Part shown: piece after piece, positions 1-64,000 of the stretch
How the letters are laid out: each line of letters begins with the position of its first letter
How positions within the stretch are numbered: the stretch's first letter is position 1
Origin: Linnemannia hyalina
Lineage: Eukaryota > Mortierellomycota > Mortierellomycetes > Mortierellales > Mortierellaceae
Direction of reading: 5' to 3'
Assembly: GCA_019671135.1 (NCBI GenBank)
Contig: JAHRHY010000029.1
Coordinates: 124,001-188,000 of the forward strand
Length of the DNA stretch: 64,000 nt
Position numbers and translations under genes: made by a program
The notes under the pieces: generated by a model
Told to the model about the DNA's origin: nothing
The model's database searches: none
The model's input: the letters and a program-made list of their open reading frames with translations, nothing else

Positions 1-1669
1 TCACCCGCGAACCCACAGAACTCCCAGCCGTCCCTGACTTCAAGGACGTCTTCAAACACCAAAAAACAGTATGCTCAGCACAAACCAACCTTCCCCTTGC
101 ACTTCAACTCGACAGCGAACTATCACCATTGACAATTTTCACACTCTTCTTCTCCGACCCGGTATTGACGGATTTGGCAGACAACACTAACGCATATGCA
201 GCATCAAAAGGAGCCGGCACAGGAGAGGGATCGCGCCAATGGGTAAAGACCACACCTGACGAACTGCGCACATTCCTCGGCATCATTGTCTACATGGGCA
301 TGTTCAGGCAGAACTCTGTCTCTGAGTATTGGTCAACCTTCTCTGAATGTCCTCAACACAACATCACTAACTTCATGTCCCTCGTCCGCTTCGAACAACC
401 GAAGCGTTTTTTTCGTGTCTCCAACCCCAACGAGCCTGAGCAACATTGGTTCTCAAAAGTAGAACCTCTTTCGACCAAACTCGCTACCGACTTCGCTCGT
501 TACTACGTTCTCTCCACCAATGTGTCCATCGACGAGATGATTGTTCGCTTTTCAGGAAGGAGTGCTCACACCGTACGCATGAAGGGTAAGCCTACCCCCG
601 GAAGGCTACAAGATTCTCGCTCTTTGTCAATCAGGATACACCTATTCCTTCCTCTACACCCCTCGCATCAAATCCATCATTGGCATAGACAGGATAAACG
701 AGCTTACTCCAACCTCTTCCGCTGTTGTTCGTCTCGCCAAATCACTCCCCTACAAGACTCGTCCATTCAACATCTACATGGACAACTATTTTCCAACATC
801 CCGCTTTTCAAGCACCTACGTGGACTCAACATCGGCGCATGTGGTACCACCCGCATCAACTCAGCCTGCTTCCCTGACACTTTGAAAGTGGGTAAGAGTG
901 AGAAACTACAATGGAATACCCTGACAGGAGTTGTTATCGACAAACAAGTTCTTGCCGTCGTTTGGATGGATAATGCACCCGTCACCATGCTGAGTACCAT
1001 CCACAAAATCAACACGGATGATGACTTCATTGAGCGTATTCGACGCTGCCCTCGCAACACTAGCACTAACGCAGCCAATGCTCGGGCAATATTCAATGGT
1101 AAGCCCAGAGCGGCACTCAAAATCCCCAAGTTGATTGATGACTACAACCACAACATGAATGGCGTCGATGTCAGTAACCAGTTCAGGGCATATTACAGCA
1201 CCCAATTAACCGTGTTCAGGACGTGGATGCCTCTCTTTTTTGGATTCTCGACACCACCATCGTCAACGCCTATCGAATCTATGTCGTCCAAAAAGGATCC
1301 CTTTCTCACAAAACTTTCTGTCTCAGGTTGGCATGGGATTTGATCAGGAAGGGAGCAGAAAGCAAACAGCACATGGACTACAGCAAACGGACACGAGTTC
1401 ACAGAGCCACCAAACCAGAACCAACCAAGAAGATATATGTTACCAAAAATTGCTCTGATCTGCCCACCATCCGTTTCACCCCAGGACCCCACTCACCCAT
1501 AATTCTCGACCAAAAATCCAACTGCTTGTTCTGTCGCTTCAGAGCCACTGTCTTCGACGACAAAAACCACGATAGAAAAACTCAAACAGTCATAGCCTAT
1601 GAGATCTGCAATGTTGCCTTGTGTATGTCAAAGGCCCGCAATTGCTTCAGAGAATTCCATAAATCGTAG
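1..1669 (+). pseudogene. piggyBac-family transposase pseudogene (5' end outside window)
   Basis: The frame is open from the window edge, so the element continues to the left. Recognisable piggyBac (DDE_Tnp_1_7) landmarks are the FLGIIVYMGM stretch, the YWS segment, SIDEMIVRFSGR (first catalytic Asp region), NIYMDNYF (second Asp, in a shifted frame), LRGLNIGACGTTR, MNGVDVSNQFRAYYS and a C-terminal Cys-rich tail with CLFC, CNVALC and CFREF. Coding is shifted by one base from about 600 to 790 and again near 1215, so at least three frameshifts break it. Catalytic positions can still be traced but no full protein can be made. No terminal repeat or TTAA duplication was identified; the left end is not in view. 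Confidence 0.88.
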
Positions 1670-2317
1670 TTGTAGTTGACACCATAACCAGTAATGAGAA
1701 GCACCCCTCTGATACTAATGCAAGATAATAACAGATATGAAGAACAAAAAAAAAAGGCCCCTAATGCCTAAAACACCCCTTTTCGGATTGGTAACATATG
1801 GCGGTGCATGTGACTAGCACGAATTTTTTGAATGTGTGAACGGTCAAGGGGTACAGGGTCACGCCAAAAAAAAAAAAAAGACCGCCTGTCGCGTCGCGTC
1901 GCTAGGGAGCAAATAAAATGTCCTTGGGCTGCCTTTTCCCACTCCAACACCTTTGCCAAGTTCGCTCATGGAATCCTAAGTGGACATCGTTGATCAGGAC
2001 AGAGATCCAAACCAGAGCTACACCTAGTCTTCTGTAAGTGCATCGCTCTCCGTCTATTGGCGTCAGCTTGGATGACCAATCAATACCAGGACCTCGCTAA
2101 CCCCATGGCCGACTTTACTTCATTCTGTCAACAGATCAACTGCTCACGCGCCAGAAACCTTGCCACAGTAAGCTGACTTTTTGTGATTGGCAGCCAACTT
2201 CCCACCCTTTAAACCATAAGGAATGTACTGACGTCATTGTCAACAAACAAAAAAACCAATTAGACTCAATCGACCAACTTCTGACATCCAATCACTGCGA
2301 CCTCCACCCCACCCCTC

Positions 2318-2352
<35 letters not shown>

Positions 2353-2486
2353 ACATCCGCACGGCTCACGCCCCTGCTTCATTAAGGTATTATCACGTTT
2401 CAAATCCGCCGACATTGTCCGCCCAATGTGGTGTTTGTTTCCATCTTCTGATGAGCTTTTCTTCATTCTTTCCTTTACAGTCAGTC
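1670..2486. repeat. Intergenic stretch with (CA)n microsatellite
   Basis: No supported gene lies between the piggyBac relic and the XPG-like gene. A CA dinucleotide run occupies 2319-2355. A short A-rich tract sits near 1746-1760 and another near 1867-1879. A pyrimidine-rich stretch ending in tcctttacag lies just before the ATG at 2487 and may be a 3' splice site of a 5' UTR intron or part of the promoter. Confidence 0.6.
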
Positions 2487-4109
2487 ATGGGCGTCAACGG
2501 ACTCCCAGGAGAGATAAAGAACGCGACGGGCATTGCGCCGGCGAAAATGAACGGCAAGGAATTTCACGTCGACATGAACGGTACCTACTACGGGTTGATG
2601 AAGGCGCGAGCCTACTCTGTCGTACAAAAGTACACGACCACGCTGACGCGCAACACCGAGCCCGCCAACCTGCACATGCCACAGATGGAGGATGCGCCAG
2701 AGCGACCCGAGTCGACAGACTCTGCCTCTCCAGACCCGAACGATGCCCAGGCGGACCTTCTGAGACGTGCGAACATGCTCTTTGGTCTCAAAGATAAGCT
2801 TGCTATGGTGACGAGTGGACCCAACAGCCCCGACTCTGTCGTCGTTGACAAAGATGGGATGTTACAGGATGGCACGGACCAACAGAGAGTTATGGTAATG
2901 AATCTTCTTGAGGACTGAATGCGGGATTTAGCATGGGTCCACTGGTGATTATTTACTTGATTAGTTAATTATCATTTGCTATATCGTCGTTTGCTTGAAA
3001 TAGTTCTTCGGTCACATTGCAGATGAACTGTACAGGAAGCTTTCTCAGTTCTGTACTCCCGAAGACGAATCTGTCACCCTTCACTTCGATGGAGAGCCAT
3101 CCATTCAGAAACAGGCGGAGCACCGAGCTCGCGACGACAAGCTGCGTAAGGGCACCGATGCACTTCACCAAACAATCGAACAAGCACGTGTAGTGGGTGG
3201 ATCTCGTCGAAAGGCTGCTTACAAACGGTGCAGGAATCTCTACAAGCCAACAATCGTAATTCAAGGAGAAGTTATAGCGGAGTTGATCAAAAAGTACGAC
3301 TGCCATGTATGCCTCTGCCGCTTTCAGTCGGATACTTGCATTGCTAAGCTTTGTGCCCAGTCTCTGAATCCCCAGGACATCATTGTTGTCTCCGGTGATT
3401 CGGACTTGATTTGTTTCGGGGCTGTGCCGAGAGTGTTGTATCCGATCGGCAAGTCAAGAGAGCTCACTCTTTTCGAAAAGGATGCGATTTTGGAGGTCCT
3501 CGATTTGCCTTCGGAGCGGCATTTACTACTCGCGGCTGTTGTGACGGGCAACGACTACACCCGGGGAGTGCCATATTTCGGGATCAAGAAGATCTGCGAG
3601 ATTATTCGGGAAATGGAGCTACCCGGCTCTGACGTCGAATCGTTTCGTTGGTACGTCCACGAGTTTCTCGTTCGAGTGCGACACCAGCTTCTTTCCGAGA
3701 GAGTCCCTCGGAAGAAACGAAAACGAATCGACTCGCAGCTATCGGTTACGGTTGACGACTTCGAGCATGCTTTATCTGCCTTTGTGGGCGTCCAGGAAGA
3801 TGCCGTATCCTCCGTTGATCAGAACCCACACCCTCAGCCTTTTACCAGTCAACAGCACACATCGATTGAGCAGGGAGGGCAGCGAGACTGTAATGCGCAC
3901 GAGATTGTCATGAGGGCACTGCTCGATCTTGAGTAACAGAAGGTTGCAGAGGCTCAGGCACGTGCGGCAATGGGATTCACACCACCGATGGAGGACAAGA
4001 AGCCGGCTCCCAAAACGAATGTAAATCGGACCAGGACAGCGAAAACGCAGCGAGCTCGCTGGAAGGCAGCGAAAAGGAACAGGAAACGTAAAGCATGGAG
4101 GAAATCCAA
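2487..4109 (+). CDS. XPG/FEN1-like nuclease module (copy 1), upstream part of a putative XPG-Fanzor gene
   Basis: Exon 1 is 2487-2894 (136 codons, starting MGVNGLPGEI like FEN1-family MGI.GL starts). The intron is 2895-3003 and exon 2 starts at 3004. Motifs run in XPG order: HVDMNGTYYGLM (N-region Asp), VTLHFDGEPS, FQSDTCIAKLC (I-region, with Asp where Glu pairs are usual), VSGDSDLICFG, and TGNDYTRGVPYFGIKKI (H2TH-like). The frame meets one TAA at 3934, then runs on through a basic tail rich in Lys/Arg to 4109. There a GTAAG donor opens a 92-nt intron (4110-4201) whose acceptor enters the Fanzor frame. The family cleaves flap or branched DNA. The expected outcome is either a truncated 447-codon product or, if the TAA is absent in relatives or read through, a fusion. 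Two diverged relatives lie at 8.8 and 13.7 kb. Confidence 0.8.
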
Positions 4110-4201
4110 GTAAGACAATGTCACATTGACGTCTCCGGGTTTGCATAAGTTATGGAGATGTTTCTAAGTCTCTCTAATATATTTTTTTTGTGGTTAATTA
4201 G

Positions 4202-6883
4202 GTTCAAGTCTCGCACTGACAATCAGGTTCGGTACCCTCCCCACAGGGTCAGTGATCCGTCGACAGCCACCCCTGTTTCTGATAATCAACTGTCGACAAT
4301 GTCCCCGTCACAACCAAAAAAGCGACCCGTCGACAAGCAGCCCAAGGCTGTTGAAGATTCGCCTTCAGCATCCTCGTCATCGTCGACAGACCGCTCGTCG
4401 AAGAACAAAAGACGGAAGGCGTCATCCAAGAAAAAACTCGCGAGACCACGCGACATCGATGCAACCCCAACAGCACCAAAACTTAAGGACGCTTTCAAGT
4501 TTGCTTTTCCGACGATAACCCAGACAGTTGGTTCCTTGAAAGGATGCCTGCGCCGTAGCCTTCGACCCCTCGGGATCTCTGATGACCAAGTCGACACCAT
4601 TGCGAGCCGCCTGGAGAAGGCCACGAGCCTGATCAATGAAGCTCGTCCCCACGTGTTCAGGATGATACAGCTGTTTTTACTGGAAGAAGTCACAACAGCG
4701 TTTAGCCCGCAAGGAGCCTCAGGGGAGACGAATGTCGATCTGCTGGACCTGGTGATGAACAAGGCTTCCGGTCAGATGTTCATCCGTGGATTAATGTCGT
4801 TGGCCTTGAATGGGAAGATTGTTGAGAAAAAGTGCAAGAAGTCCGAGTCCATCCGTGCTCGAGAGCTCACACAGAGGGTCTATGCCCGATACAAGACGAT
4901 CATTCCTCACTTTTCGCCCATTAACACTACCGACATCCCCCTGGGCGACATGCAGATGGAGTTTGGACTTGCCACGATGGTATGTCTCCACACACACTTC
5001 AGAAAGCTACCGTCTACTGTCACTGGAAAGGTATTTATTTCTTTCTTGTTTGAGTTATGTTTGATGCAATGTCAAAATGTTTTTCGTACTCTAACAATGT
5101 CTTACCCGCGCTTTTGTGTAGATGGTAAAACTGGGATGGAGCAAAGACATCATACCTCTCGTTGACGGAGACGTGCCTCCTGAAGCCCAACGACAGCAGG
5201 ACGACGACGCTCTAGACGAATCTCCAACGACTGAGCCCCTGGGATCAGACGAATATGCGGCCGACGACGACGGATGCTACAAGTTCAAGGCGGGCTTTCT
5301 CAGGGATTGGTGGGACCACTTACTCTCGCTACCTGCAGAGAAGCGACCTGTGTTCTGTCCTCAGCCGAAGCTTCGGGGTGCGTTTGTGATGATACCGGAG
5401 CGAGCAGTGTGGAGAATTCTATGGGGAGGAACTGCGAGGAACAATCCAGCCAAGACGATCGTGGAGACGATTTTGAGTCGCGCGGAGGCGTCGGATTGTG
5501 TTGATTCGGACTATGGAAAAGTGCTTGAGACGCTTTTCTATGGGCGAAGAAGACCCGTTGGCCACGACAACGACGGAGGACCAGACCTGAGACGGACACC
5601 CTACGCAAAACGGACGACAAGAATGGCAGAACTTGCGGAAGGTGATCCTTCTAGGTTTGGTTATCGGTCATTGCAGGACTACTGTAACAGGAAGCTGGCC
5701 TACCTTCGAGCTGCTGCGAACTGTCGGGATGAAGGAGTACCATGTACGCAATCACCGCCAGAGTTTCCCGCCAACCCCAGTACAAAATCACGCTATGCTT
5801 TGAACAATATGATTCGAAGTAACGGCTTGGAGCTGCAGGTCCTCGCCTACGACACCAAACACGAGCCACATGGAGCCCTGGATCCAGTCATGCGTATCGA
5901 AAAAGTCTTGCCTGATGAGGACGCTATCGCCAGGATATTCCAGGGAAAAATACCACAATGTCGCGGGTGGGACCCTGAGGAGTTGGTGACGGCGGCTTTA
6001 TGTCTGATCGAGCACGAACGTGAGTGGAATGGAGCACCAGACCCTGGGGATCAACCTGTGACCAACCTAATGATACGTCGAGCAGCTTTATACTCTCCCA
6101 CCACTGCAGCGCGATCCGAAAGAGAGAGAGTCAAAAACAGGAAGCTTCAAGTGGTGCCGGGCGAGAGTATCGATGGAGGAATTTGGGCGAGGGGTGTCGA
6201 TCCAAAGGGAGCCAGGACAGACGTACAGTCCATCCAGGAGATCGAAAGTTGTTTGCCCCCAAAAGGCCAAGTAACCGTGGAGGATTTCAAGGATGCTGTT
6301 CGTGTCAGAGTGTCTACAGAGCCCTTGCTTCGGGAGTTTGAAGGCTCACTACGCATGAAAAAAGCCGCCTGGGAGGAGAAGAAAGCCGTTCGTGCCGAAC
6401 TGGATATGGCTGTGGCTGCAATCCTGCGCTTTTGTGGACCGGAGCCGTGTCTTATTGCTATTGGCAACGGCAAGTTTCGAACGGGGATAAACTTGGCTTC
6501 CAAGCATGAGACATTACAGAGTCATTTTGCCAAGAAGGTACCGTCATTATGCCGCGACAAACAATTATTTACTTGCTCAATTGTCAACGTTATGCTATGG
6601 GACCATTCAATAACCGTCAATCTTCTATCTAACATAGGCGCGAGCACATGGCCACATTGTCGTTTTGGTTGATGAATATCTGTCCTCGACCGTTTGCCCA
6701 GCTTGCACTGCCCGAGGAGAGACCTCCAGGATGGCAAAGCCGACTTCAAGATCTTGTGTCTGCCTCGCCTGTGGTCGATGGATCAACAGGGACTCGGTTG
6801 GAGCTCACAACATTGCACTGATCGCTGAGCAATGGCTCTTCGATCAGTCTCGACCGATCTCTCTCCTTCGGCCCAGCGTTTAA
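4202..6883 (+). CDS. Fanzor1-type TnpB-like RNA-guided nuclease
   Basis: Exons are 4202-5030, 5122-6537 and 6638-6883, with introns in phase 0 after the first join. If translated alone, the ATG at 4299 gives 797 aa. Counting from there: a basic NLS-like region (KNKRRKASSKKKLARPR) near residues 33-49; RuvC-I Asp at about 488 in LQVLAYDTKHE; a RuvC-II-like strand CLIAIGNGKFRTG; the relocated Glu at about 729 in VLVDEYLSSTVC; a C4 zinc finger (CPAC then CLAC); and RuvC-III Asp at about 768 in NRDSVGAHNIALI. The Glu placed directly before the zinc finger is the hallmark of Fanzor rather than prokaryotic TnpB. All three acidic residues and the finger are present and the frame is undamaged. The family uses a guide RNA usually encoded at the 3' side of the gene. 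Confidence 0.9.
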
Positions 6884-6986
6884 CCTTCACAATTGTAAAG
6901 ACCCCGAACAGGTCATACCAAGTTATCCTTGTGACTGGCAACGGTCGAAGGGATACAGTGAAGACAGTGGTCTTATGACCTTTTTA
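6884..6986 (+). other. Fanzor 3' flank, candidate guide-RNA region
   Basis: This is the short stretch between the Fanzor stop and the MITE. Known Fanzor and TnpB loci encode the guide (omega) RNA across the end of the gene or just 3' of it, so this is where one would be expected. The segment 6959-6980 has an imperfect inverted counterpart at 7138-7160 inside the neighbouring MITE. The role is inferred from family knowledge only; no RNA structure was computed. Confidence 0.25.
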
Positions 6987-7455
6987 GAAAGTTTTCGCAG
7001 ACCTCATTTTTCCTTCGTTTCGTAGTCACAGTGGCTCATATTCAATTTATGTTGGTTGAAACGAAAGAAATCCTTCCCAAATTTCCTTCCGGGAAGGACA
7101 AACGGGAAGGATTTCTTTCGTCCCAAAAAGGCAGAAAGGTCATAAGACCACCGTCTTCAACTTTACAGCCATGGGAGGGGTCAGAAAGCCTATTTTCTTC
7201 TGACCGCAGCATGTGCGACTGAAAAATTCCTGCGAAACAACTCATTTTTCCTTCATTCAGTTTTCCTTCGTGGAGCTTTTTCAACGAAGGAAAATTGAAT
7301 CTGCGAAAATTTTCTTTTGGGACGAAAGAAATCCTTCCCAAATTTCCTTCCGCGAAGGAAAAACGAGAAGGATTTCTTTCGTCTCAACCCACATAAATTG
7401 AATATGAGCCACTTGACTACGAAACGATGGAAAAATGAAGTCTGCGAAAACTTTC
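6987..7455. mobile_element. 469-bp MITE with ~90-bp TIRs and TA target duplication
   Basis: Long terminal inverted repeats begin GAAAGTTTTCGCAGAC and end GTCTGCGAAAACTTTC. They match over roughly 90 bp with a few mismatches and are flanked by TA on both sides (6985-6986 and 7456-7457). Two further internal copies of a motif containing GAAAGAAATCCTTCCC face one another. There is no coding capacity. TA duplication and palindromic layout fit a Tc1/mariner-mobilised MITE. It lies 103 bp past the Fanzor stop. Confidence 0.88.
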
Positions 7456-7700
7456 TATTGTTCTGCCTGTCCATCTCGCTGACGTTTAAAAGTGAAGGAA
7501 AAGTGATAGGAAGATAAGTTGATATGGAAGTTCCTCTCGTGGTGGTTCCTCTTTTTTTATGTGACGGAGTGGGTGCTCTCTCAGCCTCTCTGTGTTTTTT
7601 TTGTAAATATGGAGAGGACCCTGCTCGCAGAATCAATAGTAGGGATAAATTTCGACCACAAAAAGTGGTCGAAAACAGACGAAGGGATAAAGATGATGGG

Positions 7701-8483
7701 CTAACACTTGACATAAGGCTTGTAGCGAATGAGCATGCGATTGTCTTCATAGTACCGGTGCTTGAACGTATTGACGTCGATATTGCAGACGGACTTGCGA
7801 TCCTGAAGAGCGAGTAGGGCCGACATCTGGACATCCTCGTGCTTTTTGTGGTACTGCAGCTCTGCTCCGTTTTCCCGGAGTTGCTGCTTCAAATAGTCGG
7901 TCTTGACCAAGAACAACGGCCCGCTGCTCCAAAAGAATCCATCCGCCTCACGCATCGCCCCAGCAAACTTGCAGTCGGATTTGATGAACGCGTCTACCAA
8001 ATCATCGAGGACATCCTTGGAGACAATTGTATCGTCGTCCAGTTTGACAATGACCTCGTTTTGATCCACTATTTGGGAGAAGCGGCCCGACTGAAGCCAC
8101 TCCTGCGCTTTGAGGCCGAGCTCATCATAGTCGTAATCCTTGCTCATCTTGACGTCGCACATCCGATCGGAGTTGGAGAGATCACAGACCTTGACCGCCT
8201 GAGTGACATGCCAGAGGACCGAGGCAAACGGACTAACAGTACATCCGAGATACATGTATATCCCATACATGCTGGTAGTAGGCTTGAGCGATGATGAGGA
8301 TCCCGTGGTGATCATGTGCAAGTCGCTGACTTCAAGGTCCAGTCTGTTCCTCCAGGTATAGTACTCAACTTCGATGTTGACAGTAGAGACGAGGACAATC
8401 ATTAGAATGACCGAACCGATGATGATCTTTTTCAGATGGCTTCGAGGCATCCAGTTTAGGGCTGACCAGGGGCTTGATCTCAT
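7701..8483 (-). CDS. GT31-like glycosyltransferase, type II membrane protein
   Basis: 260 aa, apparently intact. Residues 19-33 form one hydrophobic segment (IIIGSVILMIVLVST) after a short basic N-terminus, which predicts a Golgi/ER type II signal anchor. VIVKLDDDTIVSK (Asp149-151) fits the metal-binding DxD of beta-1,3-glycosyltransferases, and KHEDVQMS (215-222) fits the later EDV motif of GT31. The lumenal domain is short for GT31, so an unrecognised upstream exon is possible; the ATG at 8483 is the first in frame. The acceptor sugar cannot be told. Its 5' flank carries a tandem repeat and the gene is bracketed by a 23-bp inverted repeat. Confidence 0.7.
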   Translation of the reverse strand: MRSSPWSALNWMPRSHLKKIIIGSVILMIVLVSTVNIEVEYYTWRNRLDLEVSDLHMITTGSSSSLKPTTSMYGIYMYLGCTVSPFASVLWHVTQAVKVCDLSNSDRMCDVKMSKDYDYDELGLKAQEWLQSGRFSQIVDQNEVIVKLDDDTIVSKDVLDDLVDAFIKSDCKFAGAMREADGFFWSSGPLFLVKTDYLKQQLRENGAELQYHKKHEDVQMSALLALQDRKSVCNIDVNTFKHRYYEDNRMLIRYKPYVKC

Positions 8484-8518
8484 GATTGATATAGATGTAG
8501 TGCTGAAATAGGCGGCGT

Positions 8519-8612
8519 GGGAGTGAGGATGAGTTGCTGTCGAAGTGAGGATGAGTTGCTGTGGAAGTGAGGATGAGTTGTTGTGGAAGTGAGGATGAGT
8601 TGCTGTGGAAGT
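8519..8612. repeat. 22-bp tandem repeat, about four copies
   Basis: The unit contains GAAGTGAGGATGAGTTG followed by CTGTG and is repeated about four times with one or two changes per copy, directly upstream of the glycosyltransferase start. On the opposite strand the text (ccacagcaac tcatcctcac style) resembles the promoter-like stretch at 31.73-31.81 kb, suggesting a shared upstream sequence family. Confidence 0.75.
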
Positions 8613-8843
8613 GGAAGAATGAAAGTGGAGTGCTGGCGAAAAACACGTCTGGGCGCCAGGGTTTCAGGACAATGGGCGCATCAATTACGTCACCGAATTG
8701 ACAAATCGTACGCCAAACGCAAACTACGTCACCGAAGCGAGTAGGCGTGCGTTCTCCCGAAACCCAAATTCGATCGTCTGTTTTCGACCACTTTTTCAGA
8801 CGCCTCTCACTCAGAATAAAAGAGTGTGAATCAACCTCCATAA

Positions 8844-9330
8844 ATGAAATTGACTCCAAGACAGAAAGGAAAAAAAGAAGAGCGACTCGCTGGGAACGGA
8901 ATGAAGAAAGATCAGACCAAGAGATGCGAAGTCAACTTATCATCGATGTTTTTTGCGTTGGTGAACGCGCTGAGTTTCCATGAAACGGTGCAGTTCGTTG
9001 CAAAGTCGGCCCGACGTCATATGTCTAACCACGCAACAACATCGACACAGCAGACTTCATCCGGCCCAGAGCGAGCAACCGACGCCGATGACGCGGGCAT
9101 GTCTACTCACACAACAACATCTACACAGCAGGCTTCATGCAGTCCAAAACGAGCAGTTGACGTCGAGGATGAGGACATCGCCGACACTGCTTCCTCTAAC
9201 AAACGCCTCCGACCCCTCCAGCTCCGGCTCGTCGACTCTCGTTGAAGACATGCAACGATTGCTGGCGACACAGCCATCCCAGATTAGGTTCGACGAGAGT
9301 CCTCGTGATCTCCTTATTGCCTCTCTGCCC
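8844..9330 (+). pseudogene. XPG-like nuclease, N-terminal fragment (copy 3)
   Basis: The piece EVNLSSMFFALVNALSF aligns with VDFPAMFFALLNSRAF of the copy at 13.7 kb and with HVDMNGTYYGLM of the copy at 2.5 kb. It is followed by a Ser/Thr-rich linker and, after a change of frame near 9220, by LVEDMQRLLATQPSQI, which matches the end of exon 1 in the 13.7-kb copy. Nothing after that is recognisable as XPG, so only the first exon survives. It is a frameshifted 3'-truncated relic. Confidence 0.6.
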
Positions 9331-9776
9331 TCGAGATTCTATCTTGCCTTTCTCTTTATCGTGCTCAAAAGATAACAAATCAACGCGTAATGTCTCTCAA
9401 CACGACGCATCCATTGCCTCTATCGCACTTAATTTTTTGAAATGCTCCGATCTCTCATCACTTTCCCTCAATGCAAGTAATGCTTGGATATCGTAGGTAA
9501 CCATAATTTTCTCAGTCACAACTCAGCTCTCATGTTCACTTCCTCTTCCCACTTCCTGCTCTTTCCACCCCTTCGTCTCTTCTTCAACTGCAACACGGTC
9601 AACGATCGCCTCCATTTTGACTATTCCTATCCACATCCCTTCACGCACCAGTATCACCACCCGAGTCTGTCTCTTCAACCCAATCCCGCTGCTCTAGCCT
9701 CACCCCACACGTCCTTCATCTCCAGTCACTACCACCCCAGCAAAACCACCCGCAAGTTACCACCAACACCAGCACC
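9331..9776. other. Intergenic, pyrimidine-rich upstream region of the promethin-like gene
   Basis: No supported gene. From about 9520 the top strand is strongly C/T-rich (many CTTC and CACC runs) up to the ATG at 9777, as is common for fungal promoters and 5' leaders. No TATA element was recognised with confidence. Confidence 0.5.
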
Positions 9777-10456
9777 ATGGCCACAACGAACATCGAGCGA
9801 AAAGTCGACCAAGCCCGGAACGCCGCCCATAAAGCCCCCCAGATCGTCGCCAGCAAAGCTCAATCGGCACTGGAGTCTGTCAACTAGATGGGTATAGTCC
9901 AGCACTATGTTTTCCCTCCCGCGGGATACCTCAAGAATCTATATGTCCAAGCCCCCACCAGTGTCAAGATTGGGGTCGTTGGGTTTGGAGCCATGTCGGC
10001 TTTTCCTCTGGGCTGCTTCATGGGCTTCATGGGGTTTGTCACCCTTGGGTCCTTGATTGTTGGAGGGATTGGATTTACCATTGTTGAAGTGAGATATGTT
10101 TCTTTGGCACAATGACAATGATGATACGCACTCGAATACCAAAACCTGATAGACGAAACTGATCCGAAACTCCTTACCCTAACCCATCATCATCTACATG
10201 TGCCAATCATCACCTTATCTCTGTTTAGGTAGGATTCGCAATTTTCAGCTTGGTTTTCCTGCTCCCAGCCTTGGGAGTCTCGCTGCTGGTTGCCTGCGGC
10301 GTCGGGTTGGTCAGCATGGTCGCCTATGTCGGGTACCTCATTTCCTGTGCAGTCCTGAGTATGACCTGGGGACATGGTGACTTGCGCAAGGCTAAGCGAC
10401 AGATCCGGGAGGCCAAGCAGAGGGCTAATAAGGGCGGTCGACGAGCCAACGGCTAA
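9777..10456 (+). CDS. Promethin/LDAF1-like lipid-droplet membrane protein
   Basis: Two coding exons, 9888-10088 and 10229-10456, joined by a 140-nt GT-AG intron in phase 0, give 142 aa. Two long hydrophobic hairpin-type segments (KIGVVGFGAMSAFPLG onward, and AIFSLVFLLPALGVSLLVA onward) are followed by a basic tail (KAKRQIREAKQRANKGGRR). This fits the promethin family, which works with seipin at sites of lipid-droplet formation. Upstream and in the same frame, an ATG at 9777 opens 36 codons with an amphipathic-helix look (NIERKVDQARNAAHKAPQIV), ending in TAG at 9885 immediately before the ATG at 9888. The first segment is either a uORF or the true N-terminus cut by a nonsense codon. An oleosin-like or other membrane hairpin protein is the alternative. 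Confidence 0.6.
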
Positions 10457-10974
10457 TAGAGTCGGACAATCACAAGGGACCATCGCACTAAACAGTGGAA
10501 CCAGGCCTCGCTTATGATAAGGACTGATTGATCTCAACAAACCCCTTGAGGAATAGAGAGCGTCTTTTTTTTTTTTTTTTTTTTTTTTTTCTTGAACTCG
10601 CCAATGCTTAAAACACTGTGGACAATCATTCTTTTTTTTTGTTTTAGCTTTTTGAAACGCTCCACAAGCATTTTCACTTCCTCATAAAGCAAAAAATAAA
10701 AATCAATACACGGACGCGGCGGTCACAACCAACCAACGTTCACGGGCACCCATCGTTAACTTTCATTATTTTTTATCGAAATGTAGTTCAAAACAAGCCA
10801 ATCGGTATTGTGGGCGATGGGGAAGGGAGGTCCCACGAGCGCAGTTGCAGACAAGCAAGGGTAGCAAATGGTTGAAGGGTCGGGCTCACATAAACCACAT
10901 CACCAGAAAAAGCAAAGCAAGACGAAAGGGTCAGCTTTCTGCCATGTAGATATCTCTTCAACGTCTTAGCACGG
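10457..10974. repeat. Intergenic with 26-nt poly(T) tract
   Basis: No gene seen. A run of 26 T at 10565-10590 could be a microsatellite or the poly(A) footprint of a retroposed copy on the minus strand; no retrogene was recognised next to it. Confidence 0.6.
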
Positions 10975-12460
10975 TTCGTATATAACATACCCTTCTGAAG
11001 CTGCTGCTTTACGGGCGCGTAGGTAATCGACTCACTCAATCCTTCCGAAGGTGTGGCCTTGCTCCAATTCACGCCCTTGGTGGAAACGTGCTCGCTGCGC
11101 GACCAGGTGGGCATAGTACTCCGCAGAAACGATAGAGACGGATCGAGGGCATCGAGCATACAGGTAGCATAGTCTGTAAGTTAGAATCTGGAGACTGTCC
11201 GACGTAAATCAGTTCTCATCGCAGAGGATGTTGTGGAGGGCAGGTCTCGAAGTTCCAATCAGACCCGCTTGCTACTGGAAGTAAAATCAAATTGGAATGG
11301 ATGAACAATGCCAGTGTCGACCACAGTTCCGGGCGGACAGTTTCCCGATCGATCGGCCTGGCCCTTCTGCATTAGAAAGAATAGATTGTGATGGCGCTTC
11401 TGGACTACGACAGACGTGATCTTGGTGCAATGGTCAGACCAGACTTGGAAGAATGTGTATTGCTTTTGTTATATTTTATTATGAAGGAAAAGGAAGAGTG
11501 TGCAGAAGAAAGGCAGGGGACAGATGCAAGTGAGTTATTGCAGACTGGGGAACAAGACAGGGGAACAAGGGGTTTATTTATGCTATGGGCCGAATGAACA
11601 GAAGGAACCAAGGCGGCGCTTGGACATTGGACAGGGCTTGGACGAGGCTTGGGACATTAGACGGGCTTGGGACATTAGTCGGGCTTGGAACACGGGCGGG
11701 GTTTGGGATCTTGAATGCTCACCTGCTAGAAGTCACGTGACGAGAAATCAGAAATCCATGGCGCGTTCAACGGAACTAGGACAAAACCTATTTTCGCATA
11801 ACCTGGGGAACCTGGGGCCTGGCAGCCTTGGGGCAAAAGTGGCACTTGGGAGCATACGTAACTTGTAGCTTCTTGGAAGCCGACCGAATGGCATCCACTT
11901 CGACTTGGTGGACTTGCACAAACTGACCCTCCGAGACTCTGTTGAGGTAGAGCAATATCCTCTCAGGCTTTTTCTTGGTCCTGCAAAAGATGCCGAAAGC
12001 AGAAGTGAACGGTAGGTTAGGACGAATTCGTAGCCCATCCAACAGAAATCGCCACAATCGACACTTTCTCAGATATACTTACGAAGCAAAGACTGCTCTC
12101 ACAAGCTCGACGACCATAAGTGTCCTCGAGGTCTGCGATAGTTTCTAGGCGCGCTCCTTGGGTTCGGATAGAGGTTGCATACTTGGCGTCGCGGGACGAA
12201 GGATGGTTAGTAATGACTAGGGCGGGCAGACTAGGGCGGGCAGAATACGCCCGCGAAGTGCGCCCATCACGTTTGATCAGCACAAACTGGTCAATGATCC
12301 GTCTGTTGATTGGGGGCTGACATCGGGAGGTGATGGTGACATCTTGATGGTGGATGTTGATGTTGGGGAGTGTTTCGAGCTCAAAGAAATTTGTGGACGT
12401 TGCAGACTTGGCCTAGATTGGCGTCGTGACGAGTTCAGTCAGCTTGATAAAGGCGGACAT
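10975..12460 (-). pseudogene. Argonaute pseudogene, interrupted by a solo LTR
   Basis: Read from 12460 downward: SAFIKLTELVTTPI and TNFFELETLPNINIHHQDVTI match the N-domain of fungal Argonautes. Then, without PAZ or MID, comes PIWI sequence: KYATSIRTQGARLETI, KKKPERILLYLNRVSEGQF, KITSVVVQKRHH, NCPPGTVVDTGIVHPFQFDF, and after a shift GLIGTSRPALHNILCDEN and [13 protein letters not shown]. The end, ITYAPVKQQLQKGM, fits the C-terminus. Damage includes in-frame stops, several frameshifts, loss of the central domains, loss of the RDG Asp (LNR in place of RDG before VSEGQF) and a 419-bp solo LTR placed between VTYAP and KITSVV. A GT-AG intron is still visible near 12080. It cannot encode a slicer. 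Confidence 0.85.
11426..11844 (-). mobile_element. Solo LTR, family 1
   Basis: 419 bp, TG...CA ends when read on the minus strand (starts TGCCACTTTTGCCCC, ends GACCATTGCA), flanked by the 5-bp duplication CTTGG at 11421-11425 and 11845-11849. A second, inverted copy of the family lies at 51187-51604 with its own duplication. A TATA-like ataaat and an AATAAA-like end are inside. It has inserted into the Argonaute reading frame. Confidence 0.92.
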
Positions 12461-13709
12461 GGTTGACGCTATTGTTCCAGGAGAGTGTAGAGTGATGAGT
12501 GTGCAAATGTGTGGTTGACTTAAGGTTCGTTATTTGTTTACTGTGTGTGCTTTTGTATATAGGCGAGAGATAATAGGGGCTCAAAGGGCCAACAAGAGAA
12601 GCAGAGGTACAATGAGAGAGGCAAAACGAGACATGAAAGAGACAAAGAAAGAACCAAAAAGAGAAAGGAATGAGACAAAGAGAGTACCAAAAAGAGAAGA
12701 AAAGAAGAGAATATGGTTTGCGATGTTGACCATCACCCAAGGTATGAATAAAACAGGCTATTATTTTTGTTTTTTTTTTGAAGCAAAACAATAGCCCTGC
12801 CATTTCCACAATAAACTCTTGGGTTATTGTTTTGGTGACTTCATGCTGCATGGTGTGGAAACAAAGAGAGAGAGAGAGGCAAAAGGAAAAAGGAGAGGGA
12901 CAATGAGATAACAAAAAGTGTTTGTGATGGTGACATCATCCACGGTATGCATGAAGCAGGTTATTGTGGAAATGGTTTCTTGATGTATGATATGGAAACA
13001 AAGAGGGAGAGAGAGAGAGAGGCAAAAGGAAAAAAGAAAGGGACAATGAGAGAACCAAAAAGAGACATGAAAGAGACATGAAAGAGACATGAAAGAGACA
13101 TGAAAGAGACATGAAAGAGACATGAAAGAGACATGAAAGAGACATGAAAGAGACATGAAAGAGACATGAAAGAGACATGAAAGAGACATGAAAGAGATAT
13201 GAAAGAGATATGAAAGAGACAAAAAGTGTTTGTGATGGTGACCATCATCCACGGTATGCACGAAGCAAGTTATTGTGGAAATGTCAGGTTATTTTTGGGC
13301 TTTTGTTTTGGCGATTTGTTCCTGAATGGTATAGATTATATCGCTTGTGTGTGATGATTGAGTGATAGTGGTCTCGACATGTAATCCTTTGTCCTTTCCA
13401 CTGCCCACTTTTCCTATAAAATCCCGCTTCCATTTTCCTTCTTCCCTCTTTCTTTCTTCCTCTCTAACCACACTCTCCTCAGCACACCTCACATCTCACA
13501 CTCTCCTCCACATCCACCTATTCCTCCACATCCACCTACATACTACTTTACATATATCTTCGCCACACCCTTTCGAAGCAACCCACAACAGCCATTCTGT
13601 AAGGCCGATGCTGGATGTGATTGCGAACCGTACTCATTATACCCTTTCACAACTTATCAAGCAAGAAGACTCACACTAGCTCTCACACTTTTCTTAACAT
13701 AGTTCAAGA
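12461..13709. repeat. Purine-rich intergenic DNA with a 12-bp minisatellite
   Basis: From about 12590 to 13230 the top strand is dominated by GA-rich words. Between 13062 and about 13200 the 12-bp unit GACATGAAAGAG repeats about eleven times in near-perfect register. A longer unit of roughly 130 bp (containing gtttgtgatggtgacc and tgtggaaac aaagag) recurs three times in degenerate form at about 12725, 12920 and 13230. The apparent reading frames here are repeat translations. No gene was recognised; 13360-13690 is C/T-rich and may be the promoter of the next gene. Confidence 0.75.
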
Positions 13710-15401
13710 ATGGGAATCGGTGTCCTTCCTTCATGGATCAAGGAGGCCTCCGACGGAATCAGGAAGATCTCACCCAAAAAACATGCCATGTGGACTTTCC
13801 GGCGATGTTTTTCGCCCTGTTGAACTCGCGTGCATTTTACGGAACCGTCAGCATCGAAGCCAGGCAGGCCCGACTGCACCACTCACTAAAAACAACTGTC
13901 GCTACCAATGTACCAGAAGGCGAACAAAAACATACACATTCGCCATCGGGGTCTGAGGGGACCGAGTCGGGGAGTCCGTCCATCAAACATGCTCGCCTCA
14001 CATTGGGAGCTACCTCAGGCACAAGTACATCGACCGGTCCTGTGTTTGTTGCGATCCTCCTGGCTCGGTTCCGACAAACCTTATGACACAGGTCCAACAC
14101 CTATTGCAAGGAGGACCAGCTCAGATCTTTCTCCACAGCAATGGTACTCTCACAACAACACGTACCGAAAACAAAGGCATTGTAAGTACATTCGATTTTC
14201 AAATACGACCGGCAAAGACAAAGCTGCTGTAAGAAATATACCTAATACTATCTCATCGCTTTGGGTTATCAATAGGACTATGGCCACATAGGCCAGGTTA
14301 TTCACGACATCCTCACGAAAAAAGTCTCACAGGGGCGCACAACAATCCATGCCGACGGTCCCGTTCGGTCGAGAAAGGGCACGCCCATCAGAAACGGGAC
14401 CGTGATCTAACAACGCGGATGAGAAAACTCATGGAGGACTACGACGAAGACAAGATCAAAGGGACGAAACGGCTATACCGGCGCCTAAAGTCTGTTTATC
14501 GGGCACCACCCGATGCCGCGAGACAAGTGCTGGATGCTCTTCAGAATCTGGGGTGGACAATATGTCGCTGCCCCCACCAAGCTGACTGCTGTATTGCCCG
14601 TTGTCTCAATAATGCCGTCAAGCCGGAGGATGTACGAATCATCACCAAAGACTCTGACTTGTTGGTCTATGAGGCCTCTACATCGATCACTATTCCTGTC
14701 GGCAGTCAGTGGAAAACATTCCAGAAGCAGGACCTTATGGATCGACACCAGCTCCCCACTCCAGCCCACCTTCTTCTTCTTGGTATATTAACAACAAACG
14801 ACTATACCGACGGCGTTCCTTACTATGGCTTGGTGTCGAACGCTGACATTGTTCGGACGTTTACATTGGACGGACTCGACGGACTGAGCGACCAGGAGCG
14901 ACTTGGACAATTCAAACACCACGTCATTCAGCACTTGAAGATTGTATACGACAGCGCCGACAAGCTCCAGAAGATCGCAGAGGAGTCCTACCTCCAATAT
15001 GGGAGACACATGCGACTGTATGAGAAACACGCCAAAAGGACCTTGAACAGGGTCGAGAAGACTCAGTACCAGAAGAACGTAAAAGACAGCCAGTTCGATC
15101 ATGCCCTTCAGGCGTTCGTGATGTGCACCGAGCATCATTTAACTATGGGTGGGACCGAGACGACTTCCAGCACACCCGATATCCACAGCCTTGTCACGAC
15201 TATCATTCAGGAAGTTGAGATGAAAAAGGCGAAGACCAACTGGGAGCGATTCACAAGGAGCCAAACATCACATACAGGATCATCAGCGCCCGCATCTATT
15301 ATCGACCAAGCACCTCCACTCTACAAAAAGAGTAAAAAACAAGAAAGGCGCCATGGCTCACGCGCCCGGTCAAGGAGAAGGCAGAAATGGCAGAGGACAA
15401 A
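13710..15401 (+). pseudogene. XPG/FEN1-like nuclease module (copy 2)
   Basis: The start MGIGVLPSWIKEASDG at 13710 matches the MG-start of XPG/FEN1 proteins. A frameshift near 13790 is followed by VDFPAMFFALLNSRAF; an intron lies at about 14172-14275; then DYGHIGQVIHDIL and HADGPVR. A second frameshift near 14370 leads to EKGHAHQKRDRDL, HQADCCIARCLN, ITKDSDLLVYE and TTNDYTDGVPYYGL. A basic tail ends at 15401 in a GTAAGT donor in the same phase as copy 1. After the 106-nt intron the acceptor exon shares TGAC and CAGGTTCG with the first Fanzor-side exon of copy 1, but the sequence then runs into a mariner relic. The Fanzor part is absent here. Confidence 0.78.
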
Positions 15402-15739
15402 GTAAGTACTTTTTAGCGTCATCTTCAGTTATATCCAGCCACTTGTATTGACTTCTATTGCTTTTGTACTAATATCATCTCTTTTGACATTTAAAACTGC
15501 TGTACAGCCTGACCAAAATGCGCAGGTTCGTAGTAATATCGTCATGGTATGCTCATACAATGCGCACTAAAATTTTAGAATGTTTGGCATTAAATTTCCT
15601 TGTCATCACTCCATTTGAAACAACTTCGCTTTTTTTGGGCACTGCCCGGTATTATCATATAAAGTACGCTGTTGTCACCTTGCCTTCCCTCATCATACAC
15701 TTCATCTCAACAAGACCTCCACACACTCTTTACAGCTCT

Positions 15740-17046
15740 ATGCCACCCATCAGAAGGAGGAAGAATAAAAAAATTGACAATACTACTAGGGAAATGATCA
15801 TTGAACTGGTCGTTGACCAGGCCAAGACCATGGCATTGGTGGCTCGCAACTTCAACATCCCCGCATCTACTGTCAGAAGCATTGTCAATACCTTCATTTG
15901 CACCAGTCGCACAGCCAAGCTGCCTAGGGGTGGCAACCACATCAGCAGGATCAAGCAATCGCATCTTGACTAGCTCATCGAGAACATAGACGAGTTTGCC
16001 GGTCGCTCTGTTGAATAGCTCACCAACCAGCTGAATGAGCACTTTCAGATCCAGCCTCCCCTTTCCCAACGTACTGTAGACAGGGCCTTTAACAAGCTCA
16101 CTACCTATACACTCAAGCTGATGAGGGCCGAGTCAGAAAGATACAACGAACCCGAGCGCATCGAGGACCGACGACGATGGGCCGAGAATATCCTCCATGG
16201 TCCTGGCAATATGAATCACTTCATCTACATTGACGAGGCTGGCTTCAATTTGCACATCACTCGCAAGTATGGCCGTGCTCCTCGAGGCAGGAGTGCCTTC
16301 CAAAGGGTTCCCTACAACCGTGGCCCAAACATGTCTTTGGTCGTTGCTATTGACAAGACGGGCATCCTAGCGTACCACTTCAAGCACGGTGCCTACAACC
16401 AAGAGACCTTTACCGAATTTTTGGAGGAGCAACTTTTCCCCCGTCTCGAGGACAGACGCCGCATACTTCTCATGCACAACGCCAAGTTCCACAAGGCCCA
16501 GAGGGTCCAGGACGCCATCAATGGCAGTGGCCACACCATTCTCTTCCTCCCTCCATACAGTTCACATCTCAATGCTGCTGAGTCCGTCTTCAGCAGTGTC
16601 AAGACCCATGTCCGACAGGAGGTTGTCCAAGCCGAGACCCTTGCTGGCCATGTTGCACATGGCGTAGCACGAATTAATGCTGCGATGGCAAGAGGGTGGA
16701 TTCGCGAGGTGGGCGCAATTTCCAGCTTTCACTTGCAGGAGCTCCGCTTGGCCGTCTCTATAATGCCCGCCAAGCCCTTCCTGATGGTTATCAAGACCCG
16801 TATGTTGAGAGTTGGGATGATGAACCAGAGCATGAAGAAGATAGGGATGAGGGGGAGGACGTGGATGTGAACGACGAAGAGGAAGAGGAAGGGGAAGAGG
16901 TGGATGTGAACGAGGGTGTGGGCGAGGAAGAGGAAGAGGAGGAGGAGGAGGATAGGGAGAAGAATAAGGAGGGAGGTGAAGTTCGATCGCATGCTCGTAG
17001 TAGGTACTCACCCCCTCGCACCCGATCGGGGAGAGCGCGAAATTGA
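15740..17046 (+). pseudogene. Tc1/mariner-type transposase pseudogene
   Basis: An HTH-like start (ARNFNIPASTVRSIVN) leads into a DDE core: FIYIDEAGFNLH supplies the first Asp, while LLMHNAKFHKA has His where the second Asp should be and YSSHLNAAES has His for the Asp of the usual PDLNP-E motif. Two in-frame stops (about 15972 and 16017) and a frameshift near 16740 precede an acidic Glu-rich tail ending at 17046. The enzyme is dead. I could not define terminal inverted repeats. Confidence 0.85.
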
Positions 17047-17161
17047 GGGTTTGAGGAGAGCGAAATTTAAATCAAAGAACGAGAAAACATGGTCTAGCGT
17101 AGAGTAGAAATCAAATGAATAGCGCAAAAAAAACACTCCCTGCGCTTTTTTTGAGGAAGGT

Positions 17162-18440
17162 GTGACGATTTCAATTGACAAAAGGGATATCTTCTCAAGC
17201 GAACTATTCTACCAAGTCTGCATGATTATAGCCGACAGCTTAGCCCCAAATCTGCGAGAACTCTCATTGCTAGGCCCCCGTAATGGGTCATGTTTTGGAG
17301 TGAGCTCAAGATGGTATCTATACATGATCTCTCGGCGTTCTATCAAGTTGGAAAAGCTGACCATCTACAACGACCCTCATCCAGGATACATTGGCGATAT
17401 TGTCTCTAAAAAATTGCCTATTGTTGAAGTAACGTTTCCCGGGCTGAAGGAGCTTATTCTCGATCACTGCTGGAGCAAGGATGAACTGTCGATGTGGGAA
17501 TGGTTTTGGAGAGGTTGTGGCAATGTAGAGAGGCTGGAGCTGAGGGCGTGCAGGGCCAACCTGGCTCATGACTTGACAGCCCGTATAAGAGTCTGCCTCC
17601 CCAAGGTCAATAGCAGTGTTATCAAAAATACGGCGGATCGGAAAGCTGTCGCTCCCCTGCTGTCAGCTTGCGTAGGAGGGTGGAAGAGTATTCGAACGCA
17701 TGCTGCCTTGGATCCAATGTCCTGTAAAGCTTTGGCTACGCACTGTGACAATTTGGAAGTACTAGAAGTGATGACTATTTTGTCATTCTCCAGCAAGACT
17801 TTGCGCCGTGTCCTGTTCTCCAGTCCAAGACTCAAGGCTTTGATCACGATTGATGTCAAGTGTCGCCATCGACTCCGAAGTCCATACATCGAAGCCAACG
17901 ATTTTATTGACGTGATAACCTTCTCGAACAGCTTGTATCTGTGGGCAAGCGAAAAGTCTCTCAAGGTGCTCAAGACTAAAATCACATGTATTCCAAGACC
18001 GGATGTCTACAAGGTTCTGGCTGGACAACAGCACTTTGACACTCTTACGGAGACCTATGCCGGTGAAGGGTGGCACACTCAGAAACGAGTCCATGAACGT
18101 TTAGCCAGATTAGCCAACCTGGAAGAACTGTGCTTGGGACAAGATACAAGTGTAAATGTCTCTACAGAATTCGTCTATGATGGTGGAAAAGGCGAGGACT
18201 ATCAGTATGACTGTCTCGAGATGACTCTGGAAAGTGGTTTGGATCAGCTAAAGGACTTGAAGAATCTCCGTGTATTGGATGTTCAAAGAATGGAACAACG
18301 TATCGGTCTAAAGGAGGTTCAGTGGATGACTTAGTATTGGCCGAGGCTGAGAGAAATTCGGGGCCTTTGTGACGATGGCGACAACCTAAAGGCAGTGGAG
18401 TGGCTGTGGAAACATTCTCCTATGATTAAAGTGAAGTTGG
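17162..18440 (+). pseudogene. F-box/LRR-like protein, 5'-truncated with premature stop
   Basis: About 390 codons of leucine-rich-repeat-like text (LRELSLLG, LEKLTIY, LKELILDHC, VERLELRAC, NLEVLEVMT, LEELCLG, LRVLDVQRM) typical of the large F-box/LRR families of Mortierella-type fungi. No N-terminal F-box is present; the frame begins just after the mariner relic. A TAG at 18332 interrupts an otherwise continuing frame (YWPRLREIRGLCDDG onward to about 18440). Such proteins select substrates for SCF ubiquitin ligases when intact. Confidence 0.6.
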
Positions 18441-18744
18441 CATCCAGATGGCTCCAGGTATGGGTGATATATGAAGTTACAATCCATAATCAAATGAGAT
18501 CTTTGATGTCCTCTTTGTATAAGAAAAGCTTTGCGAAGTGCAAAGAAATATTATGCCCCCTTCCTTGAAATAAATACAAGGAAAAATGAGATATTTGTGT
18601 GCTTCATGTGTGATCCAATTGCGCTTGTGAACTGCAGATTTGACTGGTATGACGCGGTGACAACAGACGTGGGAAAATATACATGGATAGGAAAAGTCTA
18701 TTGAAAGGAGAGGGGAGGTCAAAGGAGTGTACCTGGCCTTAAGA
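18441..18744. other. Intergenic between convergent genes
   Basis: About 300 bp of A/T-rich sequence between the F-box/LRR pseudogene and the 3' end of the UCH gene. A minus-strand AATAAA-like hexamer is present near 18570 (read ttattt on the top strand). Nothing else recognised. Confidence 0.4.
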
Positions 18745-20435
18745 TTATGGTGTGCTATTTAGGGAGCTTGACAGGGAACCCACTATGACATGAATATCTA
18801 TGGAGTTGATAGCTTTGCTCTGCTCATTCCATTGATCGGCACGCTCTTTGGCTAACCTTGTCCAATGCCTGTTGCGACATGGGCCAATGTATCGAAGTCC
18901 GTCCTCAGCTTGACCGTCTAATTCCCAAAGTGCATTTTTGTATGGGAGGAGAAGGATGATGTGATTTGGGGACTTGTCACCGCCTCCTGTTTTCTCGGAA
19001 GAAGGGGAGGAGAGGAAGGAAAAATTGTGGAGTGACAAAATGTATGGGTCCTCGTCCACGAAATGGCATTTCTAGTTTGGAATCAAAATCATATATTGTG
19101 TATTTAGTAAAATGATCATCAGAGCTGTAGTTTTTGTAGACGACGTGCGTGCCATGGTTACCTTTTCAGTGTCGATGGTGTACCTCTTTTTTAGATAGGA
19201 ACCAAGAACTCCACTGGAATCATTATTGATGACAAAGTTACATAGCGCAACTGAAAGACAGGAGCCATCATATTTCTAAATTCAAGAGGATAAAGGCAAG
19301 CTGTGAGATGACGGTGATTGCCAGTAATGGAGGACTAAGCGGGGCTTTTTTTGAGATATCTCGCGGAATGCCATACCTGACGTAAGAAGTGAGGCCCTTG
19401 AGGATAATGTTTTTTATTCATTGGTGGCGGATGGACTTTAACCATCGAATCATAACAGAGTAGAGCGCCGAGTGCATCGCAACTCTGAAGTAGGATATTG
19501 TGGCTGACCCGGGACTGGATGTGATATGCCTCGAAAGCACGAGAAAACCAAACGTTTGTAAATTCTGGAAGGTGTAGTCAGCGTCATTGTCTTTAACATG
19601 AATTCTCGTAATGAAATGTGTGAAAAAAATTGAGAGAATTACCTGGCTGATAGTGGGCTGGTGTCCACATGTAATGCGAATGTGAATCAGGACAGAGCTC
19701 CGTTGGGGCCAGTAAAGTAGGGTGTAGAGCAGGGTATAGCGCAGGCACTGGGTATGTGTGAGATGGGATGCCTAAGGCGTAGAGGCAGTCTAAGGCGAGT
19801 TTGGAAGCGTATATTGTGGAGGCGGTGTTGTGGTGGCGGACAAATAGCAGTGAATTGACGCCTTGTGCAATGATATGAAAGGCGTCGTGTTGGGAGAAGA
19901 ATTGCAATTGGCAAGCAGCCTCGTGAATACGGCCTGTGCTAAAGAGGTTGATTATTTCGGAGAGTGTCTGGTGAGGGTAATTTCTTAGTGAGTGATAAGA
20001 GCGCTGTTGGCGAAAAGAGGAGTATATCTCTTCAAGGATGATGCAGAGTGACGCCTGACGAAAATCTTTTGAGGGTCGCAAAGGTATGTCGAGAGCGTCT
20101 ATGTCATCTGCAGGTAGGATGATGGCTGAGTGGGATAGTTGCAGGTTGGGTGTAGGGTGTGAAAGTTTTTGTCTTTTTTGGGCGCCCTCAAGGGAGGGCA
20201 GTGGAAGGATTATTGAATTGTCGTTGGGGAAGAAGCGATTTAATTTAGCAATGGCCGAAGACCTTTTCGGATCTTTGATGAGGATGTCGATGATGGCGAT
20301 GCAAGTGTTGAATGGTATAGAGAAACCACGGAGGAATTTTTGAATACGAGGTAAGTAGAGAAGAGAGGAGTCTTTGTACTCTGTATGTGTTTTCCAAATG
20401 AGCTCGGAGGTAAGGTCGTCTTTTTTGAACGGCAT
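18745..20435 (-). CDS. Ubiquitin carboxyl-terminal hydrolase (UCH, peptidase C12) with long N-terminal extension
   Basis: Four exons on the minus strand, 20435-19643, 19564-19377, 19275-19162 and 19071-18745, all with GT-AG borders and matching phases, give 473 aa. The C12 catalytic set is complete: oxyanion Gln327 in HFLRQ, Cys333 in KYDGSCLSVAL, His402 in SPNHIILL, and Asp417 in ALWELDGQ. The Gln-Cys spacing of 6 and His-Asp spacing of 15 equal those of the family and the Cys-His spacing (69) is close. Such enzymes remove small adducts from ubiquitin or related modifiers. Residues 1 to about 240 have no family I recognise. The start is the MPFKKDD Met, because codons upstream are a (TTTTTC)n repeat translated as poly-Lys. 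Confidence 0.8.
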
Positions 20436-20502
20436 AATAGGATGTGAGAGTGAGCGGGAAAGAATAGGGGTGTTTGGGAACGAAAAGGAGGGACGAAGGT
20501 AA

Positions 20503-20574
20503 TATTTTTTTTTCTTTTTCTTTTTCTTTTTCTTTTTCTTTTTCTTTTTCATTTTCTTTTTCTTTTTCTTTTTT
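20503..20574. repeat. (CTTTTT)n microsatellite
   Basis: A hexanucleotide tract of CTTTTT units, nearly perfect with one change to cattttc, directly upstream of the UCH start on the minus strand, where it reads as AAAAAG repeats in the 5' leader. Confidence 0.9.
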
Positions 20575-20960
20575 GGTTTTCTAAGATTTTATTTGTGGCT
20601 TATTGCCGTGTGTTTGAGGGCAGATCGATTTACGGGAAGAAACCGGGTCGGGAAAAAAAAGAAGTCACCAATTGCGGTAAAACCTTAATTTATTGGTAAA
20701 AACCGGGAAGTGAAAACTCAGCGCCAATAAATGGGGAGTCTCTTCTTTTAACCTATGGGAATAAGTCATTTGCCTACTGCAAAAACATCTGGCGCCATAA
20801 AAGTCAGTGATCAGTTGAAATTGTTCAAACATTTTGAAACGCGCAACAAGTGGAGTTTTAATGGAAAGTTGTCATGTTCTACAAGCTATGATCAAAAGAG
20901 AAAGGAAAGACTGCAAGCTTTCTTTTCAAGATAGTTCCAAAGTACGAAAAACTTCCAGAT
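20575..20960. other. Intergenic
   Basis: No gene or repeat family recognised between the microsatellite and the 3' end of the secreted-protein gene. Confidence 0.4.
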
Positions 20961-21353
20961 CTAATTGCAGCCTTTGTTAAGGATTGCCTTACAGCACTTA
21001 ATAATCCTCCCACTTTTGACAAAGTTGGGGTTCTTCATCCGAATAGCCTTGGCAAGTTGTTGCGCATACGATGCAGCGTTAGGGGAATGATGGTTGTCGG
21101 TGCAGACCACGCCACTAGGGAGTTGAGTAGGCCCGTCGCGAGGGCGGACCCGAAATACGATGTCTTTGTTGTCTTTACAGAACCCGACGATGTCCTTTTG
21201 AAAAAGGCGAAGATCTGGGATGCGGTTCTTGGCGATGTCGCATTTGGAGTCGTAGAGGCGCGCTTCAGGGTTGCAGGCCTTGGTGTCCTTCCAGCAGTGA
21301 AGAGCCAATGTGAAGGGAAGTAGTGGCAGCAGAATGACCAGCGAGGACTTCAT
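20961..21353 (-). CDS. Small secreted 8-cysteine protein
   Basis: 130 aa from the ATG at 21353. Residues 1-18 (MKSSLVILLPLLPFTLAL) form a clear signal peptide. The mature part is basic and carries eight cysteines, including one CC pair near the C-terminus (RIIKCCKAILNKGC), enough for four disulfides. No family was recognised. Size, secretion signal and even Cys count fit apoplastic effector-like or antimicrobial-type proteins, but that is only a structural analogy. A TATA-like ttttatcc-type sequence precedes the start on the minus strand. Confidence 0.7.
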   Translation of the reverse strand: MKSSLVILLPLLPFTLALHCWKDTKACNPEARLYDSKCDIAKNRIPDLRLFQKDIVGFCKDNKDIVFRVRPRDGPTQLPSGVVCTDNHHSPNAASYAQQLAKAIRMKNPNFVKSGRIIKCCKAILNKGCN

Positions 21354-22417
21354 AGTAGTGGGAGGTGAAAGGATAAAAAGAAGGGCGGGGAGGAAAGGGT
21401 CACGCCGTGACCTATTTGTCGAGGTTAGTTCCCATCCCCAGACAAGATTTTCATGTCCGACGTACATCGAAATACGATGGCTAGTGTTGTGGCTGTTGTG
21501 GCTGTTGTGGCTATTGTGGCTGAACAAACTTTATTTGTGCGGAGAGTGAGGGAGCATTCACATTGCGCTAAGTATATAGTTTGCTGATAGGCGGGACGTT
21601 TCTTTGTTTGAGTCGTCAACGACGGAAGGAGCAGTGCTTTCAGGTCGCTTGTGGCTAGTCTTGCATAGAGTTCTTTTTCTTGACTGACGATTGGCTGAAC
21701 TTGCTTGTTTTTAATGTCTTGCAGCAAGTTGTGCCGCTTTACTTGAGCGAATAAAGGAGTTGCCATTTTGTGAGGGTGAGGTGTCATTGCTGGCCTTTTT
21801 GTATTGGTGATTGAGCAAGTGAAGCAGGAATATGCATTGCATAATTTAAAAGTCTCAAGTATAAAACGATGCGGCAAGAGGCCGAAAGGTTATTAATCAC
21901 AAGCAATTCGACAAAAGTCCAACATGCAACCATCGACCGTCTTCGACCAAGCCGCCAACAAAACGACGTTAAAACTTGATTGGATGATCTTTACTGGTAT
22001 TGAAAATTGCATGTAATTTGATGACAGCGCCCCGGTGCTCAACTGTGTACTGAACGAAGGCAATCTTCCGATCCTATTGATGAATCACCCGTCTAGACAT
22101 TCAAGCATCTCTCTTAAGCCATTGTCTCCTGGTAACAGCACTTTAGCCAAGGGGTCCTTGGAGCTTGCAGTCGTTGGAGGTGCAATGCAAGCAGTCTTCT
22201 ATCCAATTGAGATTACTGAAATGTAATGCGATATACTGTCGGTGTACACCCATCACAACGTTGGAGAGCAGTATAACTCCGGACTTTTCTCTGAGCAAGC
22301 TTTGGTGGATGTTAGGAGGCAGCACATTAGGTTTCCTGACTTGTAAAATAGCCACAAAGTCAAACAGCCGCAACTAGCCACAGCATCCATTGACAGCTAC
22401 AAAAATAGCCATAATTT
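21354..22417. other. Intergenic with short GGCTGTTGT repeat
   Basis: A short (TGGCTGTTG)n tract of about four units lies at 21486-21525 in the secreted-protein leader. The rest holds several short open frames without recognisable content and no RNA gene I could identify. Confidence 0.45.
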
Positions 22418-22514
22418 GGGTTACGAAGACGACGAAGGAAGTCTTACGTCCATTATCCGAGCAGACGAGCCATGTCTGTGTAATCAATCTTCATTGGTTG
22501 CACTCGAGAAACTA

Positions 22515-22680
22515 TTGCGCCTTGCAACCAAAATAATTAATTCGGACAGCTAAACCTTGATTAAGTTGCTGCTCACAACTAAAATTTTGTTCCGCGCCTG
22601 TGTACAGTACACTCCGCTCTCCACTGGACTTTGTTGGATTAGTTTTAATTTTTTTGCCTCATTTTGCTAGAAAGGCACAA
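22515..22680. mobile_element. 166-bp MITE (family 2) inside DIRS A terminal region
   Basis: Starts TTGCGCCTTGCAACC and ends GAAAGGCACAA, imperfect terminal inverted repeats, with TA at 22513-22514 and 22681-22682. Two more copies of the same family are nested in the LINE at 61948-62276. It is non-coding and sits between the two arms of the DIRS A inverted repeat. Confidence 0.85.
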
Positions 22681-22921
22681 TAAACTAAGGAAAAATAAAA
22701 ATAAAAATGAGTCTGCTCGATCTCTGGACACCATCTTTCTGACCGAGCACGAAAGAAAAGAGAAAAAGAAAAAACTAAACTAAACGAAAGGGAGGGTTGG
22801 GAGGGCACAGACATGGCTCGTCTGCTCGGATAATGGACGTAAGACTTCCTTCGTCGTCTTCGTAACCCACTATCCAGCTAGGGCAGACGAGCCATGTCTG
22901 TGGCTCCAGAGATTGATCTAC

Positions 22922-24130
22922 CTAAAAGGCTAAAACTATGTCTGTAAAGTTCGACCTAGTCTTGCTTGATAAGCGGTAGAAGTTGTCGAACATCCGGCGG
23001 GAAGACCAGTTGCCTTGGGCTACAATGTCGTCGACACTGACTCCGTTCTTGGCGGCGTGGGTGGAACCTGCGGCGCGGGCTTTTGGTAAGCGATGACCTG
23101 GTGGGACGTTTACGCGGGACATGATGGCGGCGATGTGCTTGCTAATCCTTTGGGCTCCAACGTGATGCCCAGGTGACTTGATCTGGCGAATGAGCGGGTT
23201 GTACCGGAGAGAAGACATGGTAGGATGGGGAACTGAGATCTTGTTATGGGCTAGGCGACGAACGTAGTCCTTGAAAGTCTGGACTGGGCATAGCTGTCTG
23301 TCCAAGGAGTGCGCTCGTAAGATGACAGACTTGGTCTTGTGGATGCCGGCCGATGTTTCCTTTGGTTTGACAATGTGGAGAGAAATAAATTCATCATCCA
23401 TGCGACAGTTGTCCAAGTCGATTCGCTCGATGTCACTTGGGGGAAGGAAGGCGCACATTCCAAGAAGCCAACAAAGTTTCTGGGTGAGCTCCTCTGGTGA
23501 CATGTCCTCGTTACTGGCGAATGAGCGGAGATACGTAATAATGGGCGAAAGGTCCAGATCAACCTCGGTAGAAGCGTCGGGTTCGTTGGCGCGAAGGATC
23601 TTGAAGAACTGGCTAAACGTATCGTTGCTCTCGAAAGGAGTCTTATCGTCGAAGAGGGCCAGGATCTGTGCACGGTAAGCTGCAATGGTGGAGGAACGCC
23701 AGCGTTTTGTTGAATGGCCCCATGCGAGGAAATTGAGAACGTTGGAGGGATTGGCGATGTAAGGATCCAGCTCGCTGTCGTGGCACCACTTGCGGTACAT
23801 CTCTTGAATGTAGTTGTAACGTGATTGTTTGCGTAGCTCTGTCTCCGAACGAGTCATGATGTCGATAACTGCCGTGTCGTATCCTTCAGCTGCTAGTCGG
23901 CGCCGCTTAAGCTCCAAGCCGTTAGCGACCAGGTCGGGTTCTTCGATAGGAGACCGAACTCTTTTCCCTTTGGATCTAGGACTGCTGAGCGTGGAAGGTG
24001 GATTGGAGGAGCCGTTGCTATGGACCGGATGGTGGGTGCCCAGATTGCTCCTGACCAGTTGGGTACTATGATGGTGGCTTGGACCTTCTCCTGTTCCATC
24101 TTCTGGAGTACTCTGGGGATCAAGTTCCAT
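22922..24130 (-). CDS. DIRS A tyrosine recombinase
   Basis: 402 aa from the Met at 24130 (MELDPQST). The C-terminal half has the YR fold landmarks: CWLLGMCAFLPPSDIERI, LPKARAAGSTHAA and IVAQGNWSSRRMFDNFYRLSS with the nucleophilic Tyr. The first catalytic Arg expected in the RPSD-type motif reads LPPSD, so an essential residue seems to be replaced by Pro, whereas element C keeps MRP. The frame is otherwise undamaged. It overlaps the RT-RNase H frame by 238 bp. The enzyme would integrate a circular cDNA. Confidence 0.8.
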   Translation of the reverse strand: MELDPQSTPEDGTGEGPSHHHSTQLVRSNLGTHHPVHSNGSSNPPSTLSSPRSKGKRVRSPIEEPDLVANGLELKRRRLAAEGYDTAVIDIMTRSETELRKQSRYNYIQEMYRKWCHDSELDPYIANPSNVLNFLAWGHSTKRWRSSTIAAYRAQILALFDDKTPFESNDTFSQFFKILRANEPDASTEVDLDLSPIITYLRSFASNEDMSPEELTQKLCWLLGMCAFLPPSDIERIDLDNCRMDDEFISLHIVKPKETSAGIHKTKSVILRAHSLDRQLCPVQTFKDYVRRLAHNKISVPHPTMSSLRYNPLIRQIKSPGHHVGAQRISKHIAAIMSRVNVPPGHRLPKARAAGSTHAAKNGVSVDDIVAQGNWSSRRMFDNFYRLSSKTRSNFTDIVLAF

Positions 24131-25675
24131 GGCGGACAGATGTATGGGCGGCCTAGGTGTGTCCAGGGTTGAAGGAGAGCGTCTTGGGCTTCGGCCTGTG
24201 GATCGTGTTACCATGACATGTATCGCGGTAGTTTGGTGTTTGTGCTGGAGGCGAATAGGTCTACGCTGTGTGGACCCCAGTTGTCGTTGATCGCATTGAA
24301 TGTCTCTTGACTGATACTCCATTCCATTTGCTCCTGAAGCTGTCGACTCGGGGGATCTGCTGGATTCAGTCCCGATGGAATGTAGGCTGTTGTAAGTGTC
24401 GTTCCTGTCGCTAAGCAATGTGTCCACATCTGGTTGGCTAGCTCCATCAACTCAGGTGACCGTGTTCCTCCAAACTTGTTCACGTACGCTAGTGTTGTCG
24501 TATTGTCGCAATATATGAGAAGTCGTTTCCCTTGAAACCTCGGTTGAGTCACCACCTTCCAGACGACCAAGAGTTCCTTGTAGTTGATGTGTTTCGATAG
24601 AAGAGGTTCTGTCCAGGCTCCGTTCTTGGCGTATCGATCGCTGACTATACCCCAACCGGTGTCCGATGCGTTGGTGAAAACTTCCTCCTCTGGTGGTTGT
24701 CGTATCCAGCTCTGACCGTTCCATGACTTCAGTCCGTCTATCCACCATGTCAGGTCCTCCTTCGCTTGGTCCGTCAAGGAAACGGATGCCGTCCATGAAT
24801 TGTATTGGCGAAGCGATTCGTTCTTCAACTGGACAAGGTGCTGTGTTCGTAGCCTTTCTGGAAGAACTGCTGCTGTCATTGCTAGTGCCTTCCCGATGAA
24901 TGACGAGAGAGCTCGAACCGTTAGGATGCCCTTGCGAAGTATCTTTGTCGCTTCCCGTCGGATATCCCTGACCTTTTCCTTCGGTACTGACAGTGTCATT
25001 GACTTGGTGTTGATGGTGAATCCTAGGTGTGTGATCGTCTGGGTCGGCGTCAGTTGTGACTTGGATGGCTTGATCAGGAAACCGAGGCTGCTCAACTTGT
25101 CCACTACTGCCTGAGTTTCTTTCTTTGCCTGCTGGAATGACTTGGCCATGATCAGTAGGTCGTCCAGGTAGGCCGATATCCGTATCCCTCGTCGGCGCGC
25201 CCATCGCAGAACTGGTTTCAGGATCTTGGTGAATACGAAGGGAGCTAAGGAGAGACCAAATGGTAGAACGCGGAACTGATACTGTTTCCCTTCCAATGGG
25301 ACTGTAGGTATTTGCGTGAAGAGGAGTGGATCAGGATGTGGAGAGAGGCGTCTTGTAGGTCGATGCTCGTCATATAGTCGCCTTTGTTGATCAGGTTGCT
25401 GACAACTTTCACCGTCTCCAATTTGAAGTGTTGGTGCGGTACGAACTGATTGAGAGGGCGAAGGTTGAGGCATGGACGAAGGTCGCCGGTTCGTTTTGGT
25501 ACTGTAAAGAGTCGGCTGGTGAACCCATCCTCTGTAGCCTCCTCGATGGCGCGTTTTTCCAATAGGTCGAGGATCTCTCTCTCGATCGTTTCCGTTTCCT
25601 TTGTTGATCGTGGTTGGTGTTTGCTGGGATGGGGACTGCATGGAGGTAGAGTGTCGAATGGGATTTTGAATCCAT
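23893..25675 (-). pseudogene. DIRS A reverse transcriptase-RNase H
   Basis: RT motifs: RTGDLRPCLNLRPLNQF, YMTSIDLQDASLHI, FRVLPFGLSLAPFVFTK, ISAYLDDLLIMAKS (YLDD box) and THLGFTINT. RNase H: VFTNASDTGWGIV and LLIYCDNTTTLAYVNKFGG. A frameshift near 25320 separates the finger region from the palm, and a TAA at 24208 interrupts the C-terminal extension that continues as ICPPWNLIPRVLQKMEQEKV, matching elements B and C. Defective as it stands. Confidence 0.85.
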
Positions 25676-25750
25676 GCTCGATAGTTTGGCGAACCCAGTT
25701 TTCGTCTGTCAGACGTCGCCAAGCCTCCTGGAAGAGTTGTAGTCGACCTC

Positions 25751-26422
25751 CTACTGCCGGCCTCCGCGTCCTCGGCCCCGTCCCCTCGTGGTCGAGGACT
25801 GTTGAAAATGATTGCCATTGTTGCCAGAGTTGTTATTGTTGTTGCTACTGGTGGAGGTGTCGGAGTTTGAACCACGTGATCCATTGTTACTATTGTCCTT
25901 GTTTCCAGAATTTTTGAGAGAATTGTCGAAATTGTTGTTGTAGTTCTGTTGCCCAGTGCGATTGCCCATGTTGTTGAATCCTCCGCGGTCACGGCCACAT
26001 CCGATTTGGCTTGAAGCTTTTCGAAGGGAGTGGGTGAACTTCTCCTGGTCAATAAATTGTTGAAGGGTGATGAGCGGCGTTTTGTCGTTGGGGTCAGCAG
26101 GAGGAATGATTTTCTTGTGTCGATACAGAGCATCCTTGCGCAAGTGAGTGATTTCGGTGGCGATAAAAGCAAGATTGTACCGAAGGATGTCGAATGTCTC
26201 GATGATGTTGATAAGAACAGGGTCCTCAATGTCCATGGGGTTGGATGCGAGGATTGCGTGTACTGTTGCGTCGATTGGTCGAGTGAGGTGGGCGAGACGT
26301 GCTTGAATTGTTGCCATGTCCTGGTCACGCTTGAAGACGTTTTTGTGTAAGTTAACATCCTTGGAACTGGTGAGAGGGGGAGCTGCTTGAAACTGGTAAG
26401 CCCATCTCCCTGCTTCATGCAT
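25751..26422 (-). CDS. DIRS A gag-like ORF (partial)
   Basis: About 220 codons. The first part (ATIQARLAHLTRPIDATVHA) resembles the gag region of element B (ATIQGYLAHTTRFYDTLAHE). The end is low complexity (Asn/Gly-rich, then an Arg/Gly-rich tail). Its beginning is cut at the element's truncated 5' end. Confidence 0.6.
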   Translation of the reverse strand: MHEAGRWAYQFQAAPPLTSSKDVNLHKNVFKRDQDMATIQARLAHLTRPIDATVHAILASNPMDIEDPVLINIIETFDILRYNLAFIATEITHLRKDALYRHKKIIPPADPNDKTPLITLQQFIDQEKFTHSLRKASSQIGCGRDRGGFNNMGNRTGQQNYNNNFDNSLKNSGNKDNSNNGSRGSNSDTSTSSNNNNNSGNNGNHFQQSSTTRGRGRGRGGRQ

Positions 26423-26978
26423 TCCTCATATCCGTCTTATCTCCCCTCGTCATAACTGTCCCATATCCTCCTTACCATGCCTCCCCATGCCCTCCTCATG
26501 TCCCCTCCCTGTCCCCCTCTCGATGCCCCCTCTCCATATCCTCTCTCCATATCCTCTCTCCATATCCCTCCCTGTCCCCTCTTAATGCCTCTTTGTCATC
26601 TCTTCTCATCACTTCTCACCATATCCCCACTCCATATCTCCCCTCTATCTCCCTTTTCCATATCCCCTCCCATGTCCCCTCCTCATCCCCTCCTCATCTC
26701 TCCCTCCCATGTCCCTCTTCATGCCCTCCATGCAAATGCTGCCTCTATATTCCTTCTCCATCTCTCCTCCCCATCTCCTCTGCCCATCCCTTTCCTCTCT
26801 ATCTCCAGAAACCACTGCAGTGCTTTGTCTCTAATCTGATCCAAAAATAGGCTCATAGACATTCCGATATAAATTCGCCGCACTTAACTAGTAATCGCTT
26901 TCAGCCACAATCAGCACAATATGTATACTCAATATAGATTAGCCACATCTAGGATGAACTTCTTTCAGCCACATGGTA
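26423..26978. repeat. Pyrimidine-rich degenerate repeat tract
   Basis: From about 26440 to 26810 the top strand is built of CCATATC, CCCCTC and CATGTCC words in a degenerate array. Apparent frames are translations of this tract. 26830-26976 is unique A/T-richer sequence up to the TA at which the Tc1-like element is inserted. Confidence 0.7.
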
Positions 26979-29530
26979 TTGCCCGACCACCCATAGTTAG
27001 AATGTGAGAATACGTACGTGAAATTGTGACTGCAATAAACTTTAATTTTGGTCAGTGAATACCATCGTCCAGCTCATTCATATCTATCATATCCTCCTCC
27101 TCCTCCTCCTCGCCTTCATCCTCGTCCTCCGTCTCAGTCTCCGTTTCTGTCTCTATCAAAAGTGGCGAACCTGGAGGCTCATTGAGTTGAATGCGATCCT
27201 CCTTTATATACCTCGCTTCATTGCGCATAGTCCTCTTGACCAGCTTAGGCCAAGCCGGTTCGGCCTTTTCTAACCCTTCAATCACAAGTGCTTTGACTTT
27301 GGCGAAGTCAGATCCATCATTCTCGTAAGCTACATGGCCTTTTGTAATTCCCCACGCTTCCTCGATGGGATTGAGGTCAGGATGGTAAGGAGGGAGCCAT
27401 AGGACATGATAACCGAATCTAATCAAAAGAGGGCATGTTAAAAAGTGTAGTTGGATAGGAGAAAAATGAGGCCAAACAGAAATAAAAAAAACGCGAAAAA
27501 TACCTGTGAGTGATCGCCTCAACAGCTAGCGGAACTTGGTATTCAACCTGTCTGGCCATGCTATAAAGCTCTGGTCTCTTGCACTGGTTGAGTTGGTTTG
27601 CGTCGAGTGTGGGATTGATTTTAATAAGGCAGTCAATGAGTTCGGATTTTTTGAGCGTGGAAAGAGTTTTGCGGTTCTCTTCAGTGTTGGACCCCAGAGC
27701 CTCACGACGATGGTATTTTGCATTATCCATGCAGAAGACCACCTCCCTGTGCCCCTTCTCTACGCAATGACGGCACAGTTCCTCCATATACTCCTCGAAA
27801 ATCCTGGCATTCATGTTCTCATGGTAGTCAGGGGTTTTGCTGCTGCTGTTGGCCTCCCATATTTTCGGCTCACCAATCCACCCTTCTTCGCAACCTGCAT
27901 GAACAATGACATATCTCCTCCCTCGCCCATTATTCTTGCGAAGGACAGTCATACCATCAGAAAACCATGTCTATGAACAAATTGAAATACAGAGCATTAT
28001 TATCATAAGCAGCAAATAAAAAACAAGGAAAAGAAAGTTGTGGATGCAAAAGGTATAATAAACACCTTTCTATTAACATGCTGATGGTTGCAGTAGGATT
28101 CATCCAGCCAGACAAACAGTGCATCTTTGAACCGATCCGAGTATCGTTGCTGCAAATACTGGCGCCTTTGCTGTCGAATGTCAGTCGTTTCCACAAAGTT
28201 CCTTGTCTTGCCTGCGTCCTTGTACTTGTACCCCATGTTACACATCATCTTGCGGATGGTATCTCGTCCCGGAACCTTGAATGGCAACGACCATGTTTCT
28301 CGAACGAACTTATGTAGACGTTTAAGAGTAACAACAGATCCAGAAATGTTTAGTTCTGCCGTCCTCTGCCGAAGATCGGAAGCCATCAATCGCACCGAGC
28401 TAAAGCGAGAGTACATACCCCGTCGACCCTCCAAATTCTTACCATGAACAGCATCCCTCACCGTATTCTGCGAGGTCCCGAAGTACACAGCAGTACGTAG
28501 AAAAGGGTCCAACGTCGACACAACCGATCCTCTGTGTTTCTCCTCTCGACACACATCATAGCAATGGAGAACGGCACGCCTCTCCTCCCCTGTAAGTTTC
28601 GTGCCTCTTCGTCGCTTATGTTGGTCGATGCGAATGAAAGTGCCAGAAACCGGAGAGAGTATCTGCTCCAGCTGTTGCTCCAGTCCCTTGATTCGGCGAG
28701 AGGATTCCTTGAGTGCTCGTTCCAATCCCTCCGCTCTTTGTAGGGCAGCCAACTCAACTTCACTCATAGGCTGAGAAGGGGCATGTGAGGTATGAGACAC
28801 AGTCGAAGAGTATTCATCAGCAGACGCCGAGATAGCGAGCGCCAGCAACAAATCATCATCATCGACTTCCTCCAAAGTTTCCCATTGTAAACGCTCCTCC
28901 TGAGCAATATTCTGAGATGCCCTGTCTTCCCGTTCATCCCGCTGCTGTTGAATTTTTGCTAAAAAGATAAATAAGAAACATAAGACAAGGTTAGAAATAA
29001 ATAAAATCAGTCGGAATCGATGCATGGAGCAGTTAAACTCACCTCGACGCTTCATGCTAATGACTCGGAATGACAATCCCAGAAACAAGCGTAAGTAGCT
29101 GTACTTGAGCGCAGTCTAATAGAACCGGGGTCGCTGAATAACGTCCCGGTGGCAAAAAAGCAAAAAAGTGACAGGAAAGGCCTGAATGGACCGATTAATG
29201 CATTAGCGGAATTCGATGCCGATGACAAGGAGAGGTGGTAGAGCAAAACGGACAAGCTGGCTGAATAGAGGGAGTCTTTCTGAGTACTACTTTACTGGTA
29301 ACGAAGAGAAAGTGTTTGTAGAATCTCAAGAAAAATGGGATCAAAATGGAGGGTGATGCCGATGCAGATGGGGATAACTCGATGGGAAAAAAAGGTATTA
29401 AAAAACGGATTGCGTGGTCCTGTTTGTCTCGTCTGCAGCTATTAGTGAGTGAAAACGCAGGTGGCGTTATATTATTTTATTGGATCATGTTTTTTACGTA
29501 CACACATTCTAACTATGGGTGGTCGGGCAA
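26979..29530 (-). mobile_element. Complete Tc1/IS630-like transposon
   Basis: 2552 bp. Terminal inverted repeats start TTGCCCGACCACCCATAG and match for 28 bp, with further similarity beyond. TA duplications lie at 26977-26978 and 29531-29532. It holds a single spliced transposase gene with all catalytic residues and no visible damage, so it may be a recently active copy. Confidence 0.9.
27052..29055 (-). CDS. Tc1/IS630-like DDE transposase, four exons
   Basis: Exons 29055-29043, 28958-28066, 27970-27504 and 27418-27052 with GT-AG introns and matching phases give 579 aa. The N-terminal part has a coiled-coil-like Glu/Arg region and an HTH-like stretch (GTSQNTVRDAVHG). Catalytic residues are present: ALFVWLDESYC (Asp), VVFCMDNAKYH (Asp) and YHPDLNPIEEAW (Glu). 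The tail is a Glu/Asp-rich run. It would cut and paste the surrounding element into TA sites. The tiny first exon (ATG plus ten bases) is the least certain part; the Met choice follows from splice phase. Confidence 0.88.
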
Positions 29531-29532
29531 TA

Positions 29533-30314
29533 GGTAGTGTCGCTGCATGTCAGCCCTTTTGCTGTATGTGTTAATGCAGTGAGGGTCCGTGCATGGGACC
29601 CGGCCGTTGTTGTTCTTGTCCGAGAGTGACGAGGAAAAGCAGTGAGGTTGGTGCAAAGTCAAGAAGCAAAGTTGACATTTCAGTGGACGACTTGATTTAT
29701 TAGTCGAGCAAAGTGAAACCGAAATTTAGCTTTAACAGAGAACACTGCAACCTGGACAAGGGTTTTCTTATTAGCTCCTGACCTTTCTTGTAGTATCTCC
29801 AAATGATACATACGTAGCTATTTCATTATCAAGGCGCTGCATTGCAGCCAAAACACGCAGGCAACAGTCAGCTAGGATCCCTAGACCGAGTTAGATGAAC
29901 ATACATGTTCAAACTGAGGATGACTCCAATATGATTATTGGACGGAATTCGGAGGACGAGTTTCGTATCTTCATGTACATCCTGTTAATAAGTACAGGTC
30001 GCAGCTCCACCGATATCCCAAGGTCCTTGGCTCCTGCATCCATCTTGGGTCAAAGAAAGTTACTCATGGTTGGTTCATCAACGGAAAGAAAGAGCTGTGG
30101 TCAGACTTCCAGTACACAAGATGCCCTGGGATTGGAGTGGAGGCGTAGGGCGAGGAAATAATTGAGCTATTTCAGCACATTCCAACGAGCGAAGTAAAGA
30201 TCAGTGTCATAGTCGCTGGCTGACATGATCTGTCGCTTCAGGCAACTCCTTGTAACCTACTCATTCCAGCTGGGACAGGATCCACCTTCACGTCTAAATA
30301 AAGGACAAATCCTC
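29533..30314. other. Intergenic, possible Crinkler C-terminal debris
   Basis: Several short frames, none convincing. On the plus strand near 30060-30170 the text GWFINGKKELWSDFQYT reads like a protein remnant but I cannot assign it. The minus strand directly continues the Crinkler gene body in degenerate form. Confidence 0.35.
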
Positions 30315-31102
30315 TTAAGTCTCTGGGGCCTTTCCGAATCCACGACGCCATGCGCTAGGCAACCCTCGAATAGATCCTTTGGTGACTGGAAGTTTCTTCT
30401 CGCCTCTTATAAACGCGCCGAGAAAGTCAGAGATTGGTCCTGGCGCAAAGAACTTGTCTATGATCCGTTTGATGTCAGCATGGAGGTCGCCTAGTTGCAT
30501 AAAAGAAAGAAGGGCAGGGTATGAGACAACTGAATGCTGGAAAAACAAGACGTATACAAAGGGACATGCTATAGTGCATACCAGACAGTGGGTGCTAGGA
30601 CGAGAACCATCCGAGAGAGAGCCAGGGAGGAGAGTCAAGGCTCGAGCAGGAACAGGTGCTTGGACTATGTTGGTGCAAATGGATGAGTGCTTCAGGTTAG
30701 TGCATTGACAAGAGTCGACGATGCAAACAGCAAGTCACAAAAAGCAATAAACGCGTGTGAGCATTACCTTGAGGAGGGCGCTGGACGATGATGTGGATTG
30801 TTTTCTTGGGTGGTTTGTCTGGAAAGACATTGGAAACATCGTCGGTTGGGTCTAGCTCTGTTGATGACTCAACTTCATTCCGGGACAATCGGGTTGTGTT
30901 TGTTGGCTGCAACAACAGGGATTGAGACACGCCGGAGGGTAAGCTGGTCTGCATCGACATCACTGAAGTTATTGGTCTTCTCGGCCTTGATGAGTTTCTT
31001 GAGGTCATCAACAGTGTCCGTTGAGGCAATCTTGACAGAAAACGCGTTGGACGTACCCTCTCCATCAACAAGACAGAAAAGGTTCAAGAGGCTGCTGGCC
31101 AT
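30315..31102 (-). pseudogene. Crinkler (CRN)-type effector gene, decayed
   Basis: From ATG 31102: LNLFCLVDGEGTSNAFSVKI and DTVDDLKKLIKAEKTN form the ubiquitin-like CRN N-terminal domain, ending (after a frameshift near 30900) in KKTIHIIVQRPPQ. A GTAATG donor follows. Two further exons can be read, the last with GDLHADIKRIIDKFFAPGP and IRGLPSAWRRGFGKAPET before a TAA. This order matches fungal CRN genes that continue into a variable C-terminal domain, which is not recognisable here. CRN proteins of this kind are modular effector-like proteins; this copy is broken by the frameshift and the early stop. Confidence 0.7.
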
Positions 31103-32617
31103 GGTGTTGTGAAGCATCAGAGGAAAGAAAGTAGAGGGAAGAGAGCGAGGTGTAAAGAGAGTGAGGGTTGTAGAGAAAGCGAAGGATGAAAGAAAAGAAA
31201 AAGAGAAAAGATGCTAGGCGAGGGTTTAAAAGGAAAAGAAAGAAGAGGGCGTGGGAGTGGTGGCAAACGATGAGGGTGTGAAAATGGTGGCAAAAAAAGG
31301 GGGTGAAGAGAAACAAACAAAAAAAAAAAGGTGGCAAACAAAGGGGAAAGACGATAAAAAAGACGTGGGCGAGGTAGCACAGTAAAGAGATGTGGGAAGA
31401 GTGGGCGTGAGAGTGACAGAGAGAAGAATGGATTACTGGCGAAAGCGATGAGAAGGGACGGGTGATGACGAAGGTGTGGGTAAAGATAAGGTGCTGCCTG
31501 GAAAAGGCGTTAGAGCGGCGGCAGAAAAGATGGCAAAAAAGGTGGTGGCACAAGTCAGAGACGATAAAAAAAGCCTGGAGTTGTTAAGGACGATGAAGGT
31601 GTGGGAATGGTGAAAAAGAGCGTGGGAGCGGTGGCAAAATAATCTGTTATTTCCTATACGTCAATGAAATAAATTATGGTGACGTCACCTACTCGCGTTT
31701 TTTGCGCTGCTTCCTTTCATCCTTCCACCACTCCCACGCCCTTTCATCTCTTCCACAGCAACCTCATCCTCACTCCCACGCCTGTTTCATCACTACATCT
31801 ATCTATACCCCACCCTCTTTTCTTCACCCGCCACATTCATCGTCGTCCTTCTCTTTCCCTTTCTTATCTTTACTCTCTCCATCACCCTTCTCTCTTTGTT
31901 ATCGCGTCATCTTTCCCTCTTCCTTCTCTCTCACGTCTTTCATTGCTGCCAAAATTCGTATGTTTACAAAGGTAATGTTTTCTACCTTGTCACACTTCCG
32001 AAGGAGAGAGCATGATGTCGTCGGCAGGCCCAATTGTGCACATATGCTTGATTGCGGACTCTGTTAACTGATCAGGCTATCGGGTGGCACCTCTCATTGC
32101 GAATTGGTGCATTATCAGTGTCTAGCACTCGTTTGCGTTGTGAGAGTGGCTAGTAACGTGTGATGCCTGGTTGATCGGCTTCATCTTTAAGCGTTGTGTA
32201 TGGATACCACAAGTCCACTCTTGACGTTGCGCCTGAAGCGCTGCTTTTTTATTCATTGGATATTGCCGGCAGGCCAACTTGTGCTAGAGTCCATTGCTAG
32301 TATCTAGCTATGGACAACCTGGGCATGATTGGGAATTCTGTAAATTATTCATGCTATCGGATGACATTGTTACATCGCGGACTGGTATTTCATCAGCGTC
32401 TACCACTTATTGTGCTGGGAGAGTGGACATTGACGTGTGATGCTTGATTGAGCGGCCACACCGTCGCGTATTGCTTATGGATGTCATATGTCTATTGGCA
32501 ATGCTTGTTTTTAGAACTATGGGTGTGAGTAAATTGGATATGGCGGATCCAAGCACGAAATGTCTATTTTCAGACCTTTATATTTGATTAAACCGCACGA
32601 CTTTACCAAGCTAGAAG
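31103..32617. repeat. Gene-poor spacer: pyrimidine/purine tracts and a degenerate duplication
   Basis: 31103-31670 is GA-rich on the top strand and 31690-31960 is CT-rich, giving a roughly mirror-symmetrical spacer that could be a divergent promoter between the Crinkler gene and the gene at 32618. Parts (ccacagcaac ctcatcctca) resemble the tandem repeat upstream of the 8.5-kb glycosyltransferase. Within 32010-32460 a block of about 190 bp is present twice in tandem in diverged form (32015-32180 and 32265-32460), both with gctatcgg and cgtgtgatgc words. No coding region was supported. Confidence 0.55.
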
Positions 32618-33402
32618 ATGACCTCCCAGACTGTAAGTTCACGGAAGGGGCGTCAATGGGCGGAGTCAATCAACAGAGGAGGCAAGGGAGCTACGTACTT
32701 TCTTGGTATTGAGAACGTGCTTCAAGCAAAACCTGTGGAATATTATGATAGTCGGGATATGGATTCGACTAATCAGAAGGCTGTCATGCAGGAGTGGGAG
32801 GGTTGGATGGCTACATTTGGAAGTAGCAAGCACAAAGTTCTGGTCGACTTGAGTCGCATGTCACACAATGAAGCAAAGGCTGCCAAGGAATACCTAATCA
32901 AGAAGGCGCTTGTTGGTCGGAAGTTGGACATGTTGGCGACAAGCAGGGAGCAATTGCGTGACAATGAAGCTGTCAGAGTTTTACTCTGATAACTGGCACA
33001 TGACCAACGCCACAGATCTTTCTAGCGCCATTGACTACGGGATCAACTGATCACTGAGTGGCTTTCGCTGACTAATCACCCTTCTGACCAGCCAACCGAT
33101 ACAGTTCTACTGAAAGACCTAGAAAGAACTATGGGCTCCTCCAGATCCCTTGAACACACATAAATAGGTAGTTCATACGTAGTCTAGTTCCTCAGTTATT
33201 AACTCACTTTATTAAACAAGATATCACAATGTAGCTATTTCCTCGTTCCCTTCGTTCCCTTGTCTCCCTCGTTCTTCCTTTCGTCCTCCTCGTCCATCCT
33301 CGTCCTTCTCCTCGTCGTCTTACAGAAGCTGAGGGGGTTGTTCTCAGTCTGCCAGACTCAGGCCGCGCACTGGGCTTGCTGGAGAGTAGAGTACAGGAAT
33401 AA
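32618..33402 (+). pseudogene. Unrecognised protein gene split by a solo LTR
   Basis: The ATG at 32618 opens 118 codons (MTSQTVSSRKGRQWAESI start; KVLVDLSRMSHNEAKAAKEY in the middle) to the point of LTR insertion at 32970. Removing the LTR and one copy of its 5-bp duplication restores the frame for 25 more codons to a TAA at 33400-33402. Without that removal the frame runs into the LTR and stops at 32987. No domain recognised; the ATG lies just before a GTAAGT-like sequence, so the start is uncertain. Confidence 0.5.
32971..33324 (+). mobile_element. Solo LTR, family 2
   Basis: 354 bp with TG...CA ends (TGTCAGAGTTTTACTC to CGTCGTCTTACA), flanked by GAAGC at 32966-32970 and 33325-33329. A second copy of the family, itself carrying nested MITEs, lies at 61740-62408. 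It contains a TATA-like cataaata. Confidence 0.92.
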
Positions 33403-33784
33403 AAGTCAAAGCAGCAGCCAGACTCCGTCGTCGGCCGCCGAACAGCAGGCTGTGCCCACGACCTTGTATCCTTTCAAATACCTTGGACTTTGAAAGAGCG
33501 GGCCCTCTCTGGCTCAAGAGTACGACCCAATCGGGCGCAGACAGCTTCCAAGAGTCGAATATCATGCTCTTTATGTGGGGCTTCTTTTATTGCTATGGAA
33601 CAAGAGGGGACTTAGTGCACTGCAACGTTCTAGGGGCGCTGGATGGACCACTGCAGGTTTTAAAAGATGTGCCACCTGAACCGGTCTCTGGAATTCAGGC
33701 TGAACAGGCGTTCTGGGGTTGTCCTTCAGATTTGGAACGACTCCCTTCTGGAGCTGCTCGAAGCCCTGAGTGGCCTTCGGATAC
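33403..33784. repeat. Spacer holding one copy of a 58-bp direct repeat
   Basis: Intergenic sequence between the split gene and the Harbinger-like transposase. 33684-33741 is repeated almost exactly at 39729-39786 inside the 3' end of the primase-helicase reading frame. Confidence 0.75.
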
Positions 33785-34609
33785 TCAACGGTCCTCGGAA
33801 ATAGCCATGTCGAAAAAAGCCTTCCGTGTGGCAAGCAAATCTTGGCTCTGGGATAGCTTGACTTTGATGTTCGGAAGAGTGTACGTGGTCTCTTGCTCTG
33901 TCTTGTTTGGGTAGTCAAAACCGTCCTGAAGCCACAACATGTGATGTTGTTCAGTGGGAATGCTCCTGAGTGCAACGAACCTTTTGATGTTCATTAGGAG
34001 ACACGCTAGCTTGTACTGAACACCAAACGTCTCTTTCTCCGACACCTTGTTCACAACGGTATGACTGAACTTAGTGAACGTCGACTGCATCTCCCCAAAA
34101 TAACCTTCAATACGAGAACGGAAGCTCCCGAAGATCTCGTTGTAGGCCTTCTCTTCCTCGGTCAATGCAATTCCACGTGTCTTCCGGATCGGATAGCAGA
34201 AGTTCTCGTACTGGAGTTCGTCCGCGCTGTCCAGTAGCTTGCCAATAAATAAGTTGTACCCACCGTCCAACGCAACACAGTCCAGCTTGTGGATCTTGTT
34301 TTGGATGCCCATACGAAGAAGCATTGTCCCGTCGTTGTAATCACGACATGGCGCGGGTGCGGATACAAAAAAGACCATGTTGTTCATGTCTGTGCACACT
34401 TGCACACGGAACCCTGACTTCTTCAGCTTGTACGAGTACATACTAGCTTTGTCTGCGTTCACATATATGATCCTTGAGTCATGGCCGTCGAGGTTGAGTG
34501 TTACGCTCTTGAATGGATCAGGGTTTCTCTCGGGAGGCCTTTCAAGTCCAAAGTGTAATATGGTATATGTTACATCTCTGCAGACCTTGACAATATCTAC
34601 AGCAACCAT
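33785..34609 (-). CDS. Harbinger-like DDE_Tnp_4 transposase domain
   Basis: About 274 codons with a PIF/Harbinger-type core: VTLNLDGHDSRIIYVNA (first Asp region), LDCVALDGGYNLFIG (second Asp, in the usual DxGY setting) and FGSFRSRIEGYFGEM (Glu in the R-IE-FG motif). The acidic triad is present. An N-terminal HTH segment is found separately at 35452-34979 on the same strand. Nearest upstream on that strand is a Crinkler N-terminal domain. Whether this is a stand-alone transposase or the C-terminal part of a Crinkler-type protein is open. Confidence 0.7.
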   Translation of the reverse strand: MVAVDIVKVCRDVTYTILHFGLERPPERNPDPFKSVTLNLDGHDSRIIYVNADKASMYSYKLKKSGFRVQVCTDMNNMVFFVSAPAPCRDYNDGTMLLRMGIQNKIHKLDCVALDGGYNLFIGKLLDSADELQYENFCYPIRKTRGIALTEEEKAYNEIFGSFRSRIEGYFGEMQSTFTKFSHTVVNKVSEKETFGVQYKLACLLMNIKRFVALRSIPTEQHHMLWLQDGFDYPNKTEQETTYTLPNIKVKLSQSQDLLATRKAFFDMAISEDR

Positions 34610-34978
34610 TAGAGGAGAGTGTATGTATAATATCCACCATGTAAAACAACCACTGTAACATTCCTTGCATAACTATCCTACTAAACACCAACCTATTCTC
34701 CAAACAACAAAGTCTACTTATTTTTCGCACACCAATCTCTTGAATGTACCCCTCACTGCGAGATTAAGGGTAGTACTTCTTGTATGTGATCATCTAAAGC
34801 ACCTGTACCCTCAGCTGTATTTTGTCGTGAAATACAGGGGAGAGATTACATTTTAAAAAAACATGTGCTATCTATTGCTATTTTATTTCATTGTTCTATT
34901 GCCGACTTTAAAGAGATACATCAGCCATGGAAGTCAACACTGTATTCCTTGGGCATTGGATATTTTGTATATGCCTTA
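34610..34978. other. Spacer or intron between transposase parts
   Basis: A/T-rich, about 370 bp, with stops in all frames. It lacks an obvious GT donor at the 34979 boundary, so it may be an insertion rather than an intron. Confidence 0.35.
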
Positions 34979-35452
34979 TTATATCCTTTGCACATGGAGA
35001 GGCCGCTCGGCAGCGAGATGACGCGACTTCAGAGTAGAGAACATCTCAGACAACATTGTGGTCAGAAGGCGGTTTAATGCCGCAGGGTTGTGCATGTAGA
35101 ACTCCTTGTGGATGGTGTGGAAGGAGGTCTTCGGGATGTACCGTGCCATATCGCTCAAGGAGATCCCCTTCACGAGCACGTAGAGTAGCATGACACCCTT
35201 CTCGACAGTCCTGTATGAGCAGGAAAATGCTCTAGTGCCAAAGATCACGGTTAAGAAGAAGAACACAGGTATGACCCCCAAGCGATTCAACACAAATGTC
35301 TTGATGCTGTCGATGTCGTTCACAGCAGCGATCTCTGTGCGGTGATGCTTCACTCTGTCGATAATAGGCCAGTCCGTGTACAGGAACTTCCAGTGGTTCT
35401 GTACGATGGTATCGTACTCAAGCGCCTCGTCCATGATATGAAGCAGGATCAC
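34979..35452 (-). CDS. HTH-containing N-terminal part of the Harbinger-like transposase
   Basis: About 157 codons with VKGISLSDMARYIPKTSFHT, a helix-turn-helix of the type that precedes DDE_Tnp_4 domains (HARBI1-like), preceded by CSYRTVEKGVMLLYVL. It lies on the same strand 370 bp upstream of the catalytic part and 65 bp downstream of the Crinkler N-terminus. The start codon is not clear: the frame follows an AAAAG|TGATCC junction that could be a splice acceptor. Confidence 0.55.
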   Translation of the reverse strand: MILLHIMDEALEYDTIVQNHWKFLYTDWPIIDRVKHHRTEIAAVNDIDSIKTFVLNRLGVIPVFFFLTVIFGTRAFSCSYRTVEKGVMLLYVLVKGISLSDMARYIPKTSFHTIHKEFYMHNPAALNRLLTTMLSEMFSTLKSRHLAAERPLHVQRI

Positions 35453-35516
35453 TTTTCAGAGCGCACGGACCATGTGGGCCAGAAAGCAGAAGTCTCTCTA
35501 GGAACTACTCTGCGCT

Positions 35517-35903
35517 CTAGCCCCCGGCTAAACTCACACGCGGCCATCCCGGAAAAACTTGGGGCATATCTTTGGGTCGCTTGACAATGATGTATGTGTT
35601 GTCATCAAGACTCTCGGGGAACAGCTTGGAAAGGCTTGTTCTTGGGGATTTCAAATGGATTTTGTCGTCCAGACTATCAAGCGTGATGATTCTCTCTTTC
35701 TCTGCGTTTTCGTCAGTGGGGATTGTAGCTTGCCAGAGCACCAAGTCGTTGGCGTCAATGTGTTCGAACGTATTTGTTTTCTTTGCTATGATTGCATCCT
35801 TGAGTTCGTCGACAGTGGCTGAAGAAATCACCTTGACCGAGAATGCATTCGACACAAGCTCGCCGAGGATGAGACAGAAGAGTGTGAGTGTGGTTGTCGC
35901 CAT
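35517..35903 (-). CDS. Crinkler (CRN) N-terminal ubiquitin-like domain
   Basis: From ATG 35903: TLTLFCLILGELVSNAFSVK, TVDELKDAIIAKKTNTFEHI, DANDLVLWQATIP, then LDDNTYIIVKRPKDMPQVF. This is the complete CRN N-terminal domain (about 115 aa) with intact frame, better preserved than the copy at 31.1 kb. It ends at a possible GTGTGAGT donor. The next recognisable coding on the strand is the transposase-like HTH at 35452, so a fused product is possible. In the CRN class the N-terminus is shared and the C-terminus varies, often with nuclease or transposase-derived domains. Confidence 0.75.
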   Translation of the reverse strand: MATTTLTLFCLILGELVSNAFSVKVISSATVDELKDAIIAKKTNTFEHIDANDLVLWQATIPTDENAEKERIITLDSLDDKIHLKSPRTSLSKLFPESLDDNTYIIVKRPKDMPQVFPGWPRVSLAGG

Positions 35904-36094
35904 GGTTGCTTTTTTCACTTTTGTTGGAACGGAGAAAACGTGGTGCTATGAATGCCGCGTGCGTGTTTTTGGAGAAAATGTTTAAAAGAGATGCAACCAT
36001 TGCCAAGATTTTCCTTGTTGATGGTGACGCGAATCAGATGGCTAGCAGTCACTATCACGTGATCACGTTCATTCTAATATACGAAGTCACACGA

Positions 36095-37047
36095 CACAAA
36101 CGGTGGCTTGGCTTACAGAACCTTGACCTTCGACATTTCCTGCATCTATGCGCCTGCCAACCACAGGACCGTTCCACATTCAACAACTTCCTCCTCGCCT
36201 TATCGGAACACCCCCACCCTTCATCGCACTAGCGGGAGATTCAACTTTCGCCACTATACTCGGAATAATCACCCCCTCATCGACACTTGTACACGGTACA
36301 TTGCTACACCGCCGTGCTTGCAGCATTTCAACCATGGCATCGGAAACAGCTCGGGTTCTTGCCATCTCTCTGCACAATCAGCCATGGTTTGACGAGATGT
36401 ATGCCCCGCTTTTGACCGCCCTCAGGTCAAACGCGGAATTTCAGCAAGCTGAACACTCAACCTCGGCCATTCGGTTTTTATCACAACTCCCGGAGCCTTC
36501 GGCCGTACTTATAACAGACGAAGCCCTGACACTCCGGGAGAACAGTGCTGTCTGGGAAGCAGTTTTAGAGTATGTCCGTCGCGGGGGCACCGCCATTGTC
36601 ATGGGCCTCTTCCCCTCCTTCGTCCAACCAAACAGCACGAAGCCATTCTTCTCCCGAGCAGGCCTACACTGGGGAACTGGATCGTACCACAGAACAACCC
36701 TGACATTAAACCGTGCCGCGGTTGATGTGGCCAATGCCAGGAAGCTGCCGCAAAGGTACAGTCAGAAGGCGGTCTTCGTGAACAACGTCGTACCAGAGAA
36801 CATGTGGTACAAGACCGATGATAACTCGTTGGTTCAATCTGCGGTCTTCCCTCCCACAAGTGCCAACACGACCGGGGAGACAGCCGTGGCGATGGCTACA
36901 GTTGGCAGAGGAAAGCTGGGGTATGTCGGGGACGTAAATGCGGAGGACGGGTCGAATGCGGTCATTCTTGCCATGTGTGGATTCCTGTAATAGGGCAGGG
37001 GATATCACACAAGAAACAGAAAATAAAGAGCCAAGCCACCGTTTGTG
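36095..37047. repeat. 19-bp inverted repeat flanking the 36.3-kb gene
   Basis: CACAAACGGTGGCTTGGCT at 36095-36113 recurs as an exact reverse complement at 37029-37047, bracketing the gene at 36334-36990. It may be chance, a terminal repeat or a shared transcriptional signal. Confidence 0.5.
36334..36990 (+). CDS. Conserved fungal protein, GATase/ThuA-like fold predicted
   Basis: 218 aa from ATG 36334 (MASETARVLAISLHNQPWF), intact. Segments such as AVLITDEALTLRENSAVW, EYVRRGGTAIVMGLFPSFV, FFSRAGLHWGTGSYHRTTL and GKLGYVGDVNAEDGSNAVIL are of a kind I associate with a widespread uncharacterised fungal protein with alternating beta strands and helices, similar in layout to class-I glutamine amidotransferase-like or ThuA-like folds. 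No catalytic Cys triad is evident, so no activity is claimed. The ATG is preferred over an upstream frame because the similarity starts there. Confidence 0.65.
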   Translation: MASETARVLAISLHNQPWFDEMYAPLLTALRSNAEFQQAEHSTSAIRFLSQLPEPSAVLITDEALTLRENSAVWEAVLEYVRRGGTAIVMGLFPSFVQPNSTKPFFSRAGLHWGTGSYHRTTLTLNRAAVDVANARKLPQRYSQKAVFVNNVVPENMWYKTDDNSLVQSAVFPPTSANTTGETAVAMATVGRGKLGYVGDVNAEDGSNAVILAMCGFL

Positions 37048-37152
37048 TGCGTGTGGCTGCGTATATATTTTTCGTTCTAAAATTGATTGGGCCTTTCTCG
37101 ATTTACAAGACCATACCAATTTGCCACCTCAACTTTCTCTCCTCTACCCAAC

Positions 37153-39875
37153 ATGACCCACAAGTTCGAATCCACCTACTTTAGGACCTACGATGGCCAA
37201 ATTAAGGGTCCTCAAACCGATGCCACGAATGGAGCGATATAAGCTCCCACGAGTTCTTTGTGGCTGTCGATGGACCTTACAAGAAGGAGTATTCAAGCTA
37301 CATGGACTCGACGACATTCCTGAAGGCTTACGACTCTGTTCCCGAAGAAAAGCGATGCTTTTTCGAGCAGATCCGCGAAGGCAAGGCCTGCAAAGAGTAC
37401 TACGACATCGACTGGACTCTTGCTTCCTCTGCCGACGAGAGTGAAATAAAGCGACTGGAGCAGCAGGTGTTCGCTGCTTTTTTGAGAGTGCGCAACCAAC
37501 ACGCCCCCGAGTTTGCACTTGATGAGGAGAATTACCGTGTTCTCAGTGCATCCAACAGCAAGAAGCTGTCGTTGCACATCGTGATCCCGACATATGTGTT
37601 TGAGAACAACCACCAGCACCAGAAGGCGTTCTTTCTCGCGTTCCAGAGGTTTTGGTGCTCCGCTCTTTGTAACGACGAAGACGCCGCGTTGCTCAAACGC
37701 ATCGACGATGGAGTCTATAGCAGGAACCGAATCATGCGGATTCTCGGTAGTCACAAATTCTTGGATCCAAGTCGTCCATTGAAGCGGGCAGAATGGCATG
37801 AGCCGTCCATGTTGGCCGACGAGGAAGAGTTTCTCATTACCAGCATTGGACTTGACTCCATCAAGGTCACCAGCGATTTGTACGAGGTTGCCGCTGCGCG
37901 AGCACTGTCGACTGTAACTAGGAAACCTCGAGAAGCTATCCAGTCGAGTCTGCCCAAGCACATCGTGGATGCTGTGACAGCTAAGTTTGAGCAGACAGAG
38001 CATGCCGTCCAGTTCTTCGAGATGCAGGGTTATATCGACCGTCCAATGGACTTCCATCTGGAACGCAAAGTTCAAGGCTATTGTATTGTTTGCGAGAGAG
38101 GGCACGATCGAGAAAATGCATTCTTGAGACTTGTTCGCTCTGGGGCTATATTCCTGCACTGCTATCGATCCAGCATTCCAGGAAAGGAGGTGTGCAAACG
38201 TGATTTCGCTTTGGCTGTTGAGATGGAAGCTGCTGTGGCGTTGCGAACGCGCCACGGACTTTCCCATGTGGACATCCCGGACCATGCTCAATACTTGACG
38301 CACTTCCATCTGGCACCGCCATTAGAGCCCTTGAAGTTGGTCGAAACTGTCAACCAGCCTCCCAGTCTGCTGATTCGATGCGACACAGGCGGCGGCAAGA
38401 CTGTATATTTGGAAGCTCTTGTCAAAGCCAACAAGGAGTCCAAATTCGTCGCCATTACCCCTCGCCGAACGCATGCAGACATGCTAGAAAAGCGGTTCCA
38501 CAGGTTTGAGAACTACCAGGACAGGCTGCGAGGCGTAATTGCTTGTGAACGATTGGTCATCCAAACAGAGTCGCTGCACAGAATCGACATGAAGTACTAT
38601 CGCGACGACACGATCCTGATCCTGGACGAAACCAGTTCGCTGATCAAGCAGATGTGCAGCGACAAGACCCATGGCAACATGCACAACCTCAATCTCCAGA
38701 TTTTCGAGCGACTTATCCGACGAGCAAAACGGGTTATCTGTCTCGACGCAGATCTGAGCAACGAAGAGATCGAAATCATGAAGAGTCTGCGTAGTGACTT
38801 TTTGGTTATCGACAATACATTCCGACAGCAGAAGGACGACAAGGTTGTGTTGTTTGACGACATGTGGAAGCTGATCAAGGAGGTGCTGGTGCTACTTAAA
38901 GCTCGAAAGCGGCTATACATCTCAAGCACAATGAGTGCAAAATGGACTGAGGCCTTGGATGCCATGTTAACTGAAGAAGGCTTTAGAGGTGAATGTGTGA
39001 CCAAAAACACGGAGGAGGAAAAGAAGCGAGACATCGGCAAGAACATCAACGACACAATGACCGATCTTAACTATTTCATCCACACGCCTACCATCAGTGT
39101 CGGAGTCGACTACAACGTCAAGGACCATGTGGACTATGTTGTTGGGACCTTCAGCACACACAGTGAGGTTGATGTCGAGACATGCATGCAGATGATGCGA
39201 CGCGTGCGACATGTAAAGTCCAAAACGTATCTTGTCCATGCAAATGGCACAACCGTCAATCTTCCAACCACAGCGCAAGAAGTCAGAGAGTGGATATGCA
39301 ATCAGCTCAACATTGTCACTGGCAAGGTCCAAGCGAGTCCAACATTGAAGTTGCAGCTGGATGACAATGACGACCTTACTATCCCCGATGACCTGTACCA
39401 TCGCATGTACTGCCACGTAATGGCCAAAAAGCACCTATCTATGAACGGTTTCAGATCGCGACTTATTCAGCGGGCGGCTCAAGCAGGATGTTTCGTCACA
39501 GGCAATGGTGACAAACTACCTTTGGATGATCCGATCATCACCGCAATGAAAGACAAGTTAGGAGAGATTACGACCATCTTGAATCGGCAGATTGCCGGCG
39601 CGGCTCCCATCAGCCCAGACGAGTTCGAAGAGCTCTCGCGAGGAACACAAGAGCTGAGTGCTGCACAAAGGGCTTCAGTGCACAAGTTTGCGCTCGTGCG
39701 AACGTACGACATCCGAGAGCACAGTATCGTCTCTGGAATTCAGGCTGAACAGGCGTTCTGGGGTTGTCCTTCAGATTTGGAACGACCCCCTGAGATGACC
39801 TCTATGCTCAAGAGTGGTAAGCACCTTTTTATCTGCTTGCTTTGTCAGTCTGTCATGATGCCATTTCACTTCTAA
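37153..39875 (+). CDS. Primase-helicase: AEP/PrimPol domain plus origin-binding-type SF2 helicase
   Basis: The long frame 37260-39875 encodes about 870 aa. Numbered from 37260: AEP primase motifs are EYYDIDW (Asp49, Asp51), KKLSLHIVI (Ser104-x-His106) and KRIDDGVYSRNR (Asp149/150). A Cys/His cluster (CIVCERGH to HCY, 276-301) may bind zinc. Then an SF2 helicase: RCDTGGGKT (Walker A, 374-381), ILILDETSS (Walker B, 452-460), YISSTMSAKW, HTPTISVGVDY (motif V) and QMMRRVR (motif VI). This primase plus UL9-like origin-binding helicase layout is known from large DNA viruses and related elements. The ATG at 37153 (MTHKFESTYFRTYDG) is one base out of frame, so a frameshift or small intron near 37215 separates it. 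The 3' end reads into a repeated 58-bp segment and a GTAAGC donor near 39816. Confidence 0.75.
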
Positions 39876-40293
39876 CGCATATGCCACTGCAATGCCTCTC
39901 TCGGTGGATTTTTTTGATAAATCAGCGACTTCGTCCACAACCTCACAGATGTTCAGATCTCGTCAAGCATCTTGTCTGGATTCTCGGCTTCCTAGAAAAA
40001 AAACTCTGTCTATCAACTTGCCCCCTGGTCTCCTTCGCCATCTGGCTTCGTCTAAACAGGACCATCTAACCCGTCCGCATCGTCGTCGCCTGGCACTCGC
40101 CTTGGTCTTCAAACCTGTTGCACATGAGGTCGCTGGTTCTGCACGACAACGCCATACCTTCCCTCTTTGCTGTTCTATCACGTATCGAAGTGTCGAGAAC
40201 CAGTACGAGGGCGGCATGCTGTCCAAGGCTCTGAAGAGGCGTCAGACCAAGATCAGGGAACAAGAACAACGTACCGATCCAGGTGTTATTTGA
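39876..40293 (+). CDS. Possible 3' exon of the primase-helicase gene
   Basis: An open frame from about 39892 ends in a basic, Arg/Gln-rich stretch (LSKALKRRQTKIREQEQ) and a TGA at 40291. If the donor near 39816 (AAGAGTG|GTAAGC) is used, this could be the last exon. The acceptor was not fixed and no domain is recognised, so this is tentative. Confidence 0.3.
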
Positions 40294-40527
40294 TAAGTTA
40301 CCACTCTTTTGTCTCTTGACGCACTGCATCTCACGAGCTATGCCTCACCCGGATTTCTGGCACTACCAATTAGGTTATACATTGCCCTATCCTGTCGCCC
40401 ATTAACACTTGACACTCCACCAGTCTTTACCACACAAGGATCAGGACTTTATTCAATGTTGTGCGTCAAAAGAAAAGAGAGAAGGCTATATGGAAGTTTA
40501 TGAAGGAATAGGGGATAAGGGTGTGCA
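40294..40527. other. Intergenic
   Basis: Short spacer between convergent genes; nothing recognised. Confidence 0.4.
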
Positions 40528-41169
40528 CTAGATAAAACGTGATGCCCCACAAGTGCATGGGTATCTATGACAGCTATAGCAAATTCGCGGGCTGATAAGG
40601 TCCAATGCAATCTGTTGACCCCTCTGCTCCAAGGCGATTCGCATCTTCACGGCCTCGAGTTCCTCATTGTATACAGCCGCTGCACTCCAGCCCATGTCTT
40701 TGATAGTGTTTCTAACGCTGGCTTCAATATACGACTGCAATTCCTTGGCCCTTGGTTCTGCCACTGGAGGGAACTGCGACCGAGCAAAAGGGACTCTCAG
40801 TCGCATTGCTTTGTTTGCCATTTCAAAGCACTTAAAGCCGCTTGTATCAGGTTCACTCATGATCTCGGAACGAAGATAAGTAATGAGACCGGCAGGAGTC
40901 ACCGCTGGACCATGGGCTGTGAACACCGTCTGGACCGAGTGGGCCAAGAACACAATGTTGAAGTACATGGAGCTGAGTTGACGATTGACTTCGACATCCT
41001 CTGGAAGAGTCAAGAACACCAATAGGGCCCTCATCTTTTCGGGTTCGAGTAGATGGGTACCCTTTGGCTCGTAGTGCGTATCCAGATAATCGAAGACTGC
41101 ATTGGAGAAGGTGTGCAAGGTTTCTGTAGGGTTGTAATGATAATCGAGGAGTGGGAGCTGGTGTGCCAT
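40528..41169 (-). CDS. Uncharacterised protein, 213 aa
   Basis: Intact 213 aa from ATG 41169 (MAHQLPLLDYHYNPTETLHT). Features: an all-helical look, a conserved-type stretch VFDYLDTHYEPKGTHLLEPE, and a C-terminal CYSCHRYPCTC cluster that may bind a metal. The N-terminal half is reminiscent of a fungal domain of unknown function found near Tyr-Glu-Pro-x-Gly-Thr motifs, but I am not certain. The upstream sequence holds a TATA-like tataaaag at about 41240 on the minus strand, suggesting a genuine promoter close to the ATG. Confidence 0.6.
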   Translation of the reverse strand: MAHQLPLLDYHYNPTETLHTFSNAVFDYLDTHYEPKGTHLLEPEKMRALLVFLTLPEDVEVNRQLSSMYFNIVFLAHSVQTVFTAHGPAVTPAGLITYLRSEIMSEPDTSGFKCFEMANKAMRLRVPFARSQFPPVAEPRAKELQSYIEASVRNTIKDMGWSAAAVYNEELEAVKMRIALEQRGQQIALDLISPRICYSCHRYPCTCGASRFI

Positions 41170-42169
41170 GTTGTTTATGCGGAATGTGTGTGTTTCTGGT
41201 TGGGAAGGAAGTGAAAAGTGAAGTAGGAGATACCTCCCCTTTTATAACAGTTGAATAGGACTCCAACTCGAGGCGATGTCACATTGTACGACATCATCGG
41301 TCGACTCTTGAAATGATCGATCGACTCTTGAAATGATCGATTGATTATTGACATGATCGGAAATGGTTACCCTACCTTGCTTCTGTCTTGATTTCTCGAC
41401 AGGCGATGAGCAAATTTCCTATGGTGGAAAACAAGTACAATGCGCAGTCCTTCAGTTTATCAACGTGCATGTTTCGATGTTTGGTGCAATGCGTAACCCA
41501 AAAATGCAATATTCCACAGTCGCACAAGATGGGCATACATGCACTATTATATAAATAAAGATACACATTACTGTTATTGAGGTCTAGACCGGTTCCGTAT
41601 GACTAAGCCATAATGCCGGTTGTTAAAGGCACTGCCACGGAGTAGGGACATAAATCAAAAGTAAGTGTTCACTCTCGGCTCTTGCACCCCCTCCCCCATC
41701 CCCCTACTCTCTCTCTCTTTTTCCTCGGAAAATTCTATCATACCTAATACCTATGTGACCGTCTGGGATTTTGTACCGAAGTTGGTCAAGGTGCTGAAGA
41801 CATAATCAACAAACAATGCCACAGTAGGGTTATATACCTACTGTACAATCTCTGGTAACTATACAGTGTCCCCTCATGACGCATGCAGACACCCATTTTT
41901 TTGTTCACAGACATAATGCAGGCAATGTTTAAACATGTTTTGTACAAATGTTTCGAGTCGTGTTGGTTCTCATTTAGAAAACACTGTCGTCATTCAGCGG
42001 ACGACAAATCATAGCACTTGAAAGGGATTGAAGCTTAGCTCTTGCCTGTAGAATGCATTGCAGAAGGAAACAGTGGCGGTGCTTATTCATTTCGATGTAT
42101 GGCGAAAGGAAAAGTAAATGCTTCACTAACGATTTTTCGCACGGCAAAAGAGAATGAACGGTATTCGCT
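41170..42169. repeat. Promoter region and 20-bp tandem repeat, then gene-poor sequence
   Basis: The minus-strand TATA-like motif sits near 41240. The 20-bp unit TCGACTCTTGAAATGATCGA is present in two perfect and one degenerate copy at 41301-41360. The rest shows no gene; short frames at 41363-41566 lack support. Confidence 0.6.
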
Positions 42170-42460
42170 GCCAGAGAGGGGGAAAGAGAGAGAGAGAGGG
42201 GAAAAGAGAGAGAGAGTGGAAAAGAGAGAGAATGAGGGGAAAAGAGAGAGAGAGTGGAAAAGAGAGAGAATGAGGGGAAAAGAGAGAGAGAGTGGAAAAG
42301 AGAGAGAATGAGGGGAGAAGAGAGAGAATAAGGGGAAAAAAAGAGAGAGAGAGAGAGAGGGGGGGGGGGGGGGGAAGAGAGAGAGAGAGAGAGGGGAAAA
42401 GAGAGAAAGAAAGAAAAGAGAGAGAGAGTGAGAGTGAGAGAGAAAAAACGAAAAACATGG
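42170..42460. repeat. GA-rich satellite with a G14 run
   Basis: Purine tract on the top strand built of a roughly 38-bp unit (gagaatgagg ggaaaagaga type) repeated three to four times, followed by a run of 14 G near 42360-42374 and more GA repeats. Frames on either strand are repeat translations. Such tracts can form triplex or G-rich secondary structures. Confidence 0.85.
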
Positions 42461-42721
42461 CAAGTGGAGGGGATAAAAAAGAGGGAGGATAAAAATAAAA
42501 AAAGAGAGACCCAAAGTAGCCGATTCCCTCTAATACTAACCAGTTCACCGCCTCAGATGTTCCCGCTAATGATCCTATTATGAGCAACAAGCTTGCTCTC
42601 GATCGAATAGAACTTGCGGTGGTCAATATCCTGGATGAAGTTGTAGGTGATGTTGTGCAATTGCCACCTCTTGCGATTGTGGTTTACTTGTAGCGTACTA
42701 AACAAACTAGCATTGACTTGT

Positions 42722-44032
42722 AGGACCAGTATATAGCTAAAGCAGAAGCTGCTGACGAGGATGGAGAAAAGGATCAAGAGGACATCAAGAACGAGGATAT
42801 TAAAACTGAGGATGGAATAGAGGTTAGTAGCTTTTTTTCTTTAAAGTGCCTTACTGTTGACTGCACGACTATTGCCTTGCCACATGCTGAATTGTTTTAA
42901 TACTGCTATAGCTACTGAAGGCACGCATCGCGCAAGGACTCAGTGGCATGGTGGTGAGCAGAGTGCGGGGCGTTCTGTACGTTGACAATGAGATCCGTGA
43001 CTCTGCGAAGCATTTCAAACCGGATCCAGACTCCCGGTTTATCAAGCTTGACGCGAACGTCGCCGAGTTCCATATTGTTCCCGACCGCTTCGAGGCTTGG
43101 AAGGAGAAGCATCAACGAGCTATCTCCACCAACTTTGTTTTCTCGCAGAACTATAAGTACCCTGTCGTGGATCAATATCGACTCACTTACAAGTGTCAAT
43201 GCGCCGGCCAAAAGGTAGTGCGGAAGGACGCTTTGAAAGGAGGGAAGAGTGGAAACCCCAGGATGCGGAATGAAGGGATCAAGAAAGGCTGCCTTTCCAA
43301 GATCCATGCTTTGTTCAAGCCAATACCAGTGGCAGATGGCTTCAGCAAACCAGAATGTATTGTTGAGTATCATTATCAACACAACCACTCCGTTGGCGAC
43401 ATCACCGATCTCGGCACACGACAAAAGTCGGCTGCTATCAGGACCACGATCGAGCGTCTGATAAACCAAGGATCAACCATTCAATGAGTAATGCAACAGC
43501 TGACAATGGACTACGATAAGTTCACGCAGATCACACGAGGAAACGAGCAGCAGTTGTCGCGGGACGATTTCATTACTTTCGACGACGTCTACAATATATG
43601 GCACAGAATCACAACCGCCCAGATGAGAAAGAACCCGGATCCGGTGTTGTCGGGAATAAAATGGATGGAGGAATTTGAAAGGAACAACGCGTTTACTTTC
43701 TACGACAACGATGGTCTATACTATGGGCTCGCTTCCTTGTGGCAACTACAACAACTCAAGACCCATGGAAGAGCGATATGCTTTGATGGAACCCATAATG
43801 TGTTTGGGTACGTTTATTCTCTCTTTGCAGTGCTTCAACGATATATGTATATGTGGCTATACTTACCTGCTCCATTACTTCGTAGGCATGAAACGAACTT
43901 GTTCACTCTTGCCGTGAAGAACTCAGATACAGGGTTCGGTATTCCTGTTGCATTCTTATTACAAAGACTAGCAATACCTTCATCTTATCGAACTGGTTAC
44001 ATGCCGTTTGTAGAAAGATGAAGGATCTCTTC
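42722..44032 (+). pseudogene. MULE-family transposase, 3' truncated by DIRS B
   Basis: Several exon-like pieces: an acidic exon near 42724-42825, then 42912-43487 (GVLYVDNEIRDSAKHFKPD, LTYKCQCAGQ), an in-frame TGA at 43485, and TFYDNDGLYYGLASLWQLQQ. ICFDGTHNVFG holds the first catalytic Asp, followed by an intron of about 80 nt and HETNLFTLAV, GIPVAFLL. A frameshift near 43965 leads to FILSNWLHAVCRKMKDLF, after which DIRS B begins. The order matches the intact MULE transposase at 47.9 kb. It is broken by a stop, a frameshift and loss of the 3' half. Confidence 0.75.
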
Positions 44033-44340
44033 TGGATAGCGTTGCCGAATGTAATGACGGCTAAAGCCTATTATTCGACAACGCCAGGGACTCTAGATGT
44101 GTGTGTATCTTTCTTTTATTATTAGCCGTGACTTCCGGAAAAAAAAAATTGAAAATGAAAAATGAAAACAAAATAAAGGGGACTCTAGGTGATCTGTTGA
44201 TCTCTATCTACTTGCTAGAAAAGGGCGGGTCGGGTGGGACATCTAGAGTCCCTGGCGTTGTCGAATAATAGGCTTTAGCCGTCATTACATTCGGCAACGC
44301 TATCCATTATTCTTCCTTGGCAGGGACTCTATCTGTGGGT

Positions 44341-44780
44341 TCAGAGTTGAGGAAATATGGCTGCGGCGAAGTTGCTTGTTAGAGATCGCGAGATCCTGTA
44401 GCACGCTTCAACAATGACTGGGGATGACCGACGGCCGTGCGTGTCAACGTCGTCCGGCGGGATCTCCTTCTTTAGCGTGGCGGTAGTGCTCAAACATCCG
44501 GGTGCTCCCTTCTCTACTGCTTGTTGCCGTCGACGTTCCAGGCCGAGAGCGACCACATTGGATTCCTCTCGAGGATGTGTGGACTGTTCCCCGGAGCTGG
44601 TAAGACTTGGTTCCTCGAGATCCGTAGAGGCTTGTCGACCGACATGGCTGTGATCATAGGATACCAGAGCGCGCTCGTCCAGAATGGAGTGATGACCGTT
44701 GCCTTGACCTTGTCCTGCTTGATCTTCTGGAGGACCTTGCTGATTAGCGACCACGGTGGACATGCATAAACTCTGTTCAT
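44341..44780 (-). pseudogene. DIRS B tyrosine recombinase remnant
   Basis: The N-terminal region (NVVALGLERRRQQAVEKG, compare LVANGLELKRRRLAAEG in element A) is joined directly to the C-terminal end with the nucleophile region (RRSSPVIVEACYRISRSL), skipping about 250 residues that hold the Arg and His positions. The deletion keeps the final Tyr context but removes catalysis. Confidence 0.65.
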
Positions 44781-46376
44781 GTTGGACCAGCTGCTGTTGA
44801 ACGCGTCCTGGCCCCAGGCGGTTTCCTCCCGCTTCCATGACATGTATCGAGGAACTTTGGCGTTCGTTGCTGTTGCGAATAGGTCGATGTGGTGGTGACC
44901 CCATGTCGACTCGAGGGTTTGGAAGAATGACTTGTCGATCGACCACTCCAGCTGCGTCGTCATCCTCCTGGACGGTGCATCTGCTGGATTGAACTGTGAG
45001 GGAACGTATGTCGTCTTGAGTCGTGTGCCAGTCGCCATGCAGTGGTTCCATATCCTGGTCGTCAGTTCGAGTAGTGGTCGAGACCTCGTCCCGCCGAATT
45101 TGTTGATCTGGGCAATGGTTGTCATGTTGTCGCAATAACATGAATGGTCTTCCCGGTCGTTTCTGGAAGGTAGACCAAGTGCCAGATGACCCGCAGCTCC
45201 TTCTAATTGATGTGGTGTGGTTGTTCCAATGCGCTCCATGTCCTGGACATCTCCTTGCCCTCGATCACAATCCCCCATGCCTCCTCCGAGGCATCGGTGT
45301 ATGCGTCGACTTCCGTCCTCTGAGGCAAGAATCCTTGACCGTTCCACTCCGAAAGATGAGATCGCCACCAGCTGAGATTCTCCAGTGCCGCCGTGTCCAA
45401 TGTAACTGGATCTGTCCACTTGCATTTCTTGGCCAGAGCTGCATTCTGAACCTGAATCAGATTCCTCGTCCTCAGTCGAGCCGGAAAGACCGCCACCGTC
45501 ATCGCGATCGCCTTCCCGATAAATGCCGCCAGCCGCCGAAGTTGAACCGTCCCTGCTCTGATCAGCTTCTCCGCTTCCCTGCGCAGGTCGCGGACTTTTG
45601 GCCTTGGAACCGACAGTGACATGTTGCCGGTGTTGATCCTGAACCCAAGATGGTCGATACATTGGGTAGGATCTAGTGTTGACTTGGCGTTCTTGATAAG
45701 GAATCCAAGCTTTTCCAGCTGTTCCCGAACCAGATGAGTGTGCTCCTTGGCCTCCTCCTTGGTCCTGGCTGCGATGAGGATGTCGTCGAGATATGCCGAG
45801 ATCCTGATCCCTTTCTCCCTTGCCCACTTGAGAATTGGACGCACGATTTTTGTGAAGACGAAGGGGGAAAGTGAAAGTCCGAAAGGCAGAGTTCGGAACT
45901 GGTATGACTCCGCTCCCCATCTGAAGCGGAGGTACCTGCGAGATGCTGGATGGACTGCCACATGTAGAAACGCATCGCTGAGGTCGATACTCGTAAGCCA
46001 GTCGCCGGGTTTGAGCATCCTGCAAATGTTGGTAAGGGTTTCCATCTTGAACTTGGGTGCTGTCAAGAATTGGTTGAGTGGACGTAGGTTCAACACTGGG
46101 CGTAGGTCTCCCGTCTTCTTGGGGATAGTGAAGATACGACTGTAAAATCCCTCCCGCTGCAACCTTCGATAGCCTTTTTCCGTAATAAAGTACGGACCTC
46201 TTCGTCGATAGCCGTCCGTTCCTCCGGTGAATTGAACGGATCGTGTAGCGGTGGTAGGCGCAGTGGTGGAGGTCGGTCGAAAATGATGCTGTAGCCCGAC
46301 TTGATGATGTTGTTGACCCAAGTCGAATCCGTCATCTCTCTCCATGCCTCCTGGAACCGGAGAAGTCGTCCTCCTA
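44514..46376 (-). pseudogene. DIRS B reverse transcriptase-RNase H
   Basis: An initial segment (WVNNIIKSGYSIIFDRPPP, LLRKKAIEG) is followed after a frameshift near 46160 by KTGDLRPVLNLRPLNQF, WLTSIDLSDAFLHVAV, FRTLPFGLSLSPFVFTK, ISAYLDDILIA (YLDD) and AYTDASEEAWGIV (RNase H). A TAG at 45203 replaces the Tyr codon of the HINYKEL motif; beyond it the frame continues as CYCDNMTTIAQINKFGG to KVLQKIKQDKVKATV and ends at 44514. At least two lesions. Confidence 0.85.
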
Positions 46377-47324
46377 CTAATCCGACTCCTCCCCGTCGTT
46401 TCCCTGGTCTGGTTGCTTCCTGTCTTGACCGCCACCAGACTTGTACCGAGGCTTGCTACCAGACTTGCCTCCGTCCGACTTGTAACCCGACTTGCCCTTG
46501 TCAGATCTATATCCTGACTTGTCCTTGGGTTGCGACTTTCCCGACTGCTGGTCCTTGGGTTTGTCGTCTGTTGCTGACTTGTCCTTGGTAGACTTGTTGT
46601 CAGGCTTCTTGGTCTTGTCCTTTGGAGGTTCGTATTTCTTGTATGTCTTTCGAACCAGATCAGCGGCTGCTTTTTTGGCTGCCAGTGATTCCAAAGTGAA
46701 AAGGGATTCCTCCTTGTCGTTTCCATGCTTAATACCGAGTTCGTCGAGGTAAAGGTTCTCTCGCATCCGACTGATCCTGGAAGCGTCGTGGGATGCTGAG
46801 ATACGTACGGTGTTGAGGAAACCGAGCGTACGTTTACCGTGAGCCGAGTCGGATTCCTTATTTTTGATGATCTCATGGGCGAGAGTGTCGTAGAACCGGG
46901 TTGTGTGTGCCAAATATCCTTGGATTGTTGCCAAATCACGTTCGTGTCGCTTGGCTGCATCCGTGAGGGACACTTCGGAGTGTTGCAAAACTGGGGGAGG
47001 CTTGTAATCCATACCCTCGGTGTAATGGTAGTCGTTCCAATCGAAAACCTCATGGTTCTTGGGTAGCTCGGAATCGAAGAACTTGGGTTCCCCGATGGAT
47101 GGATAGATGTTGAGGAGTTCTTCGTAGAGCTTGAGAGTGGTTGCTCGGGGCTTGCAGACCACTTTGCCGTCCTGTTCGACTGATTCGGCTTCCAGTTGTT
47201 GAATCCTGGCTTGTTGCTGTTGTAAAAGGAGTTGCTGTTGCTGCATTTGCTCCTGCATAAGGCGAAGGGTCGTGTAAATGTCGATATCGACATCGGGGGC
47301 CGTAGGATTGGGTGCATGGGACAT
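46377..47324 (-). CDS. DIRS B gag-like protein
   Basis: 315 aa, intact. A Gln-rich coiled coil (LMQEQMQQQQLLLQQQQARI) near residues 22-41 is followed by a gag-like helical region (DLATIQGYLAHTTRFYDTL) and a Lys/Asp/Ser-rich tail of KDKSGYRSDKGKSGYKSD-type repeats. It is the only intact frame in this element. The function is inferred from position before RT and similarity to element A. Confidence 0.7.
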   Translation of the reverse strand: MSHAPNPTAPDVDIDIYTTLRLMQEQMQQQQLLLQQQQARIQQLEAESVEQDGKVVCKPRATTLKLYEELLNIYPSIGEPKFFDSELPKNHEVFDWNDYHYTEGMDYKPPPVLQHSEVSLTDAAKRHERDLATIQGYLAHTTRFYDTLAHEIIKNKESDSAHGKRTLGFLNTVRISASHDASRISRMRENLYLDELGIKHGNDKEESLFTLESLAAKKAAADLVRKTYKKYEPPKDKTKKPDNKSTKDKSATDDKPKDQQSGKSQPKDKSGYRSDKGKSGYKSDGGKSGSKPRYKSGGGQDRKQPDQGNDGEESD

Positions 47325-47521
47325 GGGGGAGGATCGTTCCGAGATTCGGGGAGAGTGTTCCGGCCGTGAAAAAGAAAGATAGAGATCAACAGATCACCAA
47401 GAGTCCCCTTTATTTTGTTTTCATTTTCATTTTCAACTTTTTTATTTTTTTTCGGAAGTCACGGTTAATAATAAAAGAAAGATACACACACAGATAGAGT
47501 CCCTGGCAAGGAAGAATAATG

Positions 47522-47884
47522 GGGTTAAAAAGGCCCCTATCATTAAGGGACTTTCCACGTACAAAACGCGATACCTGAGGAAAGCAATAACAAAAACAAC
47601 AGTGAAGTGCTTTTTGCCCTTTTTCCTCACCTTTTTCTTCCTCTTTGCACCTCCCACCACTGTTGCATCTGTAACCCTCCACCACACCTCATCCGCACTT
47701 CATCCGCACCTCATCCGGGCTCCATCTTCACCCCATTTGCCCCTTCTCTTCCGCTCATTAAGTCGCTCAAGCCTATGAAAATATTATAGGTAAAAATAAG
47801 TGCTATTATTATCAATATTATTATCCAACGCCTCGCGTAACTAACTAACTGTGTACTTATCGCGCTTTCTTACTGCTAGCCTTT
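47522..47884. other. Spacer upstream of the intact MULE gene
   Basis: No gene. It may include the 5' flank or terminal inverted repeat of the MULE; I could not define a TIR by eye. Confidence 0.4.
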
Positions 47885-50206
47885 ATGGACAATAAACAAG
47901 ACAATACCGCGTTATTCCAGCCTTGCGGAATCGATGACCTTCGTGAGCGAGACGTAGCTGAGTTCCTTGAACCTCTTCCAGGATTTGCTCTTGCTTTGAA
48001 GGAAGACGAAAAAAAGTACGACGACGACGACGTCAAGGAGGAGCAGGAGACACTTGCGCTCTTGTACCAAGATGAACCCGCTGCCCTCAACACCCTCAGG
48101 GCGCGTCTCGCTGGCGAAGCTCCATGGCTTGAAGGTTCTATTCCGTATCCTCTTGTCACTCTGGAGAAACCTTATTCCGCGAGGAACGTCTATTTTGACT
48201 ATGAACCCAAGATCTTTTATTATCCCGAACGAACGTACGAAGACTGGCTTGAGATGGATAGCACACAGCACCTATTTCACTGGCGGCTGGAGACGAGTGA
48301 GGTGTGCTCGGAAGCCAGCCCATTCTCGTACACACAAACCTGGTACTGTCATTGCGCCGGCAAGCCCGAGATCAAGAAGAAGGCCGAGGGTAAAAAGCGT
48401 CGCCAGGTTTTCAAAACTTCCAAGCACTTGGGATGCCTCGCTCGTATCTATATTCACAAGTTCAAGGACGGACATCCCCCAGCTCCTGGTTACCCCCCTG
48501 CCAATGCAAGCAAGCGTGTTCGTCTGACATATTATGGCCGCCATACTGGCCACGTCTTGGGCGACCTTGAGGGGTTCCAGCACCTGCGTATTAGCCAACC
48601 AGTCCGAGAAGCCATCCTGGGCTATATCAAGCTGGGCTTGGGAAAACGAGCTATCAGGGACAAGCTTACCCTCTATTCCGATACTCTTCACAGCCGCCTG
48701 TCAAAAGGGACACTCACGCGCGATGACTTCGTGACAGCCGTCGACATTGCCAACATCTACGATGCCTATTGGAAGGAGAAGAGCCAGGGACATTCGGACT
48801 GTCGTATATCGTTATCCATTTGGGCGGATAGAAAGCAGGCTGAAGGAAACTTTGTCTTCCGATGGAACAAGACTACTGCAGGATCGACGAATAAATACGG
48901 TTATGGATTCTCTTCTCCTTGGCAGTTGGACAAGCTTCGAGCTTCTGGAGGAGCAGTCGGATTGGATTCAACACACAATACCTGCAAGGGCAGCGCCGAG
49001 CTTTACACCGTTATTGTCCAAGACCCTCAGACGTTGCGTGGAATCCCTGTGGCCTTTCTTTTGACCGAGGACAAGACCGCCGAGCCCTTGCAGGATTGGC
49101 TGATCGCTCTCGAGGCATATGCTGGTATCAACTTCCGCTACATCACGACCGACGACTCCAAGGTTGAATACAAGGCTATCAAACATGGCCTTGGCGATCA
49201 CGTTCGGATCCACCTTTGCCTTTGGCACGTTGTTCGAGCGTGGAGCACGCAGATCAAAAAACTGGTCACGAACGACAACCCGTTTCAGCAACAGCGCCTT
49301 CAAGCTGATGCCCGCCTGGTCCTACACAAGATCATGTACGAGCGTGATATGAGGACAGCTAATGAGATGATCGTGGTGTTCCGACAAGTCTGGGGGGTGC
49401 TTTCGAAGCCCTTGGTGGATTACATGGAGGATAACTACCTCAAAGAGCGTCGACGCCAGCTCTGGATGAAGTCCTATCGTCAAGACGTCTACTACGCATC
49501 GATGGATACCAACAACTATGTTGAGTCTTGGCACAACCAGTTGAAGTCGAATTACCTCAAGCACCATTACCGAGCGCGAGCGGACCGCATCCTCTACATT
49601 CTCACAGAAGTCGTCCTGGAGACATTCAAGAAGGAAGAGTTCGGAGTAATCATCCGTGTTGGCCGTAGGACGAAAGGCGAGGTTCTCGACATTCTGCGCC
49701 AACGAGATGTCCATGCTATGACAGAGGAGACCATCCAGAAGCATGTCCTTTTTCTTGACGGTCGTTACATTGTCGAGTCGATCACCTTTCCAGCCATTTA
49801 TTACAGCTTGTCGCTATCTGATGGTTTGATCAACAGTTGCTCCTGCGAGTACTTTCTCCGGTACCGTCGTCTCTGCAAGCACATCCTTATGGCTATCCGC
49901 AAGTTCCCTGGCAATCTTCGCCTTCCGCTCAACAACAATTTCTATGTTTCAAGAACCCTTACCGTCCCCACGACCGCCATGGACTTCAAGCAGGAGGATA
50001 TCAAGAGAGACGAGACGCCTGAAGAAGAGCGTGAACAAAATCGTATGCACGATGATGTTCGTGCTCTAGTGGAGTCCTTCTCTCGTTATTCTCGGGTCTC
50101 AATTGTGAACGAGGAAACTATTCGTCTCCTTAAACAATTGGTTGACCATGGATGTTGTCTTCCTGAAAAGAAGGACAACAGCAAGCAGCGACAAACGCAG
50201 ACATAA
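47885..50206 (+). CDS. MULE-family transposase with SWIM zinc finger
   Basis: Single intact 773-aa frame. A FAR1-like Cys/His region (WYCHCAGKPE ... LGCLARIYIHK ... YGRHTGHVLGD) lies around residues 155-235. The MULE DDE core has Asp361 in GLDSTHNTC, Asp423/424 in ITTDDSKVEY, the CLWHVVRAW C-x2-H element, and Glu547 in NYVESWHNQLK. A SWIM finger (SCSCEYFLRYRRLCKH) is at about 650-666. All catalytic positions are present, so this could be an active or domesticated MULE. A related but broken copy lies at 42.7-44.0 kb. The ATG at 47885 is the first in frame. Confidence 0.88.
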   Translation: MDNKQDNTALFQPCGIDDLRERDVAEFLEPLPGFALALKEDEKKYDDDDVKEEQETLALLYQDEPAALNTLRARLAGEAPWLEGSIPYPLVTLEKPYSARNVYFDYEPKIFYYPERTYEDWLEMDSTQHLFHWRLETSEVCSEASPFSYTQTWYCHCAGKPEIKKKAEGKKRRQVFKTSKHLGCLARIYIHKFKDGHPPAPGYPPANASKRVRLTYYGRHTGHVLGDLEGFQHLRISQPVREAILGYIKLGLGKRAIRDKLTLYSDTLHSRLSKGTLTRDDFVTAVDIANIYDAYWKEKSQGHSDCRISLSIWADRKQAEGNFVFRWNKTTAGSTNKYGYGFSSPWQLDKLRASGGAVGLDSTHNTCKGSAELYTVIVQDPQTLRGIPVAFLLTEDKTAEPLQDWLIALEAYAGINFRYITTDDSKVEYKAIKHGLGDHVRIHLCLWHVVRAWSTQIKKLVTNDNPFQQQRLQADARLVLHKIMYERDMRTANEMIVVFRQVWGVLSKPLVDYMEDNYLKERRRQLWMKSYRQDVYYASMDTNNYVESWHNQLKSNYLKHHYRARADRILYILTEVVLETFKKEEFGVIIRVGRRTKGEVLDILRQRDVHAMTEETIQKHVLFLDGRYIVESITFPAIYYSLSLSDGLINSCSCEYFLRYRRLCKHILMAIRKFPGNLRLPLNNNFYVSRTLTVPTTAMDFKQEDIKRDETPEEEREQNRMHDDVRALVESFSRYSRVSIVNEETIRLLKQLVDHGCCLPEKKDNSKQRQTQT

Positions 50207-51186
50207 CAAAATAGCACACAATCTGAAATAAAGATTCTCTCTTTATATATACATGTTTATTCATCTATCTCTGTCGCTCTATTCTTTTTCTCCTTACCCC
50301 TTGGTTCTTTTTCACTCTTCTCTTCTTCCATTATAGACTCCCATTCCAAAACGCACTCACTCTTCTTTCATGTTAACACTTGTAACCCATAGCTATCACT
50401 TAGGTAGAGAAAACAATTAAAACAAATACATATTGAAGGAGGATGGCTCATATATGACACTTTTGGAGAATGTTGGAGATAGTCTTTCTTCGTTTACTCA
50501 GCCAATTCTCCACCAATCACAATAAAAACTGTACCCACGTATTCCTGAGATCAAATTCTATAGATTCATATTAATGGACAAGTGTCAAAAACAACGTTTT
50601 CAAAGTCGAAAAAACAAAAGTGTGAAAAACGACTACATTGATTTTTCATCATTGACTAGGCGACATTGTTACGCGTCTCTACACTATCTTTTGATGATTT
50701 TGAACTCAAGAAATATTATTTTCTTTTAAAAACTACATAAGCGTATCCGCAAGAGGTACGTTAACAATTAAGTATTAGTAGGCACCAGCAAGAAACGTCG
50801 CCCTATGGCACTTTTCTAGTTGCAAAGCGATTAGACGACCCATTCTGGCCTCCATCCAACACGACTATACTCGCCTATGCAGTGAACGAATTTGATTGGC
50901 CCACTGAAAAAAGTACGTATGAAATTTGTCTTCCTCCGCCAACTAAGCCGCTTGACCCCACGAACTAGGTTCACTCCTAGCCACCACATCTTTTTGTAAC
51001 AACCCCTTAGACATTAAAGTCGATTTCAAATCAGATCACGCCATATCGCGTATCGTATGGGCACAGACCACATTTAGGACGCGTCAAACTGTGCTCAAAA
51101 GCAGTACCCTGCTCAAAAGTGTACCCCTTAGAACTTAAAAGAATTATACCATGGTAGTAAACAAAGCATCAACGGCGCGGTCTCGA
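50207..51186. other. Gene-free A/T-richer spacer
   Basis: No coding region, RNA gene or repeat family recognised over about 980 bp. The beginning holds an AATAAA (50227) that may end the MULE transcript. Confidence 0.45.
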
Positions 51187-51604
51187 TGCCACGTTTTGCC
51201 CCAAGGCTGCCAGGCCCCAGGTTGCCCGGGTTACGCGAGAATAAGTTTTGTCCTAGTTCCGTTGAACGCGCAATGAATATCGAATTATTCGTCACGTGAC
51301 TTCAGCCATCAACTGGACATTCCAAGCCCCATCCAAGATCCAAAACACCGCCCCATGTTCCAAGCCCCGTCTAACGTCCCAAGCCCCGTTCAATGTCCAA
51401 GCGCCGCCTTGGTTCCTTTTGTTCATCCGGCCCTTAGCATAAATAGATCCCCTGTTACCCTATCTTGTTCTCCAATCTGCAACAACTCACTTCCATCTGT
51501 TCCCAGCCTTTCTTCTGCACACTCGTCGTATTCCTTTTTTTTCCTTCATAATAAAACATAACAAAAGCAATACACATTCTCCCGAGTCCTGTCTGATCAT
51601 TGCA
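51187..51604 (+). mobile_element. Solo LTR, family 1 (second copy)
   Basis: 418 bp, begins TGCCACGTTTTGCCCC and ends GATCATTGCA, flanked by CTCGA at 51182-51186 and 51605-51609. It matches the inverted copy at 11426-11844. Internal CCAAGCCCCG-type short repeats, a CATAAATAG TATA-like box and AATAAAAC near the end fit an LTR with U3-R-U5. Confidence 0.93.
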
Positions 51605-51625
51605 CTCGAATGATAATGAAGTAGG

Positions 51626-51815
51626 AGAGAAGGAGCCGACATCGAAGGATCAAAAAGCAACGTCACTATGAACGCTTGGCTTCCACAAGCCAGTTGTTGT
51701 ATGTGGCAGTGCGAGAGTGACCAAAGTGTGGTTCAGCATGTTGATTCACCTTGTCTTACCATACCCTGGAATTTTTCCTCAGTTCCCTTGAAATTTTCTT
51801 GTGCAATCATGATTG
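51626..51815. repeat. Dispersed repeat, inverted copy at 59262-59424
   Basis: About 190 bp (starting AGGAGCCGACATCGAAGGAT) found again on the opposite strand at 59262-59424 with small gaps. The class is unknown; no terminal repeats or duplications seen. It lies between the solo LTR and the dioxygenase gene. Confidence 0.65.
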
Positions 51816-51923
51816 ACATGTGCCTCCGCAGCGAGACAGTTGATAAAGGATCAATACGGAAATCCTGATATCAAAATTCAGTTCTCTCTTCCTTCATCAA
51901 TTTACTCGAAAGCTTCCATCTCC

Positions 51924-52958
51924 ATGATGTCTTCAAACGCAACAACAATAGCAACAACCAGCCTCCCACTTATCAACTTCGCAAACTTCACAAACAGCAG
52001 CACAGAGTCACGTCTAAGAACAGCCAAACAACTTGTCTCCGCCTGCCGTACCACCGGCTTTGTCTACATCATCAACCATGGCGTCCCAAAGCATGAGCTC
52101 GAGCGCGCCTTTGCCATCTCCTCAAAATTCTTCGACCTGCCGCTAGAGGAGAAGATGAAAGCGCCCCATCCACCTGGCTGGTCAGTCCACCGTGGCTACT
52201 CATGGCCGGGGTTTGAGAAGGTTTCAAATGCCACCAGCAGCAAGGAGGATGAGGTGGCAGTGCGGAAATTGCGTGAGGTAAAGGATGTGAAGGAGAGTTA
52301 TGAGGTCGGCAGCGAGTCAAACCCCGATATGCCAAATATATGGCCTCTGGAGGAGGTATTGCCAGAGTGGCAGCCCTTCATGACGGAATTCTACTGGACA
52401 TGCTTCGAGGCCGCGAAGACTGTGCTGAAGGCACTGGCGTTGGGTATTGGGCTTGAGGAGGATGCATTGGTGAGCCTGCATAGTGGGCATTATAATCAGC
52501 TCAGGTTGCTGAATTACCCACCTATCCCAGCACAGGCGCTGGAGGAGGGGACGAGTGAGAGGATGCCAGCACATACAGATTGGAGCACGATGACAATACT
52601 GTGGCAGGATGATTGTGGGGGGTTGCAGGTTGAGGATCCAAACCATGCTGGGAAGTTCATCAATGTCGAACCTGTCGAAGGGGCACTTGTGATGAACATT
52701 GGGGATCTGATGATGCGGTGGAGCAATGATGTCCTGCGCTCGACGTCACATCGTGTTACGTTGCCACCATTGCAGGATCGGATTGAGGGGGAGGGAAGGA
52801 TCACAAGGCAGCGGAAGAGTATTGTTTATTTTTTGTCGACAGATCCAGATAGGTTGATTGAGGTTATGGGGAGCTGTGTGAATGAGAACCAGCCAGCGAA
52901 GTATGAACCTATTACGCAGAGGGATTATGCGGCAATGAGGGCGAGGATGCAATATTAA
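51924..52958 (+). CDS. 2-oxoglutarate/Fe(II)-dependent dioxygenase (isopenicillin-N-synthase-like)
   Basis: Intact, 344 aa from the first of two adjacent Met codons at 51924. N-terminal DIOX_N motifs: LPLINFANF and CRTTGFVYIINHGVP, then FFDLPLEEKM. The jelly-roll core has the iron ligands His-x-Asp in MPAHTDWSTMTIL and the distal His in LRSTSHRVTLP, with the 2OG-binding Arg in ITRQRKSIVYFL. Such enzymes hydroxylate or desaturate small molecules. The substrate cannot be told. The frame is open upstream to 51813, but that part lies next to the dispersed repeat and lacks family similarity. Confidence 0.88.
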   Translation: MMSSNATTIATTSLPLINFANFTNSSTESRLRTAKQLVSACRTTGFVYIINHGVPKHELERAFAISSKFFDLPLEEKMKAPHPPGWSVHRGYSWPGFEKVSNATSSKEDEVAVRKLREVKDVKESYEVGSESNPDMPNIWPLEEVLPEWQPFMTEFYWTCFEAAKTVLKALALGIGLEEDALVSLHSGHYNQLRLLNYPPIPAQALEEGTSERMPAHTDWSTMTILWQDDCGGLQVEDPNHAGKFINVEPVEGALVMNIGDLMMRWSNDVLRSTSHRVTLPPLQDRIEGEGRITRQRKSIVYFLSTDPDRLIEVMGSCVNENQPAKYEPITQRDYAAMRARMQY

Positions 52959-53300
52959 ATGAAAAAGGGGTCACTGGTGCAGGCAGTATTGCGTTTTTGC
53001 CTTGTGGATCATAGATAGATGAAGACATTGTTACAGAGAGCCCATTCCTTGCAGTGCTTTGACCTCACCGTAATTTAGACCAAAGTAGATACTGCAGTAG
53101 TAGAAATAGCGAGGCAGCTCGATCTTTTGCTCCATGTCCTTTCAAAAGACAACTTCACGAAGCAATTGATTGAGTTAGCTGACGCCGTTTATTTCAGTGT
53201 GTATTGTTTGCTTGCGTATCGTGCCATAGGATCCCCCCCAGTTTCAACAACCACTCCACAATATCTCAACCGAACCCACCTGATTCCGTAACAACATGAA
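52959..53300. other. Intergenic
   Basis: 3' flank of the dioxygenase; nothing recognised before the palindrome. Confidence 0.4.
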
Positions 53301-54406
53301 CTAAAGTGCTCCAATCAATTGATCAACCAAAACGCAATTTCGACCCTTTTTTTGAAATGCTCATTCATCAATGTTCCGACCGGCCCTCAGATTCCTGTGA
53401 TTCATTCTCTTGATTCGTAACTTCATTCATCGCCACTTGCCTTTTTTTGCATGGACCGACATCGGATCATCGCTAGAATTGAAATGCCCGATGTTGGTTG
53501 ATCAGTTACTTGATTAATTGCATCATTATTTTTTTTTCAAAGTGCGGAGGTCTTTTTATGTTCTATCTACCTTCAGACTTCAATGACGTACTTCTACAAT
53601 ACTATATGACCTTCTATCAAAGTTTGTAGTTCCTACCAAAAGTCTTTTGTGCATGACCTATATGCATGACGTTACGTGGGTTTAGCACATGTTTAGCTAT
53701 TTTTTTAATACCACAAGCTCAATACACTTTCACAGATAAATTGAAAGCAGTTACGTACAAAGGACATTAGTTGGAATCTTAAAATCTTTAATGCGCGAAA
53801 CCAGTCATTCTCAATAGAGTGTAATATCATCACAATGTGTGAAATCGTGCTAGAGCCGTGTAACAAAATTTACTTTCACGATATCTTCTATTAATGAATA
53901 AAAGTCCCGCAAGTTTTCTATTTTCTAGGTCGCACACCATGGCCTCTGTATTTAACTGCTTTCAATTTATCTGTAGAAAGTGTATTGAGCTTGTGGTATT
54001 AAAAAAATAGCTAAACATGTGCTAAACCCACGTAACGTCATGCATATAGGTCATGCACAAAAGACTTTTGGTAGGAACTACAAACTTTGATAGAAGGTCA
54101 TATAGTATTGTAGAAGTACGTCATTGAAGTCTGAAGGTAGATAGAACATAAAAAGACCTCCGCACTTTGAAAAAAAAATAATGATGCAATTAATCAAGTA
54201 ACTGATCAACCAACATCGGGCATTTCAATTCTAGCGATGATCCGATGTCGGTCCATGCAAAAAAAGGCAAGTGGCGATGAATGAAGTTACGAATCAAGAG
54301 AATGAATCACAGGAATCTGAGGGCCGGTCGGAACATTGATGAATGAGCATTTCAAAAAAAGGGTCGAAATTGCGTTTTGGTTGATCAATTGATTGGAGCA
54401 CTTTAG
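53301..54406. repeat. 1.1-kb palindrome (foldback element), 454-bp arms
   Basis: The arms 53301-53754 and 53953-54406 are reverse complements of equal length, identical or nearly so in the stretches compared, around a 198-bp loop. There is no coding capacity. The ends read CTAAAGTGC and GCACTTTAG. The right end abuts the reverse-transcriptase frame of DIRS C. Near-identity of the arms suggests recent origin or ongoing gene conversion. No clear target duplication seen. Confidence 0.93.
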
Positions 54407-55623
54407 TGCGAGACAAGTTGACCGCACTGGGCTTCATCATAAACGAGAAGAAATTATCTCTGGGGCCATCCCAGATCCTGGACCATCTCGGATTCTCATT
54501 CGATACACGCAAGATGACTCTCGCCGTCCCCAAGACCAAGCTGAGGGATCTCAGACGGGAGGCAACAATGATGCTCAACAAGGGCCATACCACTCTCAAG
54601 AACTTGTCCTCCTTCGTGGGCAAGACAATGGCCACCACATTAGCGGTATTTCCGGCGCGCCTAATGTCTCGCAACCTCCTTTCTCTCAAGAACTCTACCC
54701 TGCATCGTTAAGGAGCTCAATGGACGGACACAATAATCCTTACGGAGGAAGCGGAGAAGGATCTGGCATGGTGGATATCCAACCTTCGACAATGGAACGG
54801 CCACTCATGGATTCAAACGCCACCGGAGCTGGACGTCTACACGGATGCCTCAGACTAGGGATGGGGGATCGTGATCGCTTCCCAGACCTGGAGCGGGACA
54901 TGGACACAGGAGGAGCGCAGGATGCACATCAATTGGGAAGAGATCCAGACAGTGTTCCTTGCGGTCACCCTTCCTCAAGTTCAAGGACGGATGGTGAATG
55001 TCATCATCGACAATACCAGCACCATCTCCTATATCAACAAGTTCGGCGGTACGAGATCACCTCCACTGATGAAAGCAGCAGACAGAGTGTGGAGACACTG
55101 TCTAGCTATCGGCACACGCCTGCAGACCACATACGTGCCATCTCTCTTCAACTCAGCGGATTCGCCATCCAGGAGACTGCAACAACAGCTGGAGTGGAGC
55201 CTGGGTCCTCAGTTCTTCCAAGCACTGGACCATTGGTGGGGGCCCCACCACGTCGATCTGTTCGCGTCGCCAATCAACACGCAACTCCCTCACTTCTTCT
55301 CTTGGCGCCCGCACCCAATAGCAATGGCAACGGACGCTCTTCGTCACAGTTGGAAGAGATTGGGCAACCTCTACATCTGTCCTCCATGGAATTTAATCCC
55401 ACAAGTTCTGCAGCGTCTCAGGCAGGAGAAGCTGGACGCAACGCTGATAGCTCCGTATTGGCCGTCAGCAGCTTGGTTTCCCTCAGTCCAAGCCATGTCG
55501 ATCTGCCCTCCAGTTCCGATCCCGAGAACCAGCGTGCTTCCTCCTCAAGGAAGCGCAAGTCACATCCCACGCAAGAATCCCCACTGGTATTTGGGGGCGT
55601 GGAGGATAAGCGGGCACGCTTAA
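54406..55623 (+). pseudogene. DIRS C reverse transcriptase (3' end)-RNase H
   Basis: It begins in the RT thumb/connection region just after the palindrome (RDKLTALGFIINEKKLSLG, FVGKTMATTLAVFPARLM). A TAA at 54709 and a TAG inside the RNase H motif (VYTDASD, stop, GWGIV) break it. NVIIDNTSTISYINKFGGT and ICPPWNLIPQVLQRLRQEKL follow to 55623. The 5' part of the element, including gag and most of RT, is missing. Confidence 0.85.
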
Positions 55624-56877
55624 TCCGCGAGGGTACTACCGAGGATGCTACGGCCTTCATCACGGACAACATCTCCGCTACCAAGACCCGCCTACGATAC
55701 GAACCCGTGCAGCAAGAGTTCCTACAGTGGCTCAAGGATGGCCACTATGATCAGGGTGTCAATGCGGCTGTCCCCATCATCAATTGGCTCTACCACACTA
55801 TGGCCAACAAGCAGCTGCAGTGGTCTTCAATCCTGAACAGGAAGACTGCCGTCCTTGCCCTCTGTCGATCTCCCGAGGTCGTCTCCAACGACCCCATTTT
55901 CAAGTCCTTCCTTGCGGCCGGCCACAGCTCCGGCATCGTTGACACCAAGCACGATCACTACTCCATCGAGCCAGTCCTTATTCATTTCCGGTCTGGTCTT
56001 GTCAACCACAAGCTCCCCATGGTGGAGTTGGCCCGAAAGCTAGCATGGCTGCTAGGCGTGTGTGGGTTCATGCGCCCCGATAACATTTTTTGTATGGACG
56101 TAGCTAGGTCAGCCGTCATCGACGGCAAACTCCAGCTTGCGGTGATCTTCCCCAAGGAAAAGCGAGGCCGCCAGCGTATCATCAAGTATGTTCACCTGAG
56201 CAAGCATAGCGACCAGGCAGTCTGCCCGGTTCACGCCTTCACCATCTATCGTGCGCGCACCATGGCTGCAGATGTCCCGATCCCGCACCCCAAAGATGAC
56301 AAGCAGTTTATCACTCCACTGTTCCGTCATTCCAACAACCCAGCCAAGCCTTTGTGTTCCACCACGATCTCGGTCTACATGAACACGATCTCGCGTCTCT
56401 TTGTCCCTAAGGGCGTCAGGCCACCCAAGCTTCAAGCCCTCGGTTCCACTCTCGCCGCCATGGCCGGTGTCCCTATCCCTAACATCATGGTTCAAGGCAA
56501 TTGGTCTTCCCCTAGGATCTTCGAGAAGCACTACCGTCTCTCCAGTGTCATCTCGAACAATCTGTCTGTTTCCACGTTGGGGATCCCTCTGGGGCCACAT
56601 ATGGACATGGCACCGTAGACAATGATCAACGAATGTCCTACAAAGGACGGACTATTCGCATTGTCATAGGTGCCATGGACATATGTCCCACCCTCGCCAC
56701 CCGGTTTGCTACCGAAAAAGGAGATAAGGAGCATTTTCGGGGTGAGGGATCCATAGCTTTATATATTTTTTTAGTTAGTTTCGTCAGTTCAAAATTAAAA
56801 AGAAGGTAACACATATGTCCATGGCACCTATGACAATGCGAATAGTCCGTCCTTTGTAGGACATTCGTTGATCATTT
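54407..56877 (+). mobile_element. DIRS-type retrotransposon C (5' truncated)
   Basis: RT end-RNase H, YR, then the terminal region with an inverted pair at about 56621-56686 and 56812-56877 and a short third copy near 56597. It has the same architecture as elements A and B. The 5' side is replaced by the palindrome. Confidence 0.85.
55386..56618 (+). CDS. DIRS C tyrosine recombinase
   Basis: 410 aa from ATG 55386, frame intact. Landmarks: KLAWLLGVCGFMRPDNIFCM keeps the first Arg, VRPPKLQALGSTLAAMAGV has Gln where an Arg is usual, and IMVQGNWSSPRIFEKHYRLSS carries the nucleophilic Tyr. It overlaps the RT-RNase H frame by 238 bp, exactly as in element A. It was probably functional until recently, but the changed second-box residue may inactivate it. 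Confidence 0.78.
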   Translation: MEFNPTSSAASQAGEAGRNADSSVLAVSSLVSLSPSHVDLPSSSDPENQRASSSRKRKSHPTQESPLVFGGVEDKRARLIREGTTEDATAFITDNISATKTRLRYEPVQQEFLQWLKDGHYDQGVNAAVPIINWLYHTMANKQLQWSSILNRKTAVLALCRSPEVVSNDPIFKSFLAAGHSSGIVDTKHDHYSIEPVLIHFRSGLVNHKLPMVELARKLAWLLGVCGFMRPDNIFCMDVARSAVIDGKLQLAVIFPKEKRGRQRIIKYVHLSKHSDQAVCPVHAFTIYRARTMAADVPIPHPKDDKQFITPLFRHSNNPAKPLCSTTISVYMNTISRLFVPKGVRPPKLQALGSTLAAMAGVPIPNIMVQGNWSSPRIFEKHYRLSSVISNNLSVSTLGIPLGPHMDMAP

Positions 56878-57154
56878 CAGTTCATTCAGCGTGAAAATAG
56901 AATCCGGACGATTTACTAATGGAATCGTCCGAATTCAAAAAAATTGGCGGTACTGACCATATAGGTACAGTATGTACCTGAAAAGGACGGGTGTTGTTTC
57001 TTAAAGTTAAGGAGAAGAAAGAGTCCATTGTTTATTTCACACCTTGTGAGGGATAATAAGCCCGCTCAGGTGGTGACATGGGCACATGGGTGCGCTTCTT
57101 CGTTGAATAAAAAGGGTAAAACTAAAAAAACCCCCGTACCGCAACATACCTACA
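56878..57154. other. Intergenic
   Basis: Flank between DIRS C and the oxidoreductase; a minus-strand poly(A)-type AATAAA-like site may lie here. Nothing else recognised. Confidence 0.35.
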
Positions 57155-58813
57155 CTACACTACGCCTTCCACGCAGCAGCAGAAGCCCTCAACTTCTCCC
57201 CCCCACCAACTCTCCCACCTAACAACCCTCTCCTCCTTCCTCGCCTCCTCCGCCGCAAAAACAACAGCATGACTCCGGACCGCCTCTTCAAGCGTACAGC
57301 CCACAAACCGCGCCTGCGCCGTCTCAACATCCAACCCCCCATTCTCAACAGCCTCAACAGCACTCACAAACTGCCTCGCAAGCCCGTAGTCCCCACCCCC
57401 ATGCGACTCCTTCTGGTCCGGCGGCGGCTTCGGCACATTAATAACAGTCGTCTCCGCCGAGGCGAAATTATACACCGAAATCGTGTTGCTGTCATACGCA
57501 ATCTCGCCGGCGGTTCCATAGACCCGCCCCCGCCGCTCGCACAGATTTTCCGTCGGCGCGATCATATGGAACAAAGCTGTCTTCGCAAGCCGGTGTGGCA
57601 GCGTGCTCTCGTCGTCCCACGCAAATGTCACGACCTGGTCGTCGCATACATCATTGTCGGCCTCGTACACGCACCGCCCGTACCATGGCCTACTGGCGAT
57701 AGCTGAGTCGGGCGTGCTGCCGCGGTCGTAGTCCTCAGCCAGGCGAGACAGGAGGTGCGACTCAGCAGCTGATGCGCCCTGCGCGCAGAACACATCCTCG
57801 ATATCGGGGCAGACGATGTCGACAGGCCAGGACAAGTGGCCCTTTGCCAGGTGGCGATCATTGTAGATGCGGCGCGCGCTGTAGCTGCAGTCTCTCTCAG
57901 CGGGACAGGTGAGACAGTTCGTCGCATCGCCAGCGGCAGATGGCTTACGCGCGCGACGGAACTGGGTCATTGTGCCGGCGGAAGAGATGGAGCGGGGGAA
58001 GTGCGGAGAGATGGCGTGGGCGCGGGCATCCTCAAGAGACGGCGGCGAGCATAGCAGCCAGAGGATAAAGTCGATATCGTGGCATGATTTGGTGAGGAGA
58101 GAGCCGTCGCCGGCGGGCGTGGCGCGGCGCCAGTTGCCGCGCACGTAGCTGTGACAGAAGTGCCACCAACCCACGGGCTCGCAGTGCTCTAGGGAGACGA
58201 TGTCGCCGATGGCGCGGTCTAAGAGGAGGAGTTTGCGGAGGAGGATGTTGTGCGGGCTGTAGCGGAGGACGTGGCCGATGGAGAAGATGTTTGAAGGTGG
58301 GGTGGGGGTTTGGGATTCGCCTTGTGGTGGTTGAAGGGTTCGGTAGACGGTTAGGCAGTCATTGAGGGAGAGGGCTAGGGGCTTTTCGCAAAGGATGTGG
58401 AGGTTGAGGGGGGCAAGGACTTGAACGATCTCGACGTGTGTTTCATCGAGTGTGCAGATGAAGACGCCGTCTACGCCTGCAGGAGGCGTTGCGCTTGTGT
58501 TGGGACTGTCATTCTGGCTTGCTCGTTTGCGCCGCTCGATCTCCCAATTCACCCATTCGCGCCAGTCGGCGAATTCCTGCCCTTCGGTTGAGGTCCCTTC
58601 TGTGCCCCAGATGTAGTTTCGTCCGAATTCGCGCCGCTTAAACTTGTGAGGTTCGGCGACTGCGTGGATGACGCCGGGAGTTACGGTTGTGACGGCGCGA
58701 GCATAGGCATTTCCACGGGATCCGGCGCCGATGACGAGGAAGCGGAGCTGTCTCGGTGATGAAGGGGAGATATTCCCTATGGTGTTCGAAGGGGGTGGGA
58801 TTGGTTCTTTCAT
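57155..58813 (-). CDS. Gfo/Idh/MocA-type NAD(P)-dependent oxidoreductase
   Basis: 552 aa, intact. The N-terminal Rossmann motif RFLVIGAGSRGNAYARAV binds the dinucleotide, VDGVFICTLDETHVE follows, and HILCEKPLALS holds the family's EKP catalytic Lys. LTKSCHDIDFILWLL contains the second catalytic motif (HDxD/H type). The protein is longer than the usual 350-400 aa, with an insertion holding CLTCPAERDCSY. The local sequence is more GC-rich than its surroundings. Such enzymes act on sugars or inositols; the substrate is unknown. Confidence 0.88.
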   Translation of the reverse strand: MKEPIPPPSNTIGNISPSSPRQLRFLVIGAGSRGNAYARAVTTVTPGVIHAVAEPHKFKRREFGRNYIWGTEGTSTEGQEFADWREWVNWEIERRKRASQNDSPNTSATPPAGVDGVFICTLDETHVEIVQVLAPLNLHILCEKPLALSLNDCLTVYRTLQPPQGESQTPTPPSNIFSIGHVLRYSPHNILLRKLLLLDRAIGDIVSLEHCEPVGWWHFCHSYVRGNWRRATPAGDGSLLTKSCHDIDFILWLLCSPPSLEDARAHAISPHFPRSISSAGTMTQFRRARKPSAAGDATNCLTCPAERDCSYSARRIYNDRHLAKGHLSWPVDIVCPDIEDVFCAQGASAAESHLLSRLAEDYDRGSTPDSAIASRPWYGRCVYEADNDVCDDQVVTFAWDDESTLPHRLAKTALFHMIAPTENLCERRGRVYGTAGEIAYDSNTISVYNFASAETTVINVPKPPPDQKESHGGGDYGLARQFVSAVEAVENGGLDVETAQARFVGCTLEEAVRSHAVVFAAEEARKEERVVRWESWWGGEVEGFCCCVEGVV

Positions 58814-59570
58814 GTTGAGGTAGGGATGCGGGGATGAGTTGGAGCTTTGGATTTGGTTAAGACTTATATATTAATTGGTGTAGCAGTATGTATGTCAAAC
58901 GAGAGTGTGGTACTGTTTGCCGAGAGTCAACAAGAGTACCCGTGTCCATGTGGCATTGTCGCCGAGAGTCGACAGATCCACTCGTGTTCAGGTGACACTG
59001 TTCATGTGGCACTGGTCATGTGTACGTGGATGCGACACGCTATTATTAAACAATAAGACTTCGAGAAAAGGTCACCCTTGACCCGTTCTTGATTCTCGAC
59101 AGATGTGTTTTCAAGAAAGAAAAAAGGAACAAAGGTGATAGTGTAGACCTCTAAAGTAGAAAATTGAGCAGTATTCACTTCGCTTTTATTTGAATGATTT
59201 CTACTTTGCCATGTCCCTCATCCCTCTAGTAGACTTTGTCTGGTGGTCATTTTCGATCACGGTTGCACAAGGAAAATTTCAAGGGGACTGAGGAAAAATT
59301 CAAGGGTGCAGTAGGACAAAAGGGCTCTTCTGACCCTCCCCATTCTTCCAGGGAGAACTGGCTTGTGGCAGCCAAGCATTCATAGCGACATTGCTTTTTG
59401 ATCCTTCGATGTCGGCTCTTTTAATCCTTGATTCATTAGAATTCGAGGTCGCGTTGTTGATGCTTTGTTCACTTCAAAGAATTGAAAGAGTTGTCATATT
59501 GTTTAAGGGGTTTGTATTTAAAGCTAAGAACGCGTGATACCTGAACGCGGTCTGCGCCTTCGACGCGTTC
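58814..59570. repeat. Intergenic with dispersed repeat copy
   Basis: 59262-59424 is the inverted copy of the dispersed repeat at 51626-51815. Before it, two short related segments (GTGGCATTGTCGCCGAGAGT type) repeat near 58910-58990. No gene seen. Confidence 0.55.
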
Positions 59571-61739
59571 TCATAAACTTTCTGCTCGGCCCAGGACAGA
59601 GAGGGAGCGGAAAGAGTGCATGGTTATGGCTGATTGTATCTTCTTCAGCGTCTTGTCCCAGAACCCTTTTTCCTGATCGCGGTTGAAAAAGATAGGGAAT
59701 CCAAGGTAGATCAAGGCATCAGCGGAGTTGTGGTCATGCCATCGCACGTCCAGATGTTCCAGATGGATCTGCAGTTCTTTGGAGTAGGAGAGGGCCATAG
59801 GGAAGGCCACGGTTTTGGATAGGTTGACTTTGGCGTTGGATGCACGGCCATAGGTCAGTAGGATGTCCTCCAATGCTGACCATTCGGTTGTAGAGGAGAT
59901 GAGTGTCATGAGGTCGTCTGCATAGGCGCTGAGCTTGATGGGATCCGTGCGACCAGGGATTACAATACCGTGAATATCCGAGGATCGTTCGATATGGGCA
60001 AGCAACGGTTCAAAGGCTAGGTTGAAGAGGAGGGGAGATAGTGGGTCACCCTGGCGAAGTTCTCTTGATTGTGGGAAGGTGTCAGACACAAAACCGTTGA
60101 GGGCAATCCTGGTGGAGAAGAAAAGTTGGACGATCGACTCCGTGACGCACGATGGGAATCCAAACCGTTTCAAGACCTGTTGAAGATAGGTAGGATGTAC
60201 ACGGTCATATGCTTTTTCCTGATCCAGTAGTACGCCAATATGTCTTGTCTTTCTTGCATTACAGTAGTCTCGGAGTGTTGAGAGCACTAAGCCATTGTCT
60301 GCTATATGTCGTCCTGCCGTGAACCCGGTTTGGTGCGATTCTGTCAGCTTGGTCATGTACGGTTGAATACGAAGAGTGAGGATTTTGGTGAAGAGTTTGA
60401 CGTCTGAGTTGATGAGTGAAAGAGGTCTCCAGTTTGCCAGTTTTGTCGCATCGCCCTTTTTGAAAAGGAGGATCATCACTGTCTCGTGCCAGGATGTGGG
60501 GAAGGAGGCAAGTGTCAGCGCATCATTGATAATGGCGGTGAATAGTTCCTTGATCCAAGGTATGAGGAGGATGTGTCGATAAAGCTCAAAGGGTAAACCA
60601 TCCTTGCCAGGGGTCTTATTAAGGGGCGTCCTGCTCACAATGTGATCCAACTCATCGGGTGTGATAGTCCCTTTAAGTCTAGCGCGATCCTGTTCAGATA
60701 GGGTTGCATGTGGGGGGACGGTATCCAGTAGTCGGTTAGTCGCATCCTGGTTGGAGGGGTCGCAGGAGTATAGGCGCGAGTAAAAGTCTGTTGCGACTTC
60801 TAGACGCTCATCGGCTGAGGTTGTTAGAGCGTTGGTGGCAGGGTTGTATAGGTGTGGAACAAGTCGTTTTTTGTTACGTTGAGAGATGGCTCGGAAGAAG
60901 TAGGCGGTGTTGCCTTCCCCTTTTTCACGCCATAAGGTTCCTGATCGAAGGGCATAGGCATCCAATTCTTCCGATGTATGTTGTTGAAGAGATGATTCCA
61001 GAGCTTCCAGATCCTGAATGATTGCGTCCTTTGTTACACCAGTTGCAAGGGGGAGCTGGGCTGGTCTGTTTTGGCGTTGTATGTTGAGGTATCTTGTGGC
61101 GGATTGTCGATCCTGTTTCCTTTTGATGGAGGCTGAGATGCAGAAACGCTTGATCTCCATCTTTACCCTGTCCCAGTGTTGGGTCTTGTTTTGGTGGGGA
61201 CGAGGTAAGGAGAAGGTCACCAGGTGGTCAGTGAGATCTTTGGTAAAGTCGCTGTTGTTGAGGAGCTGGGTATTCATTCGCCAAATCCCTCGACCTGTCA
61301 TGGGGTGGAGGCGGGGGAAATTGTCAGTAGCAACATGTCGTGATCCGAGAAAGGAGATGCACAGAGTTGCTCAGATTTAGATACCTGTGAGAGGAATTGG
61401 AAAGAGGAAAAAATGTAGTCGATGGTATGGCGGGCTTTGTTCCCTGAAGGGGTGAAGGTGGGCTTGGAGTTGGTATGAAGTGGGGTGATGCAATCGACAA
61501 GATGAGTATCAATCCAATCCTGAAACAGGGGATAGGGACGAGGATGAGCGTAGTGTATGTAGTTAAGGCCGCCTAAAAGAAAGGCCTTTGGAGGAGGGGA
61601 AAGAAAGAAAGGAAGAGAGAGACAGTTCAGCATGAATAGCCTTCGTGCTGTCCTGTTGGCCGGGGCGTACATAATACAGAATGTGGCCATAAAGGAAGAA
61701 GATGAAGAAGTGACAGTGGTGACAATAATCCTCCCTTGT

Positions 61740-62408
61740 TGTCATAGTTTTACTCTGATAACTGGCATATGACCAACGCCACCAACTTCTAGATCTTTCT
61801 ATCGCCACTGACTACGGGATCAACTGATCACTGAATGGCTTTCGCTGACTAATCGCCCTCCTGACCAGTCAGCCGATACAATCCTACAGAAAGACCTAGA
61901 AAGAGCTATGGGCTCCGCCAGATCCCTTGAACACACATAAATAGGTATTGCGCCTTGCAACCAAAATATTTAATTCGGACAGCTATTGTGCCTCTCTAAC
62001 AAAATGAGTCAAAAAAATTAAAACTAATCCAACAAAGTCCAGTGGAGAGCAGAGTGTACACAGGCGCGGAACAAAATTTTAGTTGTGAACAGCAACTTAA
62101 TCAAGGTTTAGCTGTCCGAATTAATTATTTTGGTTGCAAGGCGCAATAAACCCTGATTAAGTTGCTGTTCACAACTAAAATTTTGTTCCGCGCCTGTGTA
62201 CAGTACACTCCGCTCTCCACTGGACTTTGTTGGATTAGTTTTAATTTTTTTGCCTCATTTTGCTAGAAAGGCACAATAGTTCATACGTAGTCTAGTTCCT
62301 TAGTTAATAACTCCCTTTTATTAAACAAGACATCACAATGTAACATTTCCCTCTTCTTCCTTGTCCACTCGCCTCGTTCTTCCTTTCGTCCGCCCTCGTC
62401 TTCTTACA
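61740..62408 (+). mobile_element. Solo LTR, family 2 (second copy), carrying nested MITEs
   Basis: Begins TGTCATAGTTTTACTC, ends GTCTTCTTACA, flanked by CTTGT at 61735-61739 and 62409-62413. It is the same family as 32971-33324. The LTR itself is about 340 bp; a 329-bp MITE pair lies at its internal TA. Excising it with one duplication copy restores the LINE endonuclease frame exactly. Confidence 0.92.
61948..62276. mobile_element. MITE family 2, two copies nested head to head
   Basis: The outer copy is 61948-61985 plus 62149-62276, with TA at 61946-61947 and 62277-62278. The inner copy, 61986-62146, is inverted and flanked by TA at 61984-61985 and 62147-62148. The pair forms a palindrome with arms of about 130 bp. 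Both match the 166-bp MITE at 22515-22680. Confidence 0.9.
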
Positions 62409-62684
62409 CTTGTTCTGCGTAAGAGGTGTTAGAAAAGGAGAGGCCAGGATTGCGAAGGAGGAGTGCGCAGTGGGAGGACCAGACGGAGCTGTGAGTGTTG
62501 AGGTATTGGTTGTAGTTGGTTTAATCAGCGGAGGTTGGCGTTGTTGACAGGTTGATTTCCTGAAGGGCCATTATGTCGAAATCCGTTTGTCGAAGCCAGG
62601 TTAAAAAATGAGGTGGACCGGTAGCAATGATATTTTGAAGGTGTTGCTTACGTAGACCTCGCACGTTCAAGCTTGCGATCCGCA

Positions 62685-64000
62685 TTATTGTGATCGATTG
62701 TTTTTAATTGTAGAAGTAGATCTAGTGGTAGGTCTACCTTCTTTAGTGTAGATGTTGTTGGATGCTTTGGTGATGGTCTTAGCTGCTGTGGCAACCGCGG
62801 TCTTGGTTACTGCGCGTCTTGTCCTGGTCCGGGTTGCTGTAGAAACGGCCGTAGCATCCTCCATGGGGAGGTCATTGTTGTCAGAGGGGGTGGGGTGCTC
62901 AGTACTGTAGGCAGCTCTGTCAAGGTCTCCCAGGTCATCTCTCTCCAAGCTGAAGTCCTCATCAAAGGCCTCTTCTCCATTATCCTGAGCTTGATCTTGA
63001 CATTCGCTCATAGTGATGTCATCTTTGGGTGAATTGGAAGGAGAAACCACTAACTGGGACTGAGAGGTCACGTTGGTAGCGGTCAAAGCGGGTTGGGTGT
63101 TTGAAGATGCATCAGGTTGCGAAGAAGCAGAAGGAGTAGTGGAGGAAGAGGAAGGAGAAGAAGAGGAAGAAGTTGAAGGAGAAGAATCAGAAGAAGAGAA
63201 ATGATGAGAAGAAGGAGAAGAGAAAGAAAAAGAGGAAGAAGAAGGAGAAGAGGAGGAAGAAGAGGAGCTAGGAGCGGAAGGGGAGTCAGTGGAGGAGGTG
63301 GAAGTGGATTGCCCTCTCACAGGCATCTTACCTTTCGCTCTCTTTGCATCTCTGGCTGAGAATCTCGAGCAAGTGAAACTGACATGACCGTTGGCGTTGC
63401 ACGTACTGCAGACAATAGCCAAACGCTTGGGGCATTGAAGGAGGAGGTGTCCGTATCCCTTGCAATAGTTGCAGAAGGGTGTGGCTCTGATCCAGCTGAT
63501 TCGGCAAGGCCTTTTCTGGCGGTTGCCCAAGGATAGCAGGCGGTCGATCTTGAAGTCATCTGCAGTGTTGTCACTCTTGACATAAACAGCGAACTGGCTG
63601 CGAGCCTCGTGGTTGCCGTTGGGGGTGGAGAACAGGGGGATCTCGATCTTAATGACTTTGCCCATTTTCTTGACGTCCTCAAAATACCAAGAGCAGAACT
63701 GCTCCAGGTGGATGCCAAAATCAAGGGAAGTCTGGAACTGGCAGTCCGTGAATACGAAACGGGTGATAATTGGGGAACAGTCGATGAAAGGGGAGCGAAC
63801 TGCTTGTCGCCGACAGTAATTGGGGTAGTGGAGACAACCGTAGTATCCAAAGATTCGTGGTACACAATTTCGATGCGGTGGTGGACATTATCAGCGCAAG
63901 GGAAGGCCATGTTGCTGAGAATATGGAGAGGTGCTATGTCATCATGGGCTTTGAATAAGGCTGAATGGGTGGATCTGACTGCATCCGAAAATGCACCAGA
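62685..64000 (-). pseudogene. LINE ORF1 (zinc-knuckle protein), 5' end outside window
   Basis: Reading from the window end: an N-terminal part is open through ATG 63910 (MAFPCADNVHHRIEIVYHES) and shifts frame near 63795. The main frame (to 62685) contains DFGIHLEQFCSWYFEDVKKM and two CCHC knuckles, CNYCKGYGHLLLQC and CSTCNANGHVSFTC, which bind nucleic acid. A long Ser/Pro tract and an acidic then basic C-terminus follow. The TAA stop overlaps the ORF2 ATG by one base. The frameshift makes this copy defective. Confidence 0.8.

Follow-up and report, generated by a model that had tools for sequence, protein, structure and literature searches.

Linnemannia hyalina, a fungus of the family Mortierellaceae, very probably carries a DNA transposon with one spliced gene for a single protein of two nucleases: its N-terminal module belongs to the XPG/RAD2/EXO1/FEN1 superfamily of 5' nucleases and is followed by a basic linker and a C-terminal Fanzor. 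The copy described here lies in a window of 64,000 nucleotides (C22:124001-188000) of the 51.5 Mb assembly. The element takes in a further 500 bases before window base 1, and its last base is 6955; its features in window coordinates are the following:

1-6955, plus strand: in-window part of the transposon; the copies have this stretch in common and end at the identical base; inverted ends TATCCCTTCRACCGTT
123-1229, plus strand: piggyBac-like transposase (DDE_Tnp_1_7; PF13843, 139.8 bits, cut-off 22.4)
2487-2894, plus strand: exon 1, XPG N-region (MGVNGLP...HVDMNG), with a matching exon in relatives
3004-4109, plus strand: exon 2, XPG I-region (FDG, GDSD and NDY motifs) and basic tail
3934-3936, plus strand: in-frame TAA found in the window copy only
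4110-4201, plus strand: joint intron, GT-AG, phase 2
4202-5030, plus strand: exon 3, RFKSRTD post-joint motif, then the Fanzor N-terminal lobe
5122-6537, plus strand: exon 4, part of Fanzor with the RuvC-I aspartate region
6638-6883, plus strand: exon 5, Fanzor TNB domain, RuvC-II, zinc finger and RuvC-III (PF07282, 39.8 bits, cut-off 26.3)
6884-6955, plus strand: noncoding right end that may form the 3' part of an omega RNA, with a hairpin at 6900-6914 and a terminal hairpin at 6924-6955
6940-6955, plus strand: right terminal inverted repeat AACGGTCGAAGGGATA

All four introns (2895-3003, 4110-4201, 5031-5121 and 6538-6637) are of the GT-AG type and, from the exon lengths, have phases 0, 2, 0 and 0. 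The five joined exons comprise 1335 codons with the final stop counted, in agreement with the initial annotation, in which a 92-nt intron linked the XPG tail to the Fanzor frame in a five-exon gene of about 1330 codons. The TAA at 3934, which had been named there as the only break, is indeed the sole internal in-frame stop of the window copy. It is a sense codon in all eight other near-full-length copies of the family and, being private to one copy, was ruled out as the true end of the gene. The window copy is a degraded family member. Among the nine near-full-length copies three (L040, L041, L045) are open throughout and five (L042, L043, L044, L046, L047) contain frameshifts, L044 having an earlier stop as well. 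L047 is without the left end, L045 has about 1 kb of extra sequence, and a tenth copy, L048, consists of the last 1.2 kb only.

When the XPG exon of the window was used as a query, 68 matches merging into 64 loci were obtained in the genome. A TNB match was present downstream on the same strand in 55 of these, 1.9-4.3 kb away, with about 0.005 expected per locus. Modules that are always unlinked in relatives, which would have spoken against the proposed composite, were not what was found. No TNB partner was found for the other nine XPG loci. Conversely, 62 of the 91 TNB loci have an XPG partner once a second XPG query is added, and none was found with the two queries for 29 (43 of 84 added matches entered this count, the rest being taken as loci already counted). 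Eight divergent loci were fetched for reading. Uninterrupted proteins of 1460, 1459, 1351 and 1397 residues are encoded by L049, L050, L051 and L052, respectively, all with intron phases 0, 2, 0 and 0, and one of 1295 residues with phases 1, 2, 0 and 0 by L056, which belongs to a distant group. The spliced protein of L054 contains one stop, a frame problem and a non-GT exon boundary; L055 was read only to the post-joint region on account of a frame change; and the decayed L053 was excluded from the joint counts. At C23:1074471-1074785 (G000) an XPG-like match falls within a 1398-codon open frame, and a TNB lies 3.5 kb downstream. This frame, near which the Fanzor search listed no match, is possibly an intron-poor fusion.

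Three database searches yielded 52 related proteins, of which 50 carry species names, all from genera of the Mortierellaceae; P0005 and P0051 are without one. No named relative was found outside the family, which is a weak absence, the scoring having covered only about 7988 candidates with most words in common. Local comparison recognized both halves in 31 of the 52 proteins and one half only in the other 21, the database entries being mostly gene predictions in which a common predictor bias is possible. Proteins with both halves come from eight genera (Linnemannia, Mortierella, Entomortierella, Haplosporangium, Dissophora, Podila, Benniella and Actinomortierella). Together with the intact five-exon genes of the genome, they bear out the composite that had been proposed from the window alone. 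In a Pfam scan of seven proteins, P0024 and P0034 were above the cut-offs for XPG_I and TNB, and the other five for TNB only.

There is good support for an encoded fused protein. Judged from sequence comparison, the joint appears to be coding and read through, and the strongest evidence for this is the codon-position pattern. Over the 40 post-joint codons, the divergence between L051 and L052 is 15% at the first, 13% at the second and 72% at the third codon position; the corresponding values for the post-joint codons of L049 and L054 are 35, 14 and 68%, and the remaining 13 pairs likewise diverge most at the third position, with a smaller contrast. The codon split by the joint intron occupies one alignment column in all six aligned families (L049, L050, L051, L052, L054 and L040, which stands for the window's family), and phase 2 recurs in L055 and L056, both outside the alignment. 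The peptide following the joint is F[KR][SR]RTD. The first Met past this motif is 89, 113 and 136 residues away in L050, L051 and L052, and the stretch from the joint to the conserved Fanzor residues contains no Met, which means that a Fanzor translated from a start of its own would lack these residues. Finally, the 913-aa P0005, from a contig of 4503 bases and, at a guess, transcript-derived, is unbroken across three of the L049 intron positions. Conservation, the gene models and P0005 suggest that the joint is spliced.

Motif patterns in 14 proteins identify the C-terminal half: RuvC-II and RuvC-III were matched in all 14 and RuvC-I in 11, the misses being the window copy (GWDPEE), P0034 (LALDLG) and P0028. 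The C-terminal zinc finger/TNB domain is above its Pfam cut-off (exon 5), and in the structure prediction, which the initial annotation had suggested, a single predicted chain matches both the EXO1/FEN1 and the Fanzor folds. The RuvC D-E-D motifs, zinc finger and fold are shared with Fanzor1 proteins (SpuFz1, GtFz1, PpFz1), as are, according to the available part of the source, the residence as transposon cargo and the short noncoding stretch from the stop to the right inverted repeat (PMC10432273). They differ in that here about 350-400 residues of an XPG/EXO1-type nuclease and a basic linker are added N-terminally. The extra domain of PpFz1, FRI, is a RuvC insertion binding cyclophilin (PMC11423790, available part) and differs from the XPG module. 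The word nickase, initially applied to the Fanzor half, is without support.

On single exons of the window Pfam gave only sub-threshold XPG matches, and therefore profiles and folds were used for the N-terminal half. The XPG profile of the window's family matched RAD2 at 4.4e-4 and EXO1 at 4e-4, the profile of a second group of fusions (group 2) matched RAD2 at 1.8e-13, and the predicted fold is that of the XPG/RAD2/FEN1/EXO1 enzymes, with EXO1 and FEN1 ranking above XPG among the matches. The fold, the XPG-I region and the acidic motifs are common to these enzymes and the fungal module, which differs from them in being transposon-borne and fused to a predicted RNA-guided nuclease. The residues that we take to be catalytic are those known as such from FEN1/EXO1. 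In P0002 D168, D249, D271, D273 and D323 are invariant in the nine rows compared. One active-site glutamate of EXO1 is replaced by glutamine (Q247), which is shared by the window's group, so activity may be altered; the group-2 proteins have E-A-D in this region.

The termini of the element are TATCCCTTCAACCGTT and the reverse complement of AACGGTCGAAGGGATA. Flanks vary between loci, except for the C4 copies L041 and L043, whose common flanks look like the product of a segmental duplication. TTAA is the usual piggyBac target site. No TTAA target duplication was found; TA is present at both ends, in or beside the inverted repeat, which rules out a TTAA-type piggyBac element, and the flanks of the eight copies having both ends contain no longer duplication. 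Related transposase frames extend to about 1669, the frame at 1178-1669 giving only a sub-threshold match. Judged from the open reading frames, the transposase frame appears disturbed near 583 in the window copy, L040, L041, L042 and L044; at 583-885 conserved transposase-like residues run on in another frame in these five copies, which may mean that the transposase is inactive or that the element is mobilized in trans. An accessory nuclease within a DNA transposon has a parallel: P and piggyBac elements are reported to contain a DEDDh nuclease (PMC3627910, available part). The element is thus piggyBac-like in its DDE_Tnp_1_7 transposase and differs in having TA instead of TTAA ends, XPG instead of DEDDh and the fusion to Fanzor.

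We propose that the right end, which is 72 nt long in the window's family, encodes an omega RNA. In SpuFz1 the corresponding region has about 80 nt, with a 75-nt scaffold and a 14-15-nt guide (PMC10432273, available part). At 96-100% identity, ten further places share the L051-family right end; eight of them stop 68 nt past the Fanzor stop, one 3 bases and one 9 bases beyond that. The L052 family has its right end in common with 11 further places, ten of which stop about 56 nt past the Fanzor stop, give or take a few bases. The right ends of the window copy, L050, L051, L052 and L054 all terminate in AAGGGATA, by which motif alone those of L050 and L054 were placed; the right end of L049 is interrupted. 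A layout of two hairpins is predicted in all five, the stem sequence of the first hairpin varies between families, and the folding z-scores are modest (-1.8, -1.9, -3.5, -0.4 and -1.8). In group-2 loci the conserved right end is a different one (6/6 aligned, eight looked at): a strongly conserved stretch, CTTCGGTGACGTA...GCGCCCATT, lies downstream of the Fanzor stop in L001, L003, L004, L005, L006 and L008, and probably marks the right terminus of another element type. From this distinct end we infer that at least two kinds of element carry the fusion.

From the architecture, its conservation, the predicted folds and the motifs, we infer an omega RNA, guided cleavage and 5' processing, and the mechanism that we favour, with a little less than even confidence, is a guided cut followed by 5' resection or trimming and repair by recombination. 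Directed by a guide RNA that stems from the element's right end, the RuvC domain would cut a target that is unoccupied, or the donor site when empty; the attached XPG module would then resect or trim the 5' ends, and repair would be steered to recombination with an element-bearing copy, by which the element would be kept or copied in. End processing would in this way be coupled to targeted cleavage, as the initial annotation had suggested. More speculatively, Mortierellaceae may possess a one-polypeptide cut-and-resect homing machine, in which Fanzor breaks the DNA, the EXO1-like nuclease resects it and repair copies the element in; this machine would have spread over two or more kinds of mobile element, and retention of the joint intron may in addition release the resection nuclease alone.

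The main rival to resection gives the fused protein another task: XPG would cut the edge of the R-loop opened by the guide RNA of Fanzor and complete the double-strand break, with no resection. Purified XPG cleaved the 3' R-loop flank in earlier work (PMC7286691, available part), and XPG is among the predicted fold matches; however, SpuFz1 performs RNA-guided double-strand cleavage and no such module is described for it in the available part of PMC10432273. EXO1 and FEN1 also stand above XPG in the fold comparison, a rank that does not settle function. We regard R-loop cleavage as unlikely, if a serious competitor. Slightly less probable is a regulated choice at the joint, in which the retained intron usually gives XPG alone, splicing gives the fusion and both products matter. 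Without splicing of 4110-4201 the XPG frame terminates at the TAA at 4111-4113, and a stop stands right at the donor in seven of the eight loci read (the window copy, L049, L050, L051, L054, L055 and L056; not L052). This stop arises from phase 2 combined with a GTAA or GTGA donor; it is a by-product of the phase and a common donor, and it is not universal.

It is improbable that the XPG module serves the transposase, trimming flaps at excision or insertion, and is merely carried with Fanzor. A piggyBac-like transposase match does lie within 8 kb upstream on the same strand in 27 of the 64 XPG loci, but none was found within this distance and strand at the other 37, and the group-2 fusions have a different conserved right end, which makes Fanzor the constant partner. 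The least credible reading, that XPG and Fanzor are two separate neighbouring transposon genes merged only by gene predictors, could draw on the stop at 3934, the ATG at 4299 available as a potential Fanzor start and the early Met in L049 and L054, but is rejected on the codon pattern, the Met positions in L050, L051 and L052, the conserved column and phase of the joint intron and the uninterrupted P0005. In the window's family, L049 and L054, where the first Met follows the post-joint motif after 32, 22 and 31 residues, respectively, a separate Fanzor start is possible.

The nearest likeness to the fusion was engineered for genome editing: Cas9-Exo1 also joins a programmable nuclease to a 5' resection nuclease, and coupling truncated Exo1 to Cas9 gave more knock-in (PMC10572186, available part). 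That protein is man-made and Cas9-based, whereas XPG-Fanzor is natural and Fanzor-based. Among the papers listed in searches of the open literature, no report of an XPG-Fanzor fusion was found, nor any paper linking Fanzor with Mortierella or XPG with fungal piggyBac transposons, and the available parts of Fanzor papers mention none; XPG-Fanzor can be described as a Fanzor with a second nuclease, a natural combination that these searches did not turn up. Fanzors are eukaryotic RNA-guided nucleases with, to our knowledge, no established role for their host transposons. The combination of Fanzor with a nuclease that processes 5' ends, in one chain and across a fungal family, points to repair control as part of this role, which is testable with separate active-site mutants. 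A natural fusion diversified across a fungal family also offers engineers naturally selected linkers and partners.

Several other features were noted in the window. Adjoining the right end of the transposon, 6985-7457 looks like a small mobile element; its inverted repeats are found again at several genomic positions as well as downstream of L049. An open frame of 320 aa (7701-8663, minus strand) resembles, by eye, a membrane-anchored glycosyltransferase. The stretch 13319-15483 matches the 5' (XPG) half of an L051-family XPG-Fanzor element at 97% and ends just short of the joint acceptor. A piece of a group-2 right end (8660-8784, minus strand; 90% to L005) stands beside a fragment of XPG exon 1 of the L052 family (8896-9299; 88%).
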